Shown here: positions 1 to 46,632 of the stretch, one piece after another
Layout of the letters: the number at the start of each line of letters is the position of its first letter
How positions within the stretch are numbered: the stretch's first letter is position 1
NCBI GenBank assembly: GCA_903899985.1
Contig: CAIULL010000137.1
Coordinates: 1-46,632 of the forward strand
Source: an uncultured Schlesneria sp.
GTDB lineage: Bacteria; Planctomycetota; Planctomycetia; Planctomycetales; Planctomycetaceae
Length of the DNA: 46,632 nucleotides
Reading direction: 5' to 3'
Program-made: the position numbers and the translations under genes
The notes under the pieces: model-generated
What the model saw: the letters and a program-made list of their open reading frames with translations, nothing else
Databases searched by the model: none
Told to the model about the DNA's origin: nothing

Positions 1-69
1 ACAGGAAAAGTGATCATCACCCGGGGTGGATCGTCCTCTGGAGGGGATGGGCACATCTACAAGATATGA
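1..69 (+). CDS. C-terminal end of an upstream gene (partial)
   Basis: The first frame is open from base 1 and ends at TGA 67-69, reading TGKVIITRGGSSSGGDGHIYKI. The glycine- and serine-rich tail ending in IYKI resembles the last blade of a beta-propeller or sorbosone-dehydrogenase-like exported protein, but 22 residues are too few to assign a family. The rest of the gene lies outside the window. The alternative is that this is non-coding and open by chance. Confidence 0.35.
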   Translation, partial: TGKVIITRGGSSSGGDGHIYKI

Positions 70-383
70 TGGACGGAGCAAATGCTCTCAAAAAACTAAA
101 AAGATCTGCCTAAACCAAAGGCTGACGCACCCCGGCTCGCCTCGATTGTTTTTTCGTGTATTTGGTGTATTTCGTGGTTAAATTTCTTCTCGTTATAGGG
201 TTGCGGGCGATGCCCGCGCTGTGTCCTTCGTGGTGACGCTCTTCAAATCTCCGTTGCCGAACTGTTTCATACAGCAAAACCTACGGCTGAATTGGTTTTG
301 AAGGCAAAGCAGTTTCGCTGGCCCGCTTATTTCGGGCGCTGTACAGTCTATTCGCACACTTATTTCAACTTCGGAGTTCGACA
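70..383. repeat. Intergenic region with a dispersed repeat copy
   Basis: No gene is visible. Bases 121-240 closely resemble 4545-4730: both have a 'gctcgcctcga' segment, a T-rich run reading ttcgtgtatttcgtg-like words, 'aatttcttctc', and 'ggttgcgggc(g/a)atgcc(c/t)gcgctg'. This is one copy of a dispersed intergenic repeat family. A GGAG at 373-376 serves the next gene. Confidence 0.6.
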
Positions 384-827
384 ATGAATGATCGTCAGCC
401 CGAAATCGCTGGAGATGTCGCGGAAGCCAAGAGCGTCACCCCCTATGCCGTCAAGAAGCAGCGAATCATACTAATGCTTCTCGCGTACTCGACCTTTCTT
501 GGGTTCCTCGAAGTCATATTTCCGGATACAGATGCTCCAACAGATTTTGTCGTTGGCCTGCCTCTGCTGATTCTGGGGGTTTCGTGGTGTTTCACGGATG
601 CTGCTGAACGCAATTTCCGTGTGGGGCGCGTGACGTCACTTCTTTTGATCCTGTTTCTCGCCCTTGGACTTCCAATCTACCTTTTGCGGACACGTGGTTT
701 CGGTGGGTTCAAAACACTCGCACTGACTCTTTGTCTCATCGGAGTGATGCTTGCCTGTATGGTCGTCGCGGCTTTCGTGACTGCTTATGCTGGTCATGCC
801 GCTGGCCTGTTGAATCCCGTTTTTTGA
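384..827 (+). CDS. Small integral membrane protein, unknown function
   Basis: This 147-residue protein starts with a polar stretch of about 25 residues and is then almost entirely hydrophobic. Four transmembrane segments can be seen at roughly residues 26-45, 53-70, 82-102 and 111-137. No catalytic or binding motif is recognisable. The ATG at 384 is supported by GGAG at 373-376, seven bases upstream. The next gene begins 50 bp downstream on the same strand. No family assignment is made. Confidence 0.75.
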
Positions 828-877
828 CTCCCTTATTACAACTTTCCAAGTGGTCCCTTGGATGTGGAAACGTCATC

Positions 878-1240
878 ATGTCAAAGCACCGAATCTATAC
901 GACGAGTGTCGCCAGTGTGTATCCCCACTATCTCGCGAAGGCCGAGAAAAAAGGACGTACGAAAGCTGAGGTCGATCAGATCATTTGCTGGCTCACAGGC
1001 TACACGCAAAAAGAATTCGAAGGATAACTGAATCATCAAACCGACTTCGAAACATTTTTTGCGAAAGCTCCGAAGCTGAACCCATCACGAACATTGGTCA
1101 AAGGAGTCATTTGTGGTGTCCGGATCGAAGAGATCGAAGAACCGACGATGCGCGAAATTCGCTATCTTGATAAATTGATCGATGAATTGGCGAAGGGAAA
1201 AACAATGGAAAAGATTCTGCGGAAACCAGCGGAAGCGTGA
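878..1240 (+). pseudogene. DUF2200 family protein interrupted by an in-frame TAA
   Basis: The frame opens at ATG 878 with [18 protein letters not shown] and matches the start of DUF2200, a small (about 120 residues) family of unknown function. TAA at 1025-1027 stops it after 49 residues (…YTQKEFEG). The same frame then continues without a shift from 1028 to TGA 1238-1240. It encodes the rest of the family: a [15 protein letters not shown] segment, a [16 protein letters not shown] segment and a C-terminal [20 protein letters not shown]. With the TAA read as one residue (one base from CAA, Gln), the whole would be 120 residues, the family's normal length. So this is a single nonsense change, not a frameshift. 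It may be a recent pseudogene or a sequencing error. Confidence 0.8.
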
Positions 1241-1493
1241 CGACGACAGCGAAAATCTCTTGTCGCAGACTGAGGATTACAGTCGTTCGGAAGGGGCGGA
1301 TTTCGAAATTGTGGGCGTTTTTGTGCACGTCAATCGACCTGGCAAGCCAGCAATGGTGTGCTGCCTTTCGGCCGGAAGAACGTTGAATGTTCCTGCATCG
1401 AACTACCAATCTTCGATTTTCGTTGCCCCAATAACGACCCTGATTGGCCAACAATTTCATAATCCACCCGTTCGGCAGCAGGAGCAGGCACTG

Positions 1494-2003
1494 ATGGTGA
1501 CAATTTCAACGGCAAGCCTCGACCTGGTGCTACAGACGCCGGATCAGGTCCTCACCTGGATCGATTCCCTGCCCTCAGAAATTCGAGCTGAAGTCTCCCC
1601 CGACTGGATCGCTCGAGTTCGTTCAACGGCAGAGGGGGACCCGTGGTCGCTGACCTTTAACGTGGTCGAACGTACGAGCGGATCGGTCGTCGGCAGTTGT
1701 GCGTTTAAAGGACCGCCGGACACCGAGGGGATCGTGGAGGCATCTTATTACACTGACCCGAACCATTGCGGCCGTGGGTTTGCCACCGAGGCGGCCAGGG
1801 GGCTGACCGAGTTCGCGTTTGCCAGCGGCCAGGTTCGACTCGTCCGCGCCCACACGAAGTCGGACCATGGCGCATCGGCGAGGATTCTCACAAAGTGTGG
1901 CTTTCGCCTGGTCGGCGAGGTCATGGACCCCGAGGACGGGTTGGTCTTTCGTTGGGAACGAAACGTTGCTGAAACTGACACAACGGCAGAAAGTGGTGCA
2001 TGA
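1494..2003 (+). CDS. GNAT family N-acetyltransferase (RimJ/RimL-like)
   Basis: This 169-residue protein is predicted to transfer an acetyl group from acetyl-CoA to an amine; the substrate is unknown. The GNAT fold is indicated by VVGSCAFKGPP (strand 4 region), the acetyl-CoA loop HCGRGFATEAARGL, in which the R/Q-x-x-G-x-G/A pattern is clear, and the C-terminal GASARILTKCGFRLVGE, typical of RimJ/RimL-like enzymes. The frame is open much further upstream, to 1182. ATG 1494 is preferred because GGAG lies nine bases ahead (1481-1484), and the upstream residues overlap the DUF2200 frame and do not resemble the family. Confidence 0.85.
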   Translation: MVTISTASLDLVLQTPDQVLTWIDSLPSEIRAEVSPDWIARVRSTAEGDPWSLTFNVVERTSGSVVGSCAFKGPPDTEGIVEASYYTDPNHCGRGFATEAARGLTEFAFASGQVRLVRAHTKSDHGASARILTKCGFRLVGEVMDPEDGLVFRWERNVAETDTTAESGA

Positions 2004-2860
2004 GGCGTCGTTTAAAGTTGTTGTCACCTGGTAACTGTCTTAAAACCGCAGAGCGGCGACCGAAGAGAGCCTGGGGCAGCTTCTGCCCCAGGTTTCGTCA
2101 GATAAGAGCAAACAAAAAGCCCCCTCGGGCAACGCGGTGAAGGATTTTTTTGAGAAGTGAAAAGCCCACCGGCTGCTTTCAGCGACTTCTCTGGCACGCA
2201 TGCTCTTTGTCCCTTTGGGACATACGATAATAACCCACCGATTTATCGGTGGGATTGAAAGTAGAATCGGACGGAAAGCCCCGCAAGGGGCGAAAGACCT
2301 TCTTTCAAGGATTGCCATTTGACGAATATTTGTCGTTTCTGTTGGTGATCTGTCGTCCCTGTCGGGACTCGACCTATCGACCCGGTCACTCGCCCACCCT
2401 TGAAAGGGTGGGCTATTGTCGGGCGTCCCAATGGGACGAGGAACTCCGCCCGAATCCGTTAACGATGGCGACCCTTTGCTGACACAATGCTTATTTCCAA
2501 CGGGTGTTTTCTCGAAGAAAACTCCTTCACGGCGTTGCCCCTCGGGGCGACCGAGATTGGATGTTCGTGTCAATCGCTGTCATTGATCCTTGTCCACTCT
2601 CAAATTGGAGGCGGGGAAATTGAGATGGTGATTCGACTCGGCCGCCCCGCTGGGGCTTTTTATCAGTTTTTTGTTGTGTTTCTTCCTGGGGCTGAAGCGC
2701 CCCAGGCTTTACTCGGTCGCCGCTCTGCGGCTTAAGAACGCCCACGATCGCTCACCGCCTAAGCGAACTCCGAGAGGCGCTACCGGAATTCGAAATTCCT
2801 CTGAATCAAGATGGTCTTCTCATATCGACGGAGCCAAGCGGCATCACACGTTTGGCCCTG
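2004..2860. repeat. Gene-free block of REP-like hairpins with terminal inverted repeats
   Basis: No convincing gene is present. Perfect stems include 2070-2079/2083-2092 (cctggggcag), 2234-2242/2245-2253 (cccaccgat) and 2392-2400/2405-2413 (gcccaccct). Smaller ones fall near 2424-2437, 2543-2553, 2648-2660 and 2687-2708. The outer ends are inverted copies of each other: the gcagagcggcgaccga word near 2048-2063 returns as its complement near 2715-2731, each next to a cctgggg hairpin. A 'tgaaggatttttt' word at 2140-2153 also recurs inverted near 2515-2530 and again at 6447-6480. Confidence 0.65.
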
Positions 2861-3919
2861 TCAGTCATGGATTGGCTGATCGGAAATCGAGACGTCATCA
2901 AGGTAAAGCGTTGCGGTTTTCTGTTTCTCGTTGTACGCGCTGATCCCGACTTCGAAGCTGTTGTAAATCATCTTTGCCAACACGAGGGTCTGTCCGTGCG
3001 TGTCGATGACCTTCTGACCGTCCTGCCAGAGTTCGATCACGCCATCGGGTTGTTCCGTCAGTTGAAGATGGGCCTTGAGATGCACCCATCGTCCCTTGGG
3101 AAACTCCACTTCCTGACCCTTTGGTTGCCGGTAATACGGATGGTCGAAAGCCTTGAGCTGAAAACAGGCATGTTTGCCGTCCTCGATGACGATCCGCATT
3201 CCCGGATGCTGGTTGATCCAGGTTGTCTCGAGGTCAAGAACGGTGAATGGCATGCCACTGTCCGCAGGGACGTAACACCAGAACGACATCCAGACATCGT
3301 CTCCCTTTGCGAAATGCACTAATTCCGTGGAAAGAGATGACTTGGCGGTGACCATGCCCGGGTTGGGGGGGACGGAAACGAACTTCAGCGCTGTCGTTCC
3401 TCGATGGACGACTTCGGCACTCGGTTCGATGCGGTTATCGAGAAAGTCCGCGTCACGTTTCAAGATCCGGTTTCGAAGCTGCACATAGTCTTTGACCGCT
3501 GGTGCCCGGGGGGATTGCAGTTCGCACGCGGTCCAACCCCGTTTCAGATCGATCAAATCCCGCAGGTGTGTCGTCCCTTCAAAATCGTCCGAGAAACTTC
3601 GCTTGAGCGGTACGGGTTCGCCGTCTGGCACCGTGCGGAAGATGGCACCATCCCGTTCGATGTAATTCTTTGCGTAGAAATCGGGATCGTAGACCTGTTG
3701 CGCGAACTCCCATTTTTTAGATTGCGGATTCACCCGATAGAGACGGCCGTTGTGGAGCTTGTAGGTGCTCCCTTTTTCGGTGACGGTTCGCTCCACTTCG
3801 GATTCCGGCAACGGGTCGATCGCCCCACGTTTTTTAAAAACGGGCCAGACTAGTCCCAGCAGCACGAAAAGTAACAGGACGGCAACGGTCCCAATGAGAA
3901 GCCGTTTCATGATTCGCAT
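2861..3919 (-). CDS. Membrane-anchored/exported jelly-roll protein, polysaccharide-lyase-like
   Basis: The protein has about 352 residues from the chosen start. A hydrophobic segment at residues 4-26 (LLIGTVAVLLLFVLLGL) acts as signal anchor, so the bulk is extracytoplasmic. The second half resembles the concanavalin-A-like fold of heparin-lyase-type proteins: VWMSFWCYVPADSG, GRWVHLKAHLQL, GVIELWQDGQKV and a final TATLYLDDVSISD strand. I cannot see a catalytic set that would prove lyase activity; carbohydrate binding alone is equally possible. The frame extends to a GTG at 3952 and has an ATG at 3940. ATG 3919 is preferred because a GGAAA lies just ahead and it directly precedes the signal anchor. 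It is flanked by repeat blocks on both sides. Confidence 0.7.
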   Translation of the reverse strand: MRIMKRLLIGTVAVLLLFVLLGLVWPVFKKRGAIDPLPESEVERTVTEKGSTYKLHNGRLYRVNPQSKKWEFAQQVYDPDFYAKNYIERDGAIFRTVPDGEPVPLKRSFSDDFEGTTHLRDLIDLKRGWTACELQSPRAPAVKDYVQLRNRILKRDADFLDNRIEPSAEVVHRGTTALKFVSVPPNPGMVTAKSSLSTELVHFAKGDDVWMSFWCYVPADSGMPFTVLDLETTWINQHPGMRIVIEDGKHACFQLKAFDHPYYRQPKGQEVEFPKGRWVHLKAHLQLTEQPDGVIELWQDGQKVIDTHGQTLVLAKMIYNSFEVGISAYNEKQKTATLYLDDVSISDQPIHD

Positions 3920-4163
3920 GAGTGCATATTTTCCATTCATGAAGTGTTGCACGAGTTCGGAACGACTGGAAATGAAGTCGAATGACGGCCAGATGTAGCC
4001 CGATGATCGTTGATGTGGGAATTCGTATCAATGAAGATCAAAAGAGTTCAGCCACAGATGCACATAGAACCACACAGATAACGAGGAACAAATTCCATGA
4101 AACAACTTAAAATGCCTACAGACGGGGACGTCCGGGTTAATTCTCACGTACAATCGAAGAATT

Positions 4164-4249
4164 GATTTCTCACAGAGCCACGGAGACGCGGAGATTGATG
4201 AGAACGAGATTGGTCACTCCTCCGTGTCTCAGTGACTCTGTGAGAAACC
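4164..4249. repeat. Inverted repeat, 30-base arms
   Basis: Arm 4164-4193 (centre ctcacagagccacggagac) is complementary to arm 4220-4249 (centre ctccgtgtctcagtgactct) with four mismatches, separated by 26 bases. It has no T-run, so it is better seen as a palindromic dispersed repeat than as a terminator. Confidence 0.7.
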
Positions 4250-4375
4250 AATCGACCGGTTTAATTCGGTGAACGCCAAGTACGTCGGAAGTCCGCGTTA
4301 CGTTGAACGGTGGGCGGCGGAAATTGGCAGAAAATCACCGCGAAGGACCCATTGCGGGCGAAGCTCGAATTCCAA

Positions 4376-4690
4376 TTACGAGAAGAAATTGAACCACGAA
4401 AAACATGAAAAAAAGTCCAGGCGAGCGTCAGCCCCCGGACTCTTTTTTCGGCGAATACAGGCTGCCTTTGGTTTGACGTAACCGACCCGGCGTTTGCGTG
4501 GTTCATTCCGTCGTCGAACGTGACGGACGAAGAGTCCGAGGGCTAACGCACCTCGGCTCGCCTCGACAACGCGCGAACGATGATCCAACTCTGAACCCAT
4601 CGTCCGACGCGCGTCAACCGGCTATGCCGGTCGCCTCGACTGTTTTTTTTCGTGTATTTCGTGTTTTTCTTGGTTCAATTTCTTCTCAGA
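4376..4690. repeat. Imperfect inverted repeat of the dispersed 'cacgaaa' family
   Basis: The left arm, about 4376-4426, contains gagaagaaattgaaccacga followed by an A-rich run and 'aggcgagc'. The right arm, about 4631-4690, contains the complementary order: tcgcctcga, a T-rich run, and ttggttcaatttcttctc. A related direct copy lies at 121-240. These are repeat copies in opposite orientation, not coding sequence. Confidence 0.6.
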
Positions 4691-4812
4691 TTTGGTTGCG
4701 GGCAATGCCTGCGCTGGGTATTTCGTGGTTGCCCTCTTCCTCTCAATTTGAGTTGCGGACGCCGCCCGCACTATGATCGATCGGGCAACACGCTCTTGCA
4801 AGGAAACGATTC

Positions 4813-6135
4813 ATGACACTACCACGATCTGCGTCGGATGCCGGACTGAGCCGTCGCGATGTTCTGGCTGCCTCCGCTGCAATGGGCCTTGGACTGACGT
4901 TCGGCGTCCATGCTGCATCTGCTCAACCGACCTCAGAACGCTCATCACTCAACAGGTTGCGGGTCGGTGCGATCGGACTCCGTTATCAAGGGAGCGTCAT
5001 CGCTCACAAAGCACAACTTTACGGCGATATCACGGCCGTGTGTGACGTTGACCGGAATGTGCGTGATCAAGCCAAAGCCTCTTTCGGCAGCACGCCGTTT
5101 GCCTGCGAAGATTATCGAGATCTGATCAGCCGCAAGGATATCGATGTCGTCACGATCGGCAGTCCTGACCATTGGCATACGAAGATGGTCATTGATGCCT
5201 GCCGCGCGGGCAAGGATGTCTATTGCGAGAAGCCGTTGACACTCACGATTGACGAAGGGAAGCAACTGACAAAGGTCGTACGCGAAACAGGCCGGATTGT
5301 TCAAGTCGGATCATGGCAGCGAAGTGACGATCGCTTTCGGCTCGCCGTTGAAATGGTCCGTGCAGGCCGAATCGGCAAGCTGCAGAAGGTCGATGTCGTG
5401 CTGGGGAAGAACGTGACAAGTGGCTCCTTCGTGCCCCGCAATCCCCCCGCACATCTCAACTGGAATTTATGGCAGGGTCAAACACCCGATGTCCCGTACA
5501 TCGAAGAGCGAACTCATTACACGTTTCGCTGGTGGTACGAGTACTCAGGCGGCCAAATGACTGACTGGGGTGCTCATCACATTGACATCGCGCAGTGGGC
5601 CATTGATTCCGAACCGGTGGAGATCAATGGCACTGCGAAAATGCCAGACGTGGCGAACGGTTTCAACGTCGCGGTCGACTTTAATGTGACTTACAAGTTT
5701 GCCAACGGAGTGACCATGACGGTCACCGACACGGGTGACAATGGAATTCTTTTTACCGGCGACGCGGGACGATTGTTCGTCAATCGCGGCAAAATCACAG
5801 GCGTTCCGGTTGACGCACTGAAGACGCAGCCACTCCATCGCCAAGACTGGAAAGCTTACCACTACGACAATCTGGACCGACCGCCGCGAGTGGGAAAACT
5901 CGACGCGATCATCAATCACATGGGGAATTTCTTTGATTGCGTCCAATCGCGTACCACGCCGGTGTCGGATGTCATCAGTTCGCACCGCACCGTGTCAACT
6001 TGTCACCTGGGCAACATTTCGATGCGCCTCGGCCGTCCGCTGAAATGGGATGCGGAGAAAGAAGTGTTCATTGGTGACAACGAAGCGAACACCTGGCTGA
6101 AACGCGAACAGCGTCAGGGCTTTGAGACGGTCTGA
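4813..6135 (+). CDS. Gfo/Idh/MocA family oxidoreductase, Tat-exported
   Basis: This 440-residue protein is predicted to be an NAD(P)-dependent dehydrogenase acting on a sugar or inositol derivative. A Tat signal is clear: SRRDVLAAS at residues 13-21, a hydrophobic stretch and an A-S-A cleavage region near 35-38. The Rossmann fold starts with RVGAIGLRYQG (50-60), followed by AVCDVD (75-80). The family's EKP motif is at 139-141 in VYCEKPLT, where the lysine is catalytic. The C-terminal half has the usual GGQMTDWGAHHIDIAQWA motif, with the active-site histidine region. ATG 4813 has an AAGGAAA about 8 bases upstream. Exported members are abundant in planctomycetes; the substrate here is unknown. 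Confidence 0.92.
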   Translation: MTLPRSASDAGLSRRDVLAASAAMGLGLTFGVHAASAQPTSERSSLNRLRVGAIGLRYQGSVIAHKAQLYGDITAVCDVDRNVRDQAKASFGSTPFACEDYRDLISRKDIDVVTIGSPDHWHTKMVIDACRAGKDVYCEKPLTLTIDEGKQLTKVVRETGRIVQVGSWQRSDDRFRLAVEMVRAGRIGKLQKVDVVLGKNVTSGSFVPRNPPAHLNWNLWQGQTPDVPYIEERTHYTFRWWYEYSGGQMTDWGAHHIDIAQWAIDSEPVEINGTAKMPDVANGFNVAVDFNVTYKFANGVTMTVTDTGDNGILFTGDAGRLFVNRGKITGVPVDALKTQPLHRQDWKAYHYDNLDRPPRVGKLDAIINHMGNFFDCVQSRTTPVSDVISSHRTVSTCHLGNISMRLGRPLKWDAEKEVFIGDNEANTWLKREQRQGFETV

Positions 6136-6515
6136 AAAAACGAACCGAGGCGAGACCGCTTTTTTTGATAGAAAAGTTGTAACCCGCTGGCGGTGGCGAG
6201 CATCAAACTTGCATCGATGGTTCGTTCGGCCGAAGTGATCTTACACACAAGGCGGCTGTGATTGGTCGCCCGTAAGGTCAACACTTTGAAGGATCGTTCT
6301 TCGTGTCAACATGAGTTCGAACGAAATCTTGTACCACTGAATGCCCCTTTTCGGTCATTCAGTCTCTTTCAAACGAGAGTTTACGGGGTGACGAAACTCC
6401 GTCGGTAAAAACTCCGATGAAGTCGTACGTCCTGACAGCACCGTTTTGAAAAATCCTTCACGGTGTTGCCGTAAGGGGTGCGCCCTTTTCCTGTTGCTTT
6501 ATGGAGCATGCTGCG
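6136..6515. other. Intergenic region, no gene seen
   Basis: A small stem (actgaatg/cattcagt) sits near 6337-6370. Bases 6447-6485 carry a 'tccttcacggtgttgccgtaaggggtg' type word related to the repeat block at 2004-2860. GGAG at 6503-6506 is the likely ribosome binding site of the next gene. Nothing else is recognised. Confidence 0.4.
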
Positions 6516-7205
6516 ATGATGTGTCTGCAACGCGTTTTACTGGCCGGGCTTTTCGGGTTCGCCGCAACCGCCGCCGAGGCGGGGATGGTGACATATTCGG
6601 ACAGTATTTCACAGACCACAACCAACTGGTCAAATGTTTTAACTGTCAGCAAGTTCGACACATCACTTGGTACGCTGAATTCGGTCACGATCACGTTTGG
6701 TGGTTCCGTTGTATCCAACGCTAAAGTCGAAAGCCTGGACGCGACATCGAGCACAATCACGGCAAAATCGTCAGCGGAGCTTAAGCTGAGTTACAGCGAC
6801 GGAACGTTGCTCTTCGACGAAACTCCCACCAATTCCAAGACATTTAATGCGTCGGCATTCGATGGCATGATCGATTTCGGAGGCACGTCGGGACATTCCT
6901 TCGGCAACGTGACGGCAACGATCAGCCCGAATGACATGACGGTTTTAACATCCGGAGCTGAGTTCGCTGCTTTCCAGGGAACAGGAACTTACTCGTTCTC
7001 CACGTCCACGAATGATCATTCCAGCACAACTGGAGCCGGAAATCTGATCAGTCAAATCAGCACCACGGCGGGTGACAGCGTCAGCGTAACATATGACTAC
7101 ACGCCAACGTCTTCGGTTCCTGAGCCGTCGACGGCGGTGACGGCTGCCATCGGTGTCGTGGTCTGCGGGCTGGTACATCGCCTTCGTCGCCGTGCTCGGG
7201 CTTGA
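6516..7205 (+). CDS. PEP-CTERM sorting domain protein, choice-of-anchor E type
   Basis: The protein has 229 residues from ATG 6516. It has a signal peptide ending at …AATAAEAG (about residue 22) and a beta-rich Ser/Thr-rich body. The tail VPEPSTAVTAAIGVVVCGL followed by VHRLRRRARA is a textbook PEP-CTERM signal: the VPEPS motif, a membrane helix and a basic end. The body (SISQTTTNWSNVLTVSKFD, then LNSVTITFGG) fits the choice-of-anchor E architecture. Such proteins are exported, processed by an exosortase and anchored or released at the surface. No exosortase is in this window. An in-frame ATG at 6501 exists, but GGAG at 6503-6506 favours 6516. A strong hairpin follows at 7289-7314. Confidence 0.85.
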   Translation: MMCLQRVLLAGLFGFAATAAEAGMVTYSDSISQTTTNWSNVLTVSKFDTSLGTLNSVTITFGGSVVSNAKVESLDATSSTITAKSSAELKLSYSDGTLLFDETPTNSKTFNASAFDGMIDFGGTSGHSFGNVTATISPNDMTVLTSGAEFAAFQGTGTYSFSTSTNDHSSTTGAGNLISQISTTAGDSVSVTYDYTPTSSVPEPSTAVTAAIGVVVCGLVHRLRRRARA

Positions 7206-7288
7206 TTCTGCGGTCTGTCATCACGGTACGGCTAATGACCCCTGTTTTTATCAGGGCCAGATCCTTCAACGATTTATCGTATCGATCT

Positions 7289-7314
7289 GGGGGCGGTCAT
7301 GATTGACCGCCCCC
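7289..7314. terminator. Terminator-like hairpin after the PEP-CTERM gene
   Basis: A perfect 10-bp GC-rich stem, gggggcggtc (7289-7298) with gaccgccccc (7305-7314) and a 6-base loop, lies 84 bases after the PEP-CTERM stop. It is followed by attaataatt rather than a clean T-run, so it is only terminator-like. It sits between converging genes and may serve both. Confidence 0.5.
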
Positions 7315-7329
7315 ATTAATAATTCGCCA

Positions 7330-7447
7330 CCCCACCGCCCCTGCGGTGGTGATTAACGGGCCTTTGCTCTAGGAATTTAGTTGACATGGTGAGTATTTGT
7401 TGGGCTGGTGCAAAGGCCCGGTGACCACCGCCGCGGGGGCGGTGGGG
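7330..7447. repeat. Inverted repeat with 38-base arms
   Basis: Arm 7330-7367 begins ccccaccgcccctgcggtgg and ends gggcctttgc. Arm 7410-7447 begins gcaaaggccc and ends gggggcggtgggg, its complement with a few mismatches. The 42-base centre is AT-richer. It lies in the 318-bp gap between the PEP-CTERM gene and the converging propeller gene, and no gene is visible in that gap. Confidence 0.7.
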
Positions 7448-7523
7448 TTTGATTGAGTTACCGGCTTCACTGCAACTCTCGCCAAATATTGGCTTTCAAT
7501 CGGGGTTCCAGGCCTGCTTTTGA

Positions 7524-8813
7524 TCACTTGATCATTGATGGTATCCATCGAGGATGGTCGGCACCGAGCTCGTTCATGCCCCGAGTGATCATGCGAGGAT
7601 TTGTTCCATCGCTCTCCATCACCCAGATCGCGGGGGCTTCGCCCGTCGCCGCACGACAAAATACGATCTGCTTGCCGTCTGGTGACTCGCTCGCTCGGAA
7701 GTCCCAGACGTTTTCTTTTTCGGGTGTCAGCACAGTCACCGACCCCGTTGCGGGATCGAGCCGACAGATCTGGGTTCCGCCACGTGCCAGTTCCGGCTTG
7801 AAATCTCGATTGAAGTGATCGAGATCGGGCTGATTGACTCGATATTCCCAGGGAACCCTGGCATCTCTGGTCCTGCGCGGAAACAGGATTTTTCCATCCA
7901 GCGTCCACGAGGGGACATTGGAACCACCTCCGCGAGTCTTTTGATCACCATAAGTCGCCGCAAACCACATCGACTGGCCTGACGTCAGGACCCGATGTTC
8001 CGATCCGTCAGGACGTCCGATACAGACATCGGCCCAATCGTGGCCGGGGTCCTGCTGGTGCAGGCAGTCAACATACAAAACCCATTGGCCGTCGGGTGAC
8101 CACTGGGTTCCAAAATAAAGGTGACCCGGTTGTGCCGCGAGACGAATCCGGTTCGAGCCGTCGACATCACTGGTCCAGACCTGATACCCCTGAGGGCTGG
8201 CCAGATGAAAGGCAACCCGTTTTCCATCTGGGCTGAGGCTGAGTCCATACGGCAGCCCCTCGCCTGCTTTTGTAAATTCCCGAGCATCGCTTCCATCCAG
8301 GCGAACGCTGTAGATCTGTCCGACCTTGTTTTTCACGACCTGAATCAGCAGGCGATCCTCAGAAATCAGAAGTGCGGGCGTCGTGAAGGGAGCAATGCGG
8401 TCTTTTGTGCAGATTTCTTCGAGAGATTCCGATTCCAGATCGTATTGCCACAAATGCGTCGGCGTCTGGGTATAGAATTCTTCGAACGGTCGACCAGGCC
8501 CGTCGCGGCGTGGCTCCATGCTCAAGACCACCACACGACGCCCGTCGGGAAAACAAGCGCCCGGCTGCCACGTCGCCTGTCCCGGTTTGTCGAAGCTCAA
8601 GTATTTCGGTTCACTGCCATCGATCGTCGCTAATGCGGTTTTCCCTTGCGATGTGAAAAAAAATCGTTTTGAGCCTGGCGAGGCAGAAGCCTCATCCGCC
8701 CCGAAAGCGAACAGGTCAGTAAAGAGCCAGGCAATGACGAGCGCTAAAGCCGTCAGCTCATGTCGGCACAGAACATTCAATCGATGGAAACAGAGTTGAA
8801 ACAGGTCTGACAT
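7524..8813 (-). CDS. Exported TolB-like (PD40/WD40-like) beta-propeller protein
   Basis: This 429-residue protein has an N-terminal hydrophobic segment (about residues 21-38) that acts as signal peptide or anchor. The body carries repeated PD40 blades: LSLSPDGKRVAFHLASP, TQWSPDGQWVLYVD, PSWTLDGKILFPRR and SESPDGKQIVFCRA, with interspersed DGS(D/E/N) loops. This is the TolB-type propeller, usually a scaffold for protein or ligand binding in the periplasm. No protease domain is attached, and it is not the Pal-associated TolB (no tol genes nearby). The start is ATG 8811-8813, at the upstream end of the long open frame. Confidence 0.8.
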   Translation of the reverse strand: MSDLFQLCFHRLNVLCRHELTALALVIAWLFTDLFAFGADEASASPGSKRFFFTSQGKTALATIDGSEPKYLSFDKPGQATWQPGACFPDGRRVVVLSMEPRRDGPGRPFEEFYTQTPTHLWQYDLESESLEEICTKDRIAPFTTPALLISEDRLLIQVVKNKVGQIYSVRLDGSDAREFTKAGEGLPYGLSLSPDGKRVAFHLASPQGYQVWTSDVDGSNRIRLAAQPGHLYFGTQWSPDGQWVLYVDCLHQQDPGHDWADVCIGRPDGSEHRVLTSGQSMWFAATYGDQKTRGGGSNVPSWTLDGKILFPRRTRDARVPWEYRVNQPDLDHFNRDFKPELARGGTQICRLDPATGSVTVLTPEKENVWDFRASESPDGKQIVFCRAATGEAPAIWVMESDGTNPRMITRGMNELGADHPRWIPSMIK

Positions 8814-9114
8814 GGTTAGCTAATAAATGAGTTTGTTGTACTGGAAGGTGAGTGTCGTCCACGGCGAAATAACAGTTCTCTTCATTCGTTAAAAATCAGT
8901 CGAAATTCAAGGGTCTAAAAAGCGATGGCCCTTAACCAACAAGGTGATTCAAAACAATATCTGGGGTTGTTTGCGTGTTTTATTTCAGTGCAGGTTGTTC
9001 GATGGTCTGGATTGCGAACCACCCGCGATTAACGCACAATAGCACAGCCAGGCCGTCTTGTTTATCAAATATCCAGGAACGTTTTTTGTTCATCGCATTA
9101 CAAAAAGGGAATTG
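8814..9114. other. Intergenic region between divergent genes
   Basis: These 301 bases separate the divergently transcribed propeller gene and the TIR-STAND gene, so promoters for both should lie here. It is AT-richer than its surroundings. I do not see a clear -35/-10 pair or an operator repeat. AAGGGA at 9105-9110 is the likely ribosome binding site for ATG 9115. Confidence 0.4.
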
Positions 9115-12100
9115 ATGCCGGGCGCACTTTTTCATGTGTTTCTTTCGCATAACAGCGATGATAAGCCCGCGGTTGAAGAATTGGCTCGGCGTTTGAAGGC
9201 CGACGGTTTGGAAGGATGGCTTGATAAATGGCACCTGATTCCCGGACAGGCCTGGCAGCAGGCGATTGAACAGGCCCTGGCAGATTCTGGATCGGTCGCC
9301 GTCTTTGTTGGCCCCAGCGGTTTCGGTCCCTGGCAGAATGAAGAAATGCGAGTCGCCCTTGCTAAGCGGGTCAAAGATGGTGACGGGAAATTCCGTGTCA
9401 TCCCCGTTTTGCTTCCGGGTGGGACACGCGAAGAGCGAGGTCGATTGCCGGCGTTTTTGCTGGAATTGACGTGGGTCGAGTTTCGGGACTCGCTTGATGA
9501 CGCGGATGCCTATCACCGTTTGAAAAGCGGCATTCTGGGTCTTTCTCCCGGGCTACCGACTGGGCAATCCGTTTTTGAAGGCCAATGCCCCTACAGGGGA
9601 TTAAGCGCGTTCCAATCTGAGCACGCGAAGTTCTACTTCGGACGTGAAGCGCGAATCGAATGGATATTAAATGAACTTCGCCCCTCAAAATATCGGGATA
9701 ATACGGGAGCCCCGTTAGTCAACCGCTTTGTGGCCATTGTTGGTGATTCTGGCAGCGGCAAATCGTCATTAGCGCGCGCAGGTCTCGTACATGCACTGCA
9801 GCAGGGAAAACTCGAAGGGAGTGAGGATTGGCCAATCATTATCTGCCGACCTGGCCAGAATCCATTGGAAAGTCTGGCCGTTGAACTTTGTGGTCATCCA
9901 AAAATCAAATCTTCCATCGGGGATGTTGGTGATCTGATCGCGCACATGGCCACTGACGAGACGCGCCTTCATCTGGCGATCCGAGTTGCGCTGGCAGGAG
10001 CCGCAGAATCACAGCGAGTTGTTCTGCTGATCGATCAGTTTGAAGAAGTTTTCTCTTTACACGCGGACAATTCAACGAATCCTCGATCGAGTGGTACTTT
10101 CTCGGATGGTGAAAAGTCGAAGGATGCCGAGGCGGCCAGAAACGCGTTTATCAACAATCTGGTCCACGCAGCCGGGATCGCCGGCGGGAAAGCGATTGTC
10201 ATTCTGACGATGCGAGCCGACTTCTACAGCAAGTGCGCTTCCTATCCCCGTCTGGCGGCGATCATCACAGAGCATCAGGAACTGGTCGGCCCGCTCACTC
10301 GCACCGAATTGCGTGAGGTGATCGAGCGCCCTGCTCAACTGGTTGGCCTCGAACTGCAACCCGGATTGACCGAAATGCTGTTGACCGAGATGGAATCACA
10401 GCCCGGAGCGCTGCCACTTTTGCAACATGCCTTGCGGGAACTTTGGCAACGGCGGGACGGTCATCAGTTAACCATCGCCGCTTACAATGCGATTGGCGGG
10501 TTGGAGGGGGCCCTCGAACAGCAGGCGAATGCGGCATTTGATGCGATGAGTCCGGCCCAGCAAGAAACGTGTCGTCGAATTTTTCTGCGGCTGACTCAGC
10601 CTGGAGAAGGGACAGAAGACACCAAGCGGCGAGTCCATCTCAATCAACTTGGTGACTCGAACGAAATCACACCTATCATCAATCGATTAACGGAAGTCAG
10701 GCTGATAACGGCCGAGAAGGGTTCGTTCGTTGAAGTCGCGCACGAAGCGCTGATTCGATCCTGGACCAAGCTGAGAGGCTGGATTGAATCAGAACGGGAA
10801 TCCATGCGGACGCAGCATCGCTTGACGGAGGCGGCGGCGGAGTGGAACACTGCCGGTCGCGATTCCGGCTATCTGTATCAGGGGGCCCGACTGGCCGAGG
10901 CTGAAGAATGGTCGAAAATTCCCGAATCCGATTTGACGCGGGAAGAACGAGAATTTCTCGCAGCGAGTATCGATCAGCGAGATCGCGAAAAACGGGAAGA
11001 AATCAATCGTCAAAAACGTGAGATCGAAACCCTGACCAAACTGGCGGGAATCGAGAAACAGCGCGCCGGTGAGCAGGCCGCTTCCGCCCGTCGATCGAAA
11101 TGGCAATCGATCTTTGCGATGACGTTGGCCGTTGCCGCGCTGATCGCCTCTGCATTCGCCTGGAAAGCCCAGAAACAGGCAAAACTCGCCCGGCAACAAG
11201 TCGAACAAACGTATGCAAATGACCTTCTCGCGAGAATCAGTGGACATCCCGGCGATCTGGAACAAAACGAAATCGACGCCTTCTGGCAGATCGCCAGCTT
11301 AAAAGAGAGTCAGCAGGCATTACGAGAAAAGTTGTCGCGACAGTCGTTTGAAACGACCAATGTCGAGCGTTTAATCAATCGGGCACCATTCGTCGCACGA
11401 GCTGTCGTTGGTCTGGATAACAAGCGTCGAACGGCTTTGAAACTCAAAATTCTTGAGTTACTCAATAATTCCGATCCCTCGAGCGAAGATCCCGGCGACA
11501 AGAAGAACCGGAAACTTGCCGCCGCTCGCGTTGGTGTCGCATTGAATCTCAAAGACGATGTGTTTACTGAAGCTGCTGTCGAGTCTCTTTCCTTGAACAT
11601 GGCGGATTGTCACGACCCCAAATTACTCAAATCATTGAAAGACGACCTCAGCACGGTCATGGGATCGATTTCACAAGATCGTCTTCACCTGGCAGTTGAA
11701 CAGGTTATCAAAGCCATCGAGACCAGCAGCGAAGCCGAAAACGTCACTGCACTTTGCAATACAATTCTCGAAATCACGAACTTACCACTCTCGCAAGTAG
11801 AAACAAGGCGGATCGGATCACGACTCCTGCCCCTGATGAATCAAACGACAGGTGACCCTCGTGTCTTTGTCGGGCTCGTCAAGTGCATGACTTCGTTGCC
11901 CGAGCATCTCGCCGAGAACTTCAATGTGAAAAACGGCGTCGGCTTCATCGTTGACACGATGGCTGAATATCCAAGTCGCGAAATACGAGACACCCTGTTC
12001 GGTGTCTATGAAAGCGGCGTTAAACGTGCGAATCCTGTTCAACGTGAAATCGCTGCAAATCAAATCCTGTCCCGCATGAAACCTGAGTGCGACTCGGATG

Positions 12101-13899
12101 AAATGCACTTCCTTGCGAAATGCCTGGCTGTCGTCGCGCAGCAAATCCCCTCCAAAGGGGTTGATCTTATCCTGCAGGGAATGAACGCGACGACAAATGC
12201 ACAGTCGCTAAAGCGTTTGTTTGAGGGCCTCAAGCAACAAGGTAACGTGACGGAAGAGGATTGTCGAAAGGCTCTCTCTCGTCTGCTGGAGGTTATTCAA
12301 CAGGAAGAGTTGCCGCCAAGTTTAATGGTACTGGCAAAGTGTCTGAAAGAGATTCCTGACAAGATCCCTGAAAAGGAAATGGGACTCGTCAAAGAAAAAC
12401 TGTTGACTCGAATGAAGACATATGACACGCCCCCCGGGATGCTGAATCTGTCCTTCGGACTGGCATCGCTACCTGACACGCTTTCGAGGCAAGACAGTGA
12501 ACGAGCATTTGCCATCCTGCTCGGTTGGCTTGACGAAGTTTCGGAAACTGAACTGGTGAAAATGCTTGGTGATGCGATGAAATCGCTCGGCACCAATCTT
12601 TCGGACGACGGGGCGGAAGCGGGAGCGTCAATGATTCTGAGTCATGTGGAGAACACCGTCGATGCTCGGAAACTTATTGCGATGGCAAATGGCTTACAGG
12701 GAATGAAAGAAGTCATCAACAGCAAGGCGATCGACAAGTCCTTCATGATTCTCATGACAAAACTGCGCAGCGCCAAGTTGCCGATCGACGTGGCGAATGT
12801 GGTGGAAAGTTTGTCCAGGATACCAGGGCAACTTTCAGAAATGATCGCCGATGAAATGCTGGAACGAATGCTCTCGTTTCTTCTCGAAAAAGAAACAGAA
12901 CAGAGTTTGCAAGTTGCGGTAAGCAGGTTCGAGCTTGCCTGCCGGGTCGCTTCGCCGCACAAGCGGCAAGAGGCGATCGGCAGGATTCTCAAAAAGTTTC
13001 ACGCGGTCAATGAAACATGGATGAAGCGAGAGCTTTCGCATGGACTTGCTCTGGTTTGCGATGCCGTTAAGGCGGACCAGGAATTCGAGGCGACCGAAAT
13101 ATCACCCATCGCCGATTGTCTCGTCAGTGCCATGCAACGAGCGATCAGTCCCGATGAAATAAAACAACTGGCAAAGGGATTGCAAAAAGTCGGTCCATTG
13201 CTGTCGGAAAAAAGGGGTCATGCGACGGCTCAGCAAATCATTGATTTGATTCCCTATTGGATTCAGGCGACGAATGACCCCAACGCGGTGGGTCAGATCG
13301 CTCAGCTTTGGAGTGCTATGGCCAAAAGAATGAAACCGGAGCAAGTTGATGCCGCGTGCAAATACATTCTGGAAGTCACCGACCGAGATGGCAACAAGGA
13401 AACTCGTCCGGCCTTGTGTCATGCCGCCGTCAACCTGGCAAATGCAATCCAGGACGATTACGCGTCCGAAGGATTGACCAGCCTGCTTGAAGGCCTGCAA
13501 AGGGTTCACGAGTACGAGACTCGGTCGATCCTGTTGCAGGGAATCGAGCGGCAGGCAACGAGGATTCCCGCGAATAATCTCCGTCGCGCAAAAAAACGAA
13601 TGCTGGCAGCGACAAAGACTCACATCGACGAACAGGTTTCTATCGGATTGATCAACGCACTCAAAAAACTTCCCGAGGCGCTGGATACTCCTGAGATGAT
13701 TGAAATGTTGAAGTCTCCGTTTTGCACTCCTGCCGCAACCGAAGAGCTGTTGCGGATGATCGAAGACAAGAACAGGCTTCAACCAGTTGATAACGTCTGG
13801 ATGCTCATGGACAGCGTCAAAGGTACGGAAATCAAACCACAGGAATGGCAAAAACCGCCCGAGCACCCCAATGACCTCGGAGTCGACAGCGCGTCTTAA
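9115..13899 (+). CDS. TIR domain - STAND NTPase - transmembrane - helical repeat protein
   Basis: The protein has 1594 residues. TIR domain at about 5-145: FHVFLSHNSDDKP at the start, WLDKWHLIPGQAW, and W73-Q-N-E-E77, matching the WxxxE that carries the catalytic glutamate of NAD-cleaving TIRs. STAND (nSTAND1-like) NTPase at about 158-560: CPYRGLSAFQSEHAKFYFGR lead-in, Walker A GDSGSGKSS (210-218), Walker B VVLLIDQFEE (302-311) and a winged-helix-like VEVAHEALIRSWTKLRGW. A charged coiled stretch precedes one membrane helix at about 666-686. Residues 700-1594 are alpha-helical repeats in place of the usual WD40 repeats. The inferred role is a sensor-triggered NAD-depleting or signalling switch, plausibly anti-phage. 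ATG 9115 is chosen over an upstream in-frame start at 9058 because AAGGGA precedes it and the TIR begins directly. It appears monocistronic. Confidence 0.9.
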   Translation: MPGALFHVFLSHNSDDKPAVEELARRLKADGLEGWLDKWHLIPGQAWQQAIEQALADSGSVAVFVGPSGFGPWQNEEMRVALAKRVKDGDGKFRVIPVLLPGGTREERGRLPAFLLELTWVEFRDSLDDADAYHRLKSGILGLSPGLPTGQSVFEGQCPYRGLSAFQSEHAKFYFGREARIEWILNELRPSKYRDNTGAPLVNRFVAIVGDSGSGKSSLARAGLVHALQQGKLEGSEDWPIIICRPGQNPLESLAVELCGHPKIKSSIGDVGDLIAHMATDETRLHLAIRVALAGAAESQRVVLLIDQFEEVFSLHADNSTNPRSSGTFSDGEKSKDAEAARNAFINNLVHAAGIAGGKAIVILTMRADFYSKCASYPRLAAIITEHQELVGPLTRTELREVIERPAQLVGLELQPGLTEMLLTEMESQPGALPLLQHALRELWQRRDGHQLTIAAYNAIGGLEGALEQQANAAFDAMSPAQQETCRRIFLRLTQPGEGTEDTKRRVHLNQLGDSNEITPIINRLTEVRLITAEKGSFVEVAHEALIRSWTKLRGWIESERESMRTQHRLTEAAAEWNTAGRDSGYLYQGARLAEAEEWSKIPESDLTREEREFLAASIDQRDREKREEINRQKREIETLTKLAGIEKQRAGEQAASARRSKWQSIFAMTLAVAALIASAFAWKAQKQAKLARQQVEQTYANDLLARISGHPGDLEQNEIDAFWQIASLKESQQALREKLSRQSFETTNVERLINRAPFVARAVVGLDNKRRTALKLKILELLNNSDPSSEDPGDKKNRKLAAARVGVALNLKDDVFTEAAVESLSLNMADCHDPKLLKSLKDDLSTVMGSISQDRLHLAVEQVIKAIETSSEAENVTALCNTILEITNLPLSQVETRRIGSRLLPLMNQTTGDPRVFVGLVKCMTSLPEHLAENFNVKNGVGFIVDTMAEYPSREIRDTLFGVYESGVKRANPVQREIAANQILSRMKPECDSDEMHFLAKCLAVVAQQIPSKGVDLILQGMNATTNAQSLKRLFEGLKQQGNVTEEDCRKALSRLLEVIQQEELPPSLMVLAKCLKEIPDKIPEKEMGLVKEKLLTRMKTYDTPPGMLNLSFGLASLPDTLSRQDSERAFAILLGWLDEVSETELVKMLGDAMKSLGTNLSDDGAEAGASMILSHVENTVDARKLIAMANGLQGMKEVINSKAIDKSFMILMTKLRSAKLPIDVANVVESLSRIPGQLSEMIADEMLERMLSFLLEKETEQSLQVAVSRFELACRVASPHKRQEAIGRILKKFHAVNETWMKRELSHGLALVCDAVKADQEFEATEISPIADCLVSAMQRAISPDEIKQLAKGLQKVGPLLSEKRGHATAQQIIDLIPYWIQATNDPNAVGQIAQLWSAMAKRMKPEQVDAACKYILEVTDRDGNKETRPALCHAAVNLANAIQDDYASEGLTSLLEGLQRVHEYETRSILLQGIERQATRIPANNLRRAKKRMLAATKTHIDEQVSIGLINALKKLPEALDTPEMIEMLKSPFCTPAATEELLRMIEDKNRLQPVDNVWMLMDSVKGTEIKPQEWQKPPEHPNDLGVDSAS

Positions 13900-14892
13900 A
13901 AATGCTCCGGCCGAAATTTCTGATCAAGCTTTCCGCACGCGGCTGACCCCTGGTGCGATGACGAAATCAGCGGCATGGAACCTGGCACAACATCACGACG
14001 GATTGAACAGTGAGGGTCGTCAACAGTTGGTGAAGCCTTATGTTGGCGGCCTTGCGACCCAACGGGTCAGCAGTTCAATTCGTCAGGCTCGCAGGTTTCC
14101 CGGAGGCCCTGATACCATCCGTTGATTAAGGTATAGGGCCTGCAGGGCCGACGGTTCACTCAATATCTCATGCACGATGATCGAATAGCGCCGGTGACAG
14201 CAGGCAGCCGAAATGCCGGTCTCTCAGATCTCCTTATCGTTTTTGAAAACTGACTCAAACGTTCCAGTGCTAGAATTTGTTCCCAAGTCCCCTTTTCGCG
14301 TCGCCGGGAAGAAAGCGGAATCGCCAATTTCTGCGTGATTTATTTCAGCTTTGAAGTGTCATTCGAGATCGGCTGTTATTCAGTGATCGTCTCGGCGGAG
14401 AGGCTGTCTGTTTTTGTGGTGTGGGCTTTAATCCGTACAAGAAGTTGTGTCGCACGGGCTGACGCCCATGCGAAAGGCAGTGGCTCGCCATTTTCAACTT
14501 ACAAAAACTGGCATCGTCGGAGCGAGACGGCGACTTTGATCCCAGGCGAAGCCGCAATCGGAGTCGTCTCCGTCGCAATGGCTTCGCATTTTCACTGAAG
14601 CAATCGAAGTGCACTGGCTGCCCGAATATCGTCATCCAATGGCAACCGAAAATTGTTGATTTTCGACAACACACTTTCCTGAGAAACGCCAAAACGGGCA
14701 TCATGATCATCTCATTTGCGAAAGAGCTTACATTGTGTCGGGGCCAGCCGCTAAACCAGTCCAAACTCATCAAAAATCGCTTGACTCCCGTCAAACTCAA
14801 AGTAGCATGCTCGACAAACGGGGTGATATCTGGGCGAATTTTGGCGGGCGCCTCCCTGCGGAATTCTTTTTTAACGAAACACGAGTTCCAGC
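13900..14892. other. Long intergenic region, no gene recognised
   Basis: Open frames here are short and resemble no family. At 14105-14140 a near-perfect stem (ggccctgatacc / ggtatagggcc, one base missing) may end transcription of the TIR-STAND gene. Near 14520-14580 an imperfect palindrome (gcgagacggcgact / agtcgtctccgtcgc) is visible. The region is unusually long for this window and could hold a small RNA or a decayed gene, but I see no direct support for either. Confidence 0.4.
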
Positions 14893-16293
14893 ATGGATCA
14901 ATTTCTCGCTTCGTGGATGGATAAAACGATTCAGCGTGCTCGGCAGCAGAACGAGTCTGGGGTCGTCCGGCCGAAAGTTCCCGGGGACAAACTGAAGCTC
15001 CTTTTTGCCGGGTACAATGGGACGCGCAACACAGGATCTGACGTCCGTGTGGAAGAAATGCTGCGACAGGTCCGGCACATCTTTGGTGCCGATCGTCTGG
15101 ATCTGACCGTCTTCAGCTTCATCAAGTCGTATTCGAAGGGCTATTTCGGCGACGCGCGGCAGGTGACGCCAAGTCCCCTGTTTCCCAGATTCCTCAGCCA
15201 GGAAGTTCCGCGTCATGACGGCGTCATTGCTTGCGAGGGTTCGACATTCAAAAGCGCTTTCACTGATTTGCTGACAATCATGATGGTCGGAGCCATGGGA
15301 CTGGCGACAGCTCATCGCCGACTCTCGGTCGCTTACGGCGCAGAAGCGGGAAAGATGAATCCCTGGCCAAAACGACTGGCAACCGACTATTGCAAAGAGT
15401 CACTCGTCATCACCCGCAACGAAGAATCACGACGAGTGCTGGCTGAACTGGATATCCCCAGTGAGTTTGGGACTGATACCGCATGGACGTTCAGCCCGCT
15501 GGGGCGGGAATATGCGGAAAAGGAATTGAGGAAAGTGGGCTGGAACGGCGAGCGATTATTGATCGTCTGTCCGATCAATCCCTTCTGGTGGCCGGTGACA
15601 GCCTCGTTGTCCAAAACGGCCTGGCGCCTGCTCGGCTTTTACCGAAAAAGTCATTACGGTCGGATTTTCTTCTTCCAGGACAGTGAAGAAGTGAACCGCA
15701 AATACGAGAAATATCTGTCAGCCGTTGCGGGTGCGGTTCGTCGTTTTCGTGAAAAGACCGGCGTGTTTGTCGCCGTCGCAGCAAGCGAAGAACTGGACAA
15801 TGCGGCGGTCAAAAAACTCTCTGAAAAACTTGGGGGCGTTCCGACATTCAGTTCGACTCATCACAACATGTACCAGTTGGTCAGCATCTTCCGCGCGGCC
15901 GACCTGATGCTTTCTTCCCGGTACCATGCGATCGTGACTTCGATGGCGACCGGTGTCCCGTCGGCCGGGATCACATTTGACGAGCGGATCGCCAACCTGA
16001 TGAGAGAACGGGGACACGAGCACCTTTTAATGCGCGTCGATGATCCCGATCTGGAAGAGCGAGCCGAAGCCGCGCTGTTCGAACTGTATAATAATCCCGA
16101 ACCGATTTCGGAGGGTGCAACTCAAACGGTCGCCCGAAATCTGCAAGTCATGTCGACGATGGGACAAAAACTGCGCGACTATGTCGTCCAGCGTCACCCT
16201 CAGTTTGAACCAAAACGACAATTTCATTCATGGGAAGATTACCTCCCCCCCATGGGCCCTGAACTCCACTCGCTGCTGGAACAACACGTCTAA
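14893..16293 (+). CDS. Polysaccharide pyruvyl transferase family protein
   Basis: This 466-residue protein belongs to the PS_pyruv_trans (CsaB/WcaK-like) family, which adds a pyruvyl ketal from phosphoenolpyruvate to cell-surface polysaccharide. The family signature opens the domain at about 35-55: LLFAGYNGTRNTGSDVRVEEM. The C-terminal half has the GT-B-like elements: TFSSTHHNMYQLVSIFRAAD (start of the nucleotide/PEP-binding half), SSRYHAIVTSMATGVPS near 340 and the GITFDERI that follows. No other glycan genes are adjacent, so the acceptor is unknown. ATG 14893 has no clear Shine-Dalgarno sequence. No in-frame extension upstream is convincing. Confidence 0.85.
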   Translation: MDQFLASWMDKTIQRARQQNESGVVRPKVPGDKLKLLFAGYNGTRNTGSDVRVEEMLRQVRHIFGADRLDLTVFSFIKSYSKGYFGDARQVTPSPLFPRFLSQEVPRHDGVIACEGSTFKSAFTDLLTIMMVGAMGLATAHRRLSVAYGAEAGKMNPWPKRLATDYCKESLVITRNEESRRVLAELDIPSEFGTDTAWTFSPLGREYAEKELRKVGWNGERLLIVCPINPFWWPVTASLSKTAWRLLGFYRKSHYGRIFFFQDSEEVNRKYEKYLSAVAGAVRRFREKTGVFVAVAASEELDNAAVKKLSEKLGGVPTFSSTHHNMYQLVSIFRAADLMLSSRYHAIVTSMATGVPSAGITFDERIANLMRERGHEHLLMRVDDPDLEERAEAALFELYNNPEPISEGATQTVARNLQVMSTMGQKLRDYVVQRHPQFEPKRQFHSWEDYLPPMGPELHSLLEQHV

Positions 16294-17075
16294 GTCAGGT
16301 CATGGTGTTCGTAGTGTCCGTGCGAAGAGCCTTATCAGATTCTGCGCGCGACTTCAGATGGATTATAAAAACTTTTCGATCGTAATGAGTCACCGCGAAC
16401 TCGCTGTCGGAGACCCAAGATGCCAGCGAATTGAGTCGTCGTGAGTCGCTCCAGGGGGACAATCAGGAGATCGACGACGCCTCCGGAGGTTTCGCTGTCT
16501 CCCTCCAACCGATCGAAGACGGTTACTGGTGATTCGGCATCAATGTCAGACCGCAAAGACTCTTCCGCCGGCACTTCGTTGCCAACCCCGTGGTGCCATT
16601 GTTCGCTGGACGATTACCGAGGTCTTTTGTCCTTGACCTATCGGCAACCAATCCACCGCAACCTTCGAAGAAATCGGCTGGACGCCAATTCGCCTGCGCC
16701 GATGGCTGCGGGTTAATCGAAAAGAAATCACCCTCCCCATAAAAAACACTACACACAGACAAGTAACGACAAAATAGACGCAACGCAAAAAGTGTGTCAA
16801 TCCAGATATTGCCTTTTTTCTTAACCACTTGAAGGGGCTAACGAAAATCATCCCTCAAGACGGAAAAGACGCGGCGGTGTTTGTTAATTTCACGTCGTTT
16901 CCGCTCGCTGCGCTCCCTACAACGACGCGAAGCTCCCCAACACCGAGTGCCCCGAACGCGCGCCACCCTTGTGTCCGCACCAAACAGGCAAGCCCGGAGG
17001 AAATCCGGAAGCTGATAACGGTGTCACGCGAATGGCTCTTAAGTTTCCTTTGGGCTTGCCCTGCAATGCCGCGCA
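16294..17075. other. Intergenic region between converging genes
   Basis: These 782 bases lie between the convergent pyruvyl transferase and Ser/Thr kinase genes. Short open frames on both strands show no recognisable family. I see no clear terminator with a T-run. The 16880-17000 part is rich in short GC palindromes (for example gctcgctgcgctc) like other intergenic repeats of the window. Confidence 0.4.
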
Positions 17076-18620
17076 TCACTTTGCGGCGATGCAGGCCAGC
17101 GCGTTGTCTTTGATGCCTTGATCGGCGATCATCTGGGCGACCGTGAGGGCGCTGGCGGAATCCCCGTGTTCGGCCAGCTTCATGGCGGCTTCCGCAGCGA
17201 TCTGGTCACGGTGGAGACCGGGCTCGAGGGCGGCGAGGGCCTTGACGGTGACCGCTCCATTACCATTTTCTGCGGACTCCAGGATGATCGGGCCGAGAGC
17301 AGCTTCACGAGATTTGGCGTCCCCGATGGACATGGCCGCCTGCAATCTTGGGTCCGTCTCTTCCGGTTCCGTCCCCAGGAATTCGTTGTCCACGCCCCAT
17401 GTCAGACAGCCGGTGGCCACCCAGAGAAATAAGCCGACATTGCCCGGGATCAAACCGAAGATCCAGGCGAAGAAGAGGACGCCGCTGATACTTCCCATGA
17501 TCCACGTGAGCACGTGCTTGAGCTGAGCAAGTGCCTCGCGATTACCGCCGAGCGCGGCGTTGGCCAGGCCAAAGAAACTGCCGAAATTTTTTGCTGCCGC
17601 GGGGGGGGTATTGGCGGCTTCTGATTGCGTGGTGGGCTCCGACTTCTGCCCGGGTGTCGTTTCAATGGATTCGATTTCGCTACGCACCTCACTGACATGC
17701 TGGTAGCGGCGGTCGGGCTCGCTCTCGAGAGCTTTAAGGACGACATGGTCGAGACGGCTGTCGAGTTTGACTTTCTGCGAGGGGACTGCAAACCGGCCAA
17801 TGGGAAGCTCGCCCGTCAGTAGCTCGTAGAAGACAACCCCGAGGGAGTAGATATCGGCCCGGTGGTCAACCTCGAGCGGTTTATCAAGCTGTTCGGGGGC
17901 CATGTAGCGCCAGGTCCCCATCACCTGGTGAGTGCCGGTGAGGCGTCCGGCGTGCGTCCCTGTTTGAAGCATCTTGGCGAGGCCGAAATCGGCGATCTTG
18001 ACTCGTCCCTTTCGATCGATGAGGACATTTTCCGGTTTGATATCACGATGAACGATCGCCTGTTCATGGGCGTACTGGAGGGCATCGCAGACCTGAGGGA
18101 TAATCTGAAGAGCCTCGCGCGGCTCAAGTTTGTGGTCGTGTATCAGGGCACGAAGGTCACGACCATCGACGTATTCCATAATCAGGTAATAGAGGTCGCC
18201 GGTCTGGCCGAAGTCGTGAATCGTCACGATGCCGGGATGACTGAGTCTGGCGAGTGCGCGGGCCTCGCGGGCGAAGCGTTCGGCGAATGCCGGGTCCGCT
18301 CCCGCTTCGGGAGGCAGAATCTTGATCGCGACCAGGCGATCGAGATGCGGCTGGCGGGCCTTGTAAACGGCCCCCATTCCCCCCTGCCCGAGCAGCTCAA
18401 GGATTTCGAGTTGAGGGAACCTTTGAGCCAGCTCGGCTGGCGACGGGGGCACGAAACGGCCGGTGCTCGCCTGCGAACTGGCCGGGACGCCTGAGACTGT
18501 GACGGAGGGACGGGCCGATCCAGCCAGTCCCTGCCGAAGCAAGCAGGCTGGGCAGAGACTGGCGGGGGCGTCAGGCGGCCGCCGTACGCCGCAGCTTGGG
18601 CAATTGTCGTTTTGAGACAT
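17076..18620 (-). CDS. Serine/threonine protein kinase with N-terminal zinc ribbon
   Basis: The protein has about 514 residues from ATG 18620 (an in-frame ATG also occurs at 18632). The N-terminus has a CPSCG…CPAC zinc ribbon (about 7-27). The kinase domain spans about 72-325 with every key motif: LGQGGMGAVYKA (P-loop), VAIKIL (ATP lysine, about K100), HRDIKPEN (catalytic loop), ADFGLA and YMAPEQ. After a Pro/Ala-rich linker come two membrane segments at about 360-405 (IMGSISGVLFFAWIFGL and GNVGLFLWVATGCLTWG), then an alanine-rich helical tail. It is a Hanks-type kinase of the planctomycete kind. It lies 100 bp downstream of an ECF sigma factor on the same strand, a pairing common in planctomycetes, so it probably acts in that sigma factor's signalling. 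Confidence 0.92.
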   Translation of the reverse strand: MSQNDNCPSCGVRRPPDAPASLCPACLLRQGLAGSARPSVTVSGVPASSQASTGRFVPPSPAELAQRFPQLEILELLGQGGMGAVYKARQPHLDRLVAIKILPPEAGADPAFAERFAREARALARLSHPGIVTIHDFGQTGDLYYLIMEYVDGRDLRALIHDHKLEPREALQIIPQVCDALQYAHEQAIVHRDIKPENVLIDRKGRVKIADFGLAKMLQTGTHAGRLTGTHQVMGTWRYMAPEQLDKPLEVDHRADIYSLGVVFYELLTGELPIGRFAVPSQKVKLDSRLDHVVLKALESEPDRRYQHVSEVRSEIESIETTPGQKSEPTTQSEAANTPPAAAKNFGSFFGLANAALGGNREALAQLKHVLTWIMGSISGVLFFAWIFGLIPGNVGLFLWVATGCLTWGVDNEFLGTEPEETDPRLQAAMSIGDAKSREAALGPIILESAENGNGAVTVKALAALEPGLHRDQIAAEAAMKLAEHGDSASALTVAQMIADQGIKDNALACIAAK

Positions 18621-18720
18621 CGGTCTGTCCATTTTCGTTGTTTCGGCTCATATTCGCCGGGCGGATTTCCCCGTTCTACCTTGTTATGACGGAAATCGAT
18701 TGGAAGGTTACACGTTTTTT

Positions 18721-19455
18721 TTAATCACTGCGTATCGCCTCGAAGAGCAGCTTGATTTCGTCGTCAATCTCGTCGGGGGTGGCGACGGTGGTTTCGATCT
18801 CGCCGCGTAATAAATCTCGAAAGCGTTTGCGAAGGCGATGGGCGGCGACCTTAACGGCCCCTTCGGTCATTCCCAGATCGGCAGCCATCTGGGCGTAGCT
18901 CAACCCATTGGCTTCGCCGATGAGTGCAACCTTAAGGCGTTCGAAGAGGGGCGTTTTACCGACACCGGCATATTCATCGCTCAGCGAGCCGAGTACGCGG
19001 TCGAGCAACGTGAGTGTCCAGCGACGTTCGAAAAGCCGCTCGGCGGTCATCGAATGCGCGGGTTCGCGGAGATAGCGAATTTCACCGTCACCGAAATCGA
19101 GCGAGATGGCTGGCCGTCCGCCGCCACGCTTGAGTGAGCGTGCTCGATCTTTTTCCTTGCTCAAAAAGTGCCCACAGGCGGCCAACAGAAAGGTGCGAAA
19201 CCGGCCCCTCTGTTGATCAGCAGCCTCGAGATATCCTTTTTCGAGGAGGGTAGCGAAGAACGCCTGCGTGAGGTCGCGAGCCTCTTCGACATGCTGGACT
19301 CGTCGCCGGACGAAAGCATAAAGGGGGTACCAGTACGCTTCGCAGAGTGTCGCCAGTGCTTCCTGAGCCTCTGCGGATGCAGGAGCGCAGGCGGCTTGAA
19401 CCATGCTCCAGTGGGTCGTGGCAAATCGCTTGCCGCTTTCCGGGATTCTATCCAT
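18721..19455 (-). CDS. ECF-type RNA polymerase sigma factor (kinase-linked)
   Basis: The protein has 244 residues. Sigma region 2 begins near residue 25 and contains CEAYWYPLYAFVRRRV and ARDLTQAFFATLLEKGYL. Region 4 is near 150-215, with LSYAQMAADLGMTEGAVKVA (helix-turn-helix) and HRLRKRFRDLLRGEI. The opening FATTHWSMVQAA is typical of the planctomycete ECF group that lies next to Ser/Thr kinase genes. The frame is open up to 19605, but family members start near MDRIPESGKRF, so ATG 19453-19455 is chosen; no clear Shine-Dalgarno is present. It is likely co-transcribed with the downstream kinase, which probably controls it, since no anti-sigma gene is present. Confidence 0.88.
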   Translation of the reverse strand: MDRIPESGKRFATTHWSMVQAACAPASAEAQEALATLCEAYWYPLYAFVRRRVQHVEEARDLTQAFFATLLEKGYLEAADQQRGRFRTFLLAACGHFLSKEKDRARSLKRGGGRPAISLDFGDGEIRYLREPAHSMTAERLFERRWTLTLLDRVLGSLSDEYAGVGKTPLFERLKVALIGEANGLSYAQMAADLGMTEGAVKVAAHRLRKRFRDLLRGEIETTVATPDEIDDEIKLLFEAIRSD

Positions 19456-20251
19456 GATGAAAGAAAAACTCGGTGTCAATTGAGTGTGAGCGGAGACAGG
19501 GGCGAATCCAGGATGCGGATCGCCGATGTTTCGCTCCTGAAGCAGCAGAGCCCCTTTAACACGGAATTTCATTGATACCGACGAAGTTGACGCGGGCAAC
19601 GTCATGCGTCATTGAGAGTCCGAAAAACGTACTGATTTTGATTATGCCCGACGAGTTCTTTAAAGTCTACGACAAGGTCGAACCAGACGTGATCAACGAC
19701 AAAACCCGCACACGACGCGACTTGAACAACCGCCGCCATGTCGCCCCGATCCTCAGATGAACTCGTTTGCCTGGGGGGGTATTGCTGATTTCTAGAATTG
19801 GACTTTCACGCTGTTGATTTCACTCGATCCGTATGACCAATGAAGGGCTCGCTGTTTGGCCCCCCGTTATTTGTTGCTTGTTTATTGTTTCCGAGCCGTC
19901 TTTGAAACAACCCGTCGACGATTCGGAAGACGTCATTTCGATCAAAATGCGACGAATGAAGGCGAGTTGTTTTTAATCCTAAACCTTGGCCCGACGTCGT
20001 GTTATCGCGATGTTTCACCGACGTGGAATTGGTCACCCCTGGCCACTTGGATTTCCCGTATTTCAGACAGCGGTATTTCCCCAACCTCTTGCATGCCGAT
20101 CGACCTTCCCGGGTCTGCTGAAGATTTTGGGGAAAAATGGCCGGTCACTTTCCCGATGTGGAGACATATGATGCTAGTGAATCGCATTTTGTGTGCTGAC
20201 TGGGATGCAGCAATTGGATCAATCTCCGTTCGTCTTTGAGACTTCCTTTTC
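19456..20251. other. Intergenic region containing a DUF1559 remnant
   Basis: This 796-base gap lies between divergent sigma-factor genes. Most of it holds nothing recognisable; a 62-residue plus-strand frame at 19572-19760 resembles no family. The only clear signal is the DUF1559-like scrap at 19806-19880, listed separately. Promoters for both sigma genes should lie here, but none is obvious. Confidence 0.4.
19806..19880 (-). pseudogene. DUF1559 C-terminal remnant
   Basis: On the minus strand this segment reads NNKQATNNGGPNSEPFIGHTDRVKSTA. It parallels the C-terminal [20 protein letters not shown] of the intact DUF1559 protein encoded at 23651-24730. The DNA also matches: 'gaagggctcgctgtt' occurs in both, near 19841 and 23784. 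The HxGG…DG end is replaced by unrelated sequence and the upstream frame shows no pseudopilin N-terminus. This is a short decayed fragment. Confidence 0.6.
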
Positions 20252-20797
20252 GTGACCGAGCCACCACTGACAACGAACGCGAATGATCGGCACGAGGAAT
20301 TCGTGACGTTGCTGACGGCGGCGCACGACAAATTACTCGGGTATCTGATGTCCGTTCTGGGACGTTGGCACGATGCACAGGATGTGTTGCAGAGTTCCAG
20401 TCTGCTGATGTGGAGGAAATTCGAGACATACGAATCGGGCAGTAAATTCGTGGCCTGGGCAAGTACCATTTGTTTTTACGAGGCGAAGAATTTTCAACGG
20501 CGGGCGGCGCGATCGCATTTGAAATTCGATGACGATTTGCTGGCGACCCTGGCTTCGGAACGGCTCGTTGATCTCGATCTCCAGGGGAGACGAATCGCAG
20601 CCTTGCAGTTGTGTTTGAGTGAAGTCGGGCCCGCCGAGCGCGAACTGTTAAGCACCGCTTATGCGGAACACGGCGGGATCACTGAATTGGCTGCGAGGCT
20701 GCAGCGAGCTCCACGTACGCTTTACAACAAATTGACGGTACTGCGGCGACGTTTGACCGAGTGCGTACAACGACGTTTACAGGAGGCGGGCGTATGA
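20252..20797 (+). CDS. ECF-type RNA polymerase sigma factor
   Basis: The protein has 181 residues and starts at GTG 20252. Region 2 is at about 20-85: LLTAAHDKLLGYLMSVLGRW, HDAQDVLQSSSLLMWRKF and FVAWASTICFYEAKNF, where DVLQ…W is the promoter-melting helix. Region 4 is at about 125-178: SEVGPAERELLSTAYAEHGG followed by ELAARLQRAPRTLYNKLTVL (helix-turn-helix). It resembles the sigma family expanded in planctomycetes and verrucomicrobia that is typically followed by a membrane anti-sigma or FecR-like gene. Its TGA (20795-20797) overlaps the ATG of the next gene, so the two are translationally coupled. Confidence 0.88.
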   Translation: MTEPPLTTNANDRHEEFVTLLTAAHDKLLGYLMSVLGRWHDAQDVLQSSSLLMWRKFETYESGSKFVAWASTICFYEAKNFQRRAARSHLKFDDDLLATLASERLVDLDLQGRRIAALQLCLSEVGPAERELLSTAYAEHGGITELAARLQRAPRTLYNKLTVLRRRLTECVQRRLQEAGV

Positions 20798-21693
20798 CAC
20801 TCGATCAGCAGAACCGCCTTCTGGAACTTTTTACGGCATTCGGGCAAGGGACGCTCACAGAGCCCGAACTTAGGGAACTGCAAGCCGTTCTGCGTGCGGA
20901 CATCGATGCACGGAGGTTCTGGTTTTTGCATCAGGACCTGGAACTGGGAATGAAATGCCTGACTCAGGTCGTTACGAGAAACGGCGACCCGACGGAAAAA
21001 GTTGAATTTGATGGCACGGGATCAGCAATCGCTGACGTCGGGCCAGCCATTCGTATGCCAGCGAGTCCTGTCGATTTGTCGCGGGTGTCGTCATCCCCAC
21101 GACGAAATCTGACATTAACTGCAGTCGCGTTGTTGTGCCTGTCAGTGATGGTCCTGTTCGGTCTTCAGATCCGGATGCACCAGCCTGACTCCGATCGCGT
21201 TGCTGGGAACAAGATTGCAAATCAGCGGACAGGCAATTTTATTGTCGAATCCCCGACGCACGGGACAACGTTTGCACTGTCCGATCAGAAGGGCAAAGTG
21301 CTCGCGCTACATTTTTTGCTGAAGACTGAATGTCCAAACTGTCTCAAGCTGGCGCACGACTATTCTCAGCTTGCGACCTCCAATCCTGACGTCGTGCACC
21401 TGTTTCTTAAGCCTGACAGTACGGATGAGATCAAAGTCTGGGCCGCGAAAATCAGCCAGGAGGGCCTGAAGGATTCACCTGTTGTTTATCGCGACCCGGA
21501 CGCCCGGTTGGCGAAAGAGTTCGGCATTCCTGACGGCTACCAGTTTCACGGTCAGACCGTCCATTACCCGGCACTCGTGTTGCTCGATCGTTCCGGTAAG
21601 GAACTGTTCCGCTACGTTGGCAAAGACAACACCGACCGAATGAAGCCTGACGACTTTGTGGCCAGGCTGGCAATGGTGACGAACCCTAACTAG
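20794..21693 (+). CDS. Membrane anti-sigma-like protein fused to an extracytoplasmic redoxin domain
   Basis: The protein has 299 residues and starts at ATG 20794, inside the sigma factor's stop (ATGA), with AGGAGG at 20781-20786. Residues 1-60 (LLELFTAFGQGTLTEPELRE, then FWFLHQDLELGM) match the cytoplasmic N-terminal region of planctomycete membrane proteins encoded after ECF sigma genes. A linker leads to one membrane helix at about 106-126 (LTLTAVALLCLSVMVLFGL). Residues 148-299 form a thioredoxin/AhpC-TSA-like domain with C180-P-N-C183 in LHFLLKTECPNCLK. This places a CxxC redox site outside the cytoplasm on a protein that I infer holds the sigma factor. The redoxin part is a close paralog of the protein encoded at 23014-23559. 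Confidence 0.82.
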   Translation: MTLDQQNRLLELFTAFGQGTLTEPELRELQAVLRADIDARRFWFLHQDLELGMKCLTQVVTRNGDPTEKVEFDGTGSAIADVGPAIRMPASPVDLSRVSSSPRRNLTLTAVALLCLSVMVLFGLQIRMHQPDSDRVAGNKIANQRTGNFIVESPTHGTTFALSDQKGKVLALHFLLKTECPNCLKLAHDYSQLATSNPDVVHLFLKPDSTDEIKVWAAKISQEGLKDSPVVYRDPDARLAKEFGIPDGYQFHGQTVHYPALVLLDRSGKELFRYVGKDNTDRMKPDDFVARLAMVTNPN

Positions 21694-21786
21694 TCACCAG
21701 ATCAAGCACGATTCGACAGGCTGCACCGCAATCAGCCACGTCACGGCAACGTATTTCTCCGCGTCCCGTTAACAGAAAGTGAATCC

Positions 21787-22884
21787 ATGTCGATAAGGTC
21801 ATTCTTGCGTCTTGCATATGTCGTGGCCTTTTTCACCGCGACGCAGTGGAATCTCGTTGCTCAGGAAGCGAACAGTCCCTACGACAAACTGGTCCCTCAA
21901 TATTTGCTTGGTCTCGTGCATGCACCGGAGGTACACAGCGAGCTGAAGCTTTCTGACCAACAGGTTGCTGATCTGGAATCTCTGCTTCGCAACCTGGATG
22001 CGAAATGGTTTCCGGCCCGTATTTTACCGACCGAGCAAGAACGTGCTGTGACTCGTGAACTGGAATCGCAAGTCTGGGAATGGTTCAGAAAATCTGCCAC
22101 AGAAGAGCAACGTCAACGACTGCAGCAACTGGAATACTATGCCCAAGGTAACCGAATCGTGTTGCGCAGCGATGTGGCAAGGCAAGTCGGTATCCAGTCT
22201 TCTCAGCAACAGAAACTGGCCGTGCTCGCCCGTGCCGCTGACGAATCGAAAATGGCCCTGGCTAACACCCAGTTCGGCGACCCGCAGATCAAAAGTCTGC
22301 AGGAGAAAGCGGAAAAAGCGATCAAGGGGGAACGAGAAGGACTGATGAAGATCATACGACCAGAGCAAAGACAAAAGCTGCAGTCATTGCTGGGCGAGCC
22401 GTTCGACCCCACCAGGTTGAAACGCATTTACGCAATGGCCCCCGAGTTCGCTGAAGTCGAACACTGGATGAACTCATCACCACTCACCATGCGGGAATTA
22501 CGAGGCAAAGTTGTCCTGGTTCACTTCTATGCGTTTCAGTGTCACAACTGTCACGCCAACTTTGGAATCTACCGGCGATGGCACAAGGAATTGACCGACA
22601 AAGGTGTTGTCGTGATCGGCATCCAGACTCCGGAAACGAATCGCGAGCGAGATGCTGAAGCGGTGAAAGCCGCTGCCAGCGAAAAGGACTTGAAATTTCC
22701 CATCATGATCGACTTGAAATCGGAAAATTGGAAAGCCTGGGGGAACACGATGTGGCCATGCGTCTATGTCGTGGATAAGCAGGGCTACATCCGGCTTTGG
22801 TGGCCCGGCGAATTGAACTGGAAGGGGGCGACAGGCGACAAAACGGTCGAAGACGCGGTTAATAAGTTGCTGGCGGAAAAGTGA
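21787..22884 (+). CDS. Exported TlpA-like thioredoxin-fold protein
   Basis: This 365-residue protein has a signal peptide at 1-25 (…TQWNLVAQEA). Residues 30-220 are helical and charged (LKLSDQQVADLESLLRNLD; RPEQRQKLQSLLGEP), like the Spy-like helical regions often found in exported planctomycete proteins. Residues 222-365 are a thioredoxin fold of the TlpA/DipZ type: LRGKVVLVHFYAFQCHNCHA with the active site C252-H-N-C255, then VVVIGIQTPETNRERD and a WPCVYVVDKQGYIR segment in the position of the cis-Pro loop. It may reduce or oxidise extracytoplasmic disulfides. It lies 93 bp after the anti-sigma-redoxin gene on the same strand and is probably part of the same unit. Confidence 0.82.
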   Translation: MSIRSFLRLAYVVAFFTATQWNLVAQEANSPYDKLVPQYLLGLVHAPEVHSELKLSDQQVADLESLLRNLDAKWFPARILPTEQERAVTRELESQVWEWFRKSATEEQRQRLQQLEYYAQGNRIVLRSDVARQVGIQSSQQQKLAVLARAADESKMALANTQFGDPQIKSLQEKAEKAIKGEREGLMKIIRPEQRQKLQSLLGEPFDPTRLKRIYAMAPEFAEVEHWMNSSPLTMRELRGKVVLVHFYAFQCHNCHANFGIYRRWHKELTDKGVVVIGIQTPETNRERDAEAVKAAASEKDLKFPIMIDLKSENWKAWGNTMWPCVYVVDKQGYIRLWWPGELNWKGATGDKTVEDAVNKLLAEK

Positions 22885-23013
22885 TCTTCCCCATTTGGCG
22901 GCATCTCTGTCGGCAGGACGGTCGCAGGCTTGGGGCAATCGTCGGCAATACCCGGTTTGGAGCCTGAGTCATCGGATTCAATCATTCTTTTCTTTAGAAA
23001 CAAAATCACACAG

Positions 23014-23559
23014 ATGACAACAAATATGACAAAAGCCGGTTTGTTTTTGATGATCTCACTGGTCACCACCGTCACCCGGGCGGAAAATCCGACTGATTTT
23101 ACGCTCGAATCGCCGACTCATGACACAACCTTCAGGCTGTCGGAGCAGAAGGGCAAGCTGATCGCACTTCACTTTTTGCTGAAGACCGAATGTCCGTACT
23201 GCATCAAATACACGAATGACTATGCCAGGATGGCTGCCAAAACCCCTGATGTCGTGCATCTGTTTGTGAAGCCTGACAATCCTGATGAGATCAAAGTTTG
23301 GACGGGGAAGCTCAATAAAGAGGGGCTGAAAGACCTTCCTGTGATTTATCGCGACCCGGATGCGCGGCTCGCAAAAGAATTCGGCATCCCTGATGGCTAC
23401 AAGTTTCATGGCCAGAGCGTCCATTACCCGGCACTTGTATTGGTCGACAGTTCAGGAAAGGAATTGTTTCGCTATGTTGGCAAAAACAACGGTGACCGGA
23501 TGAAGCCGGATGACTTCGTTTCCAAACTGAAGGTCATTAGAAAACAAGAATCGAAATAA
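23014..23559 (+). CDS. Exported redoxin-domain protein, paralog of the anti-sigma redoxin
   Basis: The protein has 181 residues from ATG 23014, the start that gives a normal signal peptide (hydrophobic 9-20, cleavage near TRA/EN). The mature part is one thioredoxin/AhpC-TSA-like domain with C60-P-Y-C63 in LHFLLKTECPYCIKY. It aligns throughout with residues 148-299 of the protein from 20794-21693: VESPTHGTTF/LESPTHDTTF, YRDPDARLAKEFGIPDGY in both, then HYPALVL and GKELFRYVGK. DNA identity is high enough to suggest a fairly recent duplication. The free copy could exchange electrons with the membrane-bound copy or with the TlpA-like protein encoded 129 bp upstream. Confidence 0.82.
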   Translation: MTTNMTKAGLFLMISLVTTVTRAENPTDFTLESPTHDTTFRLSEQKGKLIALHFLLKTECPYCIKYTNDYARMAAKTPDVVHLFVKPDNPDEIKVWTGKLNKEGLKDLPVIYRDPDARLAKEFGIPDGYKFHGQSVHYPALVLVDSSGKELFRYVGKNNGDRMKPDDFVSKLKVIRKQESK

Positions 23560-23650
23560 AACCTTAGAAGATCGTCGCAAAAACTCGATCGGATTTTTGG
23601 AAATCATACGTTGCTGAAACCCAAGCGTTGTTTCAAAAAGGTTTTACGAA

Positions 23651-24730
23651 TCAGAAGTTATCGACGACTTGTCCGTCATTCCGGCCGCAGAGTTGTCTGA
23701 TGGTGCTGGTCGAGATGTTTTCTGACACATAACGTACGGCACCGTCCCCCAGCAGCGTGTGGATACCGCCGATATGAGCACTGAAGGGCTCGCTGTTCGG
23801 GCCGCAGTTGTTTGTTGTCCAGGGGCAGTCTGTCGGACCACCGGTCGGCGTCTTGTTGCCGTTGATGACGCTGACAAGTTTTCCCGCAATCGAATTATTT
23901 TGACCGGAGACACCCGATCCGGAATCAGAATCTGCCCAACGATTCGGTGCGGTGAAGTTGCCCGTCGCCAGTTGTGTCGCATCAAGACCTCTGGCTCCGC
24001 CAATGTAGAGACTGAGCGAATCGTAGATCCCGACCAGTTCCGAAGGGCGTTGCCCGTCTTCAAAAAAAAGAATCGAGTTGCTGAGGCCGTCTGTGGTAGA
24101 CGAAATCGGGTTACCGAACAGTCCCAGAGCCGAGTCGACGGTTGCGTTGAGTGTCGTCCCGTTTTTACCCGGCTGGCCGCCGGTTCCGACGCTGCCGTTA
24201 TAGCCGTTCTTCAGCCCTGTCACGGGATCAAGATCGGTGAAGGCCAGCGGCGTATAATCCGTTTCACCATACCCTCGCAAATCCGGTTTGGTGTATCCGT
24301 TACTGGGGCAACGGAATGTCGGAATTGACACTCTGGCAGCGGTCGCGTTCGTACTGTTCAGGCTATTGGTGTAGTGATACGAAAAATTGAACTGGTTATA
24401 GACGGCAGTTTGATCCAGATACGGTAACAACAGTGAAAATGTCGACGCGGGAAATGCCTGCAGGTTCATCAAACTCATGTTCATGCCGCGACCGCTGGAG
24501 GGGAATCTGCCATAGGTCGACTCATAATTGAATACAGCCAGCCCCAATTGTTTCAAATTATTTTTACATTGAGACCGCCTGGCCGCTTCGCGAGCTTGTT
24601 GCACGGCTGGCAGCAGCAGCGCAATCAATACGGCAATAATGGCGATCACAACCAGCAGTTCGATCAAAGTAAAACCACGAGACTTTGAAGCAGATGACGA
24701 CGGACTGATCACACGAGACTCCAGAAACAC
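23651..24730 (-). CDS. DUF1559 domain protein with type IV pilin-like N-terminus
   Basis: The protein has 359 residues and starts at GTG 24730. The N-terminus carries the prepilin motif G19[19 protein letters not shown], with the peptidase site after Gly19, Phe at +1 and Glu at +5. It is followed by [20 protein letters not shown], the standard DUF1559 continuation. The C-terminus has the H-x9-D-G motif ([16 protein letters not shown]). DUF1559 is a large planctomycete family of exported pseudopilin-like proteins whose function is still unclear. It converges on the redoxin cluster. A scrap of a relative lies at 19806-19880, and a truncated relative is at 45784-46545. Confidence 0.93.
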
Positions 24731-25137
24731 AATGTTGGCAAAGGGCCGGTTACTTCGAATCGATCCGTTGTAACCACCTTGTCACGATGAGCACTTGCAG
24801 ATTCTTACCTGGAAAGCTTGTGCTCAATGGACCGCGACAGACATTAGAGCACAAGGACATCGTAACGTCATTCCAAGTGACATGCTTCGACGATACCTCA
24901 ATGACCGGTAGAATCCACGTACTGTCCGTCGCGATTCCGACGCTATCAGCATTGGCAACGTCGCCGATGCTGATAGCGTCTAATGCCCAGGCAAGTTGTA
25001 TCTGGATTTGTCGATCAAGCAGCCGTCCAATCGTGCGAAGCCAATTTTGACTGGTCGGGATCTCAATCCCTTCGTAGCATAGATCTTCGTGAAATCGACT
25101 GTCTGGATGCGTACGCATCTCGAGAAGGGACAATAAT
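24731..25137. other. Intergenic region upstream of the toxin-antitoxin pair
   Basis: A minus-strand frame (24750-25301) runs through this gap but overlaps the antitoxin gene, has no recognisable domain and is not accepted as a gene. The notable element is the hairpin at 24939-24980, listed separately. A promoter for the toxin-antitoxin pair should lie here. Confidence 0.35.
24939..24980. promoter_or_regulatory. Perfect 14-bp inverted repeat upstream of the toxin-antitoxin pair
   Basis: gacgctatcagcat (24939-24952) and atgctgatagcgtc (24967-24980) are exact complements with a 14-base spacer. There is no T-run on either side, so a terminator is unlikely. The dyad lies about 158 bases before the DUF433 start. 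It could be a binding site for a dimeric repressor such as the antitoxin complex, or an RNA stem-loop in the leader. Confidence 0.5.
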
Positions 25138-25431
25138 ATGTCAGGCATCTTGGAGATCGGCTCCCTCATTGTCGCGTCGAATGACGTGAGAGGTGGGAGG
25201 CCGCGAATTGCCGGGACCGGCGTCACAGTGCAGAGAGTAGTTCGTTGGTATCGATTAGGCCTGACGCCTGAAGAGATCGTCGACAGAATTGAACATCTCA
25301 ATCTGGCTCAGGTGTTTGCAGCATTGGCCTATTACCACGCGAATCAAACGCTCGTCGAAGCCGAAATTGCTACGGATGACGCGGCGGCAGAACAGGCGAT
25401 GAACCAAGTAACAAATCGGGCAAAGTCGTGA
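25138..25431 (+). CDS. DUF433 domain antitoxin-like protein
   Basis: This 97-residue protein carries the DUF433 (VapB45-like) domain: ASNDVRGGRPRIAGTGVTVQ, RVVRWYRLGLTPEEIVDRIE and FAALAYYHANQTLVE. Members have a winged-helix-like DNA-binding fold and usually act as antitoxin and autorepressor of a PIN-like toxin encoded just downstream, which is the arrangement here. The start is ATG 25138. Its stop TGA overlaps the next gene's GTG (GTGA), indicating translational coupling. Confidence 0.85.
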   Translation: MSGILEIGSLIVASNDVRGGRPRIAGTGVTVQRVVRWYRLGLTPEEIVDRIEHLNLAQVFAALAYYHANQTLVEAEIATDDAAAEQAMNQVTNRAKS

Positions 25432-25790
25432 CGGCTCGCATCTACCTTGACGAAGATTCAATGGATCGAGTGCTTGTGGCTGCGTTACGGGCTCGCGGCG
25501 TCGATGTTCTGACTGCTTTAGAAGCTGATATGATTGAACGCGACGATGCGGAGCATCTGGCTTTTGCGACATCTAGCAGGCGGGTGTTGCTGACCTGCAA
25601 CACAGGGGACTTTTGTCAGCTTCACCAGGACTGGCTGACCGCCGAAAGAATGCATTCAGGAGTCGTCTGCATGCAACAACAGGGGCAATCGACAGGCCCC
25701 AGGCTTCGCCGCCTCTTACGATTATTTGCCACAATCAGCACGGAAGAAATGCAGAACCGATTGGAATTTCTCAACAATTGGCCGGAATAG
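25428..25790 (+). CDS. DUF5615 PIN-like toxin
   Basis: The protein has 120 residues and starts at GTG 25428, overlapping the antitoxin stop by four bases. It matches the DUF5615 PIN-like fold: IYLDEDSMDRVLVAALRARG (first acidic residues, D8 and D10), DVLTALEADMIERDD, HLAFATSSRRVLLTCNTGDF (second acidic cluster) and a helical end. The family is predicted to be a ribonuclease toxin paired with DUF433 antitoxins. The usual T-x-D-x-D/H-F motif reads TCNTGDF, so one acidic position is altered; activity would need testing. Confidence 0.82.
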   Translation: MTARIYLDEDSMDRVLVAALRARGVDVLTALEADMIERDDAEHLAFATSSRRVLLTCNTGDFCQLHQDWLTAERMHSGVVCMQQQGQSTGPRLRRLLRLFATISTEEMQNRLEFLNNWPE

Positions 25791-26323
25791 TCGTGCCAGA
25801 ATCAGGACCGTTCCCGTGACTCTCACTCATACACAACAAGAGGGTTTGGAGAAATCGGGCCGCGATGCTCTCGTTGTGGAATCGGAACGTGATTGTCCTC
25901 CAGCCCTGTGCCGATTTTCGCCCGTTTGAGCGTGATTGAATAAGTGGATTATCGAAGAGGGGGTCGGGCGTTCAAATTTCAAAATTTCAAAATTGGCCGC
26001 GCTGGTCGATTTATTACAGGAAGCCGCAGGATTGGCCAATTTTGAAATTTGAACACCCGACCCCAGACCACAGTCCCCGCGAACCGCACAGTGATTTTAG
26101 TCTTCGCGCGTCTTGCCGGATAACCACCACGTCCGCGACGTCTTCTTGAGTCACGATCGAATTTCCGCCTTGTTTTTCCAGCGAATAACGCCCATTGCGG
26201 CGTTTCCAGATCTTTGTTATCAATCCGTCCTTCAACCGAAGGATTCGACTCGATATTCCAAGGATTGGAAATGCGTCGGCTGGGTGACATGGATGCTACC
26301 CGGTTGGGCAAGGAGATAGCCCG
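25791..26323. other. Intergenic region with an inverted repeat
   Basis: No gene is accepted here. A 73-residue minus-strand frame at 26014-26235 shows no known domain. The inverted repeat 25960-26064 is listed separately. GGAGAT at 26311-26316 is the ribosome binding site for the regulator that starts at TTG 26324. Confidence 0.4.
25960..26064. repeat. Inverted repeat with AT-rich arms
   Basis: The left arm starts ggggtcgggcgttcaaattt at 25960 and continues to ggcc at about 25998. The right arm, 26032-26064, is its complement (ending gaacacccgacccc), except that the left arm carries an extra 'tcaaaatt' duplication. The 35-base centre is GC-richer. This is a palindromic element of unknown type, possibly a small non-autonomous mobile element. 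Confidence 0.6.
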
Positions 26324-27715
26324 TTGACTGTTGCCTCAACACAAAAGTTGCGCGTGTTGTTCGTTGATGACGAACAAGCCATTCGTGACGTGATGAAAAT
26401 AGAACTGCCTCGCATGGGACACGATGTTGTCATGTGCGAGGACGGTTACGCGGCACTTAAGGCGTTGGATAAACAGCCTTTTGATGCTGCGATTGTTGAC
26501 CTTCGGATGCCGGGTCTGAGTGGCTGGGACGTGATTGACCATATCAGAAAAGTCTCGCCGGAAACCGAAATCATTATCAGTACCGGGCACGGGGATATGG
26601 ATGCCGCCATACAAGGCATTCGATCTGGAGCCTACGATTTTCTCCGCAAGCCGTGGAAAATGGCGGAAATTTCCGCCTCACTGAAACGGGTCGCCGAAAA
26701 ACGAACTCTCACTAATAAGACAATCGCTCTGGAAAGCCGGCTGAAGGCCGTTGAGGGTTCGCCCGACCTGATCGGTCACTCGCCACCAATGCTTCGCGTC
26801 AAGAAATTGTGCGAAAAGATTGCTCCTACCGATTCCAGCGTCTTGATTCAGGGTGAAACGGGAACAGGTAAAGAACTGGTCGCCAGACGAATTCACGACC
26901 TCAGTCCTCGTGCATATATGCCGTTCGTGCCAGTCAACTGCGGTGCCCTGGCCGAGCATCTGGTGGAAAGTGAACTCTTCGGACATGGCAAGGGTGCCTA
27001 TACCGGTGCGGAAAAATCCCGTAAAGGTCTGATTGAAGTCGCGAACGGCGGAACACTGTTTCTCGATGAATTCGGCGAACTCGACAAGTCGATGCAGGTC
27101 AAACTGCTGCGGTTTCTCGAATCGGGTGAAGTTCGACGGGTCGGTGAGAACGAAGCGTTCCATGTTGACGTCCGTATTGTCTGTGCGACCAATCGCAACA
27201 TTCAGAAAATGGTGACGGAAGGGACGTTCCGCGAAGACCTTTACTTCCGGATCAATACGTTCGAGATTCCGCTTCCGCCGCTCCGCGAGCGAAAAGATGA
27301 CATTCCAGAACTCGCACGGACCTTGATCGCTCGCTATATGAAACGACGCGATATTCCAGACTCAATCCTGTCTGTCGAGGCCATTGCGATCCTGAAACAA
27401 CACGACTGGCCGGGTAACGTGCGCGAATTGGCGAATGCACTGGAACGGGCCTTGATCATGTCGGACGGAATCACGATCCGGCCGGAAGATCTCCCTTCAC
27501 ACCTGCACCGCTATGCCAATACGGTCAGTATGTCCGCCGAAACAGTCTCGATGCCGACCTCGCCGAAGACGTTGCGAGAAATCGAAATGGACATGATTTA
27601 CAAGGCGCTGGACAAGTTCCAGGGGGACAAGCCGAAAGCCGCCGCCGAACTCGGTATTGCTCTCAAGACGCTTTATAACAAGCTGAATGCCGATCAGCCG
27701 AAGGCTGCTGGTTAG
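26324..27715 (+). CDS. NtrC-family sigma-54-dependent response regulator
   Basis: The protein has 463 residues. The receiver domain (8-120) has LFVDDE, phospho-acceptor D59 in AIVDLRMPG and K109 in FLRKPW. The AAA+ domain (145-380) has Walker A GETGTGKE (177-184), the sigma-54 contact loop GAYTGA (224-229; usually GAFTGA), Walker [10 protein letters not shown] and the arginine region [20 protein letters not shown]. After [16 protein letters not shown] comes a Fis-type helix-turn-helix ([20 protein letters not shown]). It activates sigma-54 promoters when phosphorylated. The start is TTG 26324, with AAGGAGAT seven bases upstream. No histidine kinase is adjacent, so it is an orphan here and its target is unknown. 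Confidence 0.93.
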
Positions 27716-27743
27716 GGTCGTTTCATTTTACGAAACCAGGATC

Positions 27744-27997
27744 CTGTGCCACGGCTTTGGAGTCTTCGGAGAAGCTGTGTCTTCTCGTTCTGACACCCCA
27801 AGAGCACTGCTTGACCCAGAGCGGTCAAGCAGTGGCACAATGCGACGAAGTTGCCGGCGAGCTTCGCGTCACACTTCGGCATCTGGAGTCTGTGCCACTG
27901 CTGTGTAGGTCTTCGGAGAAGCAGTGTCTTTTCGTTCTGACACCAAAGAGCACTGCTTGACCCTGGGCGGTCAAGCAGTGGCACAATGCGACGAAGT
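27744..27997. repeat. Two direct copies of a 108-bp repeat, each with a hairpin
   Basis: Unit A (27744-27851) and unit B (27890-27997) are very similar. Both share gtcttcggagaagc, cgttctgacacc, a 12-bp perfect stem cactgcttgacc…ggtcaagcagtg (27805-27816/27823-27834 and 27951-27962/27969-27980) and the end ggcacaatgcgacgaagt. The 38-base spacer is unrelated. They fill the gap between the converging NtrC-type and ispD genes and could act as terminators, but no T-run follows the stems. Confidence 0.75.
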
Positions 27998-28009
27998 CCT
28001 GGCTCAAGG

Positions 28010-28741
28010 TTATTCACGCTCATCCGCAAACGGATGCAGGAAACCGGGAAGTTTTTCTTTCGGGAGTGCATCGAGCAGATGTTCTGCCACTCGAAAGTCA
28101 TCCATCGTCGTGATCTTCAGATTGAATGGCGAGCCGGTGACGATTTTCACCGTCGCTCCGATTCGTTCGACCAGTTCCGCTTCGTCGGTTGGCTGATAGT
28201 GATCCCGACGCGCGTAGGCGTCGAGAAGTAACTGGCGTCGAAACACCTGCGGTGTCTGTGCCTCCCACAGATTCTTTCGTGATACGGTTTCTTCGATCGA
28301 CATGTCGCCATCCACCCGTTTCAAGGTACTTGTTACCGGAGTCGCCAGGATTGCCGCTTCATGCTTCTCGGCGGCATGGAACACCTGGTCGATCCAGTCT
28401 TTCACGATCAGTGGTCGTGCAGCGTCGTGTACCGCCACAAAATCGATATCCGCACGAACGCGGGCGAGAGCGTTCTGAACGGAGTCCGCTCGTTCGGCAC
28501 CTCCTGTCACAACATCAATGTCCATGAAGGCCAGGTTCGGTCGAAATTTCTCTTTGAACCAGTCGAGATCATCCGGTGAGACCACCAGGATTGTCTGCGC
28601 GACATCACTGCGATTGACGAACTGTTCGGCAGTCCGCACCCACACCGGCCTTCCCTTCAATTCGACGAACACTTTTTTTCGTTGCTTGGAGAATCGACTG
28701 CTTTTTCCCGCAGCAGGCAGGATCACGGCAAATTTCGGCAT
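28010..28741 (-). CDS. ispD: 2-C-methyl-D-erythritol 4-phosphate cytidylyltransferase
   Basis: The protein has 243 residues from ATG 28741 (a TTG 30 bases earlier is in frame, but MPKFAVILPAAG is the standard start). IspD joins methylerythritol phosphate to CTP in the non-mevalonate isoprenoid pathway. Motifs: PAAGKSSRFSKQRKKVFVEL (CTP-binding glycine loop and the R/K of the signature), VTGGAERADSVQNAL (the G-x-x-R-x-x-S-V signature), AVHDAARPL (the metal-binding D-x-A-R), ATPVTSTLKRV and EAQTPQVFRRQLL. The C-terminal NLKITTMDDFRVAEHLL is also typical. It is cytoplasmic and essential in most bacteria with this pathway. It stands alone; ispF is not adjacent. Confidence 0.95.
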   Translation of the reverse strand: MPKFAVILPAAGKSSRFSKQRKKVFVELKGRPVWVRTAEQFVNRSDVAQTILVVSPDDLDWFKEKFRPNLAFMDIDVVTGGAERADSVQNALARVRADIDFVAVHDAARPLIVKDWIDQVFHAAEKHEAAILATPVTSTLKRVDGDMSIEETVSRKNLWEAQTPQVFRRQLLLDAYARRDHYQPTDEAELVERIGATVKIVTGSPFNLKITTMDDFRVAEHLLDALPKEKLPGFLHPFADERE

Positions 28742-28958
28742 GGGAGGCTCAACGTTTCTATCAACATTCAACGCATTGGAATTTCAAAATCATGCCGCAT
28801 TTTAAGCGGTACCGGAAAACTCTCAACCACGAATCGAGAATCCCGAATGACTGATGGACGTTGACCAAAGTCCAACGGTATACTGCAGACGACGAAAACT
28901 CGCCCGTCATAAGTTGCCGTTCACACCTTTCTCTCTGTTTGGAAATCGAGGTGCATTC

Positions 28959-29282
28959 ATGGCTCTGTTCGAGATTGAGACCGACGCACACATCATGATC
29001 GCCTGGGCGGAAGACCAGTCCGGTGCCGAAGCGATCACCAAAAGCAACTATCCCGAGGACCACATCAAACGTGTTGCGAGACGGCCTCACGACGTTTGGG
29101 TGATTTCAAAGCGGTTGCTGGGAATCGAAGGAACCGGAGAACCCTGCGATAAGGCTCGCGATTGCCTCAGTCGCTCCCAAGGGGACAAGGTCCACGCGAT
29201 TCGCCTTTATATGCAGGATACCGGAACCGATCTGCATGAGGCTCAGCGAGTCATCGAAACCAACATGTCGCTTGGTTGGTAG
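28959..29282 (+). CDS. Small conserved protein of unknown function
   Basis: This 107-residue soluble protein, MALFEIETDAHIMIAWAEDQ onwards, has no signal peptide or membrane segment and no motif I recognise. The composition is mixed alpha/beta. ATG 28959 is chosen because GAGGT lies at 28949-28953, five bases upstream; residues added by the frame further upstream are basic and unlike the rest. It is divergent from ispD, and the gap contains no other gene. A hairpin follows at 29344-29375. It may be a planctomycete-specific family, but I cannot show that here. Confidence 0.7.
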   Translation: MALFEIETDAHIMIAWAEDQSGAEAITKSNYPEDHIKRVARRPHDVWVISKRLLGIEGTGEPCDKARDCLSRSQGDKVHAIRLYMQDTGTDLHEAQRVIETNMSLGW

Positions 29283-29343
29283 TGAGAATCGGAACTGACA
29301 CACCGGTAAAGACTGCCGACGTCCTCTCGCCATCATGAAAAAA

Positions 29344-29375
29344 GGGCTTACAGGACACCAACGTCCTGTAAGCCC
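29344..29375 (-). terminator. Strong rho-independent terminator
   Basis: gggcttacaggac (29344-29356) and gtcctgtaagccc (29363-29375) form a perfect 13-bp stem with a 6-base loop. On the minus strand the stem is followed by TTTTTT (plus-strand a-run at 29338-29343), so it ends transcription of the TelA-like gene that stops at 29400. On the plus strand it also follows the gene ending at 29282, with a weaker tail, so it may work in both directions. Confidence 0.85.
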
Positions 29376-29399
29376 CTTGTCATTCACGCGCATTGAGCA

Positions 29400-30608
29400 T
29401 CAGTCAAACTTGTTGACAGTTTCCTGGAACTTTCGTTTCCCTTCTTCGACGACTCGGCGAATTTCTTTCGCGCTCTCTTCGCTCTCTTTTCGCAATTCGG
29501 CAATCATCTGGATTGACTCCACCTGATAATCGGAAATCGCGGTGACAAGCTTTTCAACCGACTGAGGGCTGATGGTCGAACCATAGCCGGCCCTGAGTGC
29601 CGCTCGTTCGAGATCGCGTCCCAGTTCGGCGACGTCTTCCAGTCCCTTGTTGACACCTTCCTTCATCGATTCCGTCGCTTTGGTTGCTTCGTTCAACCCT
29701 TGCTGGGACGTATAGACGGTTCCCAGAATCGTGAAGACGTGTTCGTTCGTGGTGAAGAAGGTTACGGATCGGCGATAGACCTGATCTTTGACGTCGTGTG
29801 TCTGCTTCAGTTTCGTCACGAGCGTCTCACCCACGTCGTATCCGACACTCAGATTTTCGGCGACGTCCTTCAGTAACTGATAAGTTCGATCTTCCTGTTC
29901 CCAGGCATGTCGAGCTTCGTCTCGTTTCAATTCCAATTTGGACCTGGCCCCCTGATCCTTAGGATCAGCTGCCGTCACTGCTTCTTGTGCTGCGGTCAGG
30001 TCCTGTTGAGCCTTCATCAGCGTCGGGGCGAACTCATCCAGCACTTCCCTGGCCAGAACTTCCGCCTCTTTCAGAGCGAACCGGAAATCGATGTAAGCGT
30101 CCATGATCGCCAGTTCTCGATCGAGCTGGTTTTTCGTGTCGGCAGCCACATTCTTATAGACTTCGGCAATCTTATCGAATCGAGCACCCGGGGTTCCACG
30201 ACGCAACCGCATCCAAAGATTCTGAGCTTTCTCGGGAAGACTGAACTTACCGTCGTCGAGCTGCCGGATCAGCATTTTTGAGTCTTCGCGGATCGAATCA
30301 AACATTTGCGTGATTTCGAGGTAGCGAGTCCCGATATTGATGCTTTCGACATTGTCGCGTACCAGTTGGTTGAAGGTACTCATTTCCTGGATCGTCTTGG
30401 CGATTGCCAGAATTTTTGGCTCGTCGATGTGCTTGACTTCATCGAGCATTTTGACGAGTTCGGTTGGTTCCTTTGCGGTTGCAACACCAAACTTTTTCAA
30501 TGCACCAACGGCCTTATCCAGATATTGCTGAATCCCCGTTGGCATCACAGGAATCGCGTCCTGGGTCGGCGCTTCGACTAAATCTGCAGAAACCGCTTTC
30601 TTGGCCAT
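29400..30608 (-). CDS. TelA-like (toxic anion resistance family) coiled-coil protein
   Basis: This 402-residue protein, almost entirely alpha-helical and rich in charged residues, has no membrane segment or signal peptide. Helical blocks include LDKAVGALKKFGV, ILAIAKTIQEMSTFNQL and EILAREVLDEFAP-like stretches. The C-terminal third, TNEHVFTILGTVYTSQQGLN then ATKATESMKEG…LEDVAELGRDLE, resembles the end of TelA/KlaA proteins, which are named for tellurite resistance but are more widely linked to envelope stress. The match is by pattern only, so the name is tentative. ATG 30606-30608 gives MAKKAVSADLVEAP; an AAAGGAC lies about 11 bases upstream, and the longer frame to 30698 is not convincing. 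No ter genes are nearby. Confidence 0.6.
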   Translation of the reverse strand: MAKKAVSADLVEAPTQDAIPVMPTGIQQYLDKAVGALKKFGVATAKEPTELVKMLDEVKHIDEPKILAIAKTIQEMSTFNQLVRDNVESINIGTRYLEITQMFDSIREDSKMLIRQLDDGKFSLPEKAQNLWMRLRRGTPGARFDKIAEVYKNVAADTKNQLDRELAIMDAYIDFRFALKEAEVLAREVLDEFAPTLMKAQQDLTAAQEAVTAADPKDQGARSKLELKRDEARHAWEQEDRTYQLLKDVAENLSVGYDVGETLVTKLKQTHDVKDQVYRRSVTFFTTNEHVFTILGTVYTSQQGLNEATKATESMKEGVNKGLEDVAELGRDLERAALRAGYGSTISPQSVEKLVTAISDYQVESIQMIAELRKESEESAKEIRRVVEEGKRKFQETVNKFD

Positions 30609-30819
30609 GATTCGATTTGTCCTTTCGATTTTTAAAAGTTGGCTGCCGTAAGAAACAGGATGGCCGTTGAAATCGAGCGAGCAGTCATCCCCGGACAATC
30701 AATCTATCAATCCTCGAAAATGATCGCGACCGTACACCGTGCAGAGTTCAAGCAATAAGCCAATCCCGATCCGTTTCTCTTCGCGATCAGTCCCAGGCTG
30801 TAAGAAGAGAATCAACCGC

Positions 30820-31203
30820 TCAGGAACCGAATTTGGTGGGGATGAATCGTTCAAAAAGCGGGGGGCCGAGAATCAACAGGCCGACGATCACGGCCGTCAG
30901 ACTCAAGATCAAGACACCTGCAGCAGCGACATCCTTGGCGACTTTTGCCTTTTCGTGCCATTCGGGCGAGAGCAGGTCGACAATCGATTCGACAGTTGTA
31001 TTGATTGTTTCACCCGCAAGCACCGCCCCGATCGTCAGTACAAGAACGCTTAAACGAAGAAAGTCGAGTCCAAGCCAGATCGCCACAACCATCACGAGAA
31101 AACCGACACAGAGATGAATTTTCGCATTCAATTGCGTCTGAATCGTGTAGACCAGTCCTGCCCACGCGTGGGTCATACTGCGCCAGAAACCGGGTTGCTT
31201 CAC
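30820..31203 (-). CDS. dgkA: Diacylglycerol kinase (prokaryotic DgkA type)
   Basis: The protein has 127 residues and starts at GTG 31203, with GAGGGA six bases upstream. It is a three-helix membrane kinase that phosphorylates diacylglycerol or undecaprenol, recycling lipid carriers. The N-terminal amphipathic helix (SMTHAWAGLVYTIQTQLNAK) is followed by membrane helices near 32-48, 52-68 and 95-115. The signature ETINTTVESIVDLL precedes HEKAKVAKDVAAAGVL, the metal/ATP-binding region of the family. Length and order are normal for this enzyme. Whether the substrate is diacylglycerol or undecaprenol cannot be told from the sequence. Confidence 0.93.
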   Translation of the reverse strand: MKQPGFWRSMTHAWAGLVYTIQTQLNAKIHLCVGFLVMVVAIWLGLDFLRLSVLVLTIGAVLAGETINTTVESIVDLLSPEWHEKAKVAKDVAAAGVLILSLTAVIVGLLILGPPLFERFIPTKFGS

Positions 31204-31361
31204 TGTGGTCCCTCAGTCGATTTCAATTGTTTCAATGACATCCCAGAATACTAACTTGTTGACGCAGAAATCGCGTGCGGTAGCCGAATTCTTTTTGGGT
31301 AACTATGATGCCTTTGTAAGCGAAACAATCACCGTCTCTCGATTATGATATTGCACAAAAA

Positions 31362-32483
31362 ATGACAGATAACAGACTGAGACAAATCGAAGAAAAAATC
31401 CAGAATGGCGAACGCGTCACGTTTGACGAAGGGGTGATCCTTGACGAGCAAGCTGACCTGCTGATGCTGGGCCGTCTGGCAAACAAAATCCGCGAACGAA
31501 AAAACGGAAACTTTGCGTACTACAACACCAACGTTCATTTGAATCCGACAAACGTCTGCGTTTATCGCTGCCGCTTCTGTGCTTTTCGTGCCGACCTGAA
31601 AGCCGAGAAAGCGTATATCTTTACGGATGAGATGATCCGTGAGCGAGTCCTTGAGGCCCGCGCGAATGGTGCGACAGAGATTCACGTTGTTGGCGGCCTG
31701 CATCATCAGAAGAAATTTGACTGGTACCTTAACATTGTCAAAGTCCTGCACGAAACCTGCCCCGAAATTCACATTAAGGCCTGGACCGCCGTGGAAATTG
31801 GCTGGTTCAGTTTCATCACCAAAAAGCCGATCGAATGGGTTTTAAAGGAACTGATGGATGCAGGGCTGGGCAGCATGCCAGGGGGGGGTGCCGAAATCTT
31901 CCATCCCGAGATTCGTGATCAGCTTTGTGAGCACAAGGCGGACTCTGTGAACTGGATCGCCGTGCATCGCGCCGCACATCAACTCGGACTTCGGTCGAAT
32001 GCCACGATGTTGTATGGTCACATCGAACAGGCGAAACACAGGATCGACCATCTTTGCCAGTTGCGTGCACTTCAGGATGAAACCCGCGGGTTTCAAACAT
32101 TCATCCCGTTGGCATTTCACCCCGAAAACACGGGACTCGATCAAATCGCCAAACCGACCGGAAACATGGATCTGCGGATGATCGCCTTGTCACGGATCAT
32201 GCTCGACAATTTTGATCACATCAAAGCGTACTGGATCATGCTGGGCGAACAGATTGCCCAGGTTGCATTAGGATTTGGCGCTGACGATATCGATGGGACT
32301 GTGGTCCACGAGATCATTTATCACGATGCAGGGGCCAAGACTCCAGAAGGGCTAAGCGTCGAACACCTTCACCGTTTGATTCGTGAGACAGGGCGCGAAC
32401 CTGTCGAACGCGACACCCTTTATCGTCGAATCATTCGCGACGGTTCGAACTGGACTGTTGGCGAACCTCTGATGGCGGGTTAG
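31362..32483 (+). CDS. mqnE: Aminofutalosine synthase (radical SAM)
   Basis: The protein has 373 residues. MqnE joins S-adenosylmethionine to 3-[(1-carboxyvinyl)oxy]benzoate to form aminofutalosine in the futalosine route to menaquinone. The radical-SAM cluster is C66-x3-C70-x2-C73 in NVCVYRCRFCAF. Other MqnE features are VVGGLHHQKKFDWYLNIVK, the glycine-rich SMPGGGAEIFHPEIR, NATMLYGHIE, and FIPLAFHPENTGL near 245. The start is ATG 31362. The gene is alone: mqnA, mqnB, mqnC and mqnD are not nearby, as expected for dispersed genes of this pathway. It implies menaquinone-based respiration. Confidence 0.95.
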   Translation: MTDNRLRQIEEKIQNGERVTFDEGVILDEQADLLMLGRLANKIRERKNGNFAYYNTNVHLNPTNVCVYRCRFCAFRADLKAEKAYIFTDEMIRERVLEARANGATEIHVVGGLHHQKKFDWYLNIVKVLHETCPEIHIKAWTAVEIGWFSFITKKPIEWVLKELMDAGLGSMPGGGAEIFHPEIRDQLCEHKADSVNWIAVHRAAHQLGLRSNATMLYGHIEQAKHRIDHLCQLRALQDETRGFQTFIPLAFHPENTGLDQIAKPTGNMDLRMIALSRIMLDNFDHIKAYWIMLGEQIAQVALGFGADDIDGTVVHEIIYHDAGAKTPEGLSVEHLHRLIRETGREPVERDTLYRRIIRDGSNWTVGEPLMAG

Positions 32484-32620
32484 ACTTTGAGTGTCTCCTT
32501 TCTTGTGAACGTTCGTTCCAATATTCCATTCCATTAACGGATTCCGGGATTCTTCGGGCAAACGCAAGCTTAAGGATTATCACTCAATCTCTTTTGCAAC
32601 CGCCTCAAGAGGAATCCAAG

Positions 32621-33205
32621 ATGACTGATGCTGAAGGAGTCGCGGACCAGACCCCAACCGATGATCAAGGCCACCCACAGATCGCCAGAATCGCAGCAGC
32701 GATGGAGGCATTAAAAGCCGCTGGCAATAACGGGGCAAACTGGTTTTTCTGGATTGCCGGGCTGTCATTGGTCAATACGGTCATCGCACATGCCGGAGGT
32801 GAATCTCATTTCATCGTTGGCCTGGCCATCACGGCGATTGTGGATGCCATTGCATCGGGAATTGGCAAAACGGAACCAGAAGCCGCGACAACGGTCATGG
32901 TCATCGCGATTGGATTCTCCGTTTTTGTCGCCGTGATGTCGGTCGTCTTTGGCTGGCTGTCCCGCAAGCGAATCCTGTGGATTTTCGGGATCGGCATGTT
33001 CCTGTATCTGCTTGACGGACTTTTGTACCTGCTGATTGGCGATTATTTGAGTGGCGCGTTCCACGGATACGCGTTGTTCTCGATGTTTACCGGGTTCAAT
33101 GCCTATCGGCAGTTGAATAAACTGGAATCGGCGCTCGAGAGCGAAACTGACGTGAAACCTGCCGCGGCAGACGACGAACGCGACGTTGGATTTGAAACCA
33201 CGTAA
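32621..33205 (+). CDS. Integral membrane protein, unknown function
   Basis: The protein has 194 residues from ATG 32621; an AGGAAT ends about 6 bases upstream. A polar N-terminus of about 40 residues is followed by four or five hydrophobic segments, at roughly 41-57, 63-82, 94-113, 118-137 and 141-155, and a polar acidic C-terminal tail of about 35 residues. No catalytic motif is visible. A glycine- and alanine-rich second helix (FIVGLAITAIVDAIASGIG) is notable. It lies between mqnE and a VOC protein gene on the same strand, but neither suggests a job for it. Confidence 0.75.
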   Translation: MTDAEGVADQTPTDDQGHPQIARIAAAMEALKAAGNNGANWFFWIAGLSLVNTVIAHAGGESHFIVGLAITAIVDAIASGIGKTEPEAATTVMVIAIGFSVFVAVMSVVFGWLSRKRILWIFGIGMFLYLLDGLLYLLIGDYLSGAFHGYALFSMFTGFNAYRQLNKLESALESETDVKPAAADDERDVGFETT

Positions 33206-33334
33206 GATTCATTGCATATTCTCGTTCGGAAATGGGTCCAGTTTCCATTTCAAAAGGTGGTTTTCTTATCGATTCCTGTTGTTGTTGACTGCCATTGTTA
33301 TCAGGTTCAATCAATCCGTCGTGAGATCCAACTC

Positions 33335-33748
33335 GTGAGTAGCGCCCCATCAATACGTGTTAAGTCGCTCGACCATGTGACAATTGTCGTTAAAGACCTG
33401 GCGGCGACGCGCAAATTCTACGTCGAGGCACTTGGCATGGACGAAGTCGCTCGTCCCAACTTTCCTTTTGCGGGACAGTGGTTTCAGGCGGGAGCCACCC
33501 TGATCCACACCATTCTGGAATTTGAAGGGTCGGGCCGGGCTGGCTCTGCCGCCTGTGCGAATTCGCGCGGTCATCACTTCGCGTTTCTCGTTGACGATTG
33601 TCATGCCGCGTCACAGCGGATTGCGGAATTAGGAATCGCATTTGTCTCACCGCCAAAAAAGCGACCCGATGGTGCCATTCAGCTTTTCGTGAATGATCCG
33701 GACGGACACCTGATCGAACTTTGTTCGATCGGAAATTCAAACGCTTAA
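33335..33748 (+). CDS. VOC family (glyoxalase/dioxygenase superfamily) protein
   Basis: The protein has 137 residues from GTG 33335. The vicinal-oxygen-chelate fold shows as two beta-alpha-beta-beta-beta halves: KSLDHVTIVVKDLAATRKFY (metal-binding His and the start of half one), then HHFAFLVDDCHAASQRIAEL and GAIQLFVNDPDGHLIELCSI, whose closing E supplies the last metal ligand. It resembles glyoxalase or fosfomycin-resistance-like proteins. The reaction is not predictable. The frame is open to 33212, but residues before 33335 do not fit the fold. A second, unrelated VOC gene lies at 41796. Confidence 0.8.
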   Translation: MSSAPSIRVKSLDHVTIVVKDLAATRKFYVEALGMDEVARPNFPFAGQWFQAGATLIHTILEFEGSGRAGSAACANSRGHHFAFLVDDCHAASQRIAELGIAFVSPPKKRPDGAIQLFVNDPDGHLIELCSIGNSNA

Positions 33749-33786
33749 GTCCAATTTGTCATGGTTTCAGCTAGAAATCGTTTCGC

Positions 33787-34869
33787 ATGGAGCGTCTCCC
33801 CGAATCTCCGAAGTCCAGGTATTCAAAGCCGACAATTGGAGGGATCTTTTCCAGTTCCGACCACGATCGGTTTTGTACCGGCAGGCCCGAGATGGGGTTT
33901 GACGCATTCTTCCCCGAAGTCGTTCGTAACAAGACTCGCAATCTGTACGAAACCGGCATTGATGCGCTGGCTGCGATCCTGGAAGAGCATGCAGGTCCTC
34001 AACGACCAATCACGCTTTGGACGGCCCAGAATTTCTGCCGCGAATCGCTGAATCGATTGTCGATCAAGCTCGGAAATCGAATTCAGTTCCAACCATATCG
34101 TTCGCGAGATGACCTTCTGAAAATTGGGCCGCAAGACGTATTGCTTTATCTGCATTACAATCACTTCGATCCCGCGACGAAGGAAATGATCAACTCGATT
34201 CGCCAGCGAACGGGCGCCGCGATTATTGAAGACTTCGTTCAAGCACCGCTGGACATTGCGAATTTCACCGGTGAATATGCATTGAACAGCCTTCGAAAAC
34301 TCAGCAGCGTTGATGTTGCGGTCGCGTATCAAAACAATCGTCGAGAACCGTCGATCGAGCCAACGCGATATCGAATCCTGCGGAAAGAGGCTGAAAAGGC
34401 CAAGACCGCTTTTCTCCAGAACCCTTCGGAAGAACTCGAACAACTCTTCTTGAAACTGGGCCGCGAATCTGACGAAGCGTTAGCTGTTCCGGAAATTGCT
34501 TCTGCTCACGAGAGTGAAGTTGCACGAGCAAAGGCCTTCGACTTTGGGAATGCTCGGACGATTCGTCGCGAGAACTACGCACATCTGGTCCAGCTCATGT
34601 CAGCGACACTTCCTGAAATCGAAATCCTGCCGGGTGAATATATGTACCTGATGGTCGAGACACCCCAGCGTGATCGCTACCGTGCGGACCTCTTTTCTCA
34701 ACGAGTTTTCCCGGTGATTCATTGGGCTGACTCGGAATGCCCGCACGTCAAATCGCTGCTCAGCTTCCACGTTGACCAACGGTATTCAACAGCCGACATG
34801 GAACGAGTCGTGGCCGTAATGAAAGAGACTCGAGATCAACTTGCGACAACTTTCAAGACGAATGCCTGA
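33787..34869 (+). CDS. DegT/DnrJ/EryC1-like PLP-dependent aminotransferase-fold protein
   Basis: This 360-residue protein looks like a fold-type I PLP enzyme of the sugar aminotransferase kind. AAIIEDFVQAPLD (about 140-152) corresponds to the DegT strand with the PLP-binding Asp, and YALNSLRKLSSVDVAVAY to the strand carrying the PLP lysine (SLRK). The C-terminal small domain ends with LLSFHVDQRYSTADMERVVAVM, typical of the group. The N-terminus, with a SSSDHDRFCTGRPEMGF segment, and the missing usual glycine-rich substrate loop make it atypical. Such enzymes aminate nucleotide-linked sugars, but no sugar pathway is adjacent. ATG 33787 is the first start of the frame. Confidence 0.6.
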   Translation: MERLPESPKSRYSKPTIGGIFSSSDHDRFCTGRPEMGFDAFFPEVVRNKTRNLYETGIDALAAILEEHAGPQRPITLWTAQNFCRESLNRLSIKLGNRIQFQPYRSRDDLLKIGPQDVLLYLHYNHFDPATKEMINSIRQRTGAAIIEDFVQAPLDIANFTGEYALNSLRKLSSVDVAVAYQNNRREPSIEPTRYRILRKEAEKAKTAFLQNPSEELEQLFLKLGRESDEALAVPEIASAHESEVARAKAFDFGNARTIRRENYAHLVQLMSATLPEIEILPGEYMYLMVETPQRDRYRADLFSQRVFPVIHWADSECPHVKSLLSFHVDQRYSTADMERVVAVMKETRDQLATTFKTNA

Positions 34870-34945
34870 GCAGGTTAACGAAGGCAGCGGCCCTGGTGTC
34901 GTTGGACGTTGAGTTGCAGACCCGTGGAAAACAGGTGACTCTATT

Positions 34946-37900
34946 TTGAAACCGTTTCCTGAAAGGTACGAAATCATTTTCGGTTACGTTCGAACTGCGT
35001 TCAACCTGATCGCGACCATTCTACTGGTGGCTGAGAGCGTCAAGACTTCGTACGCCGCCGATCAAATTCAACAAGTTCAACTGGAACTGGAACATCGTTT
35101 CACACACACAGTGTTGCCGTTGTTAAAAGCCCATTGTTTTGACTGTCATGGAGCAGCAAAGCAGGAAGGGATGTTGAAGCTGAGTGACGATTCGACTGTT
35201 CAAGCCATCGCCAAAAACTATCGGACATGGGAGATCGTCCTTCAGCGACTGAAGAACGACGAGATGCCTCCGAGGGACTCATCGAAACAACCCTCACGTG
35301 ATGAACGTCAGGCAGTGATCGAGTGGATACGCGCATTTGGCGACTTCGAAGCGAGTCGCCATGCAGGTGATCCGGGAATTGTTCTCGCCAGGCGGCTCAG
35401 CAACGCAGAATTTGATTATTCGATCCGGGACCTGACGGGTGTCGACATCCAGCCAACTCGAGAATTCCCCGTTGATCCCGCGAATGAAGAAGGTTTTGAT
35501 AATTCCGGTGAATCTCTAACAATGTCACCTGCATTAGTTAAGAAATACCTGGCTGCCGCCCGGCTTGTCGCAGAACATCTTGTTTTGACTCCGACCGGAT
35601 TGACGTTTGCGCCCCATGCCGCTGTGACAGAAACCGATCGTGACAAATTCTGCGTTCAGCAGATCGTGTCGTTTTACCAGCGTCATGAAGTCGATTATTC
35701 CGACTATTTTTTCGCGGCGTGGCAATTTCAGCATCGAAAGAATTTAAGCACGCCTGACGCCACGCTAAACGACGTTGCTGCAAGTTTTGTGAAAACGAAG
35801 AAGCGAATTCCAGCTCACGAGTCGCAGCAACCTGCCGATCACGACCCAAAGTTCACCTCATCGTCTTCAACGGTGAAATCACCGTTGAGCCCCAAGTACC
35901 TGAAAACAGTGTGGTCCGCATTAACGGAACCTGAGGCAACCGGCCCCCTTGCTGAGCTTCAAGACGAATGGCGTCGATTACCAAATGATCCACACCTGAC
36001 TGACGAAGCCATTCATGGTTGCAACCGACTGCGAGACCTTGTGATCAAACTTCGTAACGGATTGGACACGAAAGTTGCAAAGCTGCATGTGAAGGGAAAT
36101 TCTGACGGCAGTCAGCCACTGGTGCTCTGGTGGAACCGGCAAATCGCCTCACAACGCATGTCCTACAAGGGGGATGGAAAAGATGCAGCGCTCGATGCCG
36201 CTCGGGATCGGTTCTGTCGGGTCTTTCCAAATGCCTTTTCCGTTTCGAGTCGGGGACATTACGCCGATCCAAAGCTTGGAGCACAGGTTCGATTGTTGAC
36301 AGCGGGCTTCCACCTGATGCAGGGATACTTTCGCGATGACACTCCCCTTTGCGAACTCGTCCTTAATGAAGCTGAAAAAAAGGAACTTGATTCACTCTGG
36401 CAAAATCTGAATTTTGTGACGTTAGTACCCATCCGCCAGTACAAGGATTTCTTGTTTTTTGAGCGAGCCGAGCCGCCAAGATTTGCGGGTGGTCCCGAAT
36501 TCGATTTTGCACGCCCTGAAAATAAGGACGTCACATCGCCTGAAAAACTGAAACAAATGCGCGATGCCTACGTTTCCAAGGCGCGTCTCAGCAATGCAAG
36601 CGACCAGGCGATTGAAGCGATTGAAACCTATTTTGATAATATGTCAGCAGACGTCCGCTGGATTGAAGAAACTCATCAGGCGGCCGAGCCGCGTCACCTG
36701 GAAGCTCTCGGACGGTTCGCCGAACGAGCTTATCGTCGGCCACTTTCAAACCCGGAACGAGATGAGTTAATCGGATTCTACGAAAACCTGCGGCGGGATG
36801 GCCTGACGCACGAAGACGCGATTCGCGATGCAGTCACCAGCATTTTAATGTCGCCGTATTTCTGCTTTCGTCTGGATCTGGCTCGTCCGGGTCAGAATAT
36901 CCGACCTCTGAGCGACTACGAGTTGGCCAGTCGGCTAAGTTATTTCCTATGGTCAAGCATCCCTGACCACGAATTGCTTTCACATGCGCAGAGCGGTGAC
37001 CTGCACCAGCCAGAGGTATTAATCGCAGAGGCTCGCCGCATGCTTGAAGACGAACGAGTTCGAGGCCTGGCAACCGAGTTTTCCGGGCACTGGCTCGATT
37101 TTCGCCGATTTGATGAACACAACAGCGTCGACCGCGAACGGTTTCCTACATTCACCAACGAACTTCGACATGCCATGTTCGAAGAACCGTTGCTTCTATT
37201 TATTGACATCTCCCGGTGGAATCGACCCGTTCTTCATTTTCTCGACTCTGAAGACACGTTCGTGAATCCGATTCTTGCAAAACATTATGGAATGAATTTC
37301 CCAACGGATATCGTTGACCAGGACACAACCGACAACGGTTGGACTCGGGTGCCAAACGCGAAGGCTTTCGGACGCGGAGGGATGCTCGCCATGTCCGTCT
37401 TTCTCACCCGGAACTCACCTGGACTTCGAACCAGTCCCGTGAAACGGGGCTATTGGGTCGTCAGGCGATTGCTTGGCGAAAATATCCCTCCCCCCCCACC
37501 GACTGTTCCGGAGCTCCCCAAAGATGAATCCAATCTGGGTGAATTGACACTTCCTCAACTGTTGGCCCGGCACCGAAATCATTTGGCCTGTGCTGGATGC
37601 CACGATCGATTCGACTCAATCGGTGTCGCGTTTGAAGGATACGGACCGATCGGCGAACGACGACAGAATGATCTGGGTGGCCGAGCCGTCGAAACCCAAG
37701 CCCTCTTTCCGGATGGGAATGAAAGAACCGGTATCGAAGGACTGCGTCACTATGTCAGCCAGACTCGTCGAAGCGAATTCATCGATAATCTTTGTCGCAA
37801 AATGCTTTCGTATGCGCTCGGGAGAAGCCTCTTACTCTCGGATAAATCCACCATCGAAGCGATGAAGCAAAAACTAGCCACAGATGATTACCGATTTCAA

Positions 37901-37966
37901 AGCCTTGTCGAAGCGATCATCGTCAGTCCTCAATTCCTGAACAAACGGGGAGAGGAATTGCCATGA
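34946..37966 (+). CDS. DUF1592 domain protein with PSD1-type cytochrome motif
   Basis: The protein has 1006 residues, starts at TTG 34946 and has a signal segment near 18-38 ending SYAAD. Domains in order: Planctomycete cytochrome C-like motif C64-FD-C67-H68 in LKAHCFDCHG; DUF1587 (LARRLSNAEFDYSIRDLTGV); a region specific to this protein; DUF1595 (RFAERAYRRPLSNPERDEL); DUF1592 (SDYELASRLSYFLWSSIPDH); DUF1588 (LTRNSPGLRTSPVKRGYWVV) with a second C-AGC-H (CAGCH); and DUF1585 (CRKMLSYALGRSLLL, end VEAIIVSPQF). This architecture is a planctomycete hallmark of unknown biochemical role, usually paired with DUF1552, as here. The next gene overlaps it by four bases (ATGA). Confidence 0.93.
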   Translation: MKPFPERYEIIFGYVRTAFNLIATILLVAESVKTSYAADQIQQVQLELEHRFTHTVLPLLKAHCFDCHGAAKQEGMLKLSDDSTVQAIAKNYRTWEIVLQRLKNDEMPPRDSSKQPSRDERQAVIEWIRAFGDFEASRHAGDPGIVLARRLSNAEFDYSIRDLTGVDIQPTREFPVDPANEEGFDNSGESLTMSPALVKKYLAAARLVAEHLVLTPTGLTFAPHAAVTETDRDKFCVQQIVSFYQRHEVDYSDYFFAAWQFQHRKNLSTPDATLNDVAASFVKTKKRIPAHESQQPADHDPKFTSSSSTVKSPLSPKYLKTVWSALTEPEATGPLAELQDEWRRLPNDPHLTDEAIHGCNRLRDLVIKLRNGLDTKVAKLHVKGNSDGSQPLVLWWNRQIASQRMSYKGDGKDAALDAARDRFCRVFPNAFSVSSRGHYADPKLGAQVRLLTAGFHLMQGYFRDDTPLCELVLNEAEKKELDSLWQNLNFVTLVPIRQYKDFLFFERAEPPRFAGGPEFDFARPENKDVTSPEKLKQMRDAYVSKARLSNASDQAIEAIETYFDNMSADVRWIEETHQAAEPRHLEALGRFAERAYRRPLSNPERDELIGFYENLRRDGLTHEDAIRDAVTSILMSPYFCFRLDLARPGQNIRPLSDYELASRLSYFLWSSIPDHELLSHAQSGDLHQPEVLIAEARRMLEDERVRGLATEFSGHWLDFRRFDEHNSVDRERFPTFTNELRHAMFEEPLLLFIDISRWNRPVLHFLDSEDTFVNPILAKHYGMNFPTDIVDQDTTDNGWTRVPNAKAFGRGGMLAMSVFLTRNSPGLRTSPVKRGYWVVRRLLGENIPPPPPTVPELPKDESNLGELTLPQLLARHRNHLACAGCHDRFDSIGVAFEGYGPIGERRQNDLGGRAVETQALFPDGNERTGIEGLRHYVSQTRRSEFIDNLCRKMLSYALGRSLLLSDKSTIEAMKQKLATDDYRFQSLVEAIIVSPQFLNKRGEELP

Positions 37967-38601
37967 TCGAGCATGCCGAGTTCGCAAGCGTCCCCCGGCA
38001 ACGAATGATTGCCCGGATCATTGCGATCGTGATTGTCACGATCAGTCTGATCGAAACGCGCTACAGAATGGGGATCAGCTTTTCGCTGCTCGCGCTGCTT
38101 GGAATTGTCAGCGTGATAAGCCTTGATTCGGGAGGCTCTGCTGCGTTGGGTTTTAATCCACGCCCGGTACAAGGATGGGGCTACTGGTTCCGACTGGCTG
38201 TTTGGTTTGCCCTGGTTATCGGTGTCATATCACTCGTTGGCTTCATTCTCTTTCGGGTCAACGGCTGGACGATTCCAGTTTATAAAACGCAGCCAAGCGT
38301 GGGTATGTTTGTTTTTATGTGCATCGATGCGCCAGTCTCAGAAGAAATCCTCTTCCGCTCATTACTCACCCTGGCAATACTTCCAACAGTTGGTGAGTGG
38401 GGCACGATCCTTATCGGTGGCTTCCTGTTTTCGTTGCTGCATGTGCTGGGTGGAAACCCAGGGCCGGACAATCAGATTGCCGGATTTATGCTCGGTTGGA
38501 CGTTTATCAAAAGCAAAACGATTCTTGTGCCACTTGCGATGCATTCCGGGGGAAATCTGATTGCACTCGGATTCCAGGTTGCCGCATGGTATTTTTATTG
38601 A
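37963..38601 (+). CDS. CPBP family intramembrane metalloprotease
   Basis: The protein has 212 residues and starts at ATG 37963, overlapping the DUF1592 stop (ATGA). It has about six hydrophobic segments. The CPBP (CAAX protease and bacteriocin-processing) motifs are complete: E127-E128-x3-R132 in SEEILFR, FSLLH160 and the third motif H194-SGG-N198 in AMHSGGN. In the family these residues bind metal and cleave within or near the membrane. Its translational coupling to a DUF1592 gene and position before DUF1552 are unusual. I infer it might process or protect that pair, but no known substrate supports this. Confidence 0.88.
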   Translation: MIEHAEFASVPRQRMIARIIAIVIVTISLIETRYRMGISFSLLALLGIVSVISLDSGGSAALGFNPRPVQGWGYWFRLAVWFALVIGVISLVGFILFRVNGWTIPVYKTQPSVGMFVFMCIDAPVSEEILFRSLLTLAILPTVGEWGTILIGGFLFSLLHVLGGNPGPDNQIAGFMLGWTFIKSKTILVPLAMHSGGNLIALGFQVAAWYFY

Positions 38602-38653
38602 GGATTGTTTTGGCACTTGATTTGGACCTGATGTCAACAACGCGAGCCTATTA

Positions 38654-39985
38654 ATGAAGTCTGACAAAAGCCGAGTCGATCGCCGCACCGTACTTCGCGG
38701 TGTCGGTGTCGCCATGTCATTGCCGTGGCTTGAGTCCATTTCGGTCTGGGGCGATGAATCGAATGCCGGAAAGCCGGAGAACGAACTTCCCAGGCGCTTC
38801 GCGGCGATGTTTATGGGCAACGGAATCAACTCCAAGCACTGGTGGGCCAAAGGCTCAGGTGCCGAAATGGAATTGAGTCAAAGTCTCGAACCGCTGGCTC
38901 CATTGAAGGCAAAACTGAACGTCATTAACGGCCTCTTCAACAAGCAGGCTACCGGGGTCGGAATCCATCCGGGACAGACGGGTAATATTCTGTCGGGGGC
39001 TCCCCTGCAAAAAGGAGCCGTGCTCAAAGGGGGAATCAGCGTCGACCAGGTCATCGCCAACCATTTTGGCGATCAAACTCCCCAGTCCAGTCTGGTTCTC
39101 GGTTGTGAGCAGCCGATCACGGGCTACCACGAGACAAATTTCTCGATGGCGTATAGTTCACATATTTCGTGGCAAGATGCTAACTCACCGGTTCCGATGG
39201 AAGTTTACCCGTCGCTCGCGTTTGACAGCCTGTTCGACAATCAAGGAACAAAACGAACCAAAAGCATTCTCGACCGAGTGAAAGAACATGCCTCACATCT
39301 GAATCGCCAGGTCAGTCAATCTGATCGTGCGAAGCTCGACGAATATTTGACAAGTATCCGCGAAGTCGAAAAGCAGATTGAAAGAACTCGAGCCACAAAA
39401 GATCGTGCCGATGACCTGGCAAAAAAACGTGGAGAATCGCCAATTCTGATGAAACGACCTGACAACGGGTTGCCGGAAGATATTCGCGATCATATGCGAC
39501 TGATGTGTGACATCATTGCCCTGGCATTTCAGACAGACAAGACTCGGGTGGCAACTCTTTTGTTGTGTCGCGACCTGTCTGGACTCTTTTACCCATTTCT
39601 GGATGTCCGTCTCGCTCACCATCCGGCGTCCCACGAAGACCTGTCGGATGCCTATGAACGAGTTTCCCGCTACTACGTTAGCCAGTTGGCCTATCTGGCA
39701 TCGAAACTTGACTCAATGCCGGAACGGGACGGAACGGTTCTGGACAATTCCTGCGTGATGTTTGTTTCGAACATGTGGTCCGGAAGCAAGCACGACTCGA
39801 CCAAAGTCCCGCTTCTGCTCGCTGGCGGATTAGGTGGGACGCTTGAAACGGGTCGAGTACTGGATTTCATTGACGACGGGGATGACAACCGCAAGCTCTG
39901 CGGCCTGTATTTGTCACTGTTAAAGAGAATCGGCGTCAACCAAACGCAGTTTGGTGACGCCGATAAGGAACTCAGCAAGCTATAA
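38654..39985 (+). CDS. DUF1552 domain protein, Tat-exported
   Basis: The protein has 443 residues. A Tat signal, DRRTVLRGVGVAM (9-21), is followed by a short hydrophobic part. The DUF1552 domain spans most of the rest: RRFAAMFMGNGINSKHWW, LNVINGLFNKQATGVGIHPG, LSGAPLQKG, ISVDQVIANHFGD, LDEYLTSIREVEKQIERTR and a C-terminal CVMFVSNMWSG / PLLLAGGLGG. This is the alkaline-phosphatase-superfamily-like partner of DUF1592 proteins; both are exported and their biochemical role is unknown. It is 52 bp after the CPBP gene, in the same operon. Confidence 0.93.
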   Translation: MKSDKSRVDRRTVLRGVGVAMSLPWLESISVWGDESNAGKPENELPRRFAAMFMGNGINSKHWWAKGSGAEMELSQSLEPLAPLKAKLNVINGLFNKQATGVGIHPGQTGNILSGAPLQKGAVLKGGISVDQVIANHFGDQTPQSSLVLGCEQPITGYHETNFSMAYSSHISWQDANSPVPMEVYPSLAFDSLFDNQGTKRTKSILDRVKEHASHLNRQVSQSDRAKLDEYLTSIREVEKQIERTRATKDRADDLAKKRGESPILMKRPDNGLPEDIRDHMRLMCDIIALAFQTDKTRVATLLLCRDLSGLFYPFLDVRLAHHPASHEDLSDAYERVSRYYVSQLAYLASKLDSMPERDGTVLDNSCVMFVSNMWSGSKHDSTKVPLLLAGGLGGTLETGRVLDFIDDGDDNRKLCGLYLSLLKRIGVNQTQFGDADKELSKL

Positions 39986-39995
39986 GCTTGATTAA

Positions 39996-41459
39996 CTATT
40001 CTGCGACTTCGTCGTCAGTCGGACTGACAACCACTGACGATGTTCCGCAAACGGAAATCGAAAGTGCCTGGATGTGATCTTCCTGGCTGGCAGGAACAGG
40101 AACGTCCTCGTAAACAGCTGACTTCAGAACCACGTCCACTGCTTTGCGTTCGCGGATTTGAGCCTCAAGATTCTCAATGACACCAGACTTGATCAGTCGT
40201 GCCCGCACTCGGCGAGGATTCTCGCCTCGTTGGATCGCCATCAACTGAATTTCAGTTTCGATATCCGATGGCGTGACTTCAATCTTTTCGTGTTCTGCAA
40301 TCTTGTCCAGCACGAAATGCTCTTTCAGAGCTTGTCGTGTTGTCGTGACAGCGTTCTGACGCAACTGGTTTTCACGTGCCATGATCTGCTGGGTCGTGAA
40401 ACCGGCCTGCTCCATTTCGAGCACTTCGCGACGCAAGGCGTTTTCGGTCTGCTTACGAACAAGTTGTTCTGGAAGCTCCCAAGTGGCCGATTCGGTGATC
40501 TTTTCGATCACTTGACGTCGGACTGATTGACGCTGTTCGTACACAACCTGACGTTTCAGCATGCCAAGAATTTCTTCTCGCAGTGCAGCGACGTCGTTGT
40601 AACCGATTCGTTCGAAGAACGTGCTGTTCAATTCCGGTGCTTTCAATCGTCGGACTTCGCCAACGATAATCAAAGCATCCAGCGTTTCCCCACGCATTTC
40701 GAGCTGCTCGGCTTCCTGAGAAATCGTGACTTGTGTCTTCTTCTCGGTCCCTGGAACGGCACCAGCCATTAACTTGTCGAAACCCTGAAGCTCTGCATCA
40801 CGGAACCGAATTGTCGGCTTCAATTGCAATTCGATCGACGAAATCTTGCGGAACGGCTGGCCGTCCTTCGTGAATTCTACTGAGGCAACAACGAAATCGT
40901 TATGCTCTGCTGGACCGTCATGCGATTCGTTGACGGCATACTGAGCCAGGTACTTATTCAAATACGCATCGACGTCGGCCTCGGAAACGTCTCGGACGGG
41001 ACGCTGAATGGTCAGTCCGTCGTATTGAGGCAGGTCAAAGCTTGGACGAACTTCGACGTCAAATTCGTACTCGAAATCACCCTGATCAGGGATCTCAAGG
41101 CTTTCGACGTCGAAATCAGGTTCATTAATCGGATCAAGCGTGTTTTCTTCCGCAAGCTGCTCAAGACTTTGCATCAGGACGCGTTGACGGACATTGCTGG
41201 AAATATCCGATTTGAAACGCTTTTGAGCGAGGCTCGCTGGAACGCGTCCCTTACGGAAACCAGGAACAGCGACCGTCTGTACGATCTCTTTCAGGGCTTC
41301 GCCCGAGAAGTGGTCGATGTCAGATCGAGGAACCGTAACACGAACATGCTTGCGGCAAGGGCCGATATTTTGAATATCGACTTTCAGCGACAACTTGAAC
41401 TTCTGATCGACAGCCGCTTCCGAGACTGGGTCCGCGACGGGGGATTCGGCTTCACTCAC
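39996..41459 (-). CDS. tig: Trigger factor
   Basis: The protein has 487 residues and starts at GTG 41459. Trigger factor is the ribosome-bound chaperone at the nascent-chain exit. The N-terminal ribosome-binding domain ends with VPGFRKGRVPASLAQKRF (about 65-82), where GFRKG is the L23 contact signature. The middle FKBP-like region (about 180-270) is degenerate: the hydrophobic pocket seen in active peptidyl-prolyl isomerases is not evident. The long C-terminal chaperone arms follow (MLKRQVVYEQRQSVRRQVIE, ESATWELPEQLVRKQ), ending with an extra Val/Ser-rich tail. It is longer than the 430-residue E. coli type. It lies close to tRNA-Gly on the same strand; no clpP or clpX is visible within the window. 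Confidence 0.93.
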   Translation of the reverse strand: MSEAESPVADPVSEAAVDQKFKLSLKVDIQNIGPCRKHVRVTVPRSDIDHFSGEALKEIVQTVAVPGFRKGRVPASLAQKRFKSDISSNVRQRVLMQSLEQLAEENTLDPINEPDFDVESLEIPDQGDFEYEFDVEVRPSFDLPQYDGLTIQRPVRDVSEADVDAYLNKYLAQYAVNESHDGPAEHNDFVVASVEFTKDGQPFRKISSIELQLKPTIRFRDAELQGFDKLMAGAVPGTEKKTQVTISQEAEQLEMRGETLDALIIVGEVRRLKAPELNSTFFERIGYNDVAALREEILGMLKRQVVYEQRQSVRRQVIEKITESATWELPEQLVRKQTENALRREVLEMEQAGFTTQQIMARENQLRQNAVTTTRQALKEHFVLDKIAEHEKIEVTPSDIETEIQLMAIQRGENPRRVRARLIKSGVIENLEAQIRERKAVDVVLKSAVYEDVPVPASQEDHIQALSISVCGTSSVVVSPTDDEVAE

Positions 41460-41492
41460 AAATACACGTCCTTAATGAAACACGATAGAGAG

Positions 41493-41564
41493 AGCGGGTG
41501 ATGGGGATCGAACCCACGACAACCACGTTGGCAACGTGGTACTCTACCACTGAGTTACACCCGC
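41493..41564 (-). tRNA. tRNA-Gly (anticodon GCC)
   Basis: Read on the minus strand, a 72-nt cloverleaf folds completely: acceptor stem GCGGGTG/CACCCGC, D stem ACTC/GAGT with AGTGGTA loop, anticodon stem CCACG/CGTGG with loop TTGCCAA (anticodon GCC), and T stem GTGGG/CCCAT with TTCGATC loop. The variable loop is TTGTC. CCA is not encoded. It lies 34 bp upstream of the trigger factor start, and the two may be co-transcribed. Confidence 0.95.
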
Positions 41565-41795
41565 TTACGTCGGCCTGTTTTTTTGCCGGGAGGGAATTAT
41601 CCAACTTCATCTCGCCCCGTCAAGCGAACGACACCCCTCTTGTGAAAAGGCGGCGATAAACACAAGAAATATCTTGAGTCTTGACGCTCCCCGGAATTAG
41701 CGAGAAAACCGGACTTTCATCAGGTTCGCAGAAAAAACGCTCTTGTTCAATCTTGATTTCAAAAATTTTCGACAAAAATTTGTCACGAGACGAAA

Positions 41796-42206
41796 TTGCT
41801 GCATCCACCAAGCTTTGTCCGGGCAGTTCTTGTCCTTCCCGTTTCAAACATGACCGAATCAATTTCCTGGTACTCGACTGTTCTTGGGCTGGATCTCGTG
41901 TACATACATAATGATCCTGTCGACGATCCTGAGGGAAATTACGCAATCGTTCGGCGCGACGGGGCTGAAGTTCACTTGATCCGCGACGAACCGCCAAGCG
42001 AACACCCCTGGACAACCGCCGGCAACGGCTATCTGTATCTGCTCGTCCGAGACATCGATACCGTCTTCGATCGGGTCAAAAGCAGCGGCACCGGGATCAC
42101 TCGAGAAATATGCAAAGAAGATTGGGGCGTTCGAGCATTTCTGTTAACAGACCCAAGTGGGAACCTGATACGAATCGCGGAAGAGATGAATTCACCGGGA
42201 TCATAA
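41796..42206 (+). CDS. VOC family protein (glyoxalase/bleomycin-resistance-like)
   Basis: This 136-residue protein has a VOC fold: half one is RAVLVLPVSNMTESISWYST and LGLDLVY; half two is GNGYLYLLVRDIDTVFDRVK and FLLTDPSGNLIRIAEE, ending in the family's typical DPSGN-x-I-x-I pattern. The start is TTG 41796; the in-frame ATG at 41850 would remove the first strand of the fold, so the TTG is preferred. The closing DPSGNLIRI strongly suggests a small metal enzyme or drug-binding protein, but not which one. It is divergent from the tRNA. Confidence 0.8.
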   Translation: MLHPPSFVRAVLVLPVSNMTESISWYSTVLGLDLVYIHNDPVDDPEGNYAIVRRDGAEVHLIRDEPPSEHPWTTAGNGYLYLLVRDIDTVFDRVKSSGTGITREICKEDWGVRAFLLTDPSGNLIRIAEEMNSPGS

Positions 42207-42800
42207 ACGCCTCTCGTTTGAGTTCGATATGGCAAGCCGGCCCTGAGTACGGAACAGGAAAAACCGTTTCAAATCCTCCTCGCTTAGTCGCGCGCGCCTC
42301 AATTTGAATTCATCATTTTGTGGGCGCCGCACCACGTTAAGGCAATTAGGATTACCTGATGCCTTGCAAGAAACTGGAGTCTGGAGCATTCCTTCGAGTG
42401 AAACGAAAGAACTGCGTCTCCCACATCGCTGAATGCCGCAATAGGCGGCGTCTGATGCGTAATAAGCAGGCGTAGATTCAGTGTTTTTGCTGGAAACAGA
42501 CACGGAAATCAATTGGTTCATCTTTTGCTTTCTTGCGCAACAAATTCCGAGTCTGCTTGATCACTTGCGGAAATAAACAGGTTTACCGTCAAAAACCTTT
42601 AGTTCTCTATGTCGGACCTGAAATCGTTGAAATTACGGCCTTGCTGCTGATCAATGGGATTTCCGACATTCGGCCTGTCAACGGTTTCAGCAAAAGAATT
42701 TCTCGATTCCCTCGTGATCGCGGGTTGTCGATGTGATTGAGAGTCGAACGAGGATTAATACATCTTAACGTCAAATAAACATCAAGAAATAGAATTGGGT
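42207..42800. other. Intergenic region, no gene recognised
   Basis: These 594 bases hold only short frames without family resemblance, including a 106-residue minus-strand frame (42201-42521) that has biased composition and no motif. I see no tRNA, clear hairpin or known repeat. The promoter of the glutaminase gene should lie near its end, but it is not evident. Confidence 0.35.
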
Positions 42801-43490
42801 ATGACAGTGGGTGAAGAAGTAAAGTCGCCGATCGTTCAGATTCTGAAAAGATTGCATGATCGCCTTGCTAAGTCGAATGATGGGGAGGTCGCGAGCTACA
42901 TTCCTGAGCTGGCGAAGGCCAACCCCGACTGGTTTGGAATCTCAATTGCGACATTGGATGGAAAGGTTTACGAGGTCGGAACGACGCGTCAGACTTTCAC
43001 GATTCAGTCGATTTCGAAACCACTCGTCTATGGCTTGGCGCTGGAAATTCACGGCACCGAACGCGTCGGAAAATTTGTCGGCGTTGAACCGACCGGCGAT
43101 GCTTTCAATTCGATCAGCCTGGAAGAAGGGACGGGGCGGCCACTTAATCCCATGATCAATGCCGGTGCCATAGCCACTTCATCATTGGCAATGGGACCGA
43201 ATCCCGAAGAGAGCTTCGCGCGAGTCCTGAGCACGATTTCCGGTTACGCCGGTCGCTCTTTGGGTATTGACAAAACCGTCTTTGAATCGGAACGGGAAAC
43301 GGGCCATCGGAACCGTGCGATCGGCCATATGCTGCGAAATTATGATATCCTCACGGGGCCTCCCGAACCTGCTCTTGATCTGTATTTCAAACAGTGTTCC
43401 ATTGAATTGGATTGCCGTGATCTTGCGTTAGTTGGAGCCACACTCGCGAACGGCGGCATTAATCCCATAACGAATCAACGGGTCGTTTAA
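42801..43490 (+). pseudogene. glsA: Glutaminase A, N-terminal part, ended by in-frame TAA
   Basis: The 229-residue frame from ATG 42801 (a TTG at 42795 is in frame) matches serine-dependent glutaminase, which turns glutamine into glutamate and ammonia. Visible motifs: GISIATLDGKVYEVG, QSISKPLVYGLALE (the S-x-x-K that carries the nucleophilic serine), NPMINAGAI, and RNYDILTGPPEPALDLYFKQ. The frame stops at TAA 43488-43490 just after GGINPITNQRVV. The family's remaining segment (CGMYD…SGVGGGI) follows in the same frame after it, so the protein as written lacks essential C-terminal catalytic residues and would be inactive. A single-base change from a sense codon is enough to explain the stop. 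Confidence 0.85.
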
Positions 43491-43499
43491 GCTGAATTT

Positions 43500-44666
43500 G
43501 TGGATAAGATCCTCAGCGTTATGACAACATGCGGCATGTACGATTTTTCTGGCGAATGGGTCTACGGTATCGGGATGCCGGCGAAAAGCGGTGTCGCAGG
43601 AGGAATCGTTGCGGTTCTACCGGGACAGCTTGGGATTGGCGTGTTTTCGCCGCCGCTGGACTCGCGTGGCAACAGCGCACGTGGAGTGGATGTCTGTCGT
43701 GCGTTATCTCAAGAACTTGGTCTACATTTCTTGCAGCCTCCCCGGCCGACCGTTTCAACATTACGGTCGAACTATACGTTATCGAATAAGCGTTCAAGAC
43801 GACGCCGACCGAGACCCGAAATGCAACTGCTTGACGAATTCGGTGGGCGGGTCGCAATTCACGAACTTCAAGGGGACCTGCGGTTCTCGACCGTTGAACG
43901 GATTGTGCGAGAAGTTGTTGACCGCAGCAAATCGCTTGACTATGTCATTCTTGATTTCAAACGCGTTCTGAACATCGATGCGGCGTCGGTAGATGCCTTG
44001 ATCGAACTGGCCAGATGCTGCACGGATGGCGGGTTACATCTGGTGTTCACACGGACCAGATCTGACTTGCTTCAACAGGGATACGAAGCCGCTCAGCAGA
44101 AGGGATCTGCCATATCGCTTCGATTTGAATCCGAACTCGATCTGGCAATTGAATGGTGCGAACAAGAGTTATTAGCGCGATATTCATCGACAATTAAGAA
44201 TCATGCAGTTGATGGAACTCGGAATCGAATTCCACTTGCCGAGCACCAGCTCTGTCTCGGAATGAGTCCTCAAGATCTCACGATCCTGGAACAACGAGTC
44301 GAGCAACGTAGCTACGCGCCCGGGTCGCTCATCTTCAAGCGCGGAGAACCTGCGGACGCCCTTTTCTTTTTGATGAAGGGGGATGTCAGTGTTGTACTCG
44401 ATCTTCCCGGGGGAGCCGTCAAACGGCTTGCCACGCTCTGTGCTGGAATGGGTTTCGGCGAAGCGTCGCTGATCACCGGTGGCACACGGACTGCGGACAT
44501 TCGCGCCGACAATGAGGTTGAATGCCTGGTTTTAAACGCGACGGTATTTTCCAGTTTCGAAGAGAAGCATCCTCGGCTCTCAATTCATCTGTTTCGAAAC
44601 CTTCTGCGAAACAGTAATGAGATCACGTCCAGACTCACGGCAGAAGTCGCCTCCTTAGAGGCATAA
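43500..44666 (+). CDS. Glutaminase C-terminal part fused to STAS and cNMP-binding domains
   Basis: The 388-residue frame continues from the glutaminase frame nine bases after the TAA; GTG 43500 is the first possible restart. It begins with the missing glutaminase tail: [15 protein letters not shown] and [21 protein letters not shown] basic linker ([12 protein letters not shown]) leads to a STAS domain at about 105-215 ([39 protein letters not shown], the typical D-x-S-like switch region). Then comes a cyclic-nucleotide-binding domain at about 250-370 ([51 protein letters not shown] with the phosphate-binding GE…R pattern). Glutaminase-STAS-cNMP is a known single-protein layout, so this is probably one gene in two pieces. 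Confidence 0.82.
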
Positions 44667-44751
44667 CAGCCGGCAATCTCAGCGCAAGGATAGGTTACTC
44701 GGGGTGCAATCCCTTTAACCTGCAGCCTCGTTTGACCCGGTTACATGACAA

Positions 44752-45183
44752 TCACATCGAAGATTTATCATCTTGATCATCATGCTCAATGATTTTGTCT
44801 CGAAATTCCTGGAACCCTTCCCAACCCTCTTGCGACGGGTTTTCCAGATCAATGAAGTCGCCGGTAGAACAGTCTAAGAGCGACCATTTATTGGGATTCG
44901 CAAATCTCAAAATTGCCTCGATCGCATCACCGCCGCCCCGGACGTGCAACATGATCGTGTGAATGGGGTCGGCTTTGCCAGCGTTGAATTCGATCGAAAA
45001 ACCGTCCCCTTCATAAATCCCCCATGTCGTGTCCGACCAGTCGACACCGAGAAGGTGTTTATTGATCGCCTCACGGACATCAATCGCCGGGCCGAGCGGA
45101 TCTGGGCTGTGGTCGACGGGGACTTCGGCGAAATCCTTGGGCGGGGAACCGTAATAATTGATGACCAACACATCCCAGCTCAT
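44752..45183 (-). CDS. Small acidic soluble protein, unknown function
   Basis: The protein has 143 residues from ATG 45183, is acidic, without a signal peptide or membrane helix, and ends EHDDQDDKSSM. Its start MSWDVLVINYYGSPPK and later GDGFSIEFNAGKADPIHTI and LLDCSTGDFIDLENPSQEGW give it the look of small immunity-like or SMI1/KNR4-unrelated cytoplasmic proteins. I recognise no family securely. It lies 56 bp downstream of another small gene on the same strand, likely in one transcript. Confidence 0.65.
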   Translation of the reverse strand: MSWDVLVINYYGSPPKDFAEVPVDHSPDPLGPAIDVREAINKHLLGVDWSDTTWGIYEGDGFSIEFNAGKADPIHTIMLHVRGGGDAIEAILRFANPNKWSLLDCSTGDFIDLENPSQEGWEGFQEFRDKIIEHDDQDDKSSM

Positions 45184-45239
45184 TGAGAACTCACTTTGAA
45201 TCTGCCGCCTGTCGCGACTTCAACCAACGATCAATTCCG

Positions 45240-45656
45240 TTAAACGCCAGTAAACAGTTGTTGAAACAGTTCACTTTCGTCTTGATCTGCATCCGACGTC
45301 GAATTTTCATGGTCGGAAAGCAGCCACATCGCAATGAGCGTCTCCAACCGGGTTTGGGAGGCACGAAGTTCAATCAAATTTGGTAACTGAAAGAGGCTCG
45401 CAAACAGTACCAAAAAGAACATCGCGTTCGAATTGTTGGTTGATGACGAAGTTATTGTGCTGACGAACATGGCCAACATTGGAATACACAACATCGAAAA
45501 ATAAACCCATGCAAGATATCGTGCGGACTTTTTGCGTCGCTGAAGCACCTTCATCGCACACTCCCCTAGCTTCCCGACTTTGAGCAATTGTTTTTCGTCG
45601 AAGGTCGCGTCCAGAATCAGGGATGCATGCAGCAATCGATCGATTTGTGATTTCAT
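45240..45656 (-). CDS. Small two-helix membrane protein, unknown function
   Basis: The protein has 138 residues from ATG 45656, with AAGGG eight bases upstream. A charged N-terminal half (EKQLLKVGKLGECAMKVLQR) is followed by two membrane segments, near 46-67 (YLAWVYFSMLCIPMLAMFV) and 78-92 (AMFFLVLFASLFQL), and a polar, acidic C-terminus (DADQDESELFQQLF). No motif is recognised. It is probably co-transcribed with the following small gene (44752-45183). Confidence 0.65.
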   Translation of the reverse strand: MKSQIDRLLHASLILDATFDEKQLLKVGKLGECAMKVLQRRKKSARYLAWVYFSMLCIPMLAMFVSTITSSSTNNSNAMFFLVLFASLFQLPNLIELRASQTRLETLIAMWLLSDHENSTSDADQDESELFQQLFTGV

Positions 45657-45783
45657 AACGGGAAACCCTTAAGCGGAAAAACTGACTCGGTTCTGTGACG
45701 ATTGAAGACATTACGTAATGATAAACATACGAGAGCCGCACAAAATATCAAACACTGCCGTTTTGCTATAACCCCACAACAAC

Positions 45784-46545
45784 TTAGAAACCGCAAGATT
45801 TTGGCAAACCGTCATTGATGCCAGATAAGCCACGATACATGCGAGGATCGATCTTCGCACCGACGGTCCGAACGGCGCCGTCACTAAAAAGCAGGTTAGC
45901 CCCACCGTAATGGGAACTTCCAAATCCTGTTGTTGGCTGCCCGTTGATGTTCAGTTTGATGTCGATGCTCGTATCACCGAGTGCCATGGCCAGTCCGGCT
46001 GCTGTGGTGGGATCGGGGACTCCAAGCCAGCCTCCATCACCAACGACCTGCTTGCCATTTGAACCGGTTCGGGGCGTGCCACGTTCACCAGCCATCATCG
46101 TGTTACTCGTGCCGTCCAAGATGTCACTGATCCGAACACTGCTGTTCTGGCCAAAGACGCCACCAAAGTTCTCTTGATCGACGTACTCGTGAAACAACGA
46201 ATACTTCGTCGCTGGCGTCCCCAGGCTTCCTTTGTTCATATTCACGTCGACGCTGTCCGAAGTCGCCGGGTCGTCAGCTTCGATTCCTCCCGCGTAAGCG
46301 TGCAGATACCCGGCACTTCCAAAATAGTTCGACCGGGCAAACGTGTTTTTCACGTGGACGCTGGCCGGCGTGATCGTCCAGTCGACAACAGGCGTGGTCA
46401 CGAGCGCGACCGATGCGACGACATCCGGACCTGAGTCACTCGGACACCGGAACATCGCCAGATGCGGGTGCAGGTCTTTCTTTAAATATTCGGTTCGTCG
46501 CCAGTTTTTGTGGGTAATTAATTGAGGAAAAGTACGAGACTCCGC
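45784..46545 (-). pseudogene. DUF1559 protein lacking its N-terminus
   Basis: The frame is open from just inside the TGA at 46546-46548 to TAA 45784; the first ATG is at 46455. It encodes the DUF1559 body: MFRCPSDSGPD, NYFGSAGYLHAYAGG, GVFGQNSSVRISDILDGTSN (the common DGTSNT motif continues), MMAGERGTP, and the H-x9-DG motif in HYGGANLLFSDGAVRTVG. The sequence before MFRCPSD reads LKKDLHPHLA, as in full proteins, so the gene was once longer. The pilin-like [12 protein letters not shown] start is absent; beyond 46548 lies repeat DNA. It is truncated at its 5' end, or the start lies beyond the window and the frame is broken. Confidence 0.75.
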
Positions 46546-46573
46546 TCAGGTTCGACAAAAGGGGTTCGCCCCC

Positions 46574-46632
46574 TCCGCCATCGCCTTCGATCGCCACTGC
46601 AGGTGTGAGGGCGATGCGAAGGCGATGGCGGA
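46574..46632. repeat. Inverted repeat reaching the window edge
   Basis: tccgccatcgccttcg (46574-46589) and its exact complement cgaaggcgatggcgga (46617-46632) form a 16-bp perfect stem; the words atcgcc and ggcgat extend the pairing inward. A ggggttcgcccc palindrome lies just beside it at 46561-46572. This repeat stands where the N-terminal part of the DUF1559 gene should be. Its right limit lies beyond the window. Confidence 0.65.

Follow-up and report, generated by a model that had tools for sequence, protein, structure and literature searches.

The stretch of DNA analyzed here (hereafter, the window; 46,632 nucleotides of contig CAIULL010000137.1 from an uncultured Schlesneria sp.) contains a large gene at positions 9115–13899 of the forward strand. 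The gene starts with ATG and encodes a product of 1594 amino acids, although its reading frame is open already from a TTG at 9058. The protein comprises a TIR domain, an nSTAND1 NTPase, a hydrophobic helix, and a HEAT-type solenoid; the assignment is supported by the open reading frame, the homologs P0002–P0016, and dN/dS values of 0.07–0.20.

Genomic setting of the gene

The gene lies between a PD40 repeat protein gene on the reverse strand (7524–8813; 301 bp upstream) and a gene of the polysaccharide pyruvyl transferase family on the forward strand (PS_pyruv_trans, 14893–16293; 993 bp downstream). Both neighbors were assigned by Pfam and synteny and form the left and right edges of a variable site; for the PD40 gene, the synteny is with G004/L028. 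Between these two genes, the site is filled in the window and in genome G004, and it is empty in genome G001, where about 140 bp correspond to approximately 5.9 kb in the filled state and the flanks show 83–89% DNA identity. Because the same two neighbors flank the gene in two genomes and a short empty stretch in a third, the gene is accessory and has a fixed location. Genome G001 has a sensor of another type elsewhere. A degenerate multi-copy repeat at 13945–14778, between the gene and its right neighbor, is absent from the locus of the G004 ortholog and has 32 matches in its own genome, its own place included.

The earlier note described the gene as standing alone. This holds for the window, where no defense system was recognized beside the gene and the gaps are those given above, but not for the closest ortholog (G004:C51). 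Beyond the transferase gene, that locus contains an HmaC-like gene, a 297-aa ORF, an HmaB-like gene, a 397-aa ORF, and an HmaA-like gene, with E-values of 1e-105, 3e-101, and 3e-187 for the HmaC-, HmaB-, and HmaA-like matches, respectively. These genes, with the two further ORFs among them, are located at L079:14538–18047 and L042:38–7755. The possibility that homologs never occur near defense genes therefore does not hold. Among the seven sampled loci, a clear defense system was found at one, that of G004, and the five others and the window had no clear one; the scan covered 67 ORFs from these loci and its results come from the best 25 of 78 families, so that weaker defense genes may be missed. 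It also gave two SduA matches with E-values of 1.5e-7 or weaker, which were not placed at a locus. The matches of the window gene at 17076–18632 to PD-T4-6, mad6, and similar PADLOC models were regarded as generic protein-kinase matches and not as defense context, and neither were partial helicase matches in L045. Two sizeable ORFs of the window, at 29400–30698 (reverse strand) and 33787–34869 (forward strand), had no Pfam match at E 1e-3.

Domain architecture and the HEAT-type sensor

All features of the protein lie on the forward strand. The TIR_2 domain occupies residues 8–136 (9136–9522; PF13676, E 1e-24) and is followed by the nSTAND1 NTPase at residues 159–584 (9589–10866), for which the PF20703 profile was matched over positions 1–378 of 379 with an E-value of 7e-124. 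A motif search located an intact Walker A (GDSGSGKSS, residues 210–218, 9742–9768) and an intact Walker B (VLLIDQFEE, residues 303–311, 10021–10047). A long charged helix at residues 609–656 (10939–11082; helix 60–107 of the AlphaFold2 model) precedes the hydrophobic helix at residues 665–683 (11107–11163), a predicted single transmembrane segment. The remainder is a long helical-repeat part at residues 717–1567 (11263–13815), recognized from the AlphaFold2 model, autocorrelation, and structural matches. Thus, the reading frame and domain build proposed in the earlier note, including the intact STAND NTPase, the single hydrophobic helix (placed there at 666–686), and the helical repeats, were confirmed.

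In the alignment to the TIR chains 3h16, 7uxr, and 7uwg, residues W73-x-x-x-E77 fall on their W...E. The glutamate E77 (9343–9345) corresponds to that of 7uxr and 3h16, which we take to be the catalytic one, so the WxxxE glutamate claimed previously is correctly aligned. The motif is present in 15 of the 16 members of the sensor family described below, P0016 being the one without it. The solved relatives 3h16, 7uxr and 8g83 (AbTIR), and Cat1 (9mud) share the TIR fold, with an aligned W...E in 3h16 and 7uxr; however, they are remote in sequence (E 5e-6 to 2e-3) and the match is confined to the TIR domain. One of the closest, 8g83, carries the name NAD(+) hydrolase. The PADLOC models of TIR systems (bSEFIR, ThsB, TIR-SAVED, and TIR-Argonaute) likewise have a TIR N-terminus in common with the window protein, and none gave a near-full match, since 52–117 TIR residues were covered with E-values of 4e-9 or weaker. 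Judging from the motif and these relatives, the TIR domain is a putative NADase.

AlphaFold2 was run on residues 550–1594 with a 14-sequence alignment. The model is nearly all helical (mean pLDDT 82.7, pTM 0.58) and has 45 helices of at least 4 residues each between residue 717 and about residue 1567. The hydrophobicity profile of the family has a 39-residue period, with an autocorrelation of 0.317 vs. 0.134 at the 99th percentile of 500 block shuffles and further peaks at lags 78 and 117. Structure comparison with the PDB matched HEAT proteins, among them SF3b1 and karyopherins. The sensor is accordingly modeled as a HEAT-type alpha-solenoid of tandem helix pairs with a regular period; the fold matches indicate a common HEAT arrangement only, and function was not deduced from them. 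No Pfam family above the cut-off covered the sensor, and weak hits to HEAT_PSME4_mid, TPR_20, and NLRC4_HD2 below it were set aside. A C-terminal CLec/FGE domain, as in the STAND proteins of PMC10907252, was also looked for, and Pfam gave no FGE hit at E-values of up to 1.

Among the best 120 of 6948 hits to the N-terminus, 16 proteins, including that of the window, share the sensor, a number that describes this sample and not the size of the family. The same applies to the at least 5 homologs obtained by a word-based search, in which the 7998 candidates with the largest number of shared words were scored. Within the genus, the sensor was found in 6 of 15 genomes, the window genome included, and 25 further genomes of the family or class yielded one weak match. 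A scan of genome contigs with a two-row sensor alignment detected one locus, in a Schlesneria MAG, whose matches are the same as G004:C51 and were counted once. The identity of P0004–P0014 to the window protein is 65–75% over the N-terminal 690 residues and 23–41% over the sensor. Compared with the closest ortholog, dN/dS was 0.07 for the TIR domain, 0.10 for nSTAND1, 0.20 for the sensor, and 0.05 for the linker, values that indicate purifying selection on the reading frame. Around the hydrophobic helix, a stretch of 30 residues is free of amino acid changes. The sensor value is about twice the rate of the TIR and NTPase domains, as expected of a recognition surface.

STAND NTPases of the nSTAND1 type are named in passages on bacterial conflict systems (PMC8195603; also PMC10907252). 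As described there, they resemble the window protein in the PF20703 NTPase, an N-terminal effector that may be a TIR domain, and a swappable C-terminal sensor. Their sensors, however, are of the FGS/CLec type and often DGR-diversified, unlike the HEAT solenoid of the window protein, for which there is no Pfam model. Among the best 120 of 6948 hits, TIR-nSTAND1 proteins with WD40, TPR, or FGE sensors are 49–57% identical over the first 690 residues and mostly have the same helix, whereas their sensors belong to a different fold or family.

The hydrophobic helix in the TIR-nSTAND1 class

The helix at residues 665–683 has a Kyte-Doolittle mean of 1.98, and the next best windows of the protein, inside the NTPase, reach at most 1.37. 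It is rich in alanine, and its summed biological-scale energy is close to zero; the value for the helix of P0005 is above +2. In the AlphaFold2 model, residues 668–707 are helical, with the start of the helix at low confidence (pLDDT below 50 at 651–678), so the prediction neither shows nor excludes burial of this segment. Helices in other proteins were scored with a simple rule, a mean Kyte-Doolittle value of at least 1.6 over 19 residues within about 170 residues after nSTAND1, according to which the window protein qualifies.

A similarly placed helix was found in the best 6 of the 13 nSTAND1 places of the window genome. The sensors of these six proteins are of the HEAT (window, C112), FGE-sulfatase (C139, C245), and WD40 (C224, C8) types; for C224 and C8, the TIR domain is encoded in a separate adjacent gene. 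The nSTAND1-helix-WD40 protein of C224 (L026:2122–6990, with TIR in the preceding gene) has a second hydrophobic helix at its extreme C-terminus, together with a basic tail. The helix was also present in 109 of the best 120 of 6948 N-terminal homologs, and all 16 listed members of the sensor family retain it while its letters drift. Thus, it is the rule in the TIR-nSTAND1 class and not a peculiarity of the window protein. Five TIR-nSTAND1 proteins (P0126, P0128, P0130, P0145, and P0086) have at least five terminal hydrophobic segments and no known domain there.

The 11 proteins without the helix among these best 120 included the three with PAS/GGDEF/EAL, PAS/GAF/HK, and HK/REC modules. The link between helix and C-terminal module suggested by this first sample (3 of 3) was tested with a second one, searched afterwards with one of the three, the HK-bearing P0080, as the query. 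It consisted of 65 new proteins and, given this query, was enriched in HK-type proteins. Sixteen of the 65 were labeled HK or GAF from a precomputed Pfam list (10 of the 16 labels were checked by our own Pfam scan), and 15 of these 16 had no helix. In two of the 15, a hydrophobic stretch occurs further downstream, which we read as a probable GAF-type strand; the stretch at residues 733–751 of P0182, the sole HK/GAF protein that passed the helix rule, is likewise a probable GAF strand. Among the WD40 types of the second sample, the helix was found in 16 of 19.

In the pooled set (180 of 185 relatives, five being too short), the helix occurred in 142 of 161 proteins without HK, PAS, GAF, or GGDEF modules vs. 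1 of 19 with them. The corresponding Fisher p of 1e-13 is too small because the proteins are related. On the tree, there are at least 14 changes of the module label, and among seven independent supported pairs, 4.5 were in the direction of the link and none was opposite (median p 0.06). Counting against the link, 19 of the 161 relatives without cytosolic signaling modules, WD40 and TPR types included, have no helix. In the consulted parts of the literature, including passages of PMC7159879, PMC8195603, PMC10907252, and PMC11032199, no statement of such a class-wide rule was found, which does not prove its absence.

Topology, output, and proposed role

The N-terminus of these proteins should be inside the cell because the TIR and NTPase domains need NAD+ and ATP. 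Consistent with this orientation, the 15 residues preceding the helix contained more lysine and arginine than those following it in 103 of 109 proteins of the first sample and fewer in none; in the second sample, the corresponding numbers were 29 and 6 of 35. Within the 16-member sensor family, the count was higher before the helix in 11, tied in 5, and lower in none. The window protein itself shows a tie (4:4). Two relatives carry domains of recognizable location after the helix, namely PBP_dimer and transpeptidase domains in P0064 and a CHASE2 domain in P0097. These domains are of periplasmic types, active outside the inner membrane. In P0064, a metagenomic homolog, the region concerned is residues 649–1228, and its transpeptidase stretch was found to contain no SxxK motif; to judge from the sequence, this stretch looks like a pseudo-transpeptidase serving as a sensor. 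The caspase domain of P0095, known from its label and placed after the helix by deduction, would be expected to be cytosolic and counts against the link between helix and module. P0113 lacks the helix but carries a homologous solenoid that includes both end regions, which implies that the same type of sensor can work inside the cell.

The cysteine content gave a different indication for the window protein. The part after the helix contains 13 cysteines in 911 residues (1.43%), and medians in the same genome were 0.65% for 36 predicted secreted and 1.25% for 90 other proteins, as split by a home-made signal-peptide rule among the longest non-overlapping ORFs of at least 250 aa from 400 kb of genome. 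Values of at least 1.4% were found in 4 of the 36 predicted secreted and 38 of the 90 other proteins, and among those over 500 aa in 0 of 15 and 2 of 17, respectively. In this respect, the sensor of the window protein is more cytosol-like than secreted-like. For the C-terminal parts of the rest of the family, the values lie between 0.65 and 1.51%, and 4 of the 13 cysteines are kept in at least 11 of the 16 family rows. As a topology test for the class, cysteine content was set aside, since it differs between sensor folds; the values over the 109 helix-bearing homologs (1.21% before vs. 0.65% after the helix) would favor a sensor outside.

Comparable layouts have been predicted elsewhere. For one STAND target, section 14 of PMC10907252 predicts that the sensor is periplasmic, and the WD40, TPR, and FGE-type sensors of Planctomycetota Ser/Thr kinases are, in the relevant part of PMC11032199, predicted to be mostly periplasmic. 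According to the same part, these membrane-spanning kinases resemble the proteins discussed here in a cytosolic output, mostly one helix, and a predicted periplasmic repeat sensor, and they differ in having a protein-kinase output instead of STAND and TIR.

The earlier note had proposed an envelope-facing alarm, with the repeat sensor outside the cytoplasm and the TIR domain inside. For the class, this arrangement is well supported: the helix resembles an anchor, its presence tracks the type of the C-terminal module, and P0064 and P0097 are fusions with periplasmic-type domains. For the window protein, the data are mixed, given the 4:4 flanks, the borderline hydrophobicity, the cysteine content, and P0113, and we rate an outside sensor as probable, at a little over one half. 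Taken together, the earlier interpretation is partly supported: the TIR glutamate and the anchor-like helix stood, the helix is no peculiarity of this protein, and the topology of the protein itself received evidence on both sides.

The best explanation, to which we give slightly better than even chances, is that the window gene encodes a single-pass inner-membrane receptor of an immune type, which would turn a signal from outside into NAD+ cleavage inside the cell. The TIR and nSTAND1 domains would lie in the cytoplasm, the helix at residues 665–683 would cross the membrane, and the HEAT solenoid would extend into the periplasm. Once the solenoid had bound a ligand, the nSTAND1 switch would be released, and ATP-bound subunits would then assemble and bring the TIR domains into a cluster. 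The clustered domains may cleave NAD+ or turn it into a signal, so that the cell would be halted or killed.

The same features allow other explanations, one of which keeps the solenoid in the cytoplasm, in a protein that is tethered to the membrane or simply close to it. As in other STAND proteins of bacteria, the solenoid would then sense a phage or stress signal from within the cell, and residues 665–683 would form a short anchor or else a helix that is buried or mediates oligomerization. The high cysteine content of the sensor, the tied flank charges and borderline hydrophobicity, the helix-less P0113 with its homologous sensor, and the caspase of P0095 (at its deduced position downstream of the helix) are all in line with such a protein, as are the PDB matches to HEAT proteins, which are presumably intracellular. 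It is nevertheless harder to reconcile with the retention of the helix in all 16 listed family members despite the drift of its letters, with the excess of lysine and arginine before it in 11 of the 16 (5 being ties), and with the class-wide link between helix and module type; we consider it rather unlikely. The output could also differ from the one proposed, the TIR domain acting as a scaffold or making a signaling nucleotide for an effector encoded elsewhere, with NAD+ not destroyed. Some bacterial TIR domains do produce signals, and the 14 TIR_2 matches in the window genome would make cross-talk possible; the intact WxxxE motif and the presence of 8g83, named as an NAD(+) hydrolase, among the closest solved relatives argue the other way and leave this reading improbable, at about one chance in four.

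A membrane receptor need not serve phage defense, either, and could take part in bacterial signaling or programmed cell death in response to envelope stress, cell contact, or surface polysaccharide. This would agree with the polysaccharide-type gene at the conserved site, with the existence of relatives that carry histidine kinases or a PBP-like module, and with the neighborhoods, in which no defense system was recognized in the window and none was clear at five further of the seven sampled loci. Yet the gene is accessory, the site between its neighbors being occupied in some genomes and empty in G001; its sensor occurs patchily (in 6 of 15 genomes of the genus) and evolves fast, and HmaABC-like genes lie near the closest ortholog. 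We rate such a receptor with a role other than phage defense as rather unlikely; the defense context is thin, and the defensive role is a putative one.

Extending the receptor model to the whole group, we put at even chances that TIR-STAND proteins include a large bacterial class of transmembrane receptors, each in effect combining a Toll-like receptor with an NLR within a single chain, in which the outer sensor is exchangeable and the helix is gained or lost with the side on which the module works. The exchangeable outer sensors would include HEAT, WD40, TPR, FGE, PBP-like, and CHASE2 types, and the window protein would be a member with an uncatalogued HEAT ectodomain. To our knowledge, the characterized bacterial STAND defense proteins are intracellular sensors of phage proteins. 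If the model is true, a class that watches the envelope and has an NAD-cleaving output inside would allow bacteria to detect an attack before or at entry, with an arrangement for which animal Toll-like receptors are otherwise the known example. Because the helix and the C-terminal module go together, simple topology reporters could be used to test the receptor idea, and the PBP-like and CHASE2 fusions suggest what some members of the class sense.
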